Part shown: piece after piece, positions 1 to 61,437 of the stretch
How positions within the stretch are numbered: the first letter of the stretch is position 1
Layout: the number at the start of each line of letters is the position of its first letter
Assembly: GCA_019120575.1 (NCBI GenBank)
Contig: DWUU01000007.1
Location: forward strand, 1 to 61,437
Length of the DNA: 61,437 nt
Source: Candidatus Mediterraneibacter quadrami
GTDB lineage: Bacteria; Bacillota; Clostridia; Lachnospirales; Lachnospiraceae
Direction of reading: 5' to 3'
The notes under the pieces: generated by a model
The model's input: the letters and a program-made list of their open reading frames with translations, nothing else
Told to the model about the DNA's origin: nothing
Databases searched by the model: none
Translations under genes and position numbers: made by a program

Positions 1-594
1 ATCAATGATTTTTATAAAGTTTACGGCTATGCCTGTATCTATCAATCCAATACGGACCAGATAAAGGAGATTGATCCGCAGGAATTAACGCTTACGTTTG
101 TGTGCAGTCATTATCCGCGGAATCTGCTCCGCCACTTAAAATATGTGCGTGGGATCAATACCGAATATCAGGGCGGAGGGATTTATTATCTGAAAGGGGA
201 TCCGATCCCCATGCAGCTTCTGATCGTTCCAAAACTGACGGACACGGAAAACTACTGGCTGCAGAGCATGCGAACGGATCTGCAGGCAGGCAAAGAAATA
301 CAGAAGCTGATGCGCGAGTATGAAAAACACAGGAAATCAAAAGATTACGCTGCCGTAATGGATCTTATTACCCGCGCAAACTGGGAACAGATGGAGGTGG
401 AAAAGAAGATGTGTGATGCATTGAAAGAATTATTTGCGGAAGAGTTGAAAGAAGCAGATAATAATGGAAGAACAGAGGGGAAACGCGAAATGATCCTCGC
501 TTTTCTGAAAGCAGGTGCGGAAATTAAGATGATCAGAGAGGCGACCGGATTAAGTGAGGAAGAGATTGAAAAAATACGCCGGGAAATAGAGTGA
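1..594 (+). CDS. Rpn-family recombination-promoting nuclease / putative transposase, C-terminal part (5' end outside window)
   Basis: The reading frame is open from the first base, so the gene starts upstream of the window and 197 C-terminal residues are visible. The visible part resembles the C-terminal half of PD-(D/E)XK Rpn/YhgA-like proteins of Lachnospiraceae: a segment beginning YGYACIYQSN, a YPRNLLRHL motif, a short beta-rich part (GGIYYLKGD), then a charged helical tail (KELFAEELKEADNNGRTEG) and a final small HTH-like end (IREATGLSEEEIEKIR). The catalytic PD-(D/E)XK motif would lie upstream and cannot be checked. Members of this family are DNA endonucleases linked to recombination and often occur in multiple copies. 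A hairpin terminator follows. A degraded copy of the 3' end lies about 500 bp downstream. Family assignment is from recalled sequence patterns. Confidence 0.7.
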   Translation: MNDFYKVYGYACIYQSNTDQIKEIDPQELTLTFVCSHYPRNLLRHLKYVRGINTEYQGGGIYYLKGDPIPMQLLIVPKLTDTENYWLQSMRTDLQAGKEIQKLMREYEKHRKSKDYAAVMDLITRANWEQMEVEKKMCDALKELFAEELKEADNNGRTEGKREMILAFLKAGAEIKMIREATGLSEEEIEKIRREIE

Positions 595-625
595 GTCAAA
601 TGCTATAGGCAGGAGGGTCAGATGA

Positions 626-665
626 AGGAGGCTATCGGGAAATCGACAGGCCTCCTGATTTTTCT
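626..665 (+). terminator. Rho-independent terminator after the Rpn gene
   Basis: Arms 626-632 (aggaggc) and 650-656 (gcctcct) are perfectly complementary and are followed by a T-rich run at 659-663. It sits 32 bases after the stop codon. Confidence 0.6.
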
Positions 666-780
666 AAGTGTATTTGATGAAAATTCGTAGAAATCCGAAA
701 AAGTAGACTTATTCTGAAAAAGTTTGAAAATCAGAAGGCTCTATGGTAAAGATGTATATGTGGAAATCAGAAATAAATGA

Positions 781-990
781 AAGGGACGTGTCCATTTTTA
801 TGGGTACAGTTTAAAACCGGCTGAACCCGAAGAACCGGACAAACCGGTAGGACCGGCGGCAGACGACGGGGATGAGGACATCGTTGCACAGACCGGCGAT
901 TCCGCGGATATCACACCGTGGATCGCATTGATTCTGGTTTCGGTCATGAGCATGACAACTGCGGTTATTATACGCAGGAAAAAGAGATAA
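781..990 (+). pseudogene. Orphan C-terminal cell-wall anchor (LPXTG-like, sortase) of a lost surface protein
   Basis: The frame is open from the stop at 778-780 to the TAA at 988-990 but contains no ATG near its beginning and no ribosome binding site. The translation has a Pro/Glu/Asp-rich linker (KPAEPEEPDKPVGPAADD), then VAQTGD, then a hydrophobic helix (ITPWIALILVSVMSMTTAV) and a positive tail (RRKKR). This order of sorting motif, membrane helix and Arg/Lys tail is that of sortase substrates; the motif is of the xxQTGD type often seen in Clostridia. Only the last ~60 residues remain, so this is a remnant of a large surface protein. The junction at its 5' side contains GGGACGTGTCC, which could mark a rearrangement point, but that is inference. 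Confidence 0.65.
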
Positions 991-1082
991 AATAACCGAC
1001 TGCAAAAGCAGAGACAGACAGGGAGCGACCGAACATTTTCAGGTTTTATTTTAGCGGATGCTATGCTATCCTATTATATACA

Positions 1083-1149
1083 GAAGAGTTGAAAGAAGCA
1101 GACAATAACGGAAGAACAGATTGAAGAAATACGCAGGGGGATAGAATGA
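1083..1149 (+). pseudogene. Second, internally deleted copy of the Rpn gene 3' end
   Basis: Bases from 1083 match the first gene around 439-475 almost exactly (EELKEADNNGRT), then skip to the equivalent of 559-594 (EEIEKIRREIE becomes EQIEEIRRGIE). The join shifts frame, so the first part runs into a TGA and the last part ends at 1147-1149 in another frame. The ~80 bp between these two blocks in the intact gene is missing. It is therefore a relic of a second Rpn copy, or of a duplication with deletion. Confidence 0.75.
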
Positions 1150-1580
1150 AAACCATATTGAATTATAAGAAACCTGTATTTTGGATTATTGTCGCAGTGA
1201 TTATTGCATGTGTTGCAGTTGCAGTATGTTTCCTGATAAATCCGCCGTTCGGCACACAGAACCATCTGGAAGTGTATGAGGTGACGCCGGCAGACGATAT
1301 TCAGGAAAAATATGATAATGAAGAATTTGTATATCAGAAGTCGCACTACAGGGCGGAAGACGGAACGTGGGTCTGCGAAGGGCACACATACAAATACCGC
1401 CTGGAAATCACAGGAAGATTGAATAATGCTGCTAAAAGCACAACTTATATTGTTTTGAGTAATTCAAAAGATATTACATTTGACCAAACCTGGAAAGCAA
1501 GCGGACTCAGCAGTCTGATGAGTGATTATTTTGATCCTGAAGATGCAGTGATCGTTGGAAATAAATTATTTTCTTCATGA
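1146..1580 (+). CDS. Membrane-anchored fragment resembling the C-terminal part of a BlaR1/M56-type protein
   Basis: 144 residues: a short cytoplasmic start (MKTILNYKKPVF), one strong transmembrane helix (about residues 12-33) and an extracellular domain with a YKYRLEITGR...TYIVLSNS segment. In Lachnospiraceae the N-Y-K-K-P-x-F-W-helix-x-N-P signature normally occurs in the middle of M56 (BlaR1-like) metallopeptidases, just before their sensor domain; the zinc peptidase part (HExxH) is absent here. The ATG overlaps the stop of the Rpn remnant (ATGA) and a possible purine-rich binding site (AGGGGG) precedes it. I read it as a truncated gene that may still be expressed. The M56 relationship is recalled, not computed. 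Confidence 0.5.
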   Translation: MKTILNYKKPVFWIIVAVIIACVAVAVCFLINPPFGTQNHLEVYEVTPADDIQEKYDNEEFVYQKSHYRAEDGTWVCEGHTYKYRLEITGRLNNAAKSTTYIVLSNSKDITFDQTWKASGLSSLMSDYFDPEDAVIVGNKLFSS

Positions 1581-1610
1581 AACCGGTAAAATTGATACAT
1601 TAATTTATAT

Positions 1611-1655
1611 CCCCTCAGACAGTTTTTCTCCAGTACTGTCTGAGGGGATTTCAGT
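1611..1655 (+). terminator. Hairpin terminator between convergent genes
   Basis: A perfect 13-bp stem (1611-1623 with 1635-1647, cccctcagacagt) and an 11-base loop, followed by atttcagttttt. It lies between the plus-strand fragment and the minus-strand ABC operon. The T-run is on the plus side, so it fits best as a terminator for the upstream gene. Confidence 0.7.
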
Positions 1656-1669
1656 TTTTGTTCCGGGTG

Positions 1670-2500
1670 TCAAAATCGTTTCCGGTACAGTTTCTCTACC
1701 ACCCCGATCACCGCATACAGCGCCATCGCCATGATGCACAGCAGGACGATGGACATTAAGAGCCAGTTCATCTTAAACACCTGGCTGGAGTAGATGATGA
1801 GGTACCCGAGCCCGTTCCTTGCGGCCAGGAATTCCCCGATGACCACGCCCACCAGGCAGAGTCCGATGTTGACTTTCATGTTGCTGATGATGGCGGGAAC
1901 GGAGCTGGGGAGCACGACTTTGAAGAGGGCGTGCCGCCGGTTCCCGTGGAGGGTCCGGATCAGCTTGATCTTTTCTTTATCAACGGTCGTGAAGCTGGTA
2001 TACAGGTTCATGATGCTGCCGAATATGGCCACCGACATACCGGCTACGATGATGGTGGTCGGCGTGGCGCCCAGCCACACGATGAGGAGGGGCGCCAGTG
2101 CGGATTTCGGCAGGCTGTTCAGGACGACCAGATAAGGTTCCAGGATCTCCGAGAGGCTCCGGCTGCACCAGAGCAGCACGGCGGCGAGGATGCCGATGGC
2201 GGTCACCAGCAGGAAGCTGACAATGGTTTCATACAGGGTGACGCCGATGTGGAGAAAAATGGACCGGTCCACGGTCATCTCGTAAAAGCACAGGGCGATC
2301 CTGGAGGGGCTGCTGAAGATAAAGGAATCGATGATCCCCTGATCTGCGCAGAACTCCCAGAGGAGGAGAAAGAGGATCAGGATGAGGATCCGGGCGGTGC
2401 GCACGGTGATCCGGTGGCGGCGGAGTCTCCGGATGAAACGGGCCTGGCCGTCGGACGGTGTTTCAGCGGGGGTCTGCGGTACGTGTTTCTGTCGATTCAT
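1670..2500 (-). CDS. ABC transporter permease, SsuC/TauC/ThiX type
   Basis: 276 residues with about six predicted membrane helices and the cytoplasmic EAA-type loop of binding-protein-dependent permeases (near IKLIRTLHGNRRHALFKVV, followed by LPSSVPAIISN). The family imports nitrate, sulfonates, taurine or thiamine precursors. The gene overlaps the end of the ATPase gene by 38 bp, so the two are translationally coupled and form one importer. A binding site (aaggag) lies ahead of the ATG at 2500. No substrate-binding protein is encoded next to it, so the substrate cannot be named; thiamine-precursor or aliphatic sulfonate uptake are both possible. I see no TPP riboswitch upstream of the operon. 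Confidence 0.85.
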   Translation of the reverse strand: MNRQKHVPQTPAETPSDGQARFIRRLRRHRITVRTARILILILFLLLWEFCADQGIIDSFIFSSPSRIALCFYEMTVDRSIFLHIGVTLYETIVSFLLVTAIGILAAVLLWCSRSLSEILEPYLVVLNSLPKSALAPLLIVWLGATPTTIIVAGMSVAIFGSIMNLYTSFTTVDKEKIKLIRTLHGNRRHALFKVVLPSSVPAIISNMKVNIGLCLVGVVIGEFLAARNGLGYLIIYSSQVFKMNWLLMSIVLLCIMAMALYAVIGVVEKLYRKRF

Positions 2501-3260
2501 CGCGGTTCAGCTCCTTCCATATTTCATTAAAATAGGTTTTGAATTCGGGTGCATTTCTCCGGGCCAGCGGCGTATCATCCGCCAGGTTGAATGTAACCGG
2601 GATGATGCGGGCGATCCGGGCCGGACGCCGGGTGAGGATGATAACCCGGTCCGCCAGGCTGACGGCTTCGGAGAGGTCGTGGGTGACCAGAAGAGCGGTC
2701 TTGCCGGACCGGCGGATAATCTGACCGATGTCGTCGCTGACGGTGAGCCGGGTCTGGTAGTCCAGGGCGGAGAAAGGTTCGTCGAGGAGCAGAAGCTCCG
2801 GTTCCATGAGCAGAGTTCGGATGAGGGCGGCCCGCTGGCGCATGCCCCCGGACAGCTCGGAAGGCCTGGAGCGGGCGAACTGTTTCAGGCCGTACTGTTC
2901 GAGCATGGCTTTTGCATGCCGCTTCGTCTCCGGGGTGAGCCGGCCGCTGATCTCCGCGCCCAGCAGGACATTTCGCCAGATGCTCCGCCACTCGAAGAGG
3001 TGGTCGTGCTGCAGCATGTAGCCGATCCGCTCGGAATTCTCGGTCAGCGGCTGCCCGTTCAGAAGCATTTCGCCGCTTTCCGGCTGCATGAGGCCGTCGA
3101 TCAGGGAGAGGAGCGTGGACTTGCCGCAGCCGGAGGGGCCGACCACAGAGACGAATTCCCCTCTGGTCAGGGTAAATGAAATATTGGACAGGGCTTTGGT
3201 CTCCCCGTCCAATGTGTGGTAGGAATAATCAATATTTCTTAATTCCAGAATCGGAGTCAT
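2463..3260 (-). CDS. ABC transporter ATP-binding protein, SsuB/TauB/ThiZ type
   Basis: 265 residues with all ABC ATPase motifs: Walker A GPSGCGKST, Q-loop (LQHDHLF), signature LSGGMRQRAAL, Walker B LLLDEPFSALD and the switch His in LLVTHDLSEA. It energises the permease encoded immediately downstream. It is the first gene of a two-gene minus-strand operon and diverges from queH across a ~140-bp intergenic region. The usual third component, a lipoprotein binding protein, is missing on both sides, so the system may depend on a protein encoded elsewhere or be decaying. Confidence 0.88.
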   Translation of the reverse strand: MTPILELRNIDYSYHTLDGETKALSNISFTLTRGEFVSVVGPSGCGKSTLLSLIDGLMQPESGEMLLNGQPLTENSERIGYMLQHDHLFEWRSIWRNVLLGAEISGRLTPETKRHAKAMLEQYGLKQFARSRPSELSGGMRQRAALIRTLLMEPELLLLDEPFSALDYQTRLTVSDDIGQIIRRSGKTALLVTHDLSEAVSLADRVIILTRRPARIARIIPVTFNLADDTPLARRNAPEFKTYFNEIWKELNRDESTETRTADPR

Positions 3261-3343
3261 AAGTTCACTTCCATCCGTCGGGTATATCTATAATCAATGT
3301 ATGAAAATATTGAGGGTATGGTGTGTTCCGTGCGGGGAAAATG

Positions 3344-3379
3344 TGGTACAATAGGTGCGCACGCGATACTATGCGTGCG
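3344..3379 (+). promoter_or_regulatory. Extended -10 promoter and leader hairpin of queH
   Basis: TGgTACAAT at 3344-3352 is a good extended -10; no convincing -35 is seen. It is followed by a perfect 7-bp hairpin (3358-3364 cgcacgc with 3373-3379 gcgtgcg, 8-base loop) lying at or near the transcript start and 24 bases before the start codon. The hairpin could stabilise the mRNA or affect initiation; it does not look like a known preQ1 aptamer. Confidence 0.45.
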
Positions 3380-3402
3380 GATGTGATACAGGAGATCTTT
3401 TG

Positions 3403-4035
3403 ATGAATATACAAAAAATCAACTATCAGAAAGAACTGGAAAAGGTTTTAAAGAAGCTTGAGGCGGAACAGAAGGTGCCGACTCTTCTGATCCACAGCTG
3501 CTGTGCGCCGTGCAGCAGTTATGTGCTGGAGTATCTTTCGGATTATTTTAAGATCACGGTTTTATATTATAATCCCAATATTTATCCGGAGAGCGAGTAT
3601 ACGAAACGGATCCTGGAGCAGCAGAACCTGATCCGGGCGATGAAGTTCCGCTATCCGGTCTCATTTCTGGCGGGCAGATATGATAAGGAAAAGTTCTATG
3701 CCATGGCGGCGGGGATGGAAGACTTACGGGAAGGCGGCGCCCGGTGCATGAAGTGTTACGAACTGCGGCTCCGGGAAGCGGCGGCGCAGGCGGCGGCAGG
3801 CGGGTTCGACTATTTTACGACCACCCTCAGCATCAGTCCGCTGAAAAATGCGCAGAAACTGAATGAGATCGGCATCCGCGTCGGGAAAGAATACGGGGTG
3901 GAATATCTGGTCTCGGATTTCAAGAAGAAGAACGGGTACAAGCGCTCCATCGAACTGTCAAAGGAGTACGGCCTGTACCGGCAGGATTACTGTGGATGCG
4001 AGTTTTCCATGCGTGATTCGAAAAAGCCTGAGTGA
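3403..4035 (+). CDS. queH: Epoxyqueuosine reductase QueH (DUF208)
   Basis: 210 residues from the ATG at 3403, chosen because AGGAG lies about nine bases ahead and the family begins near this point; an upstream ATG at 3355 lies at the promoter and has no binding site. QueH performs the last step of queuosine synthesis in tRNA, reducing epoxyqueuosine, with an iron-sulfur cluster and a metal site. The diagnostic cysteines are present: the vicinal pair in HSCCAPCSSYVLEYL, GGARCMKCYELRL, and the C-terminal YCGCEFS. It stands alone, followed by a terminator, and diverges from the ABC operon. Confidence 0.93.
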   Translation: MNIQKINYQKELEKVLKKLEAEQKVPTLLIHSCCAPCSSYVLEYLSDYFKITVLYYNPNIYPESEYTKRILEQQNLIRAMKFRYPVSFLAGRYDKEKFYAMAAGMEDLREGGARCMKCYELRLREAAAQAAAGGFDYFTTTLSISPLKNAQKLNEIGIRVGKEYGVEYLVSDFKKKNGYKRSIELSKEYGLYRQDYCGCEFSMRDSKKPE

Positions 4036-4093
4036 AACGCACTTTTAAGTAGACATATGACGCTTTAATGTGTTAAACTAAGTCGATATAGAG

Positions 4094-4126
4094 TACAGTC
4101 TGAATATGCCGGACTGTATTTTATTT
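4094..4126 (+). terminator. Terminator after queH
   Basis: Stem tacagtc (4094-4100) with gactgta (4112-4118), an 11-base loop and a following ttttattt tract. Confidence 0.6.
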
Positions 4127-4173
4127 CCGCCGCCGGGCGGAACGCACACAAGAGACAGAAAAGAGGAAGAAAA

Positions 4174-5553
4174 ATGGCACAGTTATGGGGCGGCCGTTTC
4201 ACCAAGGAAACGGACAAACTGGTATATGATTTCAACGCTTCCATCTCTTTTGACCGGAGATTCTGGGAACAGGATATCCGCGGCAGCATCGCGCATGTGA
4301 CGATGCTGGCGAAGCAGGGCATCCTGACGGAGGAAGAGAAGGGGCAGATCATAAAGGGTCTTGAGGGGATCCGCGCGGACGTGGAGAACGGGACGCTTGA
4401 GATCACAGAAGAATATGAAGACATCCACAGCTTCGTGGAGGCCAACCTGATCGACCGCATCGGCGACGCGGGCAAGAAGCTGCACACCGGGCGCAGCCGG
4501 AACGACCAGGTGGCGCTGGACATGAAGCTTTATACGAGAGATGAGATCGTGGAGCTGGACGGGCTTCTGAAGGAGCTGCTGGAAGTGCTCCTCGGGCTGA
4601 TGAAGGACAATCTCGAGACATTTATGCCGGGATTCACCCATCTCCAGAAAGCGCAGCCGATCACGCTGGCGCACCACATGGGCGCATATTTCGAGATGTT
4701 TAAGCGTGACCGCTCCCGCATGAAAGATATTTACAGGAGAATGAATCTCTGCCCGCTGGGCTCCGGCGCGCTGGCGGGGACCACCTATCCGCTGGACCGG
4801 GAGTATACGGCAGAGCTGCTTGATTTTGACGGACCGACGCTGAACAGCATGGATTCCGTGTCCGACCGGGATTACCTGATCGAACTTCTGTCGGCCATGT
4901 CCACGGTGATGATGCACCTGAGCCGGTTCTCCGAGGAAGTGATCATCTGGAATACAAACGAGTATAAATTCGTGGAGATCGACGATGCCTACAGTACGGG
5001 CAGCAGCATCATGCCGCAGAAGAAGAACCCGGATATCGCAGAACTGGTGCGGGGCAAGACGGGGCGCGTCTACGGGGCGCTGATGTCCATGCTGACCACG
5101 ATGAAGGGGCTGCCTCTTGCATATAATAAGGACATGCAGGAGGATAAGGAGTTTGTATTCGACGCCATCGACACCACGAAGGGATGTCTGGCGCTCTTCA
5201 CGGGCATGCTGAAGACCATGAAGTTCAATGCGCCGCGTATGGAGGAGAGCGCGAAGCACGGATTTACAAACGCCACGGATGCGGCGGATTATCTGGTAAA
5301 CCACGGCGTACCGTTCCGTGACGCCCACGGCATTGTCGGACGGCTTGTTCTCTACTGCATCGACAAGGGGATTGCGCTGGACGATATGAGCCTGGAAGAG
5401 TTCAAGGCCATCTCACCGGTATTTGAGGAAGATATTTACGACGCCATCAGTATGAAGACCTGCGTGGAGATGCGCAACACCATCGGCGCGCCGGGTCGCG
5501 CGGCCATGGAGAAGGTCATCCGGGCGGAGGAAGAGTACCTGACGGCGGAGTGA
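4174..5553 (+). CDS. argH: Argininosuccinate lyase
   Basis: 459 residues, normal length. It splits argininosuccinate into arginine and fumarate, the last step of arginine synthesis. The N-terminus [17 protein letters not shown] is typical, [13 protein letters not shown] carries the substrate-binding residues, and the fumarase/lyase superfamily signature [12 protein letters not shown] is at residues 276-287, with its mobile-loop serine. A binding site (agaggaag) precedes the ATG. argG and the rest of the arginine pathway are not nearby; the next genes make aspartate-family amino acids and leucine, so argH looks separated from its pathway and grouped into a mixed amino acid cluster. Confidence 0.96.
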
Positions 5554-5624
5554 GATGCAGCCGATATGAAAGTTACATTTTGAATGAAATCATAAACAGA
5601 ACAGAGAAAGGAAGGATCAGAAAA

Positions 5625-6710
5625 ATGGATCAGAAATTAAGAGTAGGCATTCTGGGAGCAACAGGTATGGTAGGTCAGAGATTTATCTCTCTGCTGGAGA
5701 ACCACCCGTGGTTTGAGGTGGTTACGGTGGCGGCAAGCCCCCGTTCCGCAGGTAAGACTTATGAAGAGGCAGTAGGCGGACGCTGGAAAATGGACACGCC
5801 GATGCCGGAGGCTGTGAAGAACCTTGTTGTTCTCAATGTAAATGATGTGGAGCACGTGGCATCCACCGTTGACTTCGTTTTCAGCGCAGTTGACATGAGC
5901 AAGGATGAGATCAAAGCCATCGAGGAAGAGTACGCGAAGACAGAGACGCCGGTTGTATCCAACAACAGCGCGCACCGCTGGACGCCGGATGTGCCGATGG
6001 TTGTGCCGGAGATTAATGCGGATCATTTCGATGTGATCCCGGATCAGAAGAAACGTCTCGGAACAACCCGCGGATTCATCGCGGTAAAACCGAACTGCTC
6101 CATCCAGAGCTATGCTCCGTGCCTGGCTGCATGGAAGGAATTCGGCCCGAAAGAACTCGTGGTAACGACCTATCAGGCAATTTCCGGAGCCGGCAAAACA
6201 TTCAAAGACTGGCCGGAGATGGTTGGAAATATCATTCCGTTCATCGGCGGAGAGGAAGAGAAGAGCGAGCAGGAACCGCTGCGTGTGCTCGGTAAAGTAG
6301 CGAACGGACAGATCGTGAAAGCCGAACTGCCGAAGATCACCTGCCAGTGCGTGCGCGTGCCGGTTCTCAACGGCCATACGGCAGCAGTATTCATCAACTT
6401 CGAGAAAAAACCGACGAAAGAGCAGCTCATCGAGAAGCTTGTGAACTTCAAAGGCTTCCCGCAGGAGGCGGAACTTCCGAGCGCGCCGAAGCAGTTCATC
6501 CAGTACCTGGAGGAGGACAACCGTCCACAGGTAACGATGGACGTGGATTATGAGAACGGCATGGGCGTATCCATCGGACGCCTGAGAGAAGACAGCATGT
6601 ATGACTTCAAATTCATCGGACTGTCACACAACACCGTAAGAGGCGCTGCAGGCGGCGCGGTACTGTGTGCAGAGGCGCTGACCGCGAAGGGATACATCGC
6701 GAAGAAGTAA
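5625..6710 (+). CDS. asd: Aspartate-semialdehyde dehydrogenase (archaeal/fungal-type)
   Basis: 361 residues from the ATG at 5625, which has gaaaggaagg ahead; the upstream ATG at 5550 lacks a site and adds non-family sequence. It reduces aspartyl phosphate to the semialdehyde that feeds lysine, threonine and methionine synthesis. The nucleotide-binding motif GATGMVG is at residues 11-17, the catalytic cysteine is Cys158 in KPNCSIQSYAPC, and the substrate region contains AISGAGKTFKDWP. The sequence style (LGATGMVGQRF, HNTVRGAAGG) fits the archaeal/fungal branch rather than the E. coli branch. It lies 71 bp after argH, probably in the same transcript. Confidence 0.94.
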   Translation: MDQKLRVGILGATGMVGQRFISLLENHPWFEVVTVAASPRSAGKTYEEAVGGRWKMDTPMPEAVKNLVVLNVNDVEHVASTVDFVFSAVDMSKDEIKAIEEEYAKTETPVVSNNSAHRWTPDVPMVVPEINADHFDVIPDQKKRLGTTRGFIAVKPNCSIQSYAPCLAAWKEFGPKELVVTTYQAISGAGKTFKDWPEMVGNIIPFIGGEEEKSEQEPLRVLGKVANGQIVKAELPKITCQCVRVPVLNGHTAAVFINFEKKPTKEQLIEKLVNFKGFPQEAELPSAPKQFIQYLEEDNRPQVTMDVDYENGMGVSIGRLREDSMYDFKFIGLSHNTVRGAAGGAVLCAEALTAKGYIAKK

Positions 6711-6726
6711 AAAGGGACAGGGCAAA

Positions 6727-6792
6727 TTTCAATTTGGGACGTAGTAAAATTGAAAATGACTACGTCCCGGAACACAGAATTTTCACAATTTC
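6727..6792 (+). promoter_or_regulatory. Leader with mutually exclusive hairpins before leuC
   Basis: Arms 6736-6745 (gggacgtagt) and 6759-6768 (actacgtccc) form a perfect 10-bp stem. Independently, 6727-6735 (tttcaattt) can pair with 6747-6756 (aaaattgaaa), which would sequester the first arm in its loop, and 6751-6757 (tgaaaat) can pair with 6779-6785 (attttca) just ahead of the leuC binding site. Such overlapping pairings are what an attenuator or RBS switch needs, but there is no T-run and a repeat-element origin is equally possible. Confidence 0.4.
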
Positions 6793-6807
6793 AGGAGGTG
6801 TGTTAAC

Positions 6808-8082
6808 ATGGGAATGACTATGACGCAGAAGATCCTTGCAGCCCATGCGGGACTTGACCACGTGGAAGCGGGCCAGCTGATCGAGGCGAAGCTGGACGTC
6901 GTTATGGCGAATGATATTACAGGGCCGATGGCGCTTCCGATTATTAAGCAGATGTCGGATCATGTGTTTGATAAGGATAAAGTGGTATTTGTTCCTGATC
7001 ATTTTACACCGAACAAGGATATCAAATCCGCGGAGAACTCCAAGGCCATCCGCGAGTACGCGAAGGAGCAGGGGCTGACCTGGTATTTTGAGCAGGGCAA
7101 GTCCGGCGTGGAGCATGCGATCCTGCCGGAGGCCGGCGTGGTGACGGCCGGGGAATGCATCATCGGTGCGGATTCTCACACCTGTACATACGGTGCACTG
7201 GGCGCATTTTCAACAGGTATGGGTACGACGGACGTGGCGACCGGTATGGCGACCGGGGAGATCTGGTTTAAAGTACCAAGCGCAATTAAGTTTGTTCTGA
7301 CGGGCAGACCGTCAAAATATGTCAGCGGCAAGGATATTATTATCCACATCATCGGGCTTATCGGTGTGGACGGCGCGCTGTACAAATCCATGGAATTCAC
7401 AGGGGACGGCATTGCGAACCTGTCCATGGACGACCGCTTTACGATGGCGAACATGGCGATCGAGGCGGGCGCGAAGAACGGTATCTTCCCGGTGGATGAC
7501 CAGGCACTTGCGTATATTCAGGAGCATTCGAAGAAGCCGTACACGATCTACGAGGCGGATGAGGATGCAAAATATGACGACGTAATCACGGTAGATCTGT
7601 CTGAGGTCCGCCCGACAGTGGCATTCCCGCATCTTCCGGGCAATGCGAAGACCATCGATGAGGTGGAGGCGATGGAACCGGTCAAGATCGACCAGGTAGT
7701 GATCGGCTCCTGCACCAACGGCCGGATGGAGGATATGCGCAGGGCGGCTGCGATCCTGAAAGGCCGTACGGTTCATCCGGATGTGCGTGTGATGGTGGTT
7801 CCGGCGACGCAGAAGACCTATAAACAGTGTATTGAAGAAGGACTGCTGGAGATCTTTGTCGACGCGGGCTGCGCGGTGAATACGCCGAGCTGCGGACCGT
7901 GCATGGGCGGTCACATGGGTGTTATGGCGGCAGGAGAGAAATGCGTTTCCACGACGAACCGCAATTTTGTGGGCCGCATGGGCCATGTGGATTCCCTGAT
8001 CTATCTGGCATCTCCCGAGGTGGCGGCAGCCAGCGCTATCGCCGGTTATATCGCAAATCCTGAGAAAGTGGGTGACCTGTAA
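6808..8082 (+). CDS. leuC: 3-isopropylmalate dehydratase, large subunit (HacA/LeuC type)
   Basis: 424 residues, the short form of the aconitase family that works with a separate small subunit. It isomerises 2-isopropylmalate to 3-isopropylmalate in leucine synthesis using a 4Fe-4S cluster. The cluster ligands are visible as Cys302 ([11 protein letters not shown]), Cys362 and Cys365 ([11 protein letters not shown]), and [17 protein letters not shown] is typical. AGGAGGTG lies seven bases ahead of the ATG at 6808; a second ATG six bases on is a possible alternative. The stop overlaps the leuD start (TAATG), so the two subunits are coupled. leuA and leuB are not in the window. Confidence 0.94.
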
Positions 8083-8576
8083 TGAGAGCAAAAGGACATG
8101 TTTTTAAATATGGCGACAATGTGGATACAGATGTGATCATCCCGGCAAGATATCTGAATTCCTTCGATGCGCAGGAGCTGGCAAGCCATGCCATGGTGGA
8201 TATTGACCCGGATTTTGCGAAGAAAGTCCAGCCGGGCGACATGATCGTTGCCAATAAGAACTTCGGCTGCGGCTCTTCCAGAGAGCATGCGCCGCTCTGC
8301 CTGAAGACGGCGGGCGTAAGCTGCATCATTGCGGAGACATTTGCGCGCATTTTTTACCGGAACGCAATCAACATCGGTCTTCCGATCATCGAGTGTCCGG
8401 AGGCGGCGCAGAATATCGAGGCCGGCGATGAGGTGGAAGTGGATTTCGACAGCGGGAAGATCTATGACCGCACGAAAGGCACGGAGTATCAGGGACAGGC
8501 GTTCCCGGAATTCATGCAGAAGCTGATCGCCGCAGGCGGGCTTGTGAATTATACGAATAATAAAAAGAAAAACTAA
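8082..8576 (+). CDS. leuD: 3-isopropylmalate dehydratase, small subunit
   Basis: 164 residues, normal for the short archaeal/clostridial type. The swivelling domain signature is clear: [17 protein letters not shown] near the start and [16 protein letters not shown] in the middle, which lines the substrate pocket. It completes the LeuC active site. The gene starts within the leuC stop codon and is followed after 26 bp by an antiporter gene in the same direction, so it is internal to an operon running from asd or leuC to thrC. Confidence 0.94.
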
Positions 8577-8602
8577 TTGGGAAGTTATTAAAGGAAGAAG
8601 TT

Positions 8603-9877
8603 ATGGAAAATCAGAATCAGGGGAAACTGTCGGCGCTCCTGCCGATCGGTGTATTCCTCGTTATCTTTCTGGGCGCGGGGATCATTTTTCAGGATTTTTA
8701 CGCGATGCCTGCCATCGTGGCATTCCTGATCGCGCTGTTTGTGGCGTTTCTGCAGAACCGGAAAGTAAGTTTTGACGAGAAAGTAAAGATCATCGCACAG
8801 GGTGTGGGCGAGGAAAATATCATTACCATGAGTCTCATTTTCCTCTGTGCGGGCGCGTTCTCAGGAGCCGTTACGGCGGCGGGAGGCGTGGACAGCACCG
8901 TTAATTTGGGACTGTCGCTGATTCCGGCCCACTTTATCGTGGCGGGGCTTTTTATCATCAGCTGTTTTATCTCGGTATCCATGGGAACATCCATGGGAAC
9001 GATCGCGGCGCTGGCCCCGATCGCAGTGGGCGTCAGCAATGAAGCGGGATTCCCGATGGCGGTCTGTATCGCGTCTGTTGTCTGCGGCGCCATGTTCGGA
9101 GACAATCTGTCCATGATCTCAGATACGACGATTGCGGCGGTCAAGACGCAGGGCTGTGAGATGAAGGACAAGTTCAAGGCCAACTTCCTGATCGTCCTTC
9201 CGGCGGCGGTAATCACCATTGTTTTCTTCTGGTTCGTTACCAGGGATATGAGCTACAATATCGCCAGCGGCGAGTATAACCTGTTCCAGGTTATCCCGTA
9301 TCTGGTCGTCCTGATCGGGGCGCTGATCGGGATCAATGTTTTCCTGGTGCTGATCGCCGGAACCGTCCTGTCAATCGTGGTCGGAGTATGGACGGGGACC
9401 ATTGCTGTTTCGGAAATGTTTACGGTGATGGGCGACGGCGTTACGTCCATGTATGATATCACGGTGATCTCGATCATCGTGGCGTGCATTGTTTCCCTTG
9501 TCCGGGCGAACGGCGGCATCCAGTTTATCCTGGATCTGATCAAAAGCCGGATCCGCGGGAAACGGGGCGCCCAGGCGGGCATCGCGGCGCTGGCGCTGCT
9601 GGTGGATCTCTGTACGGCCAACAATACGGTGGCCATTGTCATGTCCGGCCCGATCGCGAAGGAGATCTGCGACGAGTTCGGAGTGGAGCCGAAACGGTCC
9701 GCATCCCTGCTTGATATGTTTACTTCCGTGGGACAGGGACTGATCCCATACGGGGCGCAGCTCCTCTCGGCGGCAACGCTTACCGGGCTGACGCCGTTCG
9801 ACATGATGCCGTACCTGATCTATCCGATCCTGATGGCGGTATGCGGCATCGGAGCGATCATAATTTCCAAACGATAG
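8603..9877 (+). CDS. NhaC-family Na+/H+ (or substrate-coupled) antiporter
   Basis: 424 residues of mostly hydrophobic sequence with about eleven membrane helices. Family marks are the central polar segment SVSMGTSMGTIAALAPIA and GAMFGDNLSMISDTTIAA, shared by NhaC and malate/lactate antiporters of the ion transporter superfamily. It sits between leuD and thrC with short gaps (26 and 19 bp), which is an unusual place for a housekeeping sodium pump. By context it may move an organic or amino acid across the membrane in exchange for sodium or protons; that is inference. A purine-rich site (aaggaag) precedes the ATG. Confidence 0.85.
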   Translation: MENQNQGKLSALLPIGVFLVIFLGAGIIFQDFYAMPAIVAFLIALFVAFLQNRKVSFDEKVKIIAQGVGEENIITMSLIFLCAGAFSGAVTAAGGVDSTVNLGLSLIPAHFIVAGLFIISCFISVSMGTSMGTIAALAPIAVGVSNEAGFPMAVCIASVVCGAMFGDNLSMISDTTIAAVKTQGCEMKDKFKANFLIVLPAAVITIVFFWFVTRDMSYNIASGEYNLFQVIPYLVVLIGALIGINVFLVLIAGTVLSIVVGVWTGTIAVSEMFTVMGDGVTSMYDITVISIIVACIVSLVRANGGIQFILDLIKSRIRGKRGAQAGIAALALLVDLCTANNTVAIVMSGPIAKEICDEFGVEPKRSASLLDMFTSVGQGLIPYGAQLLSAATLTGLTPFDMMPYLIYPILMAVCGIGAIIISKR

Positions 9878-9896
9878 AAATGAAGAGGTTGAGAAG

Positions 9897-11384
9897 ATGA
9901 ATCTACTGTATAACAGCACAAGAAACTCTGACATTGCGGTGACTGCATCCGAAGCGATCCTGAAAGGACTTGCGGCGGACGGCGGCCTGTTTGTTCCGGA
10001 GCAGATCCCGAAGCTTGACGTGACCATGGACCAGCTTAAGGGGATGAGCTATCAGGAGACGGCCTATGCGGTCATGAAGCAGTTCCTGACGGATTTTACG
10101 GAAGAAGAACTGAAGCACTGCATCGACAGCGCCTATGATTCCAAGTTTGATACAGAAGTGATCGCCCCGCTGGTGAAGGTGGAGGACACGTATCATCTGG
10201 AACTGTTCCACGGCGCGACCATCGCCTTTAAGGACATGGCGCTTTCCATCCTGCCGCACCTGCTGACAACGGCGGCGAAGAAGAATCATGTGACCAATGA
10301 GATCGTGATCCTGACCGCCACATCCGGCGACACAGGCAAGGCGGCTCTGGCCGGCTTCGCAGATGTGCCGGGGACAAAGATCATCGTCTTCTATCCGAAG
10401 GGCGGCGTGAGCCGGGTGCAGGAGCTGCAGATGGTGACCCAGAAAGGGGATAATACTTCGGTGGTGGCCATCCACGGAAACTTTGACAATGCCCAGAGCG
10501 GCGTAAAAGAGATCTTCGAGGATGCCGGGTTTGCAAAAGAGCTTGCGGATGCGGGCTATCAGTTCTCGTCGGCAAACTCCATCAATATCGGACGTCTCGT
10601 TCCCCAGGTGGTCTACTATGTATATGCGTACGCGAAGCTTCTGGAAAATGAAGAGATCGCATCCGGGGAAGCTATTAATGTGACGGTTCCGACCGGAAAC
10701 TTCGGCAACATCCTGGCGGCATATTATGCGAAGCAGATGGGCGTGCCGATCGCGAAGCTGATCTGTGCATCCAATGAAAACAAAGTGCTTTTTGATTTCT
10801 TCCGCACGGGCGTATACGATAAGAACCGTGAGTTCATCCTCACATCTTCCCCGTCCATGGATATCCTGATCTCCAGCAACCTGGAGCGTCTGATCTACAC
10901 GATCGCCGGACAGGATGCGGAAAAGACCGCCGGCCTGATGGCGCAGCTCAGAGAAAAGGGATCCTATGAGATCACGCCGGAAATGCGGGAACGTCTGGCG
11001 GATTTCGAGGGCGGTTTTGCCTCCGAGGAGGAAACAAAGGAAGCAATTCACGATACTTTTGCCAGGACAGGGTATGTGATGGATACGCACACGGCGGTAG
11101 CGGCTTATGTGTGTGCGCAGTACCGGAAGAACAGCGGCGACAGCAGGAAGTGCCTGGTGGCGTCGACCGCAAGCCCGTACAAATTCATCCACAGCGTCAT
11201 GACCGCGATCGATGAAAAATATGCATCCGCGGACGAGTTCGATCTGGTGGACGAACTGAGCCGCATTTCCGGCACGGATATCCCGAACGCGATCGAAGAG
11301 ATCCGCAGCGCCGATATCCGCCATACGAGAGAATGCGATGCCGGGGAGATGAAGCAGACGGTCAGAGAGATTCTTGGAGTGTAA
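9897..11384 (+). CDS. thrC: Threonine synthase
   Basis: 495 residues, the long fungal/Gram-negative-like form. It converts O-phosphohomoserine to threonine with pyridoxal phosphate. The N-terminus (LYNSTRNSDIAVTASEAIL, then LAADGGLFVPEQIP) is typical, the PLP lysine is Lys112 in HGATIAFKDMAL, the phosphate loop is in PTGNFGNILAAY, and ATSGDTGKAAL is conserved. It draws on the homoserine branch supplied by asd, also in this cluster. Thirteen bases separate it from the next small gene. Confidence 0.95.
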   Translation: MNLLYNSTRNSDIAVTASEAILKGLAADGGLFVPEQIPKLDVTMDQLKGMSYQETAYAVMKQFLTDFTEEELKHCIDSAYDSKFDTEVIAPLVKVEDTYHLELFHGATIAFKDMALSILPHLLTTAAKKNHVTNEIVILTATSGDTGKAALAGFADVPGTKIIVFYPKGGVSRVQELQMVTQKGDNTSVVAIHGNFDNAQSGVKEIFEDAGFAKELADAGYQFSSANSINIGRLVPQVVYYVYAYAKLLENEEIASGEAINVTVPTGNFGNILAAYYAKQMGVPIAKLICASNENKVLFDFFRTGVYDKNREFILTSSPSMDILISSNLERLIYTIAGQDAEKTAGLMAQLREKGSYEITPEMRERLADFEGGFASEEETKEAIHDTFARTGYVMDTHTAVAAYVCAQYRKNSGDSRKCLVASTASPYKFIHSVMTAIDEKYASADEFDLVDELSRISGTDIPNAIEEIRSADIRHTRECDAGEMKQTVREILGV

Positions 11385-11396
11385 GGAGATAAAACG

Positions 11397-11756
11397 ATGG
11401 ATATGGAAAATATGAACAGCATGTGGGGGATTATCGGCGTTATCGTCTGCGCCTGCGGCGTGTATGCGCTGTACTGGTTCTATAAGATGAAAACGTCCGG
11501 CGATATCAATGCCACGATCCTTCTCGGCAAGGATTTTATGTATAAGAAATGCAAGAATAAGGAGGAGTACATCCGGAAGGTTTCCCCGGCGCTGCTCGGG
11601 TTCGGGATCGTGTCTCTTGCCTACGGCGCGCTTGATGTGATCCACTGCTACGCATATCCGATGCCGGTTGCGGATACAGCCGGTATGGTGATCTTCTTCA
11701 TCGTGCTCGTGGCATTTGCGGTATACACGACGAAACTGAAGCGGGAATATTTCTGA
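11397..11756 (+). CDS. Small membrane protein of unknown function
   Basis: 119 residues with three predicted helices: near residues 8-25 (WGIIGVIVCACGVYALYWFY), 60-78 and 92-108, separated by a basic cytoplasmic stretch rich in Lys (MYKKCKNKEEYIRK). I do not recognise a named domain. It follows thrC by 13 bp and precedes cdd by 33 bp, all with plausible ribosome binding sites (aaggag ahead of this ATG), so it is co-transcribed. Nothing in the sequence points to a specific job. Confidence 0.75.
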   Translation: MDMENMNSMWGIIGVIVCACGVYALYWFYKMKTSGDINATILLGKDFMYKKCKNKEEYIRKVSPALLGFGIVSLAYGALDVIHCYAYPMPVADTAGMVIFFIVLVAFAVYTTKLKREYF

Positions 11757-11788
11757 GAATGTTCTGACAGGCAAAGGAGCGAAACGGA

Positions 11789-12190
11789 ATGATAGTATCC
11801 GATACACAGCGCCGGGAGTTGATCGAAAAGGCGCTGGAAGCAAGGGGATATTCATACAGCCCCTACTCGCATTTCCGGGTGGGCGCGGCGCTGCTCTGCA
11901 GTGACGAAAGCGTCTATACCGGCTGTAATATCGAGAACCGGGCGTACGGTCCGACCAACTGCGCGGAGCGGACGGCGTTTTTCAAAGCGGTTTCAGAAGG
12001 GAAACGCGAATTCGCCGCCATCGCCATTACAGGCGGGGAGGATGGGACGGTCTGGTGTTATCCGTGCGGCGTCTGCCGTCAGGTAATGGCGGAATTCTGT
12101 GCGCCGGATGCATTTGAGATCATCTGCGCCAGATCGGAAGAAGAGTACAGAATATACACGCTGGCGGAACTTCTGCCGGAAATGTTCTGA
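11789..12190 (+). CDS. cdd: Cytidine deaminase
   Basis: 133 residues, the usual size of the homotetrameric enzyme. It deaminates cytidine and deoxycytidine in pyrimidine salvage. The zinc site is complete: Cys58-Ala-Glu60 (NCAERTAFF, with the catalytic Glu) and Cys93/Cys96 in PCGVCRQVM. YSPYSHFRVGAALL at the start and CNIENRAYG are family marks. A site (aaaggag) lies ahead of the ATG. It ends the mixed amino acid operon and is followed by a terminator hairpin. Confidence 0.96.
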   Translation: MIVSDTQRRELIEKALEARGYSYSPYSHFRVGAALLCSDESVYTGCNIENRAYGPTNCAERTAFFKAVSEGKREFAAIAITGGEDGTVWCYPCGVCRQVMAEFCAPDAFEIICARSEEEYRIYTLAELLPEMF

Positions 12191-12223
12191 GCGACTTTGT
12201 TAAAAAAATATTAATCATTTATA

Positions 12224-12262
12224 AAATGCAGGATTTGAAACATAATCCTGCATTTATTATGT
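12224..12262 (+). terminator. Hairpin terminator after cdd
   Basis: A perfect 12-bp stem, aaatgcaggatt (12224-12235) with aatcctgcattt (12244-12255), 8-base loop, then attatgtt. The tail is weak but the position, 34 bp after the cdd stop, fits. Confidence 0.6.
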
Positions 12263-12356
12263 TGGATGACTGAGAGAATCGGGTCGCATGAGAATATAAA
12301 TGAATTATAAAACGGGTATTCTTTCATAAAAAAGTTGAAAATTAATAAGATTGTTA

Positions 12357-12385
12357 TTGCTTTTTCAATCGTTCTTAGGTATAAT
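12357..12385 (+). promoter_or_regulatory. Sigma-A promoter of pckA
   Basis: TTGCTT (12357-12362), 17-base spacer, TATAAT (12380-12385). The -10 is perfect and the -35 shares TTG with consensus. This gives a leader of roughly 55 bases before the ATG, with gagagag/agaggt purine sequence ahead of it. Confidence 0.6.
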
Positions 12386-12448
12386 GAGTTCAATTGGGAT
12401 TGCGATAGAGCCCAAAGAAGATTTTAGAAAGAGAGAGGTAGAAGAGGT

Positions 12449-14053
12449 ATGGCAAATATTGATTTGACTCAGTATGGCATTACAGGAACTACGGAAATCG
12501 TTCACAATCCTTCCTATGAGATGTTATTCGAGGAGGAGACAAACCCGAATCTTGAAGGCTTTGACAAGGGTCAGGAGAGTGAACTCGGTGCAGTCAACGT
12601 TATGACAGGTATCTACACCGGTCGTTCACCGAAAGATAAATATATCGTTATGGATGAGAATTCCAAAGACACTGTATGGTGGACAACTGAGGAATATCCG
12701 AACGACAACCATCCTGCAACAAAAGAAGCTTGGGATTCAGTAAAAGACCTTGCGATCAAAACACTCTCCAATAAGAGACTGTTCGTTGTTGACGCATTCT
12801 GCGGCGCTAACAAAGACACACGTATGGCGATCCGTTTCATCGTGGAAGTTGCATGGCAGGCACACTTCGTAACGAACATGTTCATCCGTCCGACAGCAGA
12901 AGAGCTTGAGAACTTCGTACCGGACTTCGTTGTTTACAACGCTTCCAAAGCGAAAGTAGAGAACTACAAAGAGCTTGGCCTGAGATCTGAGACAGCGGTT
13001 ATGTTCAACATCACAAGCCGCGAGCAGGTGATCGCGAACACATGGTACGGCGGAGAGATGAAGAAAGGTATGTTCTCCATGATGAACTACTACCTGCCGC
13101 TCAAGGGCATCGCTTCCATGCACTGTTCAGCAAACACAGACATGAACGGCGAGAATACGGCAATCTTCTTCGGACTTTCCGGAACAGGTAAGACAACACT
13201 TTCCACAGACCCGAAGAGACTCCTCATCGGTGATGACGAGCACGGCTGGGATGACAACGGTATCTTCAACTTCGAGGGAGGATGCTACGCAAAGGTTATC
13301 GACCTTGACAAAGAGTCCGAGCCGGATATCTACAACGCGATCAAGAGAAACGCGCTTCTTGAGAACGTAACACTTGACGCAGAAGGAAAGGTCGACTTTA
13401 CAGATAAGAGCGTGACAGAGAATACACGTGTATCCTACCCGATTGACCACATCGAGAAGATTGTTCGTCCGGTATCCGCAGCTCCGGCAGCGAAGAACGT
13501 GATCTTCCTGTCAGCTGATGCATTCGGCGTACTTCCGCCGGTATCCGTACTTACACCGGAGCAGACAGAGTACTACTTCCTGTCAGGATTCACAGCAAAA
13601 CTTGCAGGTACAGAGCGCGGCATCACAGAGCCGACACCGACATTCTCCGCATGCTTCGGACAGGCATTCCTTGAGCTTCATCCGACAAAATATGCTGAGG
13701 AGCTCGTTAAGAGAATGAAAGAGAGCGGAGCAAAAGCATACCTCGTAAACACAGGATGGAACGGAACAGGAAAACGTATCTCCATCAAAGATACACGCGG
13801 TATCATCGACGCGATCTTAAGCGGAGCGATCCTTGACGCACCGACAAAGACGATCCCGCACTTCAACTTCGAAGTTCCGACAGAGCTTCCGGGAGTTGAT
13901 CCGGCGATCCTTGACCCGAGAGATACATATGCAGACGCTTCCGAGTGGGAGGCTAAGGCAAATGACCTGGCTGCAAGATTCGTTAAGAACTTTAAGAAAT
14001 ACGAGAGCAACGAACTTGGAAAAGCACTCGTTGCAGCTGGTCCGCAGGCATAA
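12449..14053 (+). CDS. pckA: Phosphoenolpyruvate carboxykinase (ATP)
   Basis: 534 residues, full length. It interconverts oxaloacetate plus ATP with phosphoenolpyruvate, CO2 and ADP; in gut anaerobes it often runs in the carboxylating direction. The P-loop GLSGTGKTT is at residues 242-250 with Lys248, [12 protein letters not shown] binds substrate, and the metal-binding GDDEHGWD follows. Codon choice differs from most neighbours (few G/C-ending rare choices, many aca, gga and ctt codons), as in groEL, which suggests high expression. It is monocistronic: own promoter in front and a very long hairpin immediately behind. Confidence 0.97.
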
Positions 14054-14058
14054 GATAC

Positions 14059-14190
14059 GGGCATAAGAGATAATAACAAGCCTGTGATACGGCTAAATAC
14101 AGTCAGGAAAAGGAAGAACTCGTTTCACTCAGACAACTTCCTTTTCCTGACTGATGCCGCATCACAGGCTTGTTATTATCTCTTATGCCC
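14059..14190 (+). repeat. 132-nt near-perfect long hairpin directly after pckA
   Basis: Outer arms 14059-14088 and 14161-14190 are complementary over 30 of 30 bases (gggcataagagataataaca... ). Inner arms 14100-14116 and 14137-14153 are complementary over 17 of 17 (cagtcaggaaaaggaag). Between them a small internal loop can still pair CGGC with GCCG. The apical loop is 20 bases (14117-14136). It begins five bases after the pckA stop, and part of the arm (GGCATAAGA) is also directly repeated across the stop codon at 14047-14055. There is no T-run, so it is not an ordinary terminator. It could stabilise the pckA mRNA, act as a processed RNA, or be a small palindromic mobile element. Confidence 0.85.
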
Positions 14191-14431
14191 CTGCACAGTC
14201 GCCGCCCGCATTACATCCCGCCTGTTCCGAAAGGTGCATCAAAGTGGCGGTATGCGTCAGATTTGTTACGCTTATCCGTTAGAAAGTACCTTCCAGGTGA
14301 TTACCAAGTTTACAGAAAATGGGATGAAATCGGGACTCAGACGACAAGGTTCAGATTTCTTCTGGTTAGTATGAGTGTTTGTTGAAGGATGGAGCTGTGG
14401 CAGAAGAAAGGATTAATGATCGGATGAGACA
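14191..14431. other. Non-coding spacer between two long hairpins
   Basis: No convincing gene. Short open frames at 14084-14374 and 14170-14385 run partly through the first hairpin, lack binding sites and have no recognisable domain. I see no tRNA or promoter of good quality here. Confidence 0.5.
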
Positions 14432-14617
14432 GCGGAAAAAGAGGATACTGCATAAGCTGTGCATCGACATGGAGCGTTCCGAATACACCTCGTTCTCCAT
14501 GTTAGCGGTGTTAAAATACGAGTTCCAATGGACGAGTATTTTAATATCGCGTTACATGGATTCGAGGGGATGAGGTGAAGCGGGTCGGCACAGCGCTGCA
14601 GTATCCTCTTTTTCCGC
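14432..14617 (+). repeat. 186-nt imperfect long hairpin between pckA and sigK
   Basis: Outer arms 14432-14452 and 14597-14617 are complementary over 21 of 21 bases (gcggaaaaagaggatactgc...). Pairing continues inward: gctgtgc (14456-14462) with gcacagc (14588-14594), cgac with gtcg, cacctc (14486-14491) with gaggtg (14572-14577), ccatgt with acatgg, gcg with cgc, and ttaaaatac (14511-14519) with gtattttaa (14536-14544). The whole segment thus folds into one rod with small bulges. It is not similar in sequence to the first hairpin. It lies downstream of both pckA and the convergent sigK, without a clear T-run in either direction. Confidence 0.75.
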
Positions 14618-14680
14618 GTGTATTGTTTGATTTTTATATTTTTTCTGCTACAGCGGCATCTGTTAAACAAACACGAATTT

Positions 14681-15307
14681 TCATTCTTCTTCGAAATGCT
14701 CTCTCAGTTTCTCGACTGCGCTCTTCTCGATCCGTGAGACATAAGAGCGGGAGATCCCAAGCTGCCTTGCGATTTCCCGCTGTGTGTATTCTTCGCTGTT
14801 ATACAACCCGTAACGCATTTTTAAAACGAGCTTTTCTCTCTGAGAAAGCCCGCTTTCAACTTTTTCATAGAGTTTCTGGATGTTCTCCCTGAGATCAATC
14901 TTTTCAGGGATGTCGCATTCGTCGGCTTCGATGATGTCGTAGAGCCGGATCTCGTTGCCTTCCCGGTCAGTGCCGATGGGCTCGTAGAGGGAGATTTCCT
15001 TTGCGGATTTCTTCCGGGAACGGAAGTGCATGAGGATTTCGTTTTCGATGCAGCGCGATGCGTAGGCGGCCAGCCGGTTTCCTTTGCCGGGGTTGAAGGT
15101 CGTGACCGCTTTGATGAGGCCGATCGTTCCGATGGAGAGCAGGTCCTCCGGGTCTTCGTCGAGATTCTGATATTTTTTCATGACATGGGCTACGAGCCGC
15201 AGATTCCGTTCGATCAGGATGTGTTTCGCTTCAAGGCTGCCCTCCGTGTATTTCTGGATGTAATACTTTTCTTCCGGGGGAGTGAGTGGATTGGGAAATG
15301 ATTTCAC
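14681..15307 (-). CDS. sigK: RNA polymerase sporulation sigma factor SigK
   Basis: 208 residues starting at GTG (15307) with AGAGGTG ahead. SigK directs late mother-cell transcription during spore formation (coat and cortex maturation). Region 2 is clear: HNLRLVAH-like (RNLRLVAHVMKKY), the DLLSIGTIGLIKAV polymerase-binding part and AAYASRCIENEILMHFR; region 4 has the HTH REIARQLGISRSYVSRIEKSA. The N-terminus FPNPLTPPEEKYYIQKY lacks a long pro-sequence. The gene is continuous, with no skin-type prophage inserted. It converges on pckA and diverges from the yifB operon. Confidence 0.93.
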   Translation of the reverse strand: MKSFPNPLTPPEEKYYIQKYTEGSLEAKHILIERNLRLVAHVMKKYQNLDEDPEDLLSIGTIGLIKAVTTFNPGKGNRLAAYASRCIENEILMHFRSRKKSAKEISLYEPIGTDREGNEIRLYDIIEADECDIPEKIDLRENIQKLYEKVESGLSQREKLVLKMRYGLYNSEEYTQREIARQLGISRSYVSRIEKSAVEKLREHFEEE

Positions 15308-15334
15308 AGCGGCACCTCTTAGCGCGTTTGATTC

Positions 15335-15362
15335 TATTTTATGAGCAGAGCCGGCGGATTGT
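15335..15362 (-). promoter_or_regulatory. SigE/SigK-type promoter of sigK
   Basis: On the minus strand, CATAAAATA (15343-15335) matches the mother-cell -10 pattern CATAnnnTA, and an AC dinucleotide (15362-15361), separated by 17 bases, matches the minimal SigK -35. The predicted start is a few bases ahead of the AGAGGTG binding site of sigK. Known Bacillus sigK genes are read by SigE and then SigK, so the site fits biologically; the motif is short and could occur by chance. Confidence 0.5.
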
Positions 15363-15390
15363 GCTTTTCCACTTGAAAGGAAAACCGGTA

Positions 15391-15419
15391 TTGACAGAAG
15401 CGGTTTCGTGCTCTATGAT
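15391..15419 (+). promoter_or_regulatory. Sigma-A promoter of the yifB-dprA-topA operon
   Basis: TTGACA (15391-15396), 17-base spacer, TATGAT (15414-15419). This is a near-consensus promoter leaving a leader of about 135 bases before the yifB ATG. Confidence 0.7.
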
Positions 15420-15559
15420 ATTCATACATTCCCGAAGGAATCTTCTTTCGGTAATCTTTCTGCAGCGGCGCTCATGCCGTGTGCGGAGTCTGGCCGGATC
15501 GGCCGGGATTTCATTTTTGTTTGTGGTGTTTTCGGATTTCTTGAATGGAAAGGAGTGCA

Positions 15560-17104
15560 ATGAGTTTCAGTACAATTTTATCTGCCGCCGTAGATGGACT
15601 GCAGGCGGAGCTGATCCGTGTGGAGGCGGACGTGTCGAACGGACTGCCGGTGTTCCACATGGTCGGGTACCTTTCATCGGAGGTGCGGGAAGCCGGGGAG
15701 CGCGTGCGCACGGCGGTCCGCAATTCAGGCTATGAATATCCGCCGAAGCGCACCGTGGTCAATCTGTCTCCTGCCACGGTGAGAAAGCGCGGGGCGTCCT
15801 TTGATCTGCCCATCGCAGCGGCGGTCCTTGCGGCGCTTGGACAGATTCCGGCTGGATCCGCGAAAGACTGTCTGATGATCGGCGAGCTGGGCCTGAACGG
15901 CAGCGTGGGGAAAGTGCCGGGGATCCTTCCGATGGTCATGGAAGCTGCCAGACGCGGGATCAGGCGGTGCATCGTACCCGAGGAGAATGCCGGGGAAGGC
16001 AGGCTGGTGAAAGGCGTGGAGATCATCGGAGTGAGCAGCCTGAAGGAAGCGGCGCTGCTGCTGCAGGGAAAACCCTGTGCAAAACGCAGAAAAGCAGGCA
16101 AGGAGAAGGAGCGTGAGGAAGAGCGGACATTAGAAGGCCGGATCCCGGATTTTGCGGAACTTCAGGGTCAGGAAAATGTCAGGCGGGCGGCGGAGATCGC
16201 GGTCGCGGGTGGTCACAATCTGCTCATGATCGGACCGCCGGGGAGCGGGAAATCCATGACGGCCCGGTGTATGGCAGGGATTCTTCCGCCTCCTGATGAG
16301 GAAGAAAGTCTGGAGATCACCAGGATATACAGCGTACTCGGCCTGGTGGATCCGGAATCGCCGCTGATCCGGAAGAGGCCCTTCCGGGAAGTGCACCACA
16401 CTGCGACCCGGGCGGCGCTGATCGGCGGCGGGACGGTGCCGCAGCCGGGGGAGATCAGCCTGGCACACGGCGGGATCCTGTTCCTGGACGAGCTGCCGGA
16501 GTTTAACCGGAGCGTGCTGGAAGTATTGCGGCAGCCGCTGGAGAACCGGGAGATCCGGCTCTCGAGGACGCACGGAACCTACCGGTTCCCGGCGGATTTT
16601 ATGCTGGTGGCGGCAATGAACCCGTGCCCCTGCGGGAATTATCCGGATCTGTCAAAATGCCGGTGTACGCCGTCCCAGATCCAGATGTATCTGGACAGGA
16701 TCAGCCGACCCTTCCTTGACCGTATCGATCTGTGCGTGGAAGCGCCGCGGGTCGGATTCGGAAGCCTTACGGGAACGGCGCGGCAGGAAAGCTCAGAGGA
16801 GATCAGAAACCGGGTCGTCCGGGTGCGGGAGATCCAGAAAAGACGTTATGAGAAGGAGGGGATACGAAATAACGCCGCGTTGCGGACGGAAGATCTGAAA
16901 AGGTACTGCGTACTCGGAAACAAAGAAAAGAAACTGATGGAGCGGGCGTTTTCACATATGGAGCTGACGGCGAGAGGGTATCACCGGATCCTGAGGACGG
17001 CGCGGACCATCGCGGATCTTGACGGTGAAGAGCGGATCCGCGAGAATCATCTCCGGGAAGCGCTGAGTCTCAGGATGATCGATGAGAAATACTGGAGGAG
17101 GTAG
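15560..17104 (+). CDS. comM: YifB/ComM-family Mg-chelatase-like AAA+ ATPase
   Basis: 514 residues from the ATG at 15560, chosen over an ATG five codons earlier because AAAGGAG lies just ahead of it. The family has an N-terminal Lon-protease-like (ChlI) domain (residues 1-170, starting FSTILSAAVDGLQAELI), a central AAA+ domain with Walker A GPPGSGKS at 225-232 and Walker B ILFLDELPEF, and a C-terminal helical part. A CPCGNYPD...CRC cysteine cluster is typical. ComM is a branch-migration helicase that helps integrate DNA during natural transformation in Gram-negatives; the clostridial role is less certain. It is followed by dprA, another recombination gene. Confidence 0.92.
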   Translation: MSFSTILSAAVDGLQAELIRVEADVSNGLPVFHMVGYLSSEVREAGERVRTAVRNSGYEYPPKRTVVNLSPATVRKRGASFDLPIAAAVLAALGQIPAGSAKDCLMIGELGLNGSVGKVPGILPMVMEAARRGIRRCIVPEENAGEGRLVKGVEIIGVSSLKEAALLLQGKPCAKRRKAGKEKEREEERTLEGRIPDFAELQGQENVRRAAEIAVAGGHNLLMIGPPGSGKSMTARCMAGILPPPDEEESLEITRIYSVLGLVDPESPLIRKRPFREVHHTATRAALIGGGTVPQPGEISLAHGGILFLDELPEFNRSVLEVLRQPLENREIRLSRTHGTYRFPADFMLVAAMNPCPCGNYPDLSKCRCTPSQIQMYLDRISRPFLDRIDLCVEAPRVGFGSLTGTARQESSEEIRNRVVRVREIQKRRYEKEGIRNNAALRTEDLKRYCVLGNKEKKLMERAFSHMELTARGYHRILRTARTIADLDGEERIRENHLREALSLRMIDEKYWRR

Positions 17105-17109
17105 GAACA

Positions 17110-18204
17110 ATGGAATACGAATTCTGGTTCGCACGGATACAGGGCGTTCCGGCTCAGAAAAAAATCTGTCTGCGGGAATGCATGAAATCCGCAGAAGCAA
17201 TTTATTATATAGAAGAAACCCGTTTACAGAGTTTTGAATTCCTGAATGAACGGGAGTGTGACAGGATCATCCGGGCCGGGAAAGACCGGGAATATAAAAT
17301 GGAATATGAGAAAATGACGGAGCGGGGCATCCGGTTTGTCCCGTATTTTTCCGGGGAATATCCGAAACGTCTGAAGGAGATACAGGATCCGCCCTATGCT
17401 CTGTATGTTAAAGGGTGTCTTCCGGATCCTGAAGCCAGAAAGGCTGCGGTGATCGGTGCCAGAAGATGCACGCCCTACGGTGAGAAGTATGCCCTTGATT
17501 TCGCTCAGGTGCTGGCGTCCCGGGGCGTGGAGATCATAAGCGGCATGGCAAGGGGCATCGACGGCATGGGACACCGGGGCGCGCTGCTGGCGGGCAGGAG
17601 GACCTATGCGGTGCTGGGCTGCGGAGCGGACGTCTGCTACCCGAGGGAACACATCGGCTTATATTCGGATATCCTGGAGCAGGGCGGCGGAATTATTTCC
17701 GAACTTGCGCCCGGCACAGCGCCCCTGCCGAGAAATTTTCCCGCCAGGAACCGGATCATCAGCGGCCTGTCGGATGCAGTGCTCGTTATGGAGGCGGGGA
17801 AGAAAAGCGGTTCCCTCATTACGGTGGATATGGCGCTTGAGCAGGGGCGGGATGTGTACGCCCTGCCCGGTCCGGTGAACAGCACGCTGAGCGACGGGTG
17901 CAACCGGCTGATCCGCCAGGGGGCGGGCATCCTGCTGTCCCCGGAGGAACTGCTGGAGGAATGGGGGCTGGCGGATACGGGGAGTCCGGCGGAGCGTAAA
18001 TTGGGCGGCAAAAAAGAAAAAACGCTTGAAAGTGAAGAAAAATTGGTGTATAGTTGCCTTGGTCTTTATCCCAAGAGTGCAGACCAGATCGTGTCGGAGA
18101 CAAAGCTTTGCATAAGGAAAGTCCTGGATCTCCTGATATCGCTGGAACTGCAGGGATACGTGGAAGAGATATCGAAGAATTATTATGTAATATCCCGCTG
18201 CTGA
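17110..18204 (+). CDS. dprA: DNA-processing protein DprA (Smf)
   Basis: 364 residues. DprA binds incoming single-stranded DNA and loads RecA. An N-terminal helical region is followed by the Rossmann domain (about residues 110-310) with AVIGARRCTPYGEKYA, SGMARGIDGMGHRGALL, the GCGADVCYPREH loop, FPARNRIISGLSDAVLVMEA and GSLITVDMALEQGRDVYALPGP, and a C-terminal winged-helix part (SADQIVSETKL). It starts six bases after the yifB stop with GGAGGAGGTAGG ahead. The yifB-dprA-topA order is common in Firmicutes. Confidence 0.95.
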   Translation: MEYEFWFARIQGVPAQKKICLRECMKSAEAIYYIEETRLQSFEFLNERECDRIIRAGKDREYKMEYEKMTERGIRFVPYFSGEYPKRLKEIQDPPYALYVKGCLPDPEARKAAVIGARRCTPYGEKYALDFAQVLASRGVEIISGMARGIDGMGHRGALLAGRRTYAVLGCGADVCYPREHIGLYSDILEQGGGIISELAPGTAPLPRNFPARNRIISGLSDAVLVMEAGKKSGSLITVDMALEQGRDVYALPGPVNSTLSDGCNRLIRQGAGILLSPEELLEEWGLADTGSPAERKLGGKKEKTLESEEKLVYSCLGLYPKSADQIVSETKLCIRKVLDLLISLELQGYVEEISKNYYVISRC

Positions 18205-18237
18205 AAGTCACAGGGAGGATATGGAGGAAATTGATTT

Positions 18238-20316
18238 ATGGCACATTATCTTGTTATCGTGGAGTCTCCGGCGAAGGTAAAGACGATCAAAAAGTTTCTG
18301 GGCAGCAATTACACGGTGGCTGCGTCCCAGGGACATGTCAGGGATCTTCCGAAGAGTTCTCTCGGGATAGATATTGAGCATGATTACGAGCCGAAATACA
18401 TTACCATAAGAGGAAAAGGGGATATCCTCGCGAGCCTCCGGAAAGAGGTAAAGAAGTCAGATAAAGTGTATCTGGCGACCGACCCTGACCGCGAAGGAGA
18501 GGCCATCTCCTGGCATCTGGCGGCGGCGCTGAAACTGGATCCGAAGAAAATGCGCCGCATTACTTTCAATGAGATCACGAAAAACGCGGTGAAAGCGTCC
18601 TTGAAAGCGCCAAGAGACATTGATATGAACCTGGTCAACGCCCAGCAGGCGCGCCGGATCCTTGATCGTATGGTGGGATACCGGATCAGCCCGCTCCTGT
18701 GGGCCAAGGTAAAACGGGGCTTAAGCGCCGGCCGTGTGCAGTCTGTGGCGCTCCGTCTCGTGGCGGACCGGGAGGAAGAGATCAACGCATTTATCCCGGA
18801 AGAATACTGGACGCTGGATGCGGTGCTGAAGATCAAAGGCGAGAAGCGCCCGCTGGTGGCAAGATTTTACGGGACAGACAGGAAAAAGATGACGATCCGT
18901 TCGGAAGAGGAACTGAACGGGATCCTGAAAAATATCGAAAACGCATCCTTTGAGATCACGGATATCAAAACATCCGAGCGGATCCGGAAGGCGCCCCTGC
19001 CGTTTACGACCAGTACGCTCCAGCAGGAGGCGGCCAAGGCGCTGAATTTCGGAACGCAGAAGACGATGCGGATCGCGCAGCAGCTCTATGAAGGTATTGA
19101 CATCAAAGGAAACGGCACGGTCGGTGTGATCACTTATCTGCGTACGGATTCCACCCGGATCGCGGATGAGGCGGATGCTGCGGCGAGAGCTTATATTTCA
19201 GACGTATACGGAAAAGAGTATGCAGCCCCGGGACAGGCGGCTGCAAACGGCAATAAGAAGATCCAGGATGCCCACGAGGCGATCCGTCCTACGGATATCA
19301 CGAGAACTCCGGCATCGCTGAAGGACTCTCTGACAAGGGACCAGTTCCGGCTGTACCAGCTGATCTGGAAGCGTTTTGCGGCCAGCCGGATGAATGCCGC
19401 AAAGTATGAGGCCACATCCGTGAAGATCGGCGCAGGCGATTACTGCTTTACAGTATCCGCGTCCAAACTGCTGTTTGACGGATTCCGTTCTGTCTACACA
19501 GAGGCGGATGAGGAGAAGGAAGAAAGCAATGTGCTCGTAGGCGGGCTCAGTATGGATTCCGTTCTGACAAAAGAAGAACTGGATCCGAAGCAGCACTTTA
19601 CCCAGCCGCCGGCACATTATACAGAGGCCAGCCTGGTCAAGGCGCTGGAGGAACTGGGGATCGGACGCCCGAGTACCTATGCGCCCACGATCTCGATCAT
19701 CCTGGGGCGCCGGTATGTGACAAAAGAAGCAAAGAACCTCTACATCACCGAGGTGGGCGAGGTTGTAAACAATATTATGAAACAGTCTTTCCCGAGCATC
19801 GTGGATGTGAATTTCACCGCCAACATGGAAGGACTTCTCGATATGGTCGAAGAAGGCAAGGTGGAGTGGAAAGAAGTGATCCGCAACTTCTACCCGGATC
19901 TGGATGAAGCGGTCAGGACGGCTGAGAAAGAGCTGGAGAGCGTGAAGATCGAGGATGAAGTGACGGATGTGATCTGCGAGGAATGCGGCAGGAACATGGT
20001 CATCAAGTACGGCCCCCACGGGAAATTCCTGGCCTGCCCGGGCTTCCCGGAATGCCGGAATACGAAGCCGTATCTGGAGAAGATCGGCGTGGCCTGCCCG
20101 GTCTGCGGCAAAGAGGTTGTGATCAGAAAGACGAAGAAGGGCAGAAAGTACTACGGATGCGAGAACAATCCGGAGTGCGAGTTCATGTCCTGGCAGAAGC
20201 CGTCGAAAGAGAAATGTCCGGAATGCGGCTCATATATGGTAGAAAAAGGAAACAAGCTTGTCTGCGCAAATGAAAAGTGCGGCTACGTTGCGTCATTGAA
20301 GGATAAGAAACAGTAA
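18238..20316 (+). CDS. topA: DNA topoisomerase I
   Basis: 692 residues, full length. It relaxes negative supercoils by cutting one strand. The TOPRIM domain opens with YLVIVESPAKVKTIKKFLG and holds the acidic DPDREGEAISWHL; the catalytic tyrosine is Tyr300 in ITYLRTDSTRI; GRPSTYAPTI is conserved. The C-terminus has three zinc-ribbon-like modules with CxxC pairs (CEECG...CPGFPEC, CPVCG...CENNPEC, CPECG...CANEKC). It lies 33 bp after dprA with GGAGG ahead of the ATG. Confidence 0.97.
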   Translation: MAHYLVIVESPAKVKTIKKFLGSNYTVAASQGHVRDLPKSSLGIDIEHDYEPKYITIRGKGDILASLRKEVKKSDKVYLATDPDREGEAISWHLAAALKLDPKKMRRITFNEITKNAVKASLKAPRDIDMNLVNAQQARRILDRMVGYRISPLLWAKVKRGLSAGRVQSVALRLVADREEEINAFIPEEYWTLDAVLKIKGEKRPLVARFYGTDRKKMTIRSEEELNGILKNIENASFEITDIKTSERIRKAPLPFTTSTLQQEAAKALNFGTQKTMRIAQQLYEGIDIKGNGTVGVITYLRTDSTRIADEADAAARAYISDVYGKEYAAPGQAAANGNKKIQDAHEAIRPTDITRTPASLKDSLTRDQFRLYQLIWKRFAASRMNAAKYEATSVKIGAGDYCFTVSASKLLFDGFRSVYTEADEEKEESNVLVGGLSMDSVLTKEELDPKQHFTQPPAHYTEASLVKALEELGIGRPSTYAPTISIILGRRYVTKEAKNLYITEVGEVVNNIMKQSFPSIVDVNFTANMEGLLDMVEEGKVEWKEVIRNFYPDLDEAVRTAEKELESVKIEDEVTDVICEECGRNMVIKYGPHGKFLACPGFPECRNTKPYLEKIGVACPVCGKEVVIRKTKKGRKYYGCENNPECEFMSWQKPSKEKCPECGSYMVEKGNKLVCANEKCGYVASLKDKKQ

Positions 20317-20332
20317 AATGAGGCAAATTGCA

Positions 20333-20361
20333 TTGCTATTCTGAAAATTGTGTGGTAGTAT
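20333..20361 (+). promoter_or_regulatory. Probable codY promoter containing a CodY-box-like site
   Basis: TTGCTA (20333-20338), 17-base spacer, TAGTAT (20356-20361). Within the spacer, bases 20335-20349 match the CodY consensus AATTTTCWGAAAATT at 12 of 15 positions, including the core TTCTGAAAATT. A repressor bound there would block the promoter, so direct autoregulation is suggested. Reading through from topA is also possible. Confidence 0.5.
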
Positions 20362-20431
20362 AGTCCTATCTACTTATTTGTATGGATTTGTGTATACAAT
20401 TCCGGCGTTTAAAACATATACGGAGGATGTA

Positions 20432-21211
20432 ATGAGCGTACAGTTACTCGATAAAACAAGAAAGATCAACAAATTGCTTCACAATAATAATTCAAGCAAG
20501 GTTGTGTTCAATGATATCTGCGCAGTCCTGACAGAGATCCTTGATTCCAACGTGCTTGTTGTCAGCAGGAAAGGAAAGATCCTCGGCGTGAGCAAATGCC
20601 CGCAGGTCAGGGAGATCCACGAGCTGATCACAGAGTCGGTGGGCTCGCACATTGACACCATGCTCAATGAGCGCCTGCTGAGCATCCTGTCCACAAAAGA
20701 AAATGTGAATCTCGAGACGCTGGGATTTTCTCCGGAGTCAGTGGGGGGATGTGAGGCGATCATCACTCCGATCGATATTGCAGGTGAACGGCTTGGAACG
20801 CTTTTCATTTACAGGCAGGATTCCAGCTATTCGATCGACGATATCATTCTCAGCGAATACGGGACCGCGGTTGTCGGCCTGGAGATGCTCCGCTCCGTAA
20901 ATGAAGAGAGCGCGGAAGAGACGCGGAAGGAACACATCGTGCAGTCCGCGATCAGCACCCTTTCGTTCTCCGAGCTGGAGGCGATCATCCACATTTTCGA
21001 TGAGCTGGGCGGAACCGAAGGGATCCTCGTGGCCAGCAAGGTGGCCGACCGGGTGGGCATCACCCGTTCGGTGATCGTAAACGCGCTCCGCAAATTCGAG
21101 AGCGCCGGCGTGATCGAATCCCGTTCTTCAGGCATGAAGGGAACCTACATCAAAGTCTTAAACGACTATGTATTTACGGAACTTGATAAGATCAGAAAAG
21201 AACGGATGTAG
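20432..21211 (+). CDS. codY: GTP- and branched-chain amino acid-sensing repressor CodY
   Basis: 259 residues from the ATG at 20432 (CGGAGGATGT ahead); an in-frame ATG at 20348 lies within the promoter and adds non-family residues. CodY represses nutrient-acquisition and amino acid genes when GTP and branched-chain amino acids are abundant. It has the N-terminal GAF-like ligand domain (LLDKTRKINKLLH to about residue 155) and a C-terminal winged helix with ASKVADRVGITRSVIVNALRK. The leucine and threonine genes in this window are plausible members of its regulon, but I see no strong CodY box there. Confidence 0.96.
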   Translation: MSVQLLDKTRKINKLLHNNNSSKVVFNDICAVLTEILDSNVLVVSRKGKILGVSKCPQVREIHELITESVGSHIDTMLNERLLSILSTKENVNLETLGFSPESVGGCEAIITPIDIAGERLGTLFIYRQDSSYSIDDIILSEYGTAVVGLEMLRSVNEESAEETRKEHIVQSAISTLSFSELEAIIHIFDELGGTEGILVASKVADRVGITRSVIVNALRKFESAGVIESRSSGMKGTYIKVLNDYVFTELDKIRKERM

Positions 21212-21227
21212 TCAGGGAGGTTTAAAA

Positions 21228-21554
21228 ATGTACGAAGGCAATCCCGTTGATCTCAGAATGGAAAAAATGCTTTCCGCAGACGGCATATTCGACGAAGCTG
21301 CCAGACAGTGCATCGTTAAGAAATATGATCCCGAGGAAGATTACATTTATCTTGAATTAAAAGAAGACAAACTGGAAAATATATCTCTGGATGCAAAATA
21401 CAGATGCTACATCTCCACGAGGACCGAGCTTCTGTACTGCAACGGAGTGGTGAAGGAAAGATACCGCCAGGAAGACAGGAACCTTCTCAGATTCAAGATC
21501 GAGAATGGATTTTACAATGTATACGAAGGAAGAAAGATGACGAAGCGTGCGTAA
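21228..21554 (+). CDS. Conserved hypothetical protein downstream of codY
   Basis: 108 residues from the ATG at 21228, with CAGGGAGG ahead (an ATG 20 codons upstream lies inside codY and is unlikely). It is soluble, acidic in the first half (DPEEDYIYLELKEDKLE) and predicted mostly beta (YRCYISTRTELLYCNGVVKERY), with a faint resemblance to PilZ-like barrels but no RxxxR motif that I can identify. It begins 16 bases after the codY stop and ends in a terminator, so it belongs to the codY transcript. Function unknown. Confidence 0.75.
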   Translation: MYEGNPVDLRMEKMLSADGIFDEAARQCIVKKYDPEEDYIYLELKEDKLENISLDAKYRCYISTRTELLYCNGVVKERYRQEDRNLLRFKIENGFYNVYEGRKMTKRA

Positions 21555-21574
21555 ACCGTACGCTTCTCTTTTTA
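21542..21574 (+). terminator. Terminator ending the topA-codY region
   Basis: Stem gaagcgtgcg (21542-21551) with cgtacgcttc (21557-21566), one G-U pair, followed by tctttttat. The stop codon of the preceding gene lies in the loop. Confidence 0.8.
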
Positions 21575-21594
21575 TAAAAACCTTGTAAACTGTG

Positions 21595-21623
21595 TTGACA
21601 AATGGAAATCAGAGTGCTATTTT
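21595..21623 (+). promoter_or_regulatory. Sigma-A promoter of groESL
   Basis: TTGACA (21595-21600), 17-base spacer, TATTTT (21618-21623). The CIRCE operator follows immediately, as expected for an HrcA-controlled promoter. Confidence 0.75.
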
Positions 21624-21636
21624 ATATTCATGAGGT

Positions 21637-21663
21637 TTAGCACTCGTAAGAAATGAGTGCTAA
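21637..21663 (+). promoter_or_regulatory. CIRCE operator (HrcA binding site)
   Basis: TTAGCACTC, nine bases, GAGTGCTAA: an exact match to the CIRCE consensus. HrcA binds here and represses the chaperonin operon until heat shock. Confidence 0.97.
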
Positions 21664-21690
21664 CAAGTCAAATTTCAAGGAGGAATAGCA

Positions 21691-21978
21691 ATGAAGTTAG
21701 TACCATTAGGTGACAAAATTGTTTTAAAACAGTTAGAAGCAGAAGAGACTACAAAATCCGGTATCGTTCTTCCGGGTCAGGCAAAAGAGAAACCCCAGGA
21801 GGCGGAAGTGATCGCTGTAGGACCTGGCGGAAATATAGACGGCAAAGAGGTTGTGATGCAGGTTAATGTCGGCGACAAAGTGATCTATTCCAAATATTCG
21901 GGAACAGATGTGGAACTGGACGGCGAAGAGTATATCATCGTAAAACAGAGCGATATCCTCGCGATCGTAACAGAGTAA
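21691..21978 (+). CDS. groES: Co-chaperonin GroES
   Basis: 95 residues, normal length. It forms the heptameric lid on GroEL. MKLVPLGDKIVLKQLEAEE at the start, the mobile loop around TTKSGIVLPGQAKEKPQ and the roof region (GGNIDGKEVVMQVNVGDKV) are typical. AAGGAGG lies ahead of the ATG. The operon is under CIRCE control. Confidence 0.98.
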   Translation: MKLVPLGDKIVLKQLEAEETTKSGIVLPGQAKEKPQEAEVIAVGPGGNIDGKEVVMQVNVGDKVIYSKYSGTDVELDGEEYIIVKQSDILAIVTE

Positions 21979-21986
21979 ATATATTA

Positions 21987-23634
<1,648 letters not shown>

Positions 23635-23641
23635 TCCACAT

Positions 23642-23673
23642 CCCCCGGGCTTTCAGCCCGGGGGAATTTTTTA
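23642..23673 (+). terminator. Strong terminator after groEL
   Basis: Stem cccccgggct with agcccggggg around a 3-base loop (23642-23664), followed by aattttttac. Confidence 0.92.
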
Positions 23674-23731
23674 CACTCTAATAAGCTTTACTTATAAATG
23701 TACCTTAAAATAAATCAAGTTAAATTCGCTC

Positions 23732-25294
<1,563 letters not shown>

Positions 25295-25308
25295 TATAGG
25301 ATTACGGG

Positions 25309-25355
25309 ACAGCCGGGCATGGAGATCCAGACGGATCTTGTGTCCGGCTGTTTTT
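25309..25355 (+). terminator. Terminator after guaB
   Basis: Stem acagccgg (25309-25316) with ccggctgt (25344-25351), an inner gatcc/ggatc stem, and a run of five T. Confidence 0.88.
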
Positions 25356-25460
25356 GTGTGAACAGCAGGTATTTTGTACTTTATTAATTCATAAGAATTT
25401 ATTCATGAACCATACAGAAATGTGTGTTATCATTTTAAGTTGGAGGACGGGTGACACAGG

Positions 25461-26186
25461 ATGAATACACACAGAGGATATGCAAAAGGAAAGAAACCGG
25501 GAAACCGGAAAAAAAATACAGGGAAAAGCAGAAACAGATCCGCAAAAGTCCGGATGAACAGGACTATACGGACCGGGCTCATTGTACTTGTACTTCTGAC
25601 GGTTTTTCTGGCGGTGTGCGGCCTTTTATCCGCCGGAGGATTCCCCGGGGACTCCGGATACGGGCGTGTGGATGCGGATGCATCCGAACCGGAAATCGAC
25701 GTACAGCTCCTGGATGTGAATCCCTATTCCAGGCCGGGGACGCAGAGCGACGGGATCACCGGGATCGTGATCCACTACACGGCGAACCCGGGAAGCAGTG
25801 CGCAGGACAACCGGGATTATTTTAATGGTCTTCAGGATTCTCATGAGACGAAAGCCAGCAGCAATTTCGTGGTAGGGCTGGGCGGGGAGATCATCCAGTG
25901 CGTTCCCACCTGGGAAGTGGCGTATGCGTCCAATGACCGCAATTATGACAGTGTATCCATCGAGGTCTGCCACCCGGATGAAACCGGCAGATTTACGAAA
26001 AAAAGCTATGAGTCCCTCGTGCAGCTGACGGCCTGGCTCTGTGTGAAATTCGACCTGACGGCGGACGACGTGATCCGCCACTATGACGTGACCGGCAAGA
26101 ACTGTCCGAAATATTTTGTGGAGCATGAGGACGCGTGGGAGGATTTCCGGGAAAATGTGAGTCTTGCGATCACATCTGAAAATTGA
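25461..26186 (+). CDS. Membrane-anchored N-acetylmuramoyl-L-alanine amidase (Amidase_2)
   Basis: 241 residues. The very basic N-terminus (GKKPGNRKKNTGKSRNRSA) precedes one transmembrane helix (about residues 36-58), so the enzyme faces outside. The amidase domain has the zinc ligands in IVIHYTANPGSS (His), RHYDVTGKNCPKYF (His plus the acid/Cys position), and SIEVCHPD. It cleaves the bond between MurNAc and the stem peptide. The ATG at 25461 is the first in frame after a stop at 25452; GGAGG lies 14 bases ahead, a long spacing. It is followed by aroK from a separate promoter. Confidence 0.88.
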   Translation: MNTHRGYAKGKKPGNRKKNTGKSRNRSAKVRMNRTIRTGLIVLVLLTVFLAVCGLLSAGGFPGDSGYGRVDADASEPEIDVQLLDVNPYSRPGTQSDGITGIVIHYTANPGSSAQDNRDYFNGLQDSHETKASSNFVVGLGGEIIQCVPTWEVAYASNDRNYDSVSIEVCHPDETGRFTKKSYESLVQLTAWLCVKFDLTADDVIRHYDVTGKNCPKYFVEHEDAWEDFRENVSLAITSEN

Positions 26187-26192
26187 TATAAT
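26164..26192 (+). promoter_or_regulatory. Sigma-A promoter of aroK-yqeG
   Basis: TTGCGA (26164-26169), 17-base spacer, TATAAT (26187-26192) with a TGa extension. It overlaps the 3' end of the amidase gene. Confidence 0.65.
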
Positions 26193-26227
26193 ATGTTGTC
26201 GAATAGCTTCAGATGTGGAGGAAGAAT

Positions 26228-27013
26228 ATGAACGATCTGGAAATGTACCGCGAGCAGCTGGCGCTCTGTGATGACAAGATCATTGACGCGCTGGTGGAAC
26301 GAAACAGTATAGTGGAGAAGATCATGGCGTACAAGGAAAAGTACGGCATGACGATCCTGCAGCCCGCACAGGAGGAGAAGCAGCAGAGACGGCTTGAAGA
26401 GAAGCTGGCGGGCAATAAATACCAGGACGAGATCGAGGATGTATTTCACAGGATCCTGCGCAACAGCAAACGGATCCAGGCGAGAAAGCTCTTTCCGTAC
26501 AATATCGTGCTGATCGGATTCATGGGAGCCGGGAAAAGCGCGATCTCGGATTTCCTCAGCACCATGTTTGACATGAGGCTGGTGGAGATGGATCAGGAGA
26601 TCTCCGAGCGGCAGGAGATGAGCATCCCGGATATATTCGCCACCTACGGGGAAGAATATTTCCGCAATCTGGAAACGGAACTCCTGCGGGAACTTCGGGC
26701 CGAGAACGGATGCGTGATCTCATGCGGCGGCGGTGTGGCGCTGCGGGAAGAGAATGTGGCGGAGATGAAGAAAAACGGCCGGGTGGTCCTTCTGACCGCA
26801 AGCCCGGAGACGATCTACGAGCGGGTAAAGGACAGCAATGACCGTCCGCTGCTCAACGGGAACAAAAATGTAGAATTTATTGCGGATCTGATGGAGAAGC
26901 GCAGGGAGAAATACGAAGCCGCGGCCGACGTGGTGATCCGGACGGATCATAAGACGGTCCTTCAGAGCTGCGAGGAACTGATCACAAAGCTGATGGAGTT
27001 GGATGGAAAATAA
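26228..27013 (+). CDS. aroK: Chorismate mutase-shikimate kinase fusion
   Basis: 261 residues from the ATG at 26228 with TGGAGGAAG ahead. Residues 1-85 look like an AroQ chorismate mutase: a helix with LEMYREQLALCDDKIIDALVERN, then IVEKIMAYKEKYG and a third helix RILRNSKRIQARK. From about residue 90 it is a shikimate kinase with P-loop GFMGAGKS (97-104), the DxD-like metal site EMDQEI, the substrate RNLETELLRE and GGGVALREENV. The kinase makes shikimate 3-phosphate; the mutase rearranges chorismate to prephenate, so two non-adjacent steps of aromatic synthesis are joined. Activity of the mutase part is inferred from the pattern. Confidence 0.88.
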   Translation: MNDLEMYREQLALCDDKIIDALVERNSIVEKIMAYKEKYGMTILQPAQEEKQQRRLEEKLAGNKYQDEIEDVFHRILRNSKRIQARKLFPYNIVLIGFMGAGKSAISDFLSTMFDMRLVEMDQEISERQEMSIPDIFATYGEEYFRNLETELLRELRAENGCVISCGGGVALREENVAEMKKNGRVVLLTASPETIYERVKDSNDRPLLNGNKNVEFIADLMEKRREKYEAAADVVIRTDHKTVLQSCEELITKLMELDGK

Positions 27014-27522
27014 TGTTTGAAAAATTTTTCCCGGATGAATATGTGGCGTCCACCTATGTCATCCCTTTTGAAAAACTGTATGAAGAAGGATATCGGGGCG
27101 TGATCTTTGACATCGATAATACGCTGGTTCCCCACGGGGCGCCCGCGGACGAGCGCGCCAGGAAGCTGTTCAGACGGCTCGGGGATATCGGCTTTCAGTC
27201 CTGTCTGATCTCCAACAACCAGAAGCCCCGTGTGGAGATGTTCAACAGGGAGATCGGGACAAAGTACATCTGCAACGCCCACAAGCCTTCGACGAAAAAC
27301 TACATCCGTGCGATGGAACTCATGGGGACGGACCGGAGCAATACGGTTTTTGTCGGGGACCAGCTTTTTACGGATGTGTGGGGAGCCAAGCGGGCGGGGA
27401 TCCGCAATATCCTTGTAAAACCGATCCATCCGAAGGAAGAGATCCAGATCGTCCTGAAGAGGCGCCTGGAGCGGATCGTTCTGCATTTCTATAAAAAAGG
27501 ATTGAAAAATAAAGGAAATTAG
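27013..27522 (+). CDS. YqeG-family HAD phosphatase (subfamily IIIA)
   Basis: 169 residues. HAD motifs are visible: motif I VIFDIDNTLVPHG, motif II LISNNQ, and motif IV VGDQLFTDVWGAKRAG. YqeG proteins are widespread in Firmicutes, often beside shikimate or translation genes; their substrate is unknown. The ATG overlaps the aroK stop (TAATG), so translation is coupled. efp follows after a short gap with its own promoter. Confidence 0.9.
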   Translation: MFEKFFPDEYVASTYVIPFEKLYEEGYRGVIFDIDNTLVPHGAPADERARKLFRRLGDIGFQSCLISNNQKPRVEMFNREIGTKYICNAHKPSTKNYIRAMELMGTDRSNTVFVGDQLFTDVWGAKRAGIRNILVKPIHPKEEIQIVLKRRLERIVLHFYKKGLKNKGN

Positions 27523-27530
27523 TATAAAAT
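27502..27530 (+). promoter_or_regulatory. Promoter of efp
   Basis: TTGAAA (27502-27507), 17-base spacer, TAAAAT (27525-27530); a TATAAA two bases earlier is an alternative -10. It overlaps the end of yqeG. Confidence 0.5.
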
Positions 27531-27578
27531 TATTAAGTGGAGTGCCGCTAAGGCTTGTAAATCGAAGGAGGAAGACAA

Positions 27579-28136
27579 ATGGTCGCAGCAGGAGATTTTA
27601 AGAATGGCATTACCGTTGAGATCGACGGAAATATTTATCAGATTTTGGAATTCCAGCATGTAAAACCGGGAAAAGGAGCAGCGTTCGTAAGAACAAAGCT
27701 GAAAAATATCATCAGCGGCGGTGTTGTTGAGAAGACATTCCGCCCGACTGAGAAGTTTGAGAACGCGCATATCGACAGAAAGGATATGCAGTACCTGTAT
27801 CAGGACGGAGATCTGTATAACTTCATGGATATGGAGACATACGATCAGATCGCGCTTGATGCGGATGTTGTAGGCGATGCGCTGAAGTTCGTGAAGGAGA
27901 ACGAGACAGTCAAGGTCTGCTCCCACAACGGAAACGTATTCTCTGTAGAGCCGCCGCTCTTTGTAGAACTGGCGATCACAGAGACCGAGCCGGGCTTCAA
28001 AGGCGATACGGCTCAGGGCGCTACAAAGCCGGCTACAGTCGAGACAGGAGCGGTTGTCAATGTACCGCTGTTCTGCGAGACCGGCGACGTGCTGAAGATC
28101 GATACACGTACAGGCGAGTATCTGTCCAGAGTTTAA
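27579..28136 (+). CDS. efp: Elongation factor P
   Basis: 185 residues, three beta-barrel domains. EF-P relieves ribosome stalling at consecutive prolines. [20 protein letters not shown] is the usual start. The tip loop [13 protein letters not shown] carries Lys32, the position that is modified in many bacteria; efpA/epm-type modification genes are not seen here. AAGGAGG precedes the ATG, and a strong terminator follows. Confidence 0.97.
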
Positions 28137-28154
28137 TCAATATCTGAAGATCAG

Positions 28155-28187
28155 GATGTGCCGCTTTCGGGCGGCGCATCTTTTTTG
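28155..28187 (+). terminator. Terminator after efp
   Basis: Stem gatgtgccgc (28155-28164) with gcggcgcatc (28171-28180), one G-U pair, followed by six T. Confidence 0.92.
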
Positions 28188-28268
28188 CGCGATAAACCTA
28201 TGCCGGACTGAAATATTTTCTGTGAAATACGGAGAAATTTCGGCCGGCTTTTTGTGAAATATTCCGGA

Positions 28269-28297
28269 TTGCATTTCGCTTGTGTCTTGTCTATAAT
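28269..28297 (+). promoter_or_regulatory. Sigma-A promoter upstream of the DUF5688-like gene
   Basis: TTGCAT (28269-28274), 17-base spacer, TATAAT (28292-28297). It leaves a leader of about 100 bases before the ATG at 28403. Confidence 0.65.
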
Positions 28298-28402
28298 CAT
28301 GGTTACATAATATTGTTCAATTAATTTTTTTCAGAGGTACATTTCGTACCGGATTTCTCGTTTAATTTATGATGGACCGCGTTTATATAAGAAAGGAGTA
28401 AA

Positions 28403-29362
28403 ATGGATTACAGAGAATTTGCATGCGCGGTTAAGGAACAGATGAATTATCAGATGACAGGAGGTGTAAGGGCACAGCTGCATACAGCGGTAAAAAACAA
28501 CGGAACAGAGCGCACCGGTGTGTTGATCGAGGCGCCGGGCATTAATATTTCGCCGACGATTTATCTTGAGGAATATTATGAGGACTACAGAAACGGGGCG
28601 TCCATGGAGAAGATCGTCGGGGACATCATTACTTTCTACGGTTCGGTCAGACAGGAGCGGTCATGGGACTGCCGGAAGATCATGACCTATGACGGAGTCA
28701 GGGAGCAGGTGGTGTTTAAACTGATCAATACGGCACAGAACCGGGTCTTTCTCAGAACGGTACCGCATATTGATTTTCTGGATCTGTCGATTGTGTTTTA
28801 TGTTCTTCTGGAGATTACGGACGAGGGCACCGCATCGATGGCTGTGACGCTGGAACATGCGGAACAGTGGGGAGTAAGAGCCGAGCAGCTCTGGGCGGAT
28901 GCCGGTGAAAATGTGAAGCGCCTTCTCCCGGCGGAATTCTTCACCATGAACTACGCGCTGAAAGAGGTCCTGAAAAAGGGGATCGGGATCGGGGACGGCC
29001 GGCCTGCGGCCGAAGAAAATCTGCTCGGACATGATTCGAATGTCAGGGACGGGATGTATGTCCTGACAAATAAAATGCGGAATTACGGCGCTGCGTGCAT
29101 TGTATATCCCCATATTCTGGAGATGATCTGGAATATCCTGCAGACAGATTACTATGTACTCCCAAGCAGCGTGCATGAAGTTATCATCACGCCGTGCCAC
29201 AAGTCGATCACCTGCGAGGAACTTGATGAGATGATACAGGATATCAATGCGACCCAGGTTGACGCAGAGGAGGTTTTAAGCGGTCATGCCTATCTGTATG
29301 AACACCGGACCGGCAGGCTCTGCATTGGCACCGACCCTTCGGCAGGAAGGGGGACGGCATGA
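28403..29362 (+). CDS. DUF5688-like protein of unknown function
   Basis: 319 residues, soluble, no signal peptide. It resembles a Lachnospiraceae family I recall as DUF5688: MDYREFACAVKEQM at the start, an amphipathic first half (YLEEYYEDYRNGASMEKIVGD) and a conserved C-terminal part around IVYPHILEMIW and LPSSVHEVIITPC. Family members often appear in multiple copies and variable places in gut Clostridia genomes. AAAGGAG lies ahead of the ATG. The family number is from memory and the function is unknown. The stop overlaps the start of a small ORF. Confidence 0.7.
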   Translation: MDYREFACAVKEQMNYQMTGGVRAQLHTAVKNNGTERTGVLIEAPGINISPTIYLEEYYEDYRNGASMEKIVGDIITFYGSVRQERSWDCRKIMTYDGVREQVVFKLINTAQNRVFLRTVPHIDFLDLSIVFYVLLEITDEGTASMAVTLEHAEQWGVRAEQLWADAGENVKRLLPAEFFTMNYALKEVLKKGIGIGDGRPAAEENLLGHDSNVRDGMYVLTNKMRNYGAACIVYPHILEMIWNILQTDYYVLPSSVHEVIITPCHKSITCEELDEMIQDINATQVDAEEVLSGHAYLYEHRTGRLCIGTDPSAGRGTA

Positions 29363-29532
29363 TGAAATACAGATATTACCTGAAAAAATCCATCCATGCC
29401 GCGCTTGCTGCGACACTCATTTTTGTCACGCTTTTTGTGGGGCGGAACGGACTGGCGGAAGCGCGAAATGCAGATTGTTCTGCGGAAACAACAGAAAAGG
29501 CTTTACTTTGTGAGAAAATTGTGCTAGGATAG
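29359..29532 (+). CDS. Small ORF with signal-peptide-like start (57 aa)
   Basis: ATGATGAAA at 29359 overlaps the stop of the preceding gene (ATGATGA), suggesting coupling. The product begins MMKYRYYLKKSIHAALAATL and continues with a hydrophobic core and a possible cleavage after GLAEA, giving a short secreted peptide of about 25 residues. No family is recognised. The 3' end runs through the putative promoter of the tRNA gene, which weakens the case that this is a real gene. Confidence 0.4.
   Translation: MMKYRYYLKKSIHAALAATLIFVTLFVGRNGLAEARNADCSAETTEKALLCEKIVLG
29502..29530 (+). promoter_or_regulatory. Promoter of the tRNA-Arg gene
   Basis: TTTACT (29502-29507), 17-base spacer, TAGGAT (29525-29530), some 45 bases ahead of the tRNA. 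Confidence 0.45.
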
Positions 29533-29538
29533 TTAAGG

Positions 29539-29572
29539 CTGTGAAGGGGAGCTTCGTGTTCCCCTTTCACAG
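29539..29572 (+). other. Hairpin in the tRNA precursor leader
   Basis: ctgtgaagggga (29539-29550) pairs with tcccctttcacag (29560-29572) with a single bulged T. It ends seven bases before the tRNA and has no T-run, so it is more likely a feature of the precursor, or a weak terminator of the upstream gene, than a full terminator. Confidence 0.55.
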
Positions 29573-29579
29573 TTGGAAT

Positions 29580-29651
29580 GCGTCTGTAGCTCAGTGGATA
29601 GAGCAATGCCCTCCGGAGGCATGTGCGGCGGTTCGACTCCGCTCAGACGCT
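29580..29651 (+). tRNA. tRNA-Arg (anticodon CCG)
   Basis: Acceptor GCGTCTG (29580-29586) pairs with CAGACGC (29644-29650). D arm GCTC/GAGC, anticodon arm ATGCC-CTCCGGA-GGCAT with anticodon CCG, variable loop GTGCG, and T arm GCGG-TTCGACT-CCGC. The CCA end is not encoded. It reads the Arg codon CGG. A terminator follows. Confidence 0.95.
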
Positions 29652-29662
29652 GACAGAAAGAA

Positions 29663-29711
29663 AACAGGAATGTACTTCAGCGGTAAGCTTTAAGTGCATT
29701 CCTGTTTTTCT
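29663..29711 (+). terminator. Terminator after tRNA-Arg
   Basis: A 15-bp stem (29663-29677 with 29692-29706) with one G-U pair, followed by tttttcttt. Confidence 0.88.
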
Positions 29712-29746
29712 TTGCTTATGGACCGGCAGGTCTGCGCTGCCGGTTA

Positions 29747-30553
29747 TCAGATCAGGTTGATCTTCTTTTTCATCATGTAATGCGTGGCAATGTACATTGC
29801 AACGGTCACGACGATACTGATCCCGCCGGAGATGGCATAGATCCTTATCATAAAGTCAGCTGCGGTCGCGCCCTCTGCAGCGAAGAACTCATATCCCGGA
29901 AAATATCCGGAGATGAAGAGGATGATCAGGCTTCCGATCTGTATCACGGTGGACGTGATGAAATACGCGGCTACCGCACACAGTACGCGGTGTCCCGGAA
30001 AGAGCTGCCCGATGTTGATGCAGAAGTAGACCATGACTACGCTGCAGATGCAGCTTGCCAGGCAGAGGATCAGGAGCATCAGGCTGAACTCTCCTAGGGT
30101 CATCCCAAGCTCCCGGGTGGTCTCATTGGCGATCAGACTGTAGGCGTCCCGGATGTTCTTCCCGGTCGCGAGGATCAGGATGCCCGCCGCCACGATCAGT
30201 GTGTCCGCGGCCATAAAGATGCAGCCGGAGATGATCTTCGCCCACAGATGCTGGATGCCGGATACAGGAAGCGTCCAGGAGAGGTATCCTTCCCGGCTGA
30301 ACAGGTTGCGGTAGTAGCGGAATGCGATCTGCATCTGGGTGTAGAACATCAGCGCGGATACGAACACGGTAAATAAGGTGAAAAACAGGAGCAGCGATAC
30401 AACCAGCATCTTTTCATCGACCGGTGCGATCAGATCCAGCCTGTTCATGTAGATGAACCTTATAAAGACACAGAAGATCAGAAAAATGCCGTGGAGCAGA
30501 AGGAAAAGCTTCCCGGAGGAGTTTAAGTCGTATTTGATCAGTTTGCCTAACAT
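29747..30553 (-). CDS. ABC-2-type transporter permease
   Basis: 268 residues with six predicted membrane helices, starting MLGKLIKYDLNSSGKLFLLLHG, a form typical of permeases paired with YtrB-like ATPases in Clostridia. It overlaps the ATPase gene by 7 bp. The GntR-ATPase-permease arrangement suggests an exporter or envelope-stress system like Bacillus Ytr, which responds to cell-wall antibiotics. The substrate is unknown. Confidence 0.82.
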   Translation of the reverse strand: MLGKLIKYDLNSSGKLFLLLHGIFLIFCVFIRFIYMNRLDLIAPVDEKMLVVSLLLFFTLFTVFVSALMFYTQMQIAFRYYRNLFSREGYLSWTLPVSGIQHLWAKIISGCIFMAADTLIVAAGILILATGKNIRDAYSLIANETTRELGMTLGEFSLMLLILCLASCICSVVMVYFCINIGQLFPGHRVLCAVAAYFITSTVIQIGSLIILFISGYFPGYEFFAAEGATAADFMIRIYAISGGISIVVTVAMYIATHYMMKKKINLI

Positions 30554-31245
30554 TTGAACACCTCCCTGAATAAAGTGTCTACGGATTTTCCGTATTCTGT
30601 GCGGATCTCATCCACAGACGCGTTGAGTGAGATCTGTCCGTTCTGGAGAAAGATCACGTGGTCCAGCACCTGCTCGATATCTGTGATCAGGTGGGTGGAG
30701 ATCAGCACGGTCGCATTTTCGCTGTAGTTGGCAAGGATCGTCCGCAGGATATAATCCCGGGCTGCCGGATCCACGCCGCCGATCGGCTCGTCAAGAATAT
30801 AGAGGTCTGCGTCCCGGCTCATTACAAGGACGAGCTGTACTTTTTCCTGGGCGCCTTTGGAAAGCGCGTTCAGGCGTTTGCTCTTGTCGATCTCCAGTGC
30901 GTCCAGCATCTTCAGCGCCCGTTCGGTGCTGAAATTACGGTAGAAATCCGCGTAATAGGCGAGCAGATGGTTTACTTTCATGTGTCCGTTGAAGAAGCTG
31001 CGGTCCGGAAGATAGGAAACGATCTTCTTTGTGGCGGGACCGGGCTCCAGGCCGTTGATCATAATGTGCCCGTCTGTGGGTGTGAGCAGGCCGTTGGCCA
31101 GCTTGATCAGCGTGGTCTTGCCGCTTCCGTTCGGTCCGAGAAGGCCCACGATCTTTCCTCGTTCAAGGGAAAGGTCCACGTTCGAGAGCGCAAAGAAGTT
31201 CCCGTATTTTTTCGTCAGTTTCTGACATTCAAGAATCGGTCTCAT
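30547..31245 (-). CDS. ABC transporter ATP-binding protein (YtrB-like)
   Basis: 232 residues: Walker A GPNGSGKTT, signature region LSKGAQEKVQLVL (a divergent LSxGxxxK form seen in this subfamily), Walker B LYILDEPIGGVDP and switch HLITDIEQVLDH. It overlaps the regulator gene ahead of it by 4 bp and the permease behind it by 7 bp, so the three genes form one tight operon. Confidence 0.88.
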   Translation of the reverse strand: MRPILECQKLTKKYGNFFALSNVDLSLERGKIVGLLGPNGSGKTTLIKLANGLLTPTDGHIMINGLEPGPATKKIVSYLPDRSFFNGHMKVNHLLAYYADFYRNFSTERALKMLDALEIDKSKRLNALSKGAQEKVQLVLVMSRDADLYILDEPIGGVDPAARDYILRTILANYSENATVLISTHLITDIEQVLDHVIFLQNGQISLNASVDEIRTEYGKSVDTLFREVFKC

Positions 31246-31613
31246 GAGTTTCCCCCTTTTAATGTTTGTCGTATCATTTCAAGTGTTTCTTCGTCCGTGA
31301 ACCCGAGCTTCTGCATCTGTACAAAGAAGTCCCGGATATGCTCTTGCGCTGTTTCCATGCGCATCTGCCGGATCAGGTCCGCGTCGTCTGTAATGAAACG
31401 GCCGCTGGTCCGCTGGGAGTACACAAGTCCGCAACGCTCCAGTTCAGACAGGGCCTTCTGCATTGTGTTCGGATTTACCGCCGCATCGACGGCCAGATCC
31501 CGGACGGAAGGGAGTTTGTCGCCGGGCTGATAAGTCCCGGAGACGATGTCGTGTTGAATACGTTCCATTAGCTGTAAATAGATGGGACGGTCATCATCCA
31601 GATTCCATGGCAT
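31242..31613 (-). CDS. GntR-family regulator, YtrA subfamily
   Basis: 123 residues, the short form with an N-terminal winged helix (PIYLQLMERIQHDIVSGTYQPGDKLPSVR, DLAVDAAVNPNTMQKALSEL) and only a brief C-terminal dimerisation part, which is the YtrA type. It probably represses its own operon and is released by an unknown signal. AGAGGTGATC lies ahead of the ATG at 31613. A palindromic operator lies 18 bp upstream. Confidence 0.92.
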   Translation of the reverse strand: MPWNLDDDRPIYLQLMERIQHDIVSGTYQPGDKLPSVRDLAVDAAVNPNTMQKALSELERCGLVYSQRTSGRFITDDADLIRQMRMETAQEHIRDFFVQMQKLGFTDEETLEMIRQTLKGGNS

Positions 31614-31630
31614 TTGATCACCTCTTAACT

Positions 31631-31648
31631 GTATTATTGATTTAATAC
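31631..31648 (-). promoter_or_regulatory. Putative YtrA-type operator
   Basis: GTATTA-N6-TAATAC is a perfect inverted repeat directly upstream of the GntR gene, in an AT-rich stretch where its promoter must lie. Position and symmetry fit autoregulation by the adjacent repressor. Confidence 0.55.
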
Positions 31649-31660
31649 AATAATATACTA

Positions 31661-32566
31661 TTAAATGGAATCTGTCAAGACCTTTTCTTTGAGACCGGGG
31701 TCGAATACACCCCTGCGGAGCATGGCGATCTCATGTTTATAGGGCGGATATGATTTCTTCCGGTCATCGGGGGAAGGGATCCAGGGGGTCTCCAGAATCT
31801 TCGGGATATTCTCAAAGTCCGGGTGGCGGACGATATAATTCAGTGCATCAAAACCGATCTGTCCGAAACCGATATTCTCATGCCGGTCTTTCGCCGCGCC
31901 GGGCGCATTTTTGCTGTCATTGATGTGGAAGACGGCGATCTGTTCTTTTCCGAGGATGTGATCGAACTCACGAATCACATCGTCAAAACGGCGGATAATA
32001 TCGTAACCGCTGTCGCTGGTGTGGCAGGTGTCGAAGCAGACCCGCAGCTTTTCGTTGTGGACGACGCCGTCATAGATGCGGGCCAGCTCTTCGAATGTCC
32101 GGCCGATCTCAGACCCTTTGCCCGCCATCGTCTCCAGGGCGATGACGCAGTCTGTGTCAGCGGTCAGCACTTCGTTCAGCCCTTTGATGATCTGGGCGGT
32201 GCCTGCTTCGGTCCCGGCCCCCACATGGGCGCCCGGATGGAGGATCAGCGTGTGGCTCCGGCAGCTTATGGTGCGCTCAATCTCTTTTGCCAGAAATTCC
32301 ACCGCCAGGGAAAAGGTTTCCGGCTTTATCGTGTTCCCCAGATTGATGATGTAGGGGGCGTGGACGATGATCCCGTCGATGCCGTGGGCGTTCATGTACT
32401 CCCAGGCGGCGTCGATATTCAGCTCGCTGATATCCTTCCGCCTGGTATTCTGCGGCGCGCCTGTGTAGAACATAAATGTGTCTGCGCCGTAGGAAGCCGC
32501 TTCCTTTGCGGAGCCCAGGAGCATATCTTTTCCGCTCATGCTTACGTGAGAACCAATCTTAATCAT
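31661..32566 (-). CDS. nfo: Deoxyribonuclease IV (AP endonuclease family 2)
   Basis: 301 residues. It cuts DNA at abasic sites in base-excision repair, with three zinc ions. The start [20 protein letters not shown] is typical, and ligand motifs are visible in [20 protein letters not shown] (Glu), [22 protein letters not shown] and [18 protein letters not shown] is ahead of the ATG at 32566. It is transcribed divergently from pyrE, from an overlapping promoter region. Confidence 0.95.
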
Positions 32567-32599
32567 ATGTATGATCTCCTTTTCGTCAAAATATGGATC

Positions 32600-32628
32600 A
32601 TTATAGCAGGAATTGAAAATGCCGGCAA
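32600..32628 (-). promoter_or_regulatory. Promoter of nfo
   Basis: On the minus strand TTGCCG (32628-32623), 17-base spacer, TATAAT (32605-32600). It faces the pyrE promoter and shares 16 bases with it. Confidence 0.6.
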
Positions 32629-32641
32629 CTTATGGTAGAAT
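32613..32641 (+). promoter_or_regulatory. Promoter of pyrE
   Basis: TTGAAA (32613-32618), 17-base spacer, TAGAAT (32636-32641) with a TGg extension. It overlaps the divergent nfo promoter. Confidence 0.6.
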
Positions 32642-32679
32642 TGTTAAGAATCAGAAAAGATGTGTGGAGGTACAGCAGT

Positions 32680-33360
32680 ATGGAAGCATATAAGCAGGAG
32701 TTTATTCATTTTATGGTGGACAGTGATGTCCTTAAATTCGGAGATTTTACATTAAAGAGCGGAAGAAAATCCCCGTTCTTTATGAATGCGGGCGCCTATG
32801 TGACAGGCTCCCAGTTAAAGAAACTCGGAGAATATTACGCGAAAGCGATTCATGCAAGATACGGGGACGATTTTGACGTTCTTTTCGGACCGGCTTACAA
32901 GGGAATTCCGCTCGGTGTGGTGACGGCTATCGCGTACAGCGAGCTGTACGGGAAAGAAGTGCGTTACTGTTCCGACCGGAAAGAAGAGAAGGACCACGGC
33001 GCGGATAAGGGCAGTTTCCTCGGCAGCAGGCTGAAGGACGGAGACCGCGTGATCATGATCGAGGATGTGACCACATCCGGCAAGTCTATGGAGGAGACGG
33101 TGCCGAAGGTGCGCGGCGCGGCGGATGTGGAGATTGTCGGACTCATGGTGTCTCTGGACCGTATGGAAGTCGGAAAAGGCGGCGAAAAATGCGCCCTCGA
33201 CGAGATCAGAGATCTCTACGGATTTGAGACGGCGGCCATCGTGACCATGGCGGAAGTAACAGAGTGTCTGTACAATCAGGAGTATAACGGAAAAGTTATT
33301 ATTGATGATACATTAAAGGCGGCGATCGACGCATACTATGACACGTATGGAGTAAAATAA
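32680..33360 (+). CDS. pyrE: Orotate phosphoribosyltransferase
   Basis: 226 residues from the ATG at 32680, with TGGAGG nine bases ahead; the in-frame ATG at 32632 overlaps the promoter. It makes orotidine monophosphate from orotate and PRPP. FGDFTLKSGRKSPFFMNAG starts the fold, LFGPAYKGIPLG binds orotate, and the PRPP loop is VIMIEDVTTSGKSMEE. No other pyrimidine gene is adjacent. A 49-residue membrane protein follows after 13 bp. Confidence 0.96.
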   Translation: MEAYKQEFIHFMVDSDVLKFGDFTLKSGRKSPFFMNAGAYVTGSQLKKLGEYYAKAIHARYGDDFDVLFGPAYKGIPLGVVTAIAYSELYGKEVRYCSDRKEEKDHGADKGSFLGSRLKDGDRVIMIEDVTTSGKSMEETVPKVRGAADVEIVGLMVSLDRMEVGKGGEKCALDEIRDLYGFETAAIVTMAEVTECLYNQEYNGKVIIDDTLKAAIDAYYDTYGVK

Positions 33361-33373
33361 GGAGGCGCTTTGT

Positions 33374-33523
33374 ATGGAAAAGGCATATCTTGCAATGAAG
33401 AACAGCGGCGCGTGCGGCATCGCGCTTGGCATTATCATCCTGACGGTGGGGATTGCGGCCGGAGTTCTTTCAATCGTGAGCGGAGCGTCTCTGCTGAGAC
33501 ATAAGCGGGAGATCACATTCTGA
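33374..33523 (+). CDS. 49-residue membrane protein next to pyrE
   Basis: ATG at 33374 with a strong GGAGG eight bases ahead. The product starts MEKAYLAMKNSGACGIALG, has one long hydrophobic helix (residues 13-38) and a basic end (LLRHKREITF). I recall very similar small proteins beside pyrE in other Lachnospiraceae, which supports it being real, but this needs a search. Function unknown. A terminator begins 11 bases after the stop. Confidence 0.75.
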   Translation: MEKAYLAMKNSGACGIALGIIILTVGIAAGVLSIVSGASLLRHKREITF

Positions 33524-33533
33524 CAGACGTTAT

Positions 33534-33564
33534 AAGGGGGAAGGCATAAAGCCGGCCCCCTTTT
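33534..33564 (+). terminator. Terminator after pyrE operon
   Basis: aaggggg (33534-33540) with cccccttt (33556-33563), inner ggc/gcc pairs, then tttc. Confidence 0.75.
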
Positions 33565-33586
33565 CAAGAGTATACGGGGTTTTATT

Positions 33587-34063
33587 TTGAGCAGTAGGAA
33601 AGCGAAGATTATCAGGGCGTTCGGGAAAGTCCTGTTTATATTATATGTAGGGTTTTTGATTTATTTTCTGTTTCTGGCCGAGTGGTACGGCAGAACAGAA
33701 ATTTCGGAGGAGTACAGATATAATCTGGAGCTGTTTAAAGAGATCAGGCGGTTTATTACCTACCGGGAGCAGCTTGGAATGTTTGTCGTGGCGGCGAACC
33801 TGCTCGGCAACATTCTCATATTTGTGCCGTACGGGTTTTTTGTTTCCATGGCAGGCAGAAGGAGAGGATTTTTTAAAACATTTTTCTTCAGTATGTTTCT
33901 GAGCCTTGCCGTAGAGACGGTTCAGCTCATTACAAGAGTGGGCAGTTTTGATGTGGATGATATCCTGCTCAATACGGTCGGCGGGGTGCTTGGATATATT
34001 GTATTTGTATTATGTAACGGGGTAAGGAGAAAGCATAATGATCGGATTCGGAAAAAACGCTGA
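33587..34063 (+). CDS. VanZ-family membrane protein
   Basis: 158 residues from a TTG at 33587; no ATG is available before the first helix, and the binding site ahead (ggggttttat) is weak. Four hydrophobic segments and the VanZ core NLLGNILIFVPYGFF and VETVQLITRVGSFDVDDILLNTVGG are clear. VanZ was first found with vancomycin resistance and gives low-level teicoplanin resistance; most homologues have no known role. It overlaps the next gene by 26 bp. Confidence 0.85.
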   Translation: MSSRKAKIIRAFGKVLFILYVGFLIYFLFLAEWYGRTEISEEYRYNLELFKEIRRFITYREQLGMFVVAANLLGNILIFVPYGFFVSMAGRRRGFFKTFFFSMFLSLAVETVQLITRVGSFDVDDILLNTVGGVLGYIVFVLCNGVRRKHNDRIRKKR

Positions 34064-34409
34064 GGAGCGCAGAAGAGAACAGGAGAAGAAAAAGAGGGGG
34101 ACCGGAAGATACGGATGGTCGGATCTGAAGCCGTCCCGGAAAGGCGTGCTTGCCTGCATCAGCGGGGGCGCGGGCCTGCTGCTTCTCGCAGGGTGCGTCC
34201 TCTACGCATTTATTGCACGCGGCGAGGCGCACGGGATCATCGGCGGACTGGCGATTGTTTCCCTGGTGCTTTCCGTCAACGGCATCCGGCTGGCGGTCCG
34301 CGGATTCGGAGAGCGGGACTGTGATTATCTGCCATGTAAGATCGGACTTCCGGTCAGTTTTGTATCAATCGTCTTTTTTCTCGGAATCTTTATAGGAGGG
34401 CTGAACTGA
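34038..34409 (+). CDS. Small membrane protein, DUF6142-like
   Basis: 123 residues: a charged N-terminus (EERRREQEKKKRGTGRYGW) followed by three hydrophobic helices (SGGAGLLLLAGCVLYAFI, IIGGLAIVSLVLSVNGIRL and VSFVSIVFFLGIFIGG). It resembles a family I recall as DUF6142. It overlaps the VanZ gene and touches the following peptidase gene (last base shared with its ATG), so the three are translationally coupled. GGGGTAAGGAG lies ahead of the ATG. Function unknown. Confidence 0.7.
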   Translation: MIGFGKNAEERRREQEKKKRGTGRYGWSDLKPSRKGVLACISGGAGLLLLAGCVLYAFIARGEAHGIIGGLAIVSLVLSVNGIRLAVRGFGERDCDYLPCKIGLPVSFVSIVFFLGIFIGGLN

Positions 34410-36484
34410 TGAGTATGGAAGAGTACAGAGAACGCCATATCCTGGCTGTCGACAGACTTCGCGGCCTTGTAGCGGAAGAAACGGTGACGGAACAGTATCT
34501 GCATTATTTTCAGGATGTGGCGATTTTTCTTCTGGAGCTGGAGAATGTCCGGCGCAAGATCGACAGTGGGGCATGGGATCATTACAGCATCGAAGAGATG
34601 AGAAGTATCAATGAGATCCTGTACAGTGATATTGTTGGAGACCACTATGGAAAAAGCTGGGCAAATCCGGCATATGCGGCGGGAAAGTTCGGCGTTGAGA
34701 GAGGACGGCTTCTGAGCATGCTGTACGCGGAGATGCGGTCCGGGCTTCCGTATGCGTTTGAAAACCGGGTGGATTATCTGACGATCCTCTGTGAACTGTT
34801 TATAGAAGTGTACAATTGCTTTGAAACGGCATGCCGGGAAAAAGGAGAGAATGCGGTTCCGGAAGAAAAAGAAATCCGGGATATCATTTACTGGTATGCC
34901 AGTGATTACTGTGATGTGTTTCTGGCGGACCGGATCCTGGATCAGATCGATCCGGAACGGTCGTTTGCGGCGGAATTGATCGGGAATGCCGATCTGGATG
35001 ACGACCGGTATCTGTATCGCTTCGGTGAATATATTACGGAAAATGAACTGGGGACCGCGCACTATCTGCGCATGCTGCCGGAGGAGACGCTGCAGAAAAT
35101 GGCGGACGTATATACGGAAGGATACCGGACCGGCTTTGCGAATACCGGAAAAGATCTGTCAAAAAAATCCGTGGTAAATATCCGCTATACACTTGGATTT
35201 GAGAAGGTCGTGCGGCTCGCTGTGGATAATTTCCGTAAAATGGGGCTGAAGCCGGTAATCTACCGGGCGGCATCGGGCGTGATCACGAAGCGGGAGCATC
35301 ACAAGATCGGATACACCGGCGCGATCCCGAACCGGCAGTACGAATATGACCACCGGCAGGATCAGGCGCTCTTTATGGATAAGCGTTATATCGAGCGCCG
35401 GCTGGAAGTGATCCGCACGGTCTATGAACAGCACCGGGATACTGCGGCGCAATTCGCGGGTCCGGCGGTCATGGAGACGTTCGGTGAGAAGCCTTTCTCG
35501 CCGGAATCGGTCCCGGAGGCGCCGGTATATACAGAGGAGCAGAAAGAACTGGCCGTGCAGTATGACGGCCGTTCGGGGCAGATTACCAACGAATATATCC
35601 GGGGGGATGAGCGGAGCTTTACGATCATTGCCTGGCCGGTACCGGAGATCGGAGAAAAATATGAGGAGATTTTTGGTGAAGTGATCCGGATCAATACGCT
35701 GGATGCGAAACTTTATGAAAAGGTGCAGCAGACGCTGATCGACGCGCTGGACCAGGGGAAATGCGTTCATGTGACCGGGAAAGGCGCAAACCGGACAGAC
35801 CTTACGGTCAGGCTTTTCCGGCTGAAGGATCCGTCGAAAGAGACAATCTTTGAAAACTGCGTGGCGGACGTCAACATCCCGGTCGGCGAAGTATTTACCT
35901 CGCCGGTGCTGGAGGGGACGAACGGCGTGCTTCATGTGAGCCGGGTCTTCCTGGAAGGGCTGGAGTACCGGGATCTGGAGCTGCATTTTGAGGACGGGAT
36001 GATCACGGATTACGGCTGCGGCAATTTTGCGGACCCGGAAGACGGGAAGAAGTATGTGGCGGACAATGTATTGAAAGGCCACAACTCCCTGCCGCTCGGT
36101 GAATTCGCCATCGGCACGAACACAACGGCTTATGTGACGGGAAGGCGGTACGGCATTGAAGACAAGATGCCGATCCTGATCGCGGAAAAGACCGGGCCGC
36201 ATTTTGCGGTGGGAGATACCTGCTATTCCTGGAGCGAGGATATCCGGGTATACAATCCCAATGGAAAAGAGATCGTGGCGAAGGATAATTCGGTTTCCCT
36301 GAACCGGAAGACGGACCTATCGAAAGCGTATCTGAACTGCCATACAGATATAACCGTACCTTATGATGAATTAGAAGAAATAAGTGTAGTGACAAAAGAA
36401 GGGAAACACATTATACTTATTAAAGACGGAAGGTTTATACTGCCGGGAACGGAGGTTTTAAACGAACCGCTGGAGGAAATGTGA
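34409..36484 (+). CDS. M29-like aminopeptidase with a long N-terminal helical extension
   Basis: 691 residues. From about residue 370 the sequence resembles family M29 (AmpS/AmpT) aminopeptidases: NIPVGEVFTSPVLEGTNG with Glu494, LPLGEFAIGTN with Glu565, and TGPHFAVGDT with His598. The spacings of these three residues (71 and 33) are close to those of the known metal ligands. The last H-x-D ligand pair of classic M29 is not obvious; AKDNSVS occupies that place. The first ~350 residues are helical and acidic and are not part of classic M29 enzymes (about 410 residues). It is the third gene of a coupled operon after VanZ and a small membrane protein, and precedes purE by 35 bp. Confidence 0.75.
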   Translation: MSMEEYRERHILAVDRLRGLVAEETVTEQYLHYFQDVAIFLLELENVRRKIDSGAWDHYSIEEMRSINEILYSDIVGDHYGKSWANPAYAAGKFGVERGRLLSMLYAEMRSGLPYAFENRVDYLTILCELFIEVYNCFETACREKGENAVPEEKEIRDIIYWYASDYCDVFLADRILDQIDPERSFAAELIGNADLDDDRYLYRFGEYITENELGTAHYLRMLPEETLQKMADVYTEGYRTGFANTGKDLSKKSVVNIRYTLGFEKVVRLAVDNFRKMGLKPVIYRAASGVITKREHHKIGYTGAIPNRQYEYDHRQDQALFMDKRYIERRLEVIRTVYEQHRDTAAQFAGPAVMETFGEKPFSPESVPEAPVYTEEQKELAVQYDGRSGQITNEYIRGDERSFTIIAWPVPEIGEKYEEIFGEVIRINTLDAKLYEKVQQTLIDALDQGKCVHVTGKGANRTDLTVRLFRLKDPSKETIFENCVADVNIPVGEVFTSPVLEGTNGVLHVSRVFLEGLEYRDLELHFEDGMITDYGCGNFADPEDGKKYVADNVLKGHNSLPLGEFAIGTNTTAYVTGRRYGIEDKMPILIAEKTGPHFAVGDTCYSWSEDIRVYNPNGKEIVAKDNSVSLNRKTDLSKAYLNCHTDITVPYDELEEISVVTKEGKHIILIKDGRFILPGTEVLNEPLEEM

Positions 36485-36519
36485 CAGATAAATCGACAGA
36501 CCACTTATAAGGAGGAATT

Positions 36520-37035
36520 ATGATGCCAAGAGCAGCAATTGTTATGGGCAGCGACTCGGACCTGAAGGTGATGAGCAAGGCTGCATCAATGCTTGAGAAA
36601 CTGGGGATCGACTATGAAATGACGATCATTTCCGCGCACCGTATGCCGGATACATTTTTCGAATGGGCCAAAGGAGCGGAGGACAGAGGCGTAAAAGTTA
36701 TCATCGCGGGAGCGGGCATGGCGGCTCATCTTCCGGGAATGTGCGCGGCGCTTTTCCCGATGCCGGTGATCGGCGTTCCGATGTCCGGAAAGAATCTGGA
36801 CGGAATGGATGCACTTTATTCGATTGTACAGATGCCGCCGGGAATCCCGGTAGCCACAGTGGCCATCGACGGCGGTATGAACGCGGCGATCCTGGCAGCA
36901 AAGATCCTTGCTGTATCAGATCCGGAGCTTCTCGGGAAACTGAAAGATTATTCCGCTGAGATGAAGGCCGGTGTTCAGGCGAAAGCCGACAAACTGCATG
37001 AGATCGGATATGAAGCGTATATAAACCAGAAATAA
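36520..37035 (+). CDS. purE: N5-carboxyaminoimidazole ribonucleotide mutase
   Basis: 171 residues, class I PurE. It moves the carboxyl group from N5-CAIR to make CAIR in purine synthesis. MGSDSDLKVMSKAASML, ISAHRMPD (catalytic His) and AGAGMAAHLPGM are all conserved. AAGGAGG precedes two consecutive ATGs (36520 and 36523); either could start. It begins the purE-purM-purN-purD set, with no purine riboswitch in the 35-bp gap ahead. Confidence 0.96.
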   Translation: MMPRAAIVMGSDSDLKVMSKAASMLEKLGIDYEMTIISAHRMPDTFFEWAKGAEDRGVKVIIAGAGMAAHLPGMCAALFPMPVIGVPMSGKNLDGMDALYSIVQMPPGIPVATVAIDGGMNAAILAAKILAVSDPELLGKLKDYSAEMKAGVQAKADKLHEIGYEAYINQK

Positions 37036-37053
37036 TAAACAGGAGATCACAGG

Positions 37054-38079
37054 ATGGATTATAAGAAAGCAGGCGTCGATATCGAGGCCGGATACAGATC
37101 AGTAGAGTTGATGAAAGAGCATGTGAAGAAGACCATGCGTCCGGAGGTCCTTGGCGGGCTGGGCGGATTCTCAGGCGCTTTTTCACTTGCCGGGATAAAA
37201 GAGATGGAAGATCCCGTACTTCTGTCCGGCACGGACGGATGCGGCACGAAGGTGAAGATCGCCATGCTTATGGACAAACATGACACGATCGGCATCGACG
37301 CGGTTGCGATGTGTGTAAATGATATCGCATGCGCGGGCGGAGAGCCGCTGTTTTTCCTTGATTACATTGCATGCGGCAAAAATGAGCCGGAGAAGATCGC
37401 GGATATCGTGAAAGGCGTGGCTGAGGGCTGCCTCCAGTCCGGCGCGGCGCTGATCGGCGGTGAGACGGCGGAGCATCCGGGCATGATGGAGCCGGACGAG
37501 TACGATCTTGCAGGCTTCGCAGTAGGCGTCTGCGACCGCAAAGAGATGATTACGGGTGAGAACCTGAAAGCCGGAGACGTTCTGATCGGTATGGCGTCTT
37601 CAGGCATCCACAGCAACGGATACTCCCTCGTGCGGAAAGTGTTCCGCATGGAGCGGGAGGCGCTGGATACGTATTATGACTGCCTCGGCTGTACGCTGGG
37701 CGAGGCGCTGCTCGTGCCGACGCGCATTTATGTGAAAGCGTTAAAGAGCATCAAGGACGCCGGCGTGACGGTGAAAGCCTGCAGCCATATTACAGGCGGC
37801 GGATTCTATGAGAACGTGCCGCGGATGTTAAAAGAGGGCACGACAGCGGTTATTAAGAAAGACAGCTACCCGATCCCGCCGATCTTTGAAATGCTTGCGA
37901 AGGACGGCGATATTGCGGAACAGATGATGTACAATACCTTTAACATGGGACTCGGCATGATCGTGGCCGTGGATGAGGCGGATGCAGACCGCGCCATGGA
38001 AGCGATCCGTGCTGCCGGAGATGCGCCGTACATCGTAGGGCACATCGAGGCGGGAGACAAAGGAGTAGAATTATGTTAA
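37054..38079 (+). CDS. purM: Phosphoribosylformylglycinamidine cyclo-ligase (AIR synthetase)
   Basis: 341 residues, usual length. It closes the imidazole ring, using ATP. The start VDIEAGYRSVELMKEHVKKT, LSGTDGCGTKVKIA, MCVNDIACAGGEPLFFLDY and IGGETAEHPGMM are family signatures. Eighteen bases follow purE; CAGGAG lies ahead of the ATG. It overlaps purN by 7 bp. Confidence 0.97.
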   Translation: MDYKKAGVDIEAGYRSVELMKEHVKKTMRPEVLGGLGGFSGAFSLAGIKEMEDPVLLSGTDGCGTKVKIAMLMDKHDTIGIDAVAMCVNDIACAGGEPLFFLDYIACGKNEPEKIADIVKGVAEGCLQSGAALIGGETAEHPGMMEPDEYDLAGFAVGVCDRKEMITGENLKAGDVLIGMASSGIHSNGYSLVRKVFRMEREALDTYYDCLGCTLGEALLVPTRIYVKALKSIKDAGVTVKACSHITGGGFYENVPRMLKEGTTAVIKKDSYPIPPIFEMLAKDGDIAEQMMYNTFNMGLGMIVAVDEADADRAMEAIRAAGDAPYIVGHIEAGDKGVELC

Positions 38080-38732
38080 ACAATACATGCGCAGCGGGGA
38101 CAAAACCGCTGCGTGTACTTGTCATGGTGTCCGGCGGCGGGACGAACCTGCAGGCCATCATCGACCGGGTAAAAGACGGAACGATCACAAACACGGAGAT
38201 CGTGGGCGTGATCAGCAACAATAAAAACGCCTATGCACTGACGAGGGCCCAAGAAAACGAGATTCCGTCTCTGTGCATATCTCCGAAGGATTTTGAGACA
38301 AGGGAAATCTTTAACGGGAAACTGCTGGAGGCGGTGGAGAGCTTTGAGCCGGATCTGGTCGTGCTGGCCGGATTCCTGGTGGTGATCCCGCCGGAAATGA
38401 TCCGGAAATACGAGAACCGCATGATCAACATCCATCCGTCGCTGATCCCGTCTTTCTGCGGAAAAGGCTATTACGGGCTGAAAGTGCATGAAGCCGCTCT
38501 GGCGCGCGGGGTCAAAGTGGTCGGTGCGACTGTGCATTTCGTGGATGAAGGCACGGATACCGGCCCGATCATCCTGCAGAAAGCGGTGGAGGTGCAGCAG
38601 GGAGATACCCCGGAAGTCCTGCAGCGCCGGGTGATGGAACAGGCGGAGTGGAAGATCCTTCCACGCGCGATCGACCTGATCGCCAACAGGAAAGTCAGGG
38701 TGGAAGACCACAGAACCGTGATTGAACAGTGA
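38073..38732 (+). CDS. purN: Phosphoribosylglycinamide formyltransferase
   Basis: 219 residues. It transfers a formyl group from 10-formyl-THF to GAR. LRVLVMVSGGGTNLQAII binds the phosphate, and the catalytic Asn/His/Asp set is visible in INIHPSLIPSFCGKGYYG and VDEGTDTGPII. The first 13 residues ahead of LRVLVM are longer than in many homologues. It overlaps the end of purM, giving coupled translation. Confidence 0.96.
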   Translation: MLNNTCAAGTKPLRVLVMVSGGGTNLQAIIDRVKDGTITNTEIVGVISNNKNAYALTRAQENEIPSLCISPKDFETREIFNGKLLEAVESFEPDLVVLAGFLVVIPPEMIRKYENRMINIHPSLIPSFCGKGYYGLKVHEAALARGVKVVGATVHFVDEGTDTGPIILQKAVEVQQGDTPEVLQRRVMEQAEWKILPRAIDLIANRKVRVEDHRTVIEQ

Positions 38733-38748
38733 CAGAGGAGGATAAGAA

Positions 38749-40020
38749 ATGAAAGTACTGATCGTAGGAAGCGGCGGAAGAGAGCATGCCATCGCAGCAA
38801 GCGTGGCAAAGAGTCCGAGAGCGGACAAGATCTGGTGCGCGCCGGGCAATGCCGGGATCTCAGAGTATGCAGAGTGCGTGGATATCGGAGCTATGGAATT
38901 TGATAAACTGGCGGCATTTGCAAAGGAAAACGGAGTGGATCTGTGCATCGTCGGCATGGACGACCCGCTGGTGGGCGGTCTGGTGGACATTATGGAAGAA
39001 GCCGGCATTCGCACTTTCGGACCGAAGAAAAACGCGGCGATCCTGGAAGGGTCAAAGGCATTTTCCAAGGATCTGATGAAGAAATACAACATCCCGACGG
39101 CTGCCTATGAGAACTTTACAGATCCGGATGCAGCGATCGCCTATCTGGAGACGGCAAAGTTCCCGATTGTCCTCAAAGCGGACGGACTTGCACTTGGAAA
39201 AGGGGTGCTGATCTGCCAGAACTTTGAAGAGGCAAAAGAAGGCGTGAAGACGATCATGCTGGATAAGAAGTTCGGCACAGCCGGAAATGAGATGGTCATT
39301 GAAGAATTCATGACCGGTCGCGAAGTGTCCGTGCTTTCATTCGTAGACGGTAAGACCATTAAGACCATGACCAGCGCGCAGGACCACAAACGGGCCGGCG
39401 ACGGCGACACAGGCCTGAATACCGGCGGTATGGGAACATTTTCCCCAAGCCCGTTCTACACGAAAGAAGTGGAAGAATTCTGTGAGAAATATATTTACCA
39501 ACCCACGGTTGACGCGATGGCGGCAGAGGGGCGTCCGTTCAAGGGCGTGATCTTCTTCGGCCTGATGCTGACGGCGGACGGTCCGAAAGTGCTGGAATAC
39601 AATGCCCGCTTCGGGGATCCGGAGGCGCAGGTGGTGTTGCCGCGCATGAAAAACGACATCATTGATGTGGTTGAGGCGTGCATCGACGGGACGCTGGACC
39701 AGATCGATCTGCAGTTCGAAGATAACGCGGCAGTGTGCGTTGTTCTTGCATCAGACGGGTATCCGGTAAAATATGACAAAGGCTTCCCGATCACCGGTCT
39801 GGACGAGTTTAAAAAGCATGAGGGGTATTACTGCTTCCATGCCGGAACAAAGTTCGACAACGGACAGATCGTGACAAACGGCGGCCGCGTGCTTGGCGTC
39901 ACCGCAAAAGGAAAAGACCTGAAGGAAGCCAGAAAGAACGCCTATGCCGCGACAGAGTGGGTGCAGTTTGAGAACAAGTACATGCGCCATGACATCGGAA
40001 AGGCGATCGACGAGGCATAA
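38749..40020 (+). CDS. purD: Phosphoribosylamine-glycine ligase
   Basis: 423 residues with the ATP-grasp fold. It joins phosphoribosylamine and glycine. KVLIVGSGGREHAIA starts the N-domain, FPIVLKADGLALGKGV is the ATP-grasp lysine region, and EYNARFGDPEAQVVLPRM holds the metal ligands. GAGGAG lies ahead of the ATG. It ends the purine operon at a strong terminator. Confidence 0.97.
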   Translation: MKVLIVGSGGREHAIAASVAKSPRADKIWCAPGNAGISEYAECVDIGAMEFDKLAAFAKENGVDLCIVGMDDPLVGGLVDIMEEAGIRTFGPKKNAAILEGSKAFSKDLMKKYNIPTAAYENFTDPDAAIAYLETAKFPIVLKADGLALGKGVLICQNFEEAKEGVKTIMLDKKFGTAGNEMVIEEFMTGREVSVLSFVDGKTIKTMTSAQDHKRAGDGDTGLNTGGMGTFSPSPFYTKEVEEFCEKYIYQPTVDAMAAEGRPFKGVIFFGLMLTADGPKVLEYNARFGDPEAQVVLPRMKNDIIDVVEACIDGTLDQIDLQFEDNAAVCVVLASDGYPVKYDKGFPITGLDEFKKHEGYYCFHAGTKFDNGQIVTNGGRVLGVTAKGKDLKEARKNAYAATEWVQFENKYMRHDIGKAIDEA

Positions 40021-40090
40021 AGTGTGATGTCTGTAAATGATTCTGACACAGAAAAGGTGTGTTCAGGTTCGATCTGAAAATAAAGAAGAA

Positions 40091-40121
40091 GGTCAGGACG
40101 ATGCGTCCTGATCTTTTTTTC
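40091..40121 (+). terminator. Terminator after purD
   Basis: ggtcaggac (40091-40099) with gtcctgatc (40105-40113), one G-U pair, then seven T. Confidence 0.9.
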
Positions 40122-40192
40122 TGCCAGAACTTGTCGTCAAACGGCATACATGGTAGAATATTTCCCATACGGATAAAGGAGTGTGGAATAAA

Positions 40193-41959
40193 TTGAAGAC
40201 ATTACTGGAACTGATCACGATAGAGACAGAAGCGGCTTTTGAAAAAGCAGGTTATGACAGGGAACTGGCGAAGGTTACGCTTTCCAACCGCCCGGACCTG
40301 TGCGAATATCAGTGCAACGGAGCGCTGGCCGGAGCAAAGAAATATAAGAAGGCGCCTTTTATGATCGCGGAGGACGTGGCGGCGAATCTTGCCGGCAGCA
40401 CTTATTTTGAATCGGTCGATGTGGTAAAACCGGGCTTTATCAATCTGAAGTTGTCGAAGGAGAGCGTGGCTTCCTATCTGAACGGGATGAAAGCCGAAGA
40501 AAAGCTTGGCGTGGAAAATGAGGAGACGCCGAAGACCATCATGATCGATTACGGCGGACCGAATGTGGCGAAGCCGCTCCATGTGGGACATCTGCGTTCC
40601 GCGATCATCGGGGAGAGCGTGAAACGGATCCTGCGGTATAAGGGAAATCAGGTGATCGGGGATATCCATCTGGGCGACTGGGGATACCAGATGGGCCTGA
40701 TTATTACAGAACTTAAGAAACGCCAGCCGGACCTGCCGTACTTTGACGAATCCTATGAAGGAGAATATCCGGCGGAGGCGCCGTTTACGATCAGTGAGCT
40801 TGAGGAGATCTATCCGACGGCCAGCGCGTATGCGAAAGAGCACGAGGATTACCGGGAGGAGGCATTGCAGGCGACCTGTCTGCTGCAGAACGGGAACCGT
40901 GGCTACCGGGCGGTATGGGATCATATTATGAACGTATCGGTAACGGACCTGAAGAAGAATTATGAGAACCTGAACGTGGAATTTGACCTGTGGAAGGGTG
41001 AATCCGACGCCCAGAAATACATTCCCGACATGGTGCAGATGCTCAAAGACGAAGGCTATGCACACTATGATGAGGGCGCCCTCGTGGTGGACGTGCAGGA
41101 AGAGGATGACAACAAAGAAGTGCCGCCGTGCATGATTCTGAAATCCGACGGTGCGGCGCTTTATGACACGACAGACCTGGCTACGCTGGTAGAGCGGGAG
41201 CAGGATTATCACCCGGACGAGGTGATCTATGTGGTGGACAAGCGCCAGGAGCTGCATTTCACCCAGGTGTTCCGCTGCGCGAAGAAGACCGGGATCGTGC
41301 CGGAGAAGACGGGGCTTAAGTTCCTCGGATTCGGAACGATGAACGGCAAGGACGGCAAGCCCTTCAAGACCCGTGAGGGCGGCGTGATGCGCCTTGAGAA
41401 CCTGATCCGCGAGATCGATGAGGAAATGTATAAGAAGATTATGGACAACCGCACGGTGGAGGCGGAAGAAGCGCGGCGCACGTCACAGATCGTGGGTCTT
41501 GCGGCGATCAAGTACGGGGATCTTTCCAACCAGGCGTCCAAGGATTATATCTTTGATGTAGACCGGTTTACTTCTTTTGAGGGGAATACCGGGCCGTATA
41601 TCCTGTACACGATCGTACGGATCAAATCGATCCTGAACAAATATCAGGAAAACGGCGGCTCCCTCGACGGATTAACGATCCGTCCGGCGGAGAATGAATA
41701 TGAGAAGGCGCTGATGCTCCAGGTGCTGAAGTTCAACGATGTGTTCGGGGCTGCCTATGAAGAGACGGCGCCGCATAAACTCTGCGCCTATATTTATGAA
41801 CTGGCGAATGAGTTCAATAAATTCTATCATGAGACAAAGATCCTGTCTGAGGAGGACGAGGAGAAGAAAGCGGGTTATATCGCGCTCCTGGTCCTGACAA
41901 GACGGGTGCTGGAAACCTGTATCGACCTGCTCGGCTTTGAAGCGCCGGAAAGGATGTAG
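40193..41959 (+). CDS. argS: Arginyl-tRNA synthetase
   Basis: 588 residues, class Ia. I prefer the TTG at 40193: AAAGGAG ends at 40181, 11 bases ahead, and the family begins at KTLLELI; a GTG at 40181 overlaps that site. The N-terminal Add-1 domain is followed by the HIGH-like PNVAKPLHVGHLRSAIIG and a KMSK-loop variant near GFGTMNGKDGKPFKTREGG, as usual in ArgRS. An anticodon-binding helical domain ends the protein. I see no T-box ahead of it. The tRNA-Arg gene lies 10 kb away. Confidence 0.96.
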   Translation: MKTLLELITIETEAAFEKAGYDRELAKVTLSNRPDLCEYQCNGALAGAKKYKKAPFMIAEDVAANLAGSTYFESVDVVKPGFINLKLSKESVASYLNGMKAEEKLGVENEETPKTIMIDYGGPNVAKPLHVGHLRSAIIGESVKRILRYKGNQVIGDIHLGDWGYQMGLIITELKKRQPDLPYFDESYEGEYPAEAPFTISELEEIYPTASAYAKEHEDYREEALQATCLLQNGNRGYRAVWDHIMNVSVTDLKKNYENLNVEFDLWKGESDAQKYIPDMVQMLKDEGYAHYDEGALVVDVQEEDDNKEVPPCMILKSDGAALYDTTDLATLVEREQDYHPDEVIYVVDKRQELHFTQVFRCAKKTGIVPEKTGLKFLGFGTMNGKDGKPFKTREGGVMRLENLIREIDEEMYKKIMDNRTVEAEEARRTSQIVGLAAIKYGDLSNQASKDYIFDVDRFTSFEGNTGPYILYTIVRIKSILNKYQENGGSLDGLTIRPAENEYEKALMLQVLKFNDVFGAAYEETAPHKLCAYIYELANEFNKFYHETKILSEEDEEKKAGYIALLVLTRRVLETCIDLLGFEAPERM

Positions 41960-41962
41960 CAG

Positions 41963-43126
41963 ATGACGGAAAAACTCTTTTATCAGGACAGCCATATCGC
42001 GGAATTTGAGGCGGAGGTCCTTTCCTGTACGGCCGCAGGAGCCGGGTACGAGATTGAACTCGACAGGACGGCGTTTTTCCCGGAAGGCGGCGGCCAGTAC
42101 GCGGATGCAGGGATGCTCGGCGGGGTCCGTGTGACGGATGTGCAGGAGTGGGACGGAAGAGTCCTGCACATGACGGACGGACCGCTTGATGCGGGAATGC
42201 GCGTGACCGGCCGGATCGACTGGGAAGAGCGTTTCATGAAAATGCAGCAGCACAGCGGCGAGCATATCGTGTCCGGACTGGTCCATGCCCGTTTCGGATA
42301 TAATAATGTGGGATTTCATCTCGGCACGGAGGACTGCACCATGGATTTTAGCGGCGTCCTCACAGATGAGCAGCTGACGGAGATCGAGCGGGAAGCGAAC
42401 CGCGCGGTGTGGAAGAACCTGGAGATCGAGACGCTTTATCCGACAGAGGAAGAACTGAAGAAGCTTCAGTACCGCAGCAAGATTGAGATCGAAGGACAGG
42501 TCCGGATCATCGCGGTCCCGGGATATGATGTGTGCGCCTGCTGTGCGCCGCATGTAAAGCGGACCGGCGAGATCGGCCTGATCAAGCTGACCCACATGCA
42601 GCATTATAAGGGCGGCGTCCGGGTGACTATGCTGTGCGGATCAAGGGCGCTGGCGGATTACAAGATCAAGCAGGACCAGGCGAGAGAAATCTCGGTGCTG
42701 CTCTGCGCGAAGATCAACGAGACCGCGGAAGCGGTCAGCCAGCTGAAAGAGGAGAATAATGCGCTGAAATATGCAGCGGCGGGGCTGGAAAAGAAGCTGG
42801 TCAGATGCCATGCGGAGATGATTCCGGAGAATGAAGAGCCGGTCTGCATTTTTACGGAGGATCTGGAAGGAGAGTCCACGCGCGGACTTATGAACCTCGT
42901 CCTTGAGGGCGGACATCTTCTCTGCGCCGTGTTCCATGGGAACGAAGCGGATGGATACCGCTATGTGATGGGCAGCAGACAGATTGATATGCGCGCCTTT
43001 GTAAAAGAGTTTAACACCGGGTTTGCAGGCCGGGGCGGCGGCAGTCCGGAGATGGTCCAGGGTACGGCGAAAGGCGATCCGAAGATGATGCAAAGCTGGA
43101 TCCTGCAGAAAGCAGGTGAACATTGA
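41963..43126 (+). CDS. Alanyl-tRNA editing protein, long AlaX type with DHHA1-like C-terminus
   Basis: 387 residues. AlaX proteins hydrolyse Ser- or Gly-mischarged tRNA-Ala in trans. The zinc motif is HSGEHIVSG (HxxxH) with the C...H pair in DVCACCAPHVKRTGEIG. An OB-like start (FPEGGGQYADAGML), a coiled-coil segment (INETAEAVSQLKEENNALKY) and a glycine-rich DHHA1 end (GFAGRGGGSPEMVQG) complete the AlaX-L form. It lies 3 bp after argS, so the two translation-fidelity genes are co-transcribed; the stop overlaps the next start by 4 bp. Confidence 0.92.
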   Translation: MTEKLFYQDSHIAEFEAEVLSCTAAGAGYEIELDRTAFFPEGGGQYADAGMLGGVRVTDVQEWDGRVLHMTDGPLDAGMRVTGRIDWEERFMKMQQHSGEHIVSGLVHARFGYNNVGFHLGTEDCTMDFSGVLTDEQLTEIEREANRAVWKNLEIETLYPTEEELKKLQYRSKIEIEGQVRIIAVPGYDVCACCAPHVKRTGEIGLIKLTHMQHYKGGVRVTMLCGSRALADYKIKQDQAREISVLLCAKINETAEAVSQLKEENNALKYAAAGLEKKLVRCHAEMIPENEEPVCIFTEDLEGESTRGLMNLVLEGGHLLCAVFHGNEADGYRYVMGSRQIDMRAFVKEFNTGFAGRGGGSPEMVQGTAKGDPKMMQSWILQKAGEH

Positions 43127-44034
43127 TGGAGAATAAGATATACCGAAAATATCCGTTCTGGTGTCTCGCCGGTCCGCTGCTCGGGTTCCTCGCGATCCAG
43201 GGCACGGTCCGGTTTGCGATCCAGTTTGCCATAGAGCTTCCCTATGCTCTGCAGGCGTATGCCGGGATCATGCGGGATGCTTCTGCCGGCGGGGCGGTAT
43301 CCATGGAGGGAATTCTGGATGCGTATCTGCAGGCAATGGAGCCGGCGCTGCAGCTGATCTCTGCGCACCGGGTGGAGATCGCGGCGGCAGCTTCTCTGGC
43401 CACGGTGATCCTGACGGGGATCCTTTTTGCGAAGGACAGGAAACTGGAAAAGAAAGTCGGCGTCATCCTTCCGGAGAAAGCACACGCGGGCAGATACTGG
43501 ATGCTGGCAGTGTTCGGGTTTGCCGGATCTCTGGCGGCGACATGTCTGATGACGATGATGCAGGCGGCTTTTTATGACAGCCTTTATCAGCAGACGTCGG
43601 CGGAAACGTATTCATCGCCATTTGTGATCCAGCTCATCTGCCTTGGATTTGCGATACCGCTGGCGGAAGAATTCATGTTCCGCGGCGTTCTCTACAGGCG
43701 GTACAGGGAACGGCAGAACTTCTGGTATTCGGCGATCTGTTCATCGATCCTGTTTTCGTTTATGCATGTCAGCGTGACGCAGATGTTCTATACGTTTCTG
43801 CTGGGTCTGATGCTTGCTTATGTATATGAGAAGTTCGGTTCTTTCTGCGCACCGCTGGCGCTTCATATATTTGTGAATACGGGATCGGTCATTTTTACGG
43901 AGACGGGCCTGTTCCTTCTGCTTGTGCAGGATCCCGTGATACTGGCGGGCGCGACGATCGGCGGGGCGTTTATCTGTTCCGTGATGTTTGTACTGATACA
44001 GAAAACGGGCGGAAAAGATAATTATATACGTTGA
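43123..44034 (+). CDS. CPBP-family intramembrane metalloprotease
   Basis: 303 residues with about eight hydrophobic segments. The CPBP (Abi/Rce1-like) motifs are present: EEFMFRGVLYRRYR (motif 1, EExxxR), FMHVSVTQMFY (motif 2, His) and LALHIFVNTGSV (motif 3, His and Asn). Members cut prenylated or bacteriocin-related peptides, or serve in immunity; the substrate here is unknown. It overlaps the AlaX gene by 4 bp. Confidence 0.88.
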   Translation: MMENKIYRKYPFWCLAGPLLGFLAIQGTVRFAIQFAIELPYALQAYAGIMRDASAGGAVSMEGILDAYLQAMEPALQLISAHRVEIAAAASLATVILTGILFAKDRKLEKKVGVILPEKAHAGRYWMLAVFGFAGSLAATCLMTMMQAAFYDSLYQQTSAETYSSPFVIQLICLGFAIPLAEEFMFRGVLYRRYRERQNFWYSAICSSILFSFMHVSVTQMFYTFLLGLMLAYVYEKFGSFCAPLALHIFVNTGSVIFTETGLFLLLVQDPVILAGATIGGAFICSVMFVLIQKTGGKDNYIR

Positions 44035-44079
44035 AGAAAAGTAATTAATGGTAAAATATTGAAAAAAACGCATGTCCTG

Positions 44080-44108
44080 TTGAAAAATATATATTTTTGC
44101 TATATGAT
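44080..44108 (+). promoter_or_regulatory. Sigma-A promoter of the first NlpC/P60 gene
   Basis: TTGAAA (44080-44085), 17-base spacer, TATGAT (44103-44108). Confidence 0.7.
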
Positions 44109-44153
44109 ATAAAAGACGGAAAATTAACGGCACATTGATAAGGGGTAAAAAAC

Positions 44154-45389
44154 ATGGGGAACAAAAGAATACGGCACATGATCCTGGCTTCCGCTCTGAT
44201 CTGTTCAATGACAGTGACACCTGTATTTGCAGAGCCATCCGCCGAAGTTCAGGATCTGCAAAATCAACAGGCGGATCTGGAAGGTCAGAAATCCACTGCG
44301 CAGAGTGAACTGGGGAGTCTGCAGGCGCAGCTGGAGGGACTGCTTTCAAAGATGGCTGAACTCGAGAATGATCTGGTGGAGACCGGTCAGGAGATCACAC
44401 AGGCAGAAGAGGATCTCAAAGTGGCGGAACAGCAGCGCGAAGAGCAGTATGATGCGATGAAGCTCCGTATCCGTTATATATATGAGTCCGGCGGAGACAC
44501 GGCCGCGCTGGAGAAAGTTCTTTCTTCCGGTACGATGGCGGGCCTTCTGTCGCAGGCAGAGTATTCTCAGAAAGTTCATGAATATGACCGGGAGCAGCTT
44601 CAGGCGTATGCGGATACTGTACAGAAGATCAAAGATCTGGAGGCTTCTCTGGAAAAAGAGATGGAAGAGCTGCAGAGTCTGGAAACGGATTATCAGTATC
44701 AGCAGGATTCGCTTAATTCAACGATTTCTTCCAAACAGAGTGAGATTTCCAATCTGGACGAACTGATTCAGGCGGCGGCTCAGAAAGTGATGGAGCAGCA
44801 GCAGAAAGAGCAGAAAGAGCAGGAAGAACGCGAGCGCGCGCAGCAGGCTGCACAGGAAGCCGCACAGCAGAAACAGGACAGCGAACCGGCAGGCAGTGAT
44901 AATAATTCTGATCAGGCGGATCAGTCTGACAGCGATGCCGGACAGGAGTCCGAAAGCAAGCCGGAGAGCAAACCCGAAAGCAAACCGGAAAGTAAACCCG
45001 AAAGCAAACCGGAAAGTAAACCTGAAAGCAAACCGGAGAGTAAACCTGAAAGCAAACCTCAGACTCCGTCTTATGTCGGCGGCTCGGTTGTATCCCGTGC
45101 GCAGAGCGCACTTGGAAAGCCGTATAAATGGGGCGCGGCCGGACCGGACAGCTTTGACTGTTCAGGACTTGTCAGCTTCGCGCTGACGGGAAGGTATTCG
45201 CATACATGGTCCACTTCCGATATTATCACCTGGACGCGAGTGAGCGACCCGCAGCCTGGAGATATCTGTATACGGCCCGGACATACCGGGATATACATAG
45301 GCGGAGGCCAGATGATCCACGCGCCGCATACAGGAGATGTGGTGAAAGTCAGCCCGGTTCAGAGCGGCATGTTCTATGTGCGCCGGTAA
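44154..45389 (+). CDS. Exported coiled-coil NlpC/P60 peptidoglycan hydrolase, with ESKP repeats
   Basis: 411 residues. Signal peptide: RIRHMILASALICSMTVTPVFA-like region, cleavage near AEPSA. A coiled coil spans about residues 28-230 (PcsB/CwlO-like), then a Gln/Glu-rich stretch, nine ESKP tetrapeptides, and a C-terminal NlpC/P60 domain with the catalytic Cys in DSFDCSGLVSFAL, His in RPGHTGIYIG and the third polar position near HAPHTGDVV. Such proteins cut D-Glu-DAP stem-peptide bonds, with the coiled coil acting as an inhibitor or docking part for FtsEX-type activators. It is a paralogue of the next gene. Confidence 0.9.
   Translation: MGNKRIRHMILASALICSMTVTPVFAEPSAEVQDLQNQQADLEGQKSTAQSELGSLQAQLEGLLSKMAELENDLVETGQEITQAEEDLKVAEQQREEQYDAMKLRIRYIYESGGDTAALEKVLSSGTMAGLLSQAEYSQKVHEYDREQLQAYADTVQKIKDLEASLEKEMEELQSLETDYQYQQDSLNSTISSKQSEISNLDELIQAAAQKVMEQQQKEQKEQEERERAQQAAQEAAQQKQDSEPAGSDNNSDQADQSDSDAGQESESKPESKPESKPESKPESKPESKPESKPESKPESKPQTPSYVGGSVVSRAQSALGKPYKWGAAGPDSFDCSGLVSFALTGRYSHTWSTSDIITWTRVSDPQPGDICIRPGHTGIYIGGGQMIHAPHTGDVVKVSPVQSGMFYVRR
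44952..45059 (+). repeat. Nine 12-bp tandem repeats encoding ESKP
   Basis: Nine units of the type GAAAGCAAACCG run without interruption. Alternate units differ at silent bases (AGC/AGT, CCG/CCC/CCT), giving a partial 24-bp period. The array codes for a spacer between coiled coil and hydrolase. Any gain or loss of a unit keeps frame, so length may vary between strains. Confidence 0.92.
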
Positions 45390-45414
45390 ACGGAATATAT
45401 AAGTGTAAGTACAG

Positions 45415-45450
45415 CAGTTCCTTTGCATTTAATGCATAGGAACTGTTTTT
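45415..45450 (+). terminator. Terminator after the first NlpC/P60 gene
   Basis: A 14-bp stem with one mismatch (cagttcct-ttgcat with atgcat-aggaactg), followed by five T. Confidence 0.88.
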
Positions 45451-45489
45451 GGCTTTTATTACAAGTATTACAAAAATGTTAAAAAACTA

Positions 45490-45518
45490 TTGAAAAACAA
45501 ACTGAGATTTACTATAAT
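45490..45518 (+). promoter_or_regulatory. Distal promoter of the second NlpC/P60 gene
   Basis: TTGAAA (45490-45495), 17-base spacer, perfect TATAAT (45513-45518). It would give a leader of about 135 bases. Confidence 0.7.
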
Positions 45519-45583
45519 GTATTACAGATTATTAATACATATGATGAAAATTCCTGCAGAGCAGTCTTTTTTCGGAATTCATG

Positions 45584-45612
45584 TTGAAAAACATGATTTT
45601 CTGTTGTATTAT
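45584..45612 (+). promoter_or_regulatory. Proximal promoter of the second NlpC/P60 gene
   Basis: TTGAAA (45584-45589), 17-base spacer, TATTAT (45607-45612). It lies 94 bases downstream of the first promoter, and both share the TTGAAAAA -35 region also seen at 44080. Confidence 0.6.
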
Positions 45613-45658
45613 GCACTTATGTGGGGATATATATATTAATATTGGGAAAGGTGAAAAA

Positions 45659-46780
45659 ATGAGATTAAAAAGAGTACATAGTATGTTGATTGCTGCGGCT
45701 CTTACCTGTTCTATGCTGGTGATGCCCGTAAACGCGGCGCCGACATTGGAAGAACTGCAGGAAGAACAGCAGGATCTTGAAAATCAGAAAGCAGATGCCC
45801 AGGATCAGCTCAGTGATCTTCAGTCACAGCTGGAAACAATCATGCAGAAGATTGATGATCTGGAAGTACAGCTGATTGAGAAGGGCGAGGAGATCGCCCA
45901 GGCTGAGAAGGATCTGGAAGCGGCTGAGAAGAAGCGTCAGGAACAGTATGATGCAATGAAGCTCCGTATCAAATATATGTACGAGGCGGGCAGCGGAACG
46001 GCTACCATGGAAAAAGTCATGGAGTCCGGCGATATTTCAAGTCTGCTGACACAGGCGGAGTATTCGCAGCAGGTACATGAATATGACAGAGAACAGCTTC
46101 AGGAATATGCCAATACTGTAGCTGAGATTGAAGAACTCCAGAGAAAACTGGAGGAAGAGATGGAGAACCTGCAGGAACTGGAAGCACAGTACCAGGATCA
46201 GCAGGATGAACTGGATGCAACGATTGAATCCAAACGCGATCAGATTTCTGATCTGGATACAATGATCCAGGAGGCGGCTCAGAAAGTTGCCGAAGAAAAG
46301 GAACGTCTTGAAGAAGAGGAACGCCAGAGACGGCTGGAAGAGCAGAGACGTCAGGAGGCGGCAGCGGCGGCTGCCGCAGCGGAAAGCGGCGGTTCTGAAT
46401 CATCCGGCGGAGGAAGCTCATCGGGCGGCGGAAGTTCGTCAGGCAATTCACTGGCGCCGGTAAGCGGCAGCGTTGTGGACCGTGCATATTCCAAGCTCGG
46501 CAAGCCTTATGTCTGGGGAGCGGTCGGACCGAATTCATTTGACTGTTCCGGTTTCGTCGGATTCTGTCTCACAGGAAGATACGAGCGTATCTGGACATCC
46601 GGCAGTTACTGTGGATGGCCGAGAGTAAGCAATCCGCAGCCGGGTGATATCTGTGTAAGATCCGGACACTGTGGTATTTACATCGGCGGAGGCCAGATGA
46701 TCCATGCGCCGCATACAGGTGATGTAGTCAAGATCGCATCGGTTCCGAGCAATATGTGGTATGTCCGTTATCCGGGTTAA
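45659..46780 (+). CDS. Exported coiled-coil NlpC/P60 peptidoglycan hydrolase, second paralogue
   Basis: 373 residues from the ATG at 45659 (gggaaaggtg ahead); the ATG at 45581 sits in the promoter. A signal peptide ends near VNAAP, a coiled coil covers about residues 25-225 (LQEEQQDLENQKADAQDQLS), then an Ala- and Gly/Ser-rich linker (SGGGSSSGGGSSSGN) and the NlpC/P60 domain with Cys in NSFDCSGFVGFCL and His in RSGHCGIYIGGGQ. It matches the upstream gene closely in both coiled coil (REQYDAMKLRI, EYSQxVHEYDREQLQ) and enzyme domain, but has a different linker. A local duplication. Confidence 0.92.
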   Translation: MRLKRVHSMLIAAALTCSMLVMPVNAAPTLEELQEEQQDLENQKADAQDQLSDLQSQLETIMQKIDDLEVQLIEKGEEIAQAEKDLEAAEKKRQEQYDAMKLRIKYMYEAGSGTATMEKVMESGDISSLLTQAEYSQQVHEYDREQLQEYANTVAEIEELQRKLEEEMENLQELEAQYQDQQDELDATIESKRDQISDLDTMIQEAAQKVAEEKERLEEEERQRRLEEQRRQEAAAAAAAAESGGSESSGGGSSSGGGSSSGNSLAPVSGSVVDRAYSKLGKPYVWGAVGPNSFDCSGFVGFCLTGRYERIWTSGSYCGWPRVSNPQPGDICVRSGHCGIYIGGGQMIHAPHTGDVVKIASVPSNMWYVRYPG

Positions 46781-46804
46781 AATCAGTACATAATTTTGAA
46801 TTAC

Positions 46805-46835
46805 AGGGATCCTGCAGATGCAGGATCCTTTTTTC
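46805..46835 (+). terminator. Terminator after the second NlpC/P60 gene
   Basis: ggatcctgca (46807-46816) with tgcaggatcc (46819-46828), two-base loop, then six to eight T. Confidence 0.88.
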
Positions 46836-46841
46836 TGTCTC

Positions 46842-46871
46842 TTGTCATGTACGGAGCGGATGTGCTACAAT
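46842..46871 (+). promoter_or_regulatory. Promoter of cobO
   Basis: TTGTCA (46842-46847), 18-base spacer, TACAAT (46866-46871) with a TGc extension. The riboswitch lies after cobO, so this promoter itself is not under B12 control by that element. Confidence 0.6.
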
Positions 46872-46902
46872 GGATTAAGATTTCACAGGAAGGACTGACA
46901 CG

Positions 46903-47430
46903 ATGGAAAAGGGACTGATCCACATCTACTGCGGAGACGGGAAAGGCAAGACTTCAGCGGCCACCGGGCTGGCTGTACGTGCGGCCGGATGCGGGAAACA
47001 GGTCCTCTTTGCCCGGTTTCTGAAGAATGAGGAGTCAGGCGAGCTGGAGATCCTGGACCGGATCCCGGAGATCCATGTCATCCACCTGGAGAGATCTTTC
47101 GGTTTTTACCGTACGCTCACGGAAGAGGAGCAGGCGGAAGTCCGGCAGATGTACGAAGCGTTGTGGCAGGATATTGTCCGAAGGGCAGAGACGGATGTGT
47201 ATGACGTTCTGGTGATGGATGAGTTCATGGCGGCGTACAATTACGGACTGATCGGCCATGATGCGGCTTTTGCGTTTCTGCGGGAGAAGCCGGAGCGTCT
47301 GGAAGTCGTCCTTACAGGGCGGGATCCGGACGGAGACCTTGTGGAATTGGCGGACTATGTGTCGGAGATCCGCAAGGTAAAGCATCCCTTTGACCGGGGG
47401 ATCCGGGCGAGAAGAGGGATCGAGTATTAA
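46903..47430 (+). CDS. cobO: Cob(I)yrinic acid a,c-diamide adenosyltransferase (CobA/BtuR type)
   Basis: 175 residues. It puts the 5'-deoxyadenosyl group of ATP on cob(I)alamin precursors. The unusual P-loop is residues 11-18 (GDGKGKTS), with DVLVMDEFMAAYNYGL as Walker B-like and LTGRDPDGDLVELADYVSEI as the family signature. CAGGAAGG lies ahead of the ATG. It is the first gene of the B12 block and lies outside control of the riboswitch that follows it. Confidence 0.95.
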   Translation: MEKGLIHIYCGDGKGKTSAATGLAVRAAGCGKQVLFARFLKNEESGELEILDRIPEIHVIHLERSFGFYRTLTEEEQAEVRQMYEALWQDIVRRAETDVYDVLVMDEFMAAYNYGLIGHDAAFAFLREKPERLEVVLTGRDPDGDLVELADYVSEIRKVKHPFDRGIRARRGIEY

Positions 47431-47483
47431 CAGGTGCCGTCCGGTTAGGAGATAACCGGGCCGCAGGCCAGATCCGGCATACA

Positions 47484-47672
47484 TTTAAAAGACACAGCCT
47501 GTAATATATCCGGCAGGAACCGGCACAGGCTGCGAGGAAGACAGGTGAGAATCCTGCACAATACCCGTTGCTGTATTAGCGGAGCGGCGTTTCGAAGGAA
47601 GCCACTGGGAGAGAGGCCCGGGAAGGCAGAGACGTCCGCGGTGAGGCTTGAGTCAGAATATTCGCTTTTAAA
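47484..47672 (+). promoter_or_regulatory. Adenosylcobalamin riboswitch ahead of cbiM
   Basis: P1 is formed by tttaaaag (47484-47491) with cttttaaa (47665-47672). P2 pairs cagcctgt (47495-47502) with acaggctg (47525-47532). The conserved core follows: GGAAGACAGGTGAGAATCCTGCAC, a segment near 47535-47559; then CCCGTTGCTGTATTAGCGG; GGAAGCCACTGGGAG (47596 onward); GGAAGGC...GTCCGCGGTGA; and the B12 box GAGTCAGAATATTCGC (47650-47665). It controls cbiM and probably the whole downstream operon. No terminator is evident before the ATG at 47717, so control may act on translation initiation or through an upstream stop I cannot see. Confidence 0.92.
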
Positions 47673-47716
47673 TGGATCTGGGGATTACGGGAATATGATC
47701 AAAAGGAGAAAAGAAA

Positions 47717-48472
47717 ATGCCAGAAAAAAAGAAATTCTTACTGCGCGCGTATATCGCATTTGCCGCGATGTTCGTGATCGCGCCCGCATCCAATGCGATG
47801 CACATCATGGAGGGCTACCTGCCGGCAGGATACTGCGTGGCGTGGGGAGCCGTCTGCCTGCCGTTTCTGATCGCAGGATTTATCTCACTTCGGAACAAAG
47901 TAAAGGAAAACAGGAGAAACCTGGTCCTGATCGCCATGTCGGGAGCATTTATTTTCGTGATCTCATCGCTGAAGATCCCGTCTGTGACGGGAAGCTGCTC
48001 CCATATGACGGGGACCGGTCTCGGAGCGATCCTGTTCGGGCCGTCCGCCGTCAGCATCCTGGGGATCATCGTGCTGGTCTTTCAGGCGGTGCTGCTGGCC
48101 CACGGAGGGCTGACAACGCTGGGGGCGAATACCTTTTCCATGGCCATTGCCGGCCCCCTTGTTTCCTTTGGAATATATAAACTCTGTACACATACAAAAA
48201 TGAACCGCAGGGCAGGGATCTTCCTGGCGGCTCTTGCCGGGGACCTCTTCACGTACTGTGTGACCAGCATCCAGCTGGCGCTGGCCTATCCGTCGGAGGC
48301 CGGCGGCGTGGCGGCGTCTGCGGTGAAATTCCTGGGCGTCTTTGCGCCGACCCAGCTGCCGCTTGCGGTGATCGAAGGGATCCTGACCGTGGTGATCGTG
48401 ATCGGGCTGGAGACTTATGCGAAACCGGAACTGAGAGCCATCGGCTTCTCTGGAAACAGGAAGGAGGCGTGA
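47717..48472 (+). CDS. cbiM: Cobalt ECF transporter, substrate-binding permease CbiM
   Basis: 251 residues with about seven helices. The N-terminus holds the metal site: after the leader MPEKKKFLLRAYIAF the motif MHIMEGYLP begins the metal-binding loop, normally starting with the residue after the cleaved or folded leader. FVISSLKIPSVTGSCSHMTGTGLGAILFGP is the usual central signature, seen here in two adjoining pieces. It selects Co2+ for import. AAAGGAG is ahead of the ATG, and the gene is directly under the B12 riboswitch. Confidence 0.95.
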   Translation: MPEKKKFLLRAYIAFAAMFVIAPASNAMHIMEGYLPAGYCVAWGAVCLPFLIAGFISLRNKVKENRRNLVLIAMSGAFIFVISSLKIPSVTGSCSHMTGTGLGAILFGPSAVSILGIIVLVFQAVLLAHGGLTTLGANTFSMAIAGPLVSFGIYKLCTHTKMNRRAGIFLAALAGDLFTYCVTSIQLALAYPSEAGGVAASAVKFLGVFAPTQLPLAVIEGILTVVIVIGLETYAKPELRAIGFSGNRKEA

Positions 48473-48477
48473 TCGGG

Positions 48478-48810
48478 ATGACGAAGAATACGAAGACGGT
48501 GATCCTGCTTCTCGTTATCGCTGCGCTGATCGCGGTGATCCCGGTGGCCGCGTTAAGAGACGCGGAGTTCGGAGGATCCGATGATGCGGGAAGCGTTATG
48601 GTGGAAGAGATCCACGGAGAATATGAACCCTGGTTTACGCCGGTGCTGGAGCAGGCCCTCGGCGGCGAACTGCCCGGTGAGATCGAGAGCCTGGTCTTCT
48701 GCATCCAGACCGGGATCGGCGTGGGCGTGATCGCCTTTTTCATGGGGCGGTTCGTAGAACGGAAGAAATGGACGGAGAAGCAGGGAGAGGAAGATGCTTC
48801 TGATAGATAG
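48478..48810 (+). CDS. cbiN: Cobalt ECF transporter accessory protein CbiN
   Basis: 110 residues from the ATG at 48478, ten bases after AAGGAGG; a GTG at 48469 is too close to that site. Two helices flank a short extracellular loop (FGGSDDAGSVMVEEIHGEYEPWFTP, quoted here in part: EIHGEYEPWF), which is the CbiN signature. CbiN helps load cobalt on CbiM. It overlaps the next gene by 17 bp. Confidence 0.93.
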   Translation: MTKNTKTVILLLVIAALIAVIPVAALRDAEFGGSDDAGSVMVEEIHGEYEPWFTPVLEQALGGELPGEIESLVFCIQTGIGVGVIAFFMGRFVERKKWTEKQGEEDASDR

Positions 48811-49579
48811 ATTAAGCTACCGGTCAAAATTAAGATATGTGAATGCGTCGGAGAAGCTTCTGTATGCCGTGGCGACGCTGGCGCTCTGTGTCTTAAGCCG
48901 TTCGGTCCGGACGGCGGTGCCGGTATTTGCGGTCAATATGGTGTTGACTGTCGGGAAAGGGGGAATCCCCCTTTCCCGCTATATGAAACTGCTGCTCATC
49001 CCTGCGGCATTCCTGATCGCGGGGACGGCGGCCATCGTGGTCAATGTATCCGCCGTGCCGCTGGATGCGTTTGCATTTCCGGCAGGGGATTTCTATATCA
49101 CCGGGAGCAGGGCGGGGCTCTGGCAGGCGATTAAGATCTGTCTGACTGCGCTGGCGGCGGTGAGCTGCCTGTACTTTCTGGCCCTCAACACGGTGATGAC
49201 GGATATCCTTGGGGCGCTTCGGAAGCTGAAGGTGCCGGCGCTCCTGATCGAACTGATGCTCCTCATTTACCGGTTCATCTTCGTTCTGTCGGAGACGGCC
49301 TCGGCCATCCGGGTGTCGCAGAATTCCCGGCTGGGGAACCGGAATTTACGGACCGGGATCCGTTCCTTCGGTGCAATGGGGGCTGCGCTTTTTATCCTGG
49401 CGCTGAAGCGGTCAAATGCGCTGTATGACGCCATGGAGTCGAGATGCTATGACGGGACGATCCGCGTCCTGTCCGGGGAACATCCGGCAAAAGCCGGGGA
49501 GATCCTGCTGATCATAACTTATGAAGCTGTGCTGGCAGTGGTCTGGCTGATGCCGCTGTGGCTGGAAAGCAGGCTTTGA
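48794..49579 (+). CDS. cbiQ: Cobalt ECF transporter transmembrane protein CbiQ
   Basis: 261 residues with five or six helices. It links CbiM to the ATPase. The start LLIDRLSYRSKLRYVNASEKLLYA is typical and the cytoplasmic coupling motifs are seen near AIRVSQNSRLGNRN and ALYDAMESRCYDG (A-R-G-type signature with MESR). It is encoded between cbiN and cbiO with overlap on the first side and no gap on the other. Confidence 0.93.
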   Translation: MLLIDRLSYRSKLRYVNASEKLLYAVATLALCVLSRSVRTAVPVFAVNMVLTVGKGGIPLSRYMKLLLIPAAFLIAGTAAIVVNVSAVPLDAFAFPAGDFYITGSRAGLWQAIKICLTALAAVSCLYFLALNTVMTDILGALRKLKVPALLIELMLLIYRFIFVLSETASAIRVSQNSRLGNRNLRTGIRSFGAMGAALFILALKRSNALYDAMESRCYDGTIRVLSGEHPAKAGEILLIITYEAVLAVVWLMPLWLESRL

Positions 49580-49591
49580 ATGGAGGAAGAG

Positions 49592-50470
49592 ATGGAGCAT
49601 AATGAAAACTGGGTGATCGAGGCGCAGGATGTTTCCTTTACATATGAGGGAAATGAAGAGAAGGCGCTGGATGGTCTGGAACTGAAGATCCGCCGGGGAA
49701 GCCGGGTGGCGTTCATGGGCGGCAACGGCTCGGGAAAGTCCACATTTTTCCTCTGCCTGAACGGGATCCGGAAGCCGGATTCGGGCCGGATCTGCATCGA
49801 CGGGAAGCCCATTGAATATACGAGAAAAGGACTCCTCGATGTCCGCGGCAAAGTGGGGATCGTTTTCCAGGAGCCGGACAACCAGCTTTTTTCGGCAAGT
49901 GTGTACGAGGAAATCTCGTTTGGCATCCTTAATCTCGGCGCGGATGAAGAGACCGCAAGGGAGGAAGTGGATCAGGTGATCGGAGAACTGGAGATCACGC
50001 CTTTTAAAGACCGCCCGGCCCATGCTCTGAGCGGCGGCCAGAAGAAGCAGGTGGCGATCGCGGATATCCTGGTCATGCATCCGGAAGTCATGATCCTGGA
50101 CGAACCCGCGGCGGCGCTGGATCCCGCACACACGAGGAAGGTCCATCAGATCGTGGACCGTCTGACCGGGAAAGGGATCACGGTGCTGATGGCCACCCAT
50201 GACATCGACTATGCGTACAGGTGGGCGGATGAGATCGTGCTCATGCATGAGGGCAGGGTGCTCCGGCAGGGAACGCCCGAGGCAGTATGCGCGGACCGGG
50301 CGGCCCTTCGCGAGGCGGGGCTGGAACCGCCGTCGGTACTGCGCCTCTGGGAATGCCTTCAGGATAAAGGAATGATAAGCAGGACAGACCGGCATCCCCG
50401 CAGTACGGATGAACTGATCAGGATGCTGGAACGTGACGATACAGACGTTCAGAATAAAGAAAGGATATAA
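49592..50470 (+). CDS. cbiO: Cobalt ECF transporter ATPase CbiO
   Basis: 292 residues from the ATG at 49592, because GGAGG (49582-49586) serves it; the ATG at 49580 overlaps the cbiQ stop and has no site. ABC motifs: Walker A GGNGSGKST, Q-loop FQEPDNQLFS, signature LSGGQKKQVAI, Walker B MILDEPAAALDP and switch LMATHDIDYAYRWAD. It powers cobalt uptake by CbiMNQ. cbiK follows within 5 bp. Confidence 0.95.
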   Translation: MEHNENWVIEAQDVSFTYEGNEEKALDGLELKIRRGSRVAFMGGNGSGKSTFFLCLNGIRKPDSGRICIDGKPIEYTRKGLLDVRGKVGIVFQEPDNQLFSASVYEEISFGILNLGADEETAREEVDQVIGELEITPFKDRPAHALSGGQKKQVAIADILVMHPEVMILDEPAAALDPAHTRKVHQIVDRLTGKGITVLMATHDIDYAYRWADEIVLMHEGRVLRQGTPEAVCADRAALREAGLEPPSVLRLWECLQDKGMISRTDRHPRSTDELIRMLERDDTDVQNKERI

Positions 50471-50474
50471 AGCG

Positions 50475-51245
50475 ATGGAAAAAGGGATTCTTGTTGTAAG
50501 CTTCGGGACCAGCCACATGGATACAATGGAGAAGACGATCACGGTGATCGAACGGGAGATCGCCCGGAGATTTCCGGAGTGGCGGGTGTACCGGGCGTTT
50601 ACGAGCCGGATGATCGTGCGCAAGCTGAAACGCACGGAAAATATGGAGATCGACACCGTGGAGGAAGCGCTGAAGCGCATGGCGGCGGACGGGATCAGTG
50701 AGGTGATCGTTCAGCCCACGCATATCATCAACGGGATTGAAAACGACCGGATGATGGAGGACCTGATGGAACATATGTCCTTTTTCAACCGGATCCGTGT
50801 GGGTAAACCTCTTCTGAGCAGTGTGGATGATTATAAGAAAGCCATTCACGGGGTGATGTCCGAAGTGGGCCTGGAAACCGGGGAAATGCTGGTCCTCATG
50901 GGCCACGGGACCGACCACCACGCCAATTCGGCCTATCCGACGCTGGAATATACCTTCCATGCCCTCGGCTATAATCAGGTGCTGGTGGGGACGGTGGAGA
51001 GCTTCCCGGAACTGAAAAATGTCATGGCGAAGCTGGAGATCGCAGAGAAGAAAAAGGTGGCGCTGATGCCTTTCATGCTGGTGGCGGGCGACCACGCCAA
51101 AAATGATATGGCAGGAGAGGAAGACTCCTGGAAGAGCGAGCTTGAGGACGCCGGATACGAGGTCCGCGTTATCATGAAAGGGCTCGGCGAGTTTGAAGGG
51201 ATCCGGAAAATATTCCTGGAGCATATTGAAGAAGCGATGGAGTAA
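50475..51245 (+). CDS. cbiK: Sirohydrochlorin cobaltochelatase CbiK
   Basis: 256 residues from the ATG at 50475. It inserts Co2+ into sirohydrochlorin at the start of the anaerobic B12 route. The chelatase histidines are seen as His144 in MGHGTDHHANSAYP and His207 in LVAGDHAKND, at nearly the same positions as in the studied Salmonella enzyme. ILVVSFGTSHMDTMEKTI is the usual start. Its place right after the cobalt importer fits a direct supply of metal. Confidence 0.95.
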   Translation: MEKGILVVSFGTSHMDTMEKTITVIEREIARRFPEWRVYRAFTSRMIVRKLKRTENMEIDTVEEALKRMAADGISEVIVQPTHIINGIENDRMMEDLMEHMSFFNRIRVGKPLLSSVDDYKKAIHGVMSEVGLETGEMLVLMGHGTDHHANSAYPTLEYTFHALGYNQVLVGTVESFPELKNVMAKLEIAEKKKVALMPFMLVAGDHAKNDMAGEEDSWKSELEDAGYEVRVIMKGLGEFEGIRKIFLEHIEEAME

Positions 51246-51289
51246 ATGCTCCGGTACCGGGAGACTGTGGATGGAGAGGAAGCGCAGGT

Positions 51290-52552
51290 ATGGCGGAGAA
51301 GGGCAGAGATAAGAGAGAGATCGGAAGGACCCGGTCCGGTCTGCGTTACGGCTGGACGACGGGAAGCTGTGCCGCGGCGGCGGCGAAAGCGGCGGCTGAA
51401 ATGCTGTTTGGTGGAGAAGAGATCCGCCAGGTGGGGCTGATGACGCCCAAGGGGATCGGTCTGCTCCTGGACGTGGAGATGACCGAACGGCGGAGCAGCC
51501 GGGTGCAGTGCGCGGTCCGGAAATACAGTGGGGACGACCCGGATGTGACGGACGGCCTTCTGATTTTCGCCCGGGCAGAGAAAATATCAGAGGAAGATGC
51601 ACAAAAGGCGGCTGCCGGCGGCGCTTTCTGTAAGCGGTTAAAAGACGGGCCGTATGTGATCCTGGACGGCGGCGACGGCGTGGGCCGGGTCACCAGGAGA
51701 GGGCTGGAGCAGCAGGAGGGCCAGGCTGCGATCAACCAGGTTCCCCGCCGGATGATCCTGGAAGAAATTGAAAAAGTATGCAGAAAATACGGCTGCAGCG
51801 AGCCGCTTAAGGTGATCATTTCCATCCCGGAGGGCGCCGCGGTGGCGAAGAAGACCTTCAATCCCAGGCTGGGGATCGAGGGCGGGTTGTCGGTGCTCGG
51901 CACATCGGGGATCGTGGAGCCCATGAGCGAGAAAGCGCTGACAGATACGATCTGGCTGGAAATGAAGATGCTTAAAGAAAACGGACATGATGCCTGCTAT
52001 GTGGTGCCGGGGAATTACGGCAGTGATTTCCTGCGGGAGAATCTGGGGCTGGATCCGGAGCTTTCGGTCAAGTGCAGCAATTATGTGGGCGAGGCCATAG
52101 ACGACGGCGGACTGCTCGGCATGAAGGGTCTGCTCCTGATCGGGCACATCGGGAAATTCGTCAAGCTGGCGGCAGGGATCATGAATACCCACTCCCGGCA
52201 GGCGGACGGCCGGATGGAAGTGCTTGCCGCCCACGCGGCCATGAACGGGGCTGACCGGGAAACCGTAAAAGCGATCATGGCCTGCCTGAATACCACAGAG
52301 GCTGTGGATCTGTTAAAGCAAAAAGGGCTGCTCGGACCGGTGATGGGATCGGTGACGGAGCGGATCGCATTTCACCTGCGGCAGAGGGCAGGGGACGGCC
52401 CGGAGACCGGAGCGATCGTATTTTCTAATGAAGAAGGGATCATTGGGCAGACGGAAAATGCCGGAAAACTGCTGGAGATGATCCGGAGCGGCCGGCCGGA
52501 ACCGGAAGCCCGGGCTGAGGATAAGAAGACAGAAAACGGAGGACAGAAGTAA
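51290..52552 (+). CDS. cbiD: Cobalt-precorrin-5B (C1)-methyltransferase CbiD
   Basis: 420 residues. It methylates C1 after loss of the two-carbon fragment. The N-terminal GLRYGWTTGSCAAAAAKAAAEML signature is present in part as RYGWTTGSCAAAAAKAA; GGDGVGRVTRRGL, PGNYGSDFLRENLGL and HIGKFVKLAAGIMNTHSR complete the family pattern. About 35 charged residues at the C-terminus (PEPEARAEDKKTENGG) extend beyond the core. AGAGGAAG lies ahead of the ATG. Confidence 0.95.
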   Translation: MAEKGRDKREIGRTRSGLRYGWTTGSCAAAAAKAAAEMLFGGEEIRQVGLMTPKGIGLLLDVEMTERRSSRVQCAVRKYSGDDPDVTDGLLIFARAEKISEEDAQKAAAGGAFCKRLKDGPYVILDGGDGVGRVTRRGLEQQEGQAAINQVPRRMILEEIEKVCRKYGCSEPLKVIISIPEGAAVAKKTFNPRLGIEGGLSVLGTSGIVEPMSEKALTDTIWLEMKMLKENGHDACYVVPGNYGSDFLRENLGLDPELSVKCSNYVGEAIDDGGLLGMKGLLLIGHIGKFVKLAAGIMNTHSRQADGRMEVLAAHAAMNGADRETVKAIMACLNTTEAVDLLKQKGLLGPVMGSVTERIAFHLRQRAGDGPETGAIVFSNEEGIIGQTENAGKLLEMIRSGRPEPEARAEDKKTENGGQK

Positions 52553-52553
52553 G

Positions 52554-53348
52554 ATGAGCGGGATATTTACGGGGATCGGAACAGGGCCGGGAGATCCGGA
52601 ACTGATGACATTAAAAGCGGTGAAGGTGATCTGCGCGTGCAGTGTGATCGCCCTGCCGGTGTCGGATCCGACGCTGGAAAAGCCGGTGTATGAGGCGGCC
52701 GGGCCGAGGACAGAGGAGCCGGGAAAAGCGTCCGGCCCGGATACCGGACGGTACCTGGCAAAGTGCGTGGCCTGGCAGATCGCGGCGGGCGCGGTGCCTG
52801 AGATCGGGGAGAAGGACCGGATCTGGCTGCCCATGCCGATGATAAAGGATAAAGAGAAGCTGAAAACCATCCACGACCGGGACGCTGAAGCCCTGGCGGA
52901 ACTTCTTGATGCAGGGAAAGACGTGGCCTTCCTGACACTGGGGGATCCGACCGTTTATTCCACCTGCATGTATGTGCACAAGCGGCTGAAACGCATGGGA
53001 TATGAGACCCGGATCGTGCCGGGCATTCCCTCGTTCTGCGCGGCGGCGGCCCGGATGGATGTGCCGCTGGCGGAGAACCGGCAGGAGATTCACATTCTTC
53101 CGGCTTCGTATGATATTGAAAACAGTCTGGAGCTTCCGGGGACGAAGGTGCTGATGAAAGCCGGACGGAAGATGGCGGACGTGAAGCGTCTGCTGCACGA
53201 AAAAGGACTGGACGCCATGATGGTGGAAAACTGCGGCATGGAAGAGGAGCGGATCTATCTGAGCACCGGGGATATCCCGGAAGAGGCGGGGTATTATTCC
53301 CTGCTTGTTGTGAAAGAAAAGAACGGACGGGGAGGCGAAAGGGCATGA
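52554..53348 (+). CDS. cbiL: (Cobalt-)precorrin-2 C20-methyltransferase
   Basis: 264 residues of the tetrapyrrole methylase fold, binding SAM. TGIGTGPGDPELMTLKAVKVI is the start signature (the first 20 residues of the fold), LTLGDPTVYSTCMYVHKRL contacts the substrate and GIPSFCAAAARMDVPL is conserved. It methylates C20 of cobalt-sirohydrochlorin. The gene starts one base after the cbiD stop and its end overlaps cbiF by 4 bp. Confidence 0.94.
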   Translation: MSGIFTGIGTGPGDPELMTLKAVKVICACSVIALPVSDPTLEKPVYEAAGPRTEEPGKASGPDTGRYLAKCVAWQIAAGAVPEIGEKDRIWLPMPMIKDKEKLKTIHDRDAEALAELLDAGKDVAFLTLGDPTVYSTCMYVHKRLKRMGYETRIVPGIPSFCAAAARMDVPLAENRQEIHILPASYDIENSLELPGTKVLMKAGRKMADVKRLLHEKGLDAMMVENCGMEEERIYLSTGDIPEEAGYYSLLVVKEKNGRGGERA

Positions 53349-54121
53349 TCACATTTGTAGGGGCAGGACCGGGCGCGGAGGACCTGATCACGGTCCGGGG
53401 GCAGCGGCTGCTGCAGGAGGCGGATATCATCGTGTATGCGGGCTCTCTGGTCAATCCGGGACTGCTGTCCATGGCGGGCGCGGACTGTGAGATTTACAAC
53501 AGCGCGAAAATGACGCTGGAGGAAGTGATGGACGTGATGACAGCCGGCGAACGGGCCGGGAAAAAAGTTGTCCGTCTTCACACCGGGGATCCCTGTCTGT
53601 ACGGCGCGATCCGCGAGCAGATGGATGCGCTGGAGAAGGCGGACATTTCCTATGAAGTATGCCCGGGCGTCAGCTCGTTCTGCGGAGCGGCGGCGGCGCT
53701 GGGCGCGGAATATACGCTCCCGGGCGTATCCCAGTCGGTGGTGATCACCCGGATGGCCGGCCGGACGCCGGTGCCGGAGCGGGAATCCATCCAAAGCTTT
53801 GCGGCGCATCAGGCGACCATGGTGATCTTCCTGAGCACGGGAATGTTAAAAGAACTCTCCGCTGAACTGATCAGCGGCGGGTATGAGAAGGAGACGCCGG
53901 CGGCGATCGTCTACAAGGCGACCTGGCCGGAAGAGAAAGTGCTCCGCTGTACCGTCGGGACGCTGGCGGAGACAGCGGCGGCGGAAAATGTGACGAAGAC
54001 GGCGCTGATTGTCGTGGGCAGGATCCTGGAAGGGGAATATGACCGGTCAAAGCTCTATGATCCGTCCTTCACCACAGAATTCCGGAAAGGTTCCGATACG
54101 GCGGGACAGAAGACAGAATAA
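53345..54121 (+). CDS. cbiF: (Cobalt-)precorrin-4 C11-methyltransferase
   Basis: 258 residues. ITFVGAGPGAEDLITVRG at the start, YAGSLVNPGLL, LHTGDPCLYGAIREQMDAL and GVSSFCGAAAALGAEYTLP identify the CbiF/CobM group. It adds the C11 methyl group. The ATG overlaps the end of the preceding gene; GGGGAGGCGAAAGGG lies ahead. Co-transcribed with the rest of the corrin genes. Confidence 0.95.
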   Translation: MITFVGAGPGAEDLITVRGQRLLQEADIIVYAGSLVNPGLLSMAGADCEIYNSAKMTLEEVMDVMTAGERAGKKVVRLHTGDPCLYGAIREQMDALEKADISYEVCPGVSSFCGAAAALGAEYTLPGVSQSVVITRMAGRTPVPERESIQSFAAHQATMVIFLSTGMLKELSAELISGGYEKETPAAIVYKATWPEEKVLRCTVGTLAETAAAENVTKTALIVVGRILEGEYDRSKLYDPSFTTEFRKGSDTAGQKTE

Positions 54122-54134
54122 GAGGAAGTATATC

Positions 54135-54872
54135 ATGGAATATGGAAAGATTTATGTGACAGGACTGGGGCCCGGCGCGGCAGATCAGATGACGGTACAG
54201 GCGCGGAACGTACTGGAGAAATGTCCGGTGATCATCGGCTATACCGTATATATCGACCTGATCCGGGCGGATTATCCGGACAAGGAATTCTTAAGTACGC
54301 CCATGCGGAAGGAAGCGGACCGGTGCCGGATGGCATTTGAAGAGGCGGCGAAAGGCCGGGACGTGGCTATGGTGTGCAGCGGGGACGCAGGGATCTACGG
54401 CATGGCCGGACTGATCTGTGAGATCGGGAAGGACTACCCGGAGATCGGGATCGAGATCATTCCCGGTATCACGGCGGCGTCCGGAGGCGCGGCGGTGCTG
54501 GGCGCACCGCTGATGCATGATTTTGCGGTGATCAGCCTGAGCGATCTGCTGACGCCATGGGAGAAGATCGCACAGAGGCTGCGTGCCACTGCGGAGGCTG
54601 ATTTTGTCATCTGTCTTTACAATCCGTCCAGCAGGAAGCGGGCGGATTACCTTGCGAAAGCGTGCGGGATGATCCTGGAATCCCGGGCGCCGGAGACCGT
54701 GTGCGGGATCGTGCGGAACATCGGGAGAGACGGAGAGCGCTGTGAGATCCTGACGCTGGAGAAGCTGAAGGATACGCAGGTGGACATGTTTACGACCGTG
54801 TTTATCGGCAATTCCAATACCATGGAACTGAACGGCAGGATGGTCACGCCAAGAGGATATAAAGATGTGTGA
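54135..54872 (+). CDS. cbiH: (Cobalt-)precorrin-3B C17-methyltransferase
   Basis: 245 residues from the ATG at 54135 (AGAGGAAG ahead); an in-frame upstream ATG lies inside cbiF. GKIYVTGLGPGAADQMTVQA at the start, GYTVYIDLI, SGDAGIYGMAGLICEI, and ASGGAAVLGAPLMHDFAVISLSD (given in part: GAPLMHDFAVISLS) are typical. It methylates C17 with ring contraction. In many Clostridia it is fused to or beside cbiG, which is absent here. Confidence 0.95.
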   Translation: MEYGKIYVTGLGPGAADQMTVQARNVLEKCPVIIGYTVYIDLIRADYPDKEFLSTPMRKEADRCRMAFEEAAKGRDVAMVCSGDAGIYGMAGLICEIGKDYPEIGIEIIPGITAASGGAAVLGAPLMHDFAVISLSDLLTPWEKIAQRLRATAEADFVICLYNPSSRKRADYLAKACGMILESRAPETVCGIVRNIGRDGERCEILTLEKLKDTQVDMFTTVFIGNSNTMELNGRMVTPRGYKDV

Positions 54873-56112
54873 GAAAAATGAGATCCAGAACAGAAAACAG
54901 CAGATCCGCCTCATCGGCATCGGGATGGGATCCGCAGCTTCCATGACCAGGGAAGCCACTGAGGCGATAGAAGACAGCGACTGTCTGATCGGCGCCCGCC
55001 GGATGCTGGAGGCGGCAGGCGGAAAAGCGGCCGTATTCTGCGAATACCGGGCGGAGGAGATCCTGTCGTATATCGAGGCCCATCCGGAGTACGGGAAGAT
55101 CGGCGTGGTGCTCTCCGGAGATACCGGATTCTACAGCGGGGCGAAAAAGCTGGCTGAGCTTCTGAAGACGCGGCCCGGGAAATACGACATCCGTCTGATC
55201 CCCGGCGTCTCATCCGTCGCCTGCCTGGCGGCAAAGCTTGGGACGTCCTGGGAGGACGCCGCGGTTATAAGCCTTCACGGACAGGATGAAAACTTTATCC
55301 AGACGGTGAACTGGAATCATAAAACATTTCTTCTTCTGGGCGGGACCGGAACCGGCGCCCGGATGCTGCGGCGGCTTCTGGAGTACGGGATGGAGGATGT
55401 GACCGTCTCGATAGGACGGAACATGACAGGTCCTGATGAGCGGATCGTGACCGGCCATCCGGGAGAGATCCCGGAGGAAGCGGCGGAGGGACTCTGTGCG
55501 GCAATGATCCTGAATCCGCATCCGGACAAGACGGCCGGACCGCATATCCGGGATGAAGAATTCATCCGCGGGGATGTGCCGATGACCAAGGCTGAAGTGC
55601 GGGCAGTCAGCCTGGCGGCGCTTGAACTGACGGAGGATGCAGTGGTTTACGACATTGGCGCGGGAACCGGTTCCGTGTCGGCGGAAGCCGCACGGTCGGG
55701 AGACCGGATCCGGGTCTGCGCCGTGGAGAAAAATCCGGCGGCCTTGGAGCTTCTCCGGCAGAACCGGCGGAAATTCCGCACGGACGGGATCCGCATCGTC
55801 GAGGGAGCGGCACCGGCAGCGCTTGACGGGCTGGAGGCGCCCACCCATGTATTTATAGGCGGCAGTTCGGGCAGCCTGCGTGAGATCCTTGAGACGGTGC
55901 TCGGCCGGAATCCGAAGGTCCGCATCGTCATCAATGCCATCTCGCTGGAAACGCTGACGGAGGCGATGCGCGCGGCGGAAGACGGACTGCTTGTGAATCC
56001 GGAGATTACCCAGATCACGGCGGCCCGGTCGAGGAAACTGGGAAGATATCACATGATGACCGGACAGAATCCGGTTTATATCATTTCCGCAGGAGGAAAG
56101 GAGCGCGGGTAA
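54865..56112 (+). CDS. cobL: Fused precorrin-6Y C5,15-methyltransferase (CbiE-CbiT)
   Basis: 415 residues, a fusion. The first ~215 residues are CbiE, a tetrapyrrole methylase (IRLIGIGMGSAASMTREA, VVLSGDTGFYSGAKKLAELL, SLHGQDENFIQT). The last ~185 are CbiT, a Rossmann methyltransferase with SAM motif VVYDIGAGTGSVSAEAAR and CAVEKNPAALELLRQN. The protein methylates C5 and C15 and removes the acetate carboxyl on ring C. It overlaps cbiH by 8 bp. Confidence 0.94.
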   Translation: MCEKNEIQNRKQQIRLIGIGMGSAASMTREATEAIEDSDCLIGARRMLEAAGGKAAVFCEYRAEEILSYIEAHPEYGKIGVVLSGDTGFYSGAKKLAELLKTRPGKYDIRLIPGVSSVACLAAKLGTSWEDAAVISLHGQDENFIQTVNWNHKTFLLLGGTGTGARMLRRLLEYGMEDVTVSIGRNMTGPDERIVTGHPGEIPEEAAEGLCAAMILNPHPDKTAGPHIRDEEFIRGDVPMTKAEVRAVSLAALELTEDAVVYDIGAGTGSVSAEAARSGDRIRVCAVEKNPAALELLRQNRRKFRTDGIRIVEGAAPAALDGLEAPTHVFIGGSSGSLREILETVLGRNPKVRIVINAISLETLTEAMRAAEDGLLVNPEITQITAARSRKLGRYHMMTGQNPVYIISAGGKERG

Positions 56113-56113
56113 G

Positions 56114-57544
56114 ATGCATATTCCGAGAATACTGATCGCAGCCCCGGCAAGCGGCAGCGGTAAGACCGCTGTGACCTGCGCGCTGCTGGCGGCGCTTAAG
56201 GCGCGGGGGCTTTGCGTTCGGGCGTGCAAATGCGGGCCGGATTATATCGACCCTATGTTCCACCGGGAAGCGGCGGGGGTGGATTCGAGAAATCTGGACC
56301 TCTTCTTCAGCGGAAAAGACGGGATCAGGGATGAACTTTCCCGCCACGGGGCGGATGCGGATCTCGTTGTGGCCGAGGGCGTCATGGGCTACTACGACGG
56401 CCGGGCCGTGGGCACGGAAGAGGGCAGTTCCTACGATGTGGCACGGACGCTTGAAATGCCGGTGCTGCTGGTAGTAAACGGCAGGGGGGCGGCCCTCTCC
56501 CTGGCGGCGCTTGTCAGCGGGATGGCGGCATTCCGCCCGGACAGCAATATCCGGGGGATCCTTCTGAACCGGGTATCGGAGATGCTTTATCCCCGGCTCA
56601 AAGAAATGCTGGAGAAAGAACTGGGACGGTCCGGCCTTGACATCCCCGTGCTCGGCTATATCCCGGAAGATGAAGCCTTCCGGCTGGAAAGCCGGCATCT
56701 GGGGCTTGTGACGCCGCAGGAACTGGCAGGGCTGAAGAGCCAGATCAGAAAAGGGGCGCAGATCCTCTCAGAGAGCGTGGAACTTGACCGGATCTTTGAG
56801 ATTGCAGGGCAGGTGCCTGATCTGAAGGAGGAAGGCGTTCAGGCGGTCCGCCCGGATCATGGGGCGCCGGCCGGAACGATCCGGATCGGCATCGCGCAGG
56901 ATGAGGCGTTCTGCTTTTATTACCGGGCAAATCTGGAATTTCTGGAAGAACTGGGCTGTGAGCTGGTGCCGTTCAGTCCTCTCCGGGACCGGCAGCTGCC
57001 GGCGGACATCGGCGGCCTGATCCTGGGCGGCGGCTATCCGGAGCTTTATGCAGAGCGGCTTTCGAAGAACCGGGAACTGCGGGAAGAGATCCGGCGGCTG
57101 ATCGTGGAGGAGGACATTCCCTGTCTGGCTGAATGCGGCGGATTCATGTATCTCCATGAGGAAATAGAGGACGGCGGCGGGAACCGTTATCCCATGGCCG
57201 GGGTGATCCGGGGACGGACTTATCCGGCCGGAAAGCTGGTCCGGTTCGGATATATCGATTTACAGATTTCAGAAGAAAGTAGCACCTATCTCTATGCGGG
57301 CGAGGGGATCCGGGGACATGAGTTCCATTACTGGGACAGTACGGACAGCGGGACATCCTGCACGGCTGCAAAGCCGGACGGAAGGCGCTCCTGGAGCTGC
57401 ATCCATGCAAAAGGAAATCTTTTTGCAGGATATCCGCACCTGTATCTTCCGTCCATGCCGGAATTTGCCCGGCGGTTTGTCCGGCAGTGCCGGGCGTGGG
57501 AGCGCAGAGGATGTGCAGGGAATGAGAAGAAAGCGGGGAACTAA
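56114..57544 (+). CDS. cbiA: Cobyrinate a,c-diamide synthase
   Basis: 476 residues. It amidates the a and c side chains using glutamine and ATP. The N-terminal ATPase-like domain has a P-loop (AAPASGSGKTAVTCALL) and KCGPDYIDPMFH; the C-terminal class I glutaminase has the nucleophile in CLAECGGFMYLHEEI and the His/Glu pair near GIRGHEFHYWD. HREAAGVDSRNLD is a CbiA mark. It starts one base after cobL and is followed by cobT with a 1-bp gap. Confidence 0.95.
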   Translation: MHIPRILIAAPASGSGKTAVTCALLAALKARGLCVRACKCGPDYIDPMFHREAAGVDSRNLDLFFSGKDGIRDELSRHGADADLVVAEGVMGYYDGRAVGTEEGSSYDVARTLEMPVLLVVNGRGAALSLAALVSGMAAFRPDSNIRGILLNRVSEMLYPRLKEMLEKELGRSGLDIPVLGYIPEDEAFRLESRHLGLVTPQELAGLKSQIRKGAQILSESVELDRIFEIAGQVPDLKEEGVQAVRPDHGAPAGTIRIGIAQDEAFCFYYRANLEFLEELGCELVPFSPLRDRQLPADIGGLILGGGYPELYAERLSKNRELREEIRRLIVEEDIPCLAECGGFMYLHEEIEDGGGNRYPMAGVIRGRTYPAGKLVRFGYIDLQISEESSTYLYAGEGIRGHEFHYWDSTDSGTSCTAAKPDGRRSWSCIHAKGNLFAGYPHLYLPSMPEFARRFVRQCRAWERRGCAGNEKKAGN

Positions 57545-57545
57545 A

Positions 57546-58625
57546 ATGAGCGGATCATATGAAGCAGAACTGAAAGAGAAGCTGGCGAAGATCCGGCCGG
57601 CGGACCGGGCGGCCATGGATGCGGCAAAAGCACACTGGTTGACCGTAGGCAAACCGTTGAACAGCCTCGGGAAGCTGGAGGACGCGGTGACGCGCATGGC
57701 CGGGATCTATGAAACGGCGGACTATGAGATCCGGAAGAAAGGGCTCGTGGTCATGTGCGCGGACAATGGCGTGGTCGCGGAGGGCGTAAGCCAGAGCGGC
57801 CAGGAAGTGACGGCCATTGTGGCGGAAAACTTTACCCGCCGGGCGACCAGCACCTGTCTCATGGCGGAACTGACAGGCGTGGACCTCTATCCCGTGGATA
57901 TCGGCATGGCCGTGGATGTGCCGGCGGTGACCCGGACGGAATATAAGATCATGAACGGGACGAAGGATATGCTTCTGGAACCGGCCATGACGCGGGAGCA
58001 GGCTGCAGAAGCCGTTCTGACCGGGCTGAAGATCGCGGAGAAACTGGCGGCGGATGGATATGACCTTCTTGCCACCGGCGAGATGGGGATCGGAAATACG
58101 ACCACCAGCAGCGCCGTGGCGTCCGTGCTCCTTGATAAAAACGTGGAAGAGGTGACCGGCCGCGGGGCCGGACTGAGTTCCGAAGGCCTGAACCGGAAGA
58201 TCGAAGTGATCCGGGCGTCTGTTGCAAAACACCGGCCGGACCGGGGGGATATCCTGGATGTGCTCTCCAAAGTCGGCGGGCTGGATATTGCGGGACTTGC
58301 CGGCGTGTTCCTGGGCGGGGCGCTCTGCCGGACCCCGGTGCTCATTGACGGCTTTATTTCTTCTGTTGCAGCGCTGTGCGCGGCCCGGATGTGCCCGGCT
58401 GCCGCAGACAGTATGATGCCCTCACACCGGTCCGGAGAACCCGCCGGCGGCATGGTGCTGGAAGAACTTCATTTATCCCCGTATATTGACTGCAACATGT
58501 CCCTCGGCGAGGGGAGCGGGGCGGTGGCTGTGATCCCGCTTCTGGAAATGGGGCTCAAGGTCTATCGTGAAATGAGTACGTTCGAGGAGATCCATGTGGA
58601 GCAGTACGAAGAATTCAACGACTGA
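57546..58625 (+). CDS. cobT: Nicotinate-nucleotide-dimethylbenzimidazole phosphoribosyltransferase
   Basis: 359 residues from the ATG at 57546; the longer open frame upstream runs inside cbiA. It activates the lower ligand base of cobalamin as alpha-ribotide. CADNGVVAEGVSQSGQEVTA, TGEMGIGNTTTSSAVAS, and GFISSVAALCA are conserved, and the catalytic glutamate lies in SLGEGSGAVAVIPLLEM. No dimethylbenzimidazole synthesis gene is near, so the base may be imported or differ. Confidence 0.96.
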   Translation: MSGSYEAELKEKLAKIRPADRAAMDAAKAHWLTVGKPLNSLGKLEDAVTRMAGIYETADYEIRKKGLVVMCADNGVVAEGVSQSGQEVTAIVAENFTRRATSTCLMAELTGVDLYPVDIGMAVDVPAVTRTEYKIMNGTKDMLLEPAMTREQAAEAVLTGLKIAEKLAADGYDLLATGEMGIGNTTTSSAVASVLLDKNVEEVTGRGAGLSSEGLNRKIEVIRASVAKHRPDRGDILDVLSKVGGLDIAGLAGVFLGGALCRTPVLIDGFISSVAALCAARMCPAAADSMMPSHRSGEPAGGMVLEELHLSPYIDCNMSLGEGSGAVAVIPLLEMGLKVYREMSTFEEIHVEQYEEFND

Positions 58626-58680
58626 TGGTATAAGGAAGATGCAGCAGAAGATCTGATATGATGAAAGAGAGGAATGGAAT

Positions 58681-59463
58681 ATGCGCTTTGTAAATGCGCT
58701 GGCGATCGCCCTGTCCATGTATTCGAAGATTCCGGTCCCGACCGTGGACTGGAATGATAAAAATATGAAGTATGCAATGTGTTTTTTCCCGGTGGTCGGG
58801 GTGGTGACCGGATTTCTTCAGTTCGGCGCCGGATATGCGCTGCTTACATATACTTCCTGCGGGAAACTGTTATTCGCGGCCGTGATGACTCTGATCCCTG
58901 TGCTGGTCACGGGGGGCATTCATCTGGACGGCTATGCGGACACCATCGACGCCCTCAGTTCGTGGGGCGACCGGGAGAAGAAACTGGAGATTCTGAAAGA
59001 CCCCCATACCGGGGCATTTGCCGTGATCGGACTGTGCGCGTACTTTACGGCGGCGCTGGCCCTTTGGAGCGAGGCGGATGCGGACATACTTCCCCTGGCG
59101 GCATGTATGTACCCGCTGTCCCGGGCGCTCAGCGGCATTTCCGTCGTCTCCTTTCCAACGGCGAAGAACAGCGGGCTTTTGAAGGCTTTTCACGACGGCG
59201 CCCACCGCCTGCGGGTCCGGATCGTGCTGATCCTCTGGGTCTGCGCGGATGCGGTCCTGATGCTCGGCCTTGGCCGGCGACAGGGCGGCGCGGGACTTGC
59301 GGCGGCAGGAGTTATGATTGCAGCGGCGATTCTTGCGTTCCTGTATTATTACCGGGTGAGCCGGAAACGGTTCGGCGGAACGACAGGCGACCTGGCCGGA
59401 TATTTCCTGCAGGTGTGCGAGCTGGCGATGCTGGCGGCGGTGGTCATTGGATGGAATCTGTAA
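58681..59463 (+). CDS. cobS: Adenosylcobinamide-GDP ribazoletransferase (cobalamin synthase)
   Basis: 260 residues with six or more helices. It joins adenosylcobinamide-GDP and alpha-ribazole (phosphate) at the membrane, the final assembly step. The start MRFVNALAIALSMYSKIPVP, FFPVVGVVTG, and the metal-binding GGIHLDGYADTIDALSSWGDREKKLEILKDPHTGAFAVIG region (acidic motif DGYADTIDAL) are clear. AGAGGAATGGAAT precedes the ATG. It ends the visible B12 operon and converges on ogt, 6 bp apart. Confidence 0.95.
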   Translation: MRFVNALAIALSMYSKIPVPTVDWNDKNMKYAMCFFPVVGVVTGFLQFGAGYALLTYTSCGKLLFAAVMTLIPVLVTGGIHLDGYADTIDALSSWGDREKKLEILKDPHTGAFAVIGLCAYFTAALALWSEADADILPLAACMYPLSRALSGISVVSFPTAKNSGLLKAFHDGAHRLRVRIVLILWVCADAVLMLGLGRRQGGAGLAAAGVMIAAAILAFLYYYRVSRKRFGGTTGDLAGYFLQVCELAMLAAVVIGWNL

Positions 59464-59469
59464 ATTCCT

Positions 59470-59979
59470 TCAGGACGCACCGCTGATCTTTGCATTTTCC
59501 AGGTTCAGTAGGAATGTTTTCCGTTCAATCCCGCCTGCATACCCGGTCAGGCTGCCGTCTGATCCGACGACCCGGTGGCAGGGAACAATGATGGAAAGAT
59601 TGTTATGGCCGACTGCTCCGCCGACCGCCTGGGCGGACATGCGGGAAAGCCCGCGCTTTTTCGCAAGCTGATCCGCGATCGCGCCGTAGGTCATGGTCTG
59701 CCCGTAGGGGATGGCGCAGAGGATATCCCACACTTCTTTCTGAAAATCCGTTCCGATAAAATGAAGGGGAGGGGTGAAATCCGGCTCCTTCCCGGAAAAA
59801 TAAATATCAAGCCAGTGCTTCGCCTCAGCGAAGACCGGCAGTTCCTTTTCTTCAGTTTCCCGGTCCAGGCACCGGGCAAAATATTTCTGCCCTTCAAACC
59901 ACAGACCGGTCAGGCCGGCGTCATCTGCGGCCAGGAGCATCCGGCCGATGGGGGACTCATAAAAGGTTGTGTACTGCAT
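59470..59979 (-). CDS. ogt: Methylated-DNA-protein-cysteine methyltransferase
   Basis: 169 residues. It removes the methyl group from O6-methylguanine by transfer to its own cysteine, Cys134 in IVPCHRVVGSDGSLTGYAGG (active site PCHRVVG). The N-terminal domain MQYTTFYESPIGRMLLAADD and the HTH with SAQAVGGAVGHN are typical. AGGAGG lies ahead of the ATG. It faces cobS and diverges from the phosphatase gene. Confidence 0.96.
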   Translation of the reverse strand: MQYTTFYESPIGRMLLAADDAGLTGLWFEGQKYFARCLDRETEEKELPVFAEAKHWLDIYFSGKEPDFTPPLHFIGTDFQKEVWDILCAIPYGQTMTYGAIADQLAKKRGLSRMSAQAVGGAVGHNNLSIIVPCHRVVGSDGSLTGYAGGIERKTFLLNLENAKISGAS

Positions 59980-60057
59980 ATTAATGCCTCCTGCTGTCTT
60001 TTTCCGTATAATTATGATACAATTCTACCATAAAAGTCAGGAGGCTGTGAACGGAGA

Positions 60058-60705
60058 ATGAAGATCATTTTTATCAGGCATCTGCCCACGCCGGGCAATG
60101 AAAAGCGACAGTATATCGGCAGTACCGACGAGGATCTGTCTCAGGGCGCGGTGGAGAGATTCCGGAAAATGCAGCCGGATAACCGGGAAAGGATATATCC
60201 GCCTGTGCAGTATGTGATCGCCAGTCCGCTCAAACGGTGCATCCGGACGGCAGAGCTTATCTGGCCGGGGCAGGAGATCCTCATCGAACCGATGCTCAGA
60301 GAATGTGATTTCGGGTCATATGAGCGGAAAACATATGAAGAATTAAAAAATGAACCGGAATACATCCGGTGGATGGAGTCGGGTGGGATGACAGCATTCC
60401 CGGGCGGTGAGGACCAAACCGGTTTCCGTAGGCGGTGCGCGGACGGCGTGAAGCAATGGATCGGAAGGCTTCTGGAGAAAGATGCGGACAGCGCGGCATT
60501 TGTCGTGCACGGCGGGACGATCATGGCGGCGCTTGAAGCGCTGGCAAAGCTGCCGGAACAGGACAGCGGTGATCCCGGTGGGAACTTTTACCGCTGGCAG
60601 GCGGAAAACGGATGTGGATACATCGCGGAGGCAGAGCGGAGAGAGTGGGAGAGCGGAAGACAGATTCTGAAAAATATCCAAATGTTAAAAGTATGTAAGA
60701 TGTGA
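60058..60705 (+). CDS. Histidine phosphatase family protein, CobC-like
   Basis: 215 residues. Phosphoglycerate-mutase-like fold: IFIRHLPTPGNEKRQYIGSTDE replaces the usual RHG motif by RHL, a form typical of alpha-ribazole phosphatase-like proteins; the second histidine is in FVVHGGTIMAALEAL, and ECDFGSYERKTYEEL holds the acid region. Alpha-ribazole-phosphate phosphatase (CobC) removes the phosphate next to the CobS reaction, so the position 600 bp after cobS supports that role. The match to the CobC subfamily is inference from context and motif. Confidence 0.8.
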   Translation: MKIIFIRHLPTPGNEKRQYIGSTDEDLSQGAVERFRKMQPDNRERIYPPVQYVIASPLKRCIRTAELIWPGQEILIEPMLRECDFGSYERKTYEELKNEPEYIRWMESGGMTAFPGGEDQTGFRRRCADGVKQWIGRLLEKDADSAAFVVHGGTIMAALEALAKLPEQDSGDPGGNFYRWQAENGCGYIAEAERREWESGRQILKNIQMLKVCKM

Positions 60706-60710
60706 GAAAG

Positions 60711-60745
60711 TCCGGAAGAAAAGATACTTCCGGATTATCTTTATG
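60711..60745 (+). terminator. Weak terminator after the phosphatase gene
   Basis: tccggaag (60711-60718) with cttccgga (60727-60734), then ttatcttta. Confidence 0.55.
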
Positions 60746-60792
60746 GTATGATTACATATAAGAAAAATCTCAGTGACGGGAGGACATACGGG

Positions 60793-61335
60793 ATGGAAAG
60801 AGGAATCGTTCTTTATCAGTCAAAATATGGAAGTACAGAGAAATATGCCCGCTGGCTTGCAGAAGAGTCAGGGTATGATATCATCGAAGTCAAAAAAGCA
60901 AAAGCAGATACCATGAACGGATATGAAACGGTCATACTCTGCGGGGCGGTATACGCTTCCGGAATCGCAGGGATCTCATATCTGAGAAAGAATAAAAATG
61001 CGCTTGCCGGAAAACGGACGGCAGTCTTTTGTGTGGGAGCGTCTCCTTACGACGAGAAAGCCGTGGCTGATGTAAAGGCGCAGAACCTGAAAGAAGAACT
61101 GAAGGATATCCCTCTGTTCTACGGGCGGGGTGCATGGGATGAAGAAGGTATGAGCCTGCCGGACCGTATGTTGTGCCGTATGCTGCAGAAAGCGGTGGCG
61201 AAAAAAGCCCCGGACACTTACGAACCGTGGATGAAAGCACTGATGTGCGCAGCGGGACAGAAGTGCGACTGGACGGATAAGACCTATCTGGAACCGCTTA
61301 TCGGATATTTGAGGGATCGGGAGAAAAAAGCATGA
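60793..61335 (+). CDS. Flavodoxin-domain protein (HemG-like)
   Basis: 180 residues from the ATG at 60793, nine bases after GGGAGG; the ATG at 60748 lacks a site. The flavin phosphate loop YQSKYGSTEKYARWLAE, then VILCGAVYASGIAGI and RTAVFCVGASPYDEKA, are those of the flavodoxin_5/HemG group. Such proteins oxidise protoporphyrinogen in some bacteria, but most clostridial members have unknown redox roles. It follows a hairpin and is in the same direction as the phosphatase. Confidence 0.85.
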   Translation: MERGIVLYQSKYGSTEKYARWLAEESGYDIIEVKKAKADTMNGYETVILCGAVYASGIAGISYLRKNKNALAGKRTAVFCVGASPYDEKAVADVKAQNLKEELKDIPLFYGRGAWDEEGMSLPDRMLCRMLQKAVAKKAPDTYEPWMKALMCAAGQKCDWTDKTYLEPLIGYLRDREKKA

Positions 61336-61437
61336 GAACTTATCGGATCAAGAAAGAAAATCTACATCTGCCGCAGATATAGAAGCGGTGATCACCAGTT
61401 ATAATCAGGGAAAAATGATGGATAAGTGAGTGTGTTT
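61336..61437 (+). other. Window end, possible gene fragment
   Basis: An ATG at 61332 overlaps the preceding stop and gives only 16 codons. In another frame the last bases read AADIEAVITSYNQGKMMDK before a stop, which looks like the end of a protein but has no start. It may be a frameshifted remnant; too little is visible to say more. Confidence 0.2.

Follow-up and report, generated by a model that had tools for sequence, protein, structure and literature searches.

A perfect hairpin downstream of pckA is part of a dispersed structured repeat whose ends sit at stop codons in Mediterraneibacter

Introduction

Why should a bacterial gene be followed by a hairpin with far longer perfect arms than a terminator needs? 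The case arises in Candidatus Mediterraneibacter quadrami, in a stretch of 61,437 nucleotides (contig DWUU01000007.1, positions 1 to 61,437; the window). A first-pass annotation of the window, made from the letters alone, described a 132-nt hairpin right after pckA. It argued that such arms decay quickly unless maintained, and that the hairpin is therefore either recent, as a MITE-like insertion or duplication, or selected as RNA. We compared the locus with related genomes, designated here by G numbers, and with individual loci fetched from them, designated by L numbers.

Results

The hairpin itself is as described. Positions 14059-14088 and 14161-14190 are perfectly complementary over 30 bp, extending to 35 bp at 97%, and 14100-14116 pairs with 14137-14153 in a second perfect stem of 17 bp. 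The surrounding 211 nt (14020-14230) fold with an MFE of -102.2 kcal/mol (z -13.07), and none of 200 shuffles does as well. No T-run follows the 3' base of the hairpin, again as first reported. When all perfect stems of 12 bp or more (loops up to 300) in the 61-kb window are ranked, the two come first and third. Second place goes to a 21-bp stem (14432/14617) that is also part of this element, and the next in the window has only 15 bp. The longest stem outside the element, a perfect 15-bp stem with an 11-nt loop at 1609-1649, is perhaps an ordinary terminator.

The 132 nt are not the full feature. Homology in 40 fetched loci runs from 14059 to about 14680, and intact copies, which measure about 740 bp in relatives, start about 120 nt further left. 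The window thus holds a copy of a bipartite A+B repeat at ~14059-14679 with its left end missing. By stem and folding computation and orthologue comparison, the reported hairpin (14059..14190) is the inner hairpin, or tip, of module A. The 3' part of module A follows at 14191..14320 (right limit approximate) and in intact copies pairs with the left stretch absent from the window. Module B folds as a single 300-nt hairpin at 14375..14674 (MFE -158.9 kcal/mol). It contains the perfect 21-bp stem (14432-14452/14597-14617), about 240 nt past the reported hairpin, and its outer arms extend to 14375-14674. The conserved, covarying core of module B lies at 14458..14594 on the plus strand and scores 158.6 bits with a covariance model, R1, that was built from 30 sequences including this one.

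The element is closely bordered by genes on both sides. Its right terminal inverted repeat, CAAACACGAATT (14668..14679, minus strand), lies 1 base from the stop codon (14681-14683) of a convergent ORF of 208 aa (14681..15307, minus strand), named sigK in the first-pass annotation. The left flanking ORF (12449..14053, plus strand, 534 aa) is pckA in the same naming. Just past its stop, orthologue comparison places at 14054..14058 the junction of the deletion that took the element's left end.

Several assignments for the element were tried and rejected. Coding content was rejected: Pfam gives no match up to E = 1 for three ORFs of 64, 96 and 71 aa in the window, and the 64-aa frame, which lies inside module B, is broken, by eye, in L047. 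Phage or plasmid origin was rejected because 14059-14680 is unmatched in phage and plasmid collections. Module A is not a hidden copy of B, since R1 with filters off gives it nothing better than E = 0.19. The element in the window matches no Rfam family, and neither does the element at eight loci searched, where the sole match above gathering threshold is a separate Clostridiales-1 RNA (RF01699, 140.9 bits) at L073:676-844, close to a B module. Elsewhere in the window, Rfam places a cobalamin riboswitch at 47478-47683 (RF00174, 62.4 bits).

The first-pass annotation had proposed a sequence search of the same genome and its relatives, and the two gave different answers. Searched against its own genome, the 211-nt query returns no match but itself. 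Of 61 genomes searched (own, 36 of the same genus and 24 of the same order), 23 match at E <= 0.001, several of these via the pckA end alone; none of the 24 same-order genomes matches. G036 yields 18 matches, G004 15, G002 14 and G035 13. With the element of L042 as query, 36/58 genus genomes match at E <= 1e-5, some by the B core alone. R1 matches 42/58, with 57 hits in the complete genome G028, 50 in G005, 34 in G004, 31 in G036 and 29 in G066; the own genome has 5. Among 299 genomes drawn from the family, R1 finds the own genome and 3 of the 298 others, with 3-5 hits each (E 5.5e-11 to 9.9e-7), and loop sequences are closely similar in two of these three, the two with an alignment. The suggestion of a MITE-like multi-copy element is therefore borne out in relatives, where copies are dispersed over many unrelated loci. 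In the genus Mediterraneibacter the element is a strongly structured repeat, apparently non-coding and present at dispersed loci.

Copies vary in form. Two-module copies (A left, B right) are mostly 736-757 bp, with a few shorter ones down to 618, and module A also occurs alone in a form of about 370 bp. In G028, B units are divergent (minus left, plus right) in 17 of 18 fetched loci (L139-L156); L156 shows only one. One locus (L121, L122, L123, L047, L053 and L124) carries different element forms in different relatives, with L122 resembling a B(minus)/A hybrid, so a given site changes its element type over time. An IS630-family element at L140:1556-2956 is nested inside a single repeat copy, and IS630 was rejected as mobiliser.

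Both modules show the marks of a maintained fold. The B-core alignment holds 30 cores out of 42 references (mean column identity 83%), and 20 of the 35 pairs in its consensus fold show two-sided compensatory change. Across 31 copies of module A, 36 of 66 strand-symmetric pairs occur with more than one Watson-Crick type. Covariation across repeat copies supports maintained stems. Wobble pairs read on the plus strand amount to 37 G-T against 13 A-C cells in B and 25 against 50 in A, the cells not being independent. These counts suggest, and only suggest, that an RNA of A would lie on the minus strand and an RNA of B on the plus strand. The two strands of the conserved internal loop of B, GUUCCGAAUAC and GAGGUARAGC (within 14458-14594), may resemble the T-loop and D-loop of tRNA.

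The perfection of the 30-bp arm is a separate matter, on which the orthologous loci of G019, G025 and G031 bear. The right arm reads TTG-AATTATCTCTAATCCCC in G019 and G031, TTG-AACTATCTCTAATACCC in G025 and TTGTTATTATCTCTTATGCCC in the window. Relative to G019 and G031, the window arm has one inserted base and three substitutions, and all four changes bring it to full complementarity with the left arm. Only the window copy has a perfect 30-bp arm, and the 17-bp stem is already perfect in all three orthologues. Template switching within a quasipalindrome should leave changes that restore arm complementarity. Because all four changes do so, arm perfection is a local correction and not the mark of a recent insertion: a later, lineage-specific correction of template-switch type acting on an imperfect arm explains it better than youth or selection as RNA.

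The left boundary also argues against recency. The deletion junction is common to the window and G031, and G019 and G025 retain about 90 nt more there, element-like by eye. The window copy is a left-truncated insertion that three relatives share. Of the earlier alternative, recent or RNA-selected, the MITE-like character and the maintenance of stems (many pairs covary) hold, and recency does not. A direct repeat of GGCATAAGA across the pckA stop, previously seen as a possible footprint of how the hairpin arose, does exist; it sits at the deletion junction and is broken in G031 (GGCGTAAGA), and it is not an insertion footprint.

Could the hairpin be a regulatory RNA or terminator of pckA, selected as RNA? 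It folds strongly, and it is kept at all four orthologous loci compared, as such a role would have it. However, the same sequence follows many unrelated genes, and in G017 a plain terminator, identified by eye, lies between pckA and the sigma-factor gene. Because copies follow so many unrelated genes, we regard a pckA-specific role as highly improbable.

Where, then, do copies sit? The element's termini are imperfect inverted repeats, AATTCGTGTTTG...CAAACACGAATT, as in MITEs. For the AATTCG end family, 107 pattern matches reduce to 92 outer ends and, after merging, to 68 roughly independent ones. In a scripted count, 52 of the 68 follow a long ORF (within 200 nt), and 48 of these 52 have an in-frame stop at -6..+2 from the first base of the repeat. 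Checking removed two rows, L033 (an inner end of A) and L074 (second family); this leaves 66 ends, 50 of them following a long ORF, with the stop -6..+2 nt away in 46. The 16 of 68 ends with no long ORF ending within 200 nt may include chance matches to the short pattern. Both ends were found for 28 copies. In 14 of them both are flush at stops, in 12 only one is and in 2 neither; the 14 are an undercount because some copies were paired with an inner end of A. For a second end family, AATTTGTAGTTGTTG in G028, 34 of 49 ends follow an ORF, 24 with the stop within -6..+2 and 6 more within -12..-8; the 15 ends without a long ORF nearby may again include chance matches. Copy ends therefore coincide with the stops of neighbouring genes, and often these form a convergent pair.

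Sites with and without an element make this clearer. For two sites we searched with the joined flanks, fetched 20 listed places and compared them with filled loci; the sample is not random, since a site counted only when a single contig carried both flanks. At site 2, the spacer is ordinary in six genomes, 56-129 nt long and with a terminator-like hairpin in each (by eye). In six others, an element of 292-738 nt fills the interval stop to stop and no spacer remains; one of the six, L124, carries a member of a related family whose ends read AATCTGAGTTTGTC. At site 1, gene ends overlap in 4 genomes, spacers of 54-157 nt separate them in 4, and elements of 387-739 nt in 3. The best-supported conclusion is that, between convergent genes, the element occupies the position otherwise taken by spacer and terminator.

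These observations bear on whether the repeat is an ordinary MITE, mobilised by a transposase, whose surviving copies lie chiefly in the 3' regions of genes and touch stops because spacer DNA was lost later. Terminal inverted repeats, dispersed non-coding copies and intergenic positions all suit this explanation. However, no constant target-site duplication is seen by eye in the listed flanks of either end family (TA precedes AATTTG at 25 of 49 ends in G028). Copies in G028 that share 94-97% identity with the closest other copy (17 compared) are for the most part already at stops or no more than about 12 nt away, and the six filled site-2 loci retain no spacer at all. We consider an ordinary MITE possible but doubtful.

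The complete genome G028 suggests one candidate for the copying machinery. All six of its Rpn (Transposase_31) relatives, 93-100% identical to the query, adjoin elements or sit between them. Each of these six near-identical genes (L139, L141-L143, L159, L163, L165, L167-L169) has a repeat on both sides: the upstream one is whole or partial, the downstream one whole, partial or a remnant. The modules might then be targets of the nuclease, with copies made by template switching at gene ends. Escherichia coli Rpn proteins are reported to promote RecA-independent recombination, and primer-template switching is proposed for the joining (PMC5350276), which fits such a scheme. The same paper gives RpnA little, if any, sequence specificity (PMC5350276), which does not. 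A PF04754 search of seven copy-bearing relatives matches in G028, G066, G035 and G005; G036, G004 and G074 carry copies without a match. The own genome also has no PF04754 match; a protein query finds in it a relative of 44% identity, and in G004 only a broken fragment. The Rpn-like loci scanned in G000, G004, G005, G035 and G066 have no B core in their vicinity, and Rpn may be a passenger. The link between Rpn and element insertion, seen in G028 only (6/6 genes), is suggestive, and we think the full scheme rather unlikely.

Discussion

The hairpin after pckA is the remaining module A tip of a dispersed repeat, which is probably non-autonomous and replaces spacers and terminators between genes. 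Such an element would spread into gene ends and take over as a bidirectional 3' end, or terminator, for both flanking genes. Its stems would be kept by selection on the fold and re-perfected by template switching during replication; more speculatively, an Rpn-type nuclease might promote the copying. That the element terminates transcription is inferred. A scan for intrinsic terminators (G+C-rich stem plus T-run) over 14000-14750 found one consensus match against 0.7 expected by chance, and so nothing terminator-like beyond chance. Module B has gone from two of the four orthologous loci, those of G019 and G031, and is thus dispensable there.

A bolder reading sees an undescribed class of mobile element, defined by stop-to-stop replacement of spacer and terminator between convergent genes, two divergent giant hairpins with a conserved internal-loop motif, and template-switch copying by an Rpn-type nuclease. 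We hold this tentatively and judge it improbable as a whole. Our literature search, which was of limited reach and so gives weak evidence of absence, found no description of the repeat family.

The locus matters for several reasons. It establishes a family of large structured repeats in gut bacteria, one without an Rfam match here. Ordinary transposition does not readily account for how closely the ends fit stop codons, and because one site exists in both filled and ordinary versions, that fit and the idea of a mobile terminator can be tested directly. The arm itself is a natural case in which template-switch correction accounts for perfection better than youth or selection as RNA.

Known systems share some of these properties. 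Bacterial MITEs have terminal inverted repeats, no evident coding capacity and many copies, with mobilisation presumed to occur in trans. The element resembles them in the first three respects, but it has a large conserved internal structure, ends at stop codons and shows, by eye, no constant target duplication. REP/BIME sequences with RAYT are palindromic units in opposite orientations in intergenic DNA, as are the units here, which differ in measuring ~300-370 nt; this comparison is by description only. With Rpn / YhgA-like Transposase_31 genes the likeness is that one genome, G028, has six beside elements, but flanking structured repeats are not among the features described for those genes in the available part of PMC5350276.

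The nearest analogue we found is the pneumococcal BOX repeat. BOX, RUP and SPRITE are small interspersed structured repeats, over-represented between convergent genes, and in 36 cases a BOX copy reaches over the very 3' end of a gene and supplies its stop codon, with no strong sign that the gene is truncated (PMC3049150). By description, the two share interspersed structured repeats, a place in spacers of convergent genes and contact with stop codons. They differ in genus and size. The repeat described here has two giant hairpin modules with a covarying core, and a comparison of sites shows ordinary spacers replaced from stop to stop.
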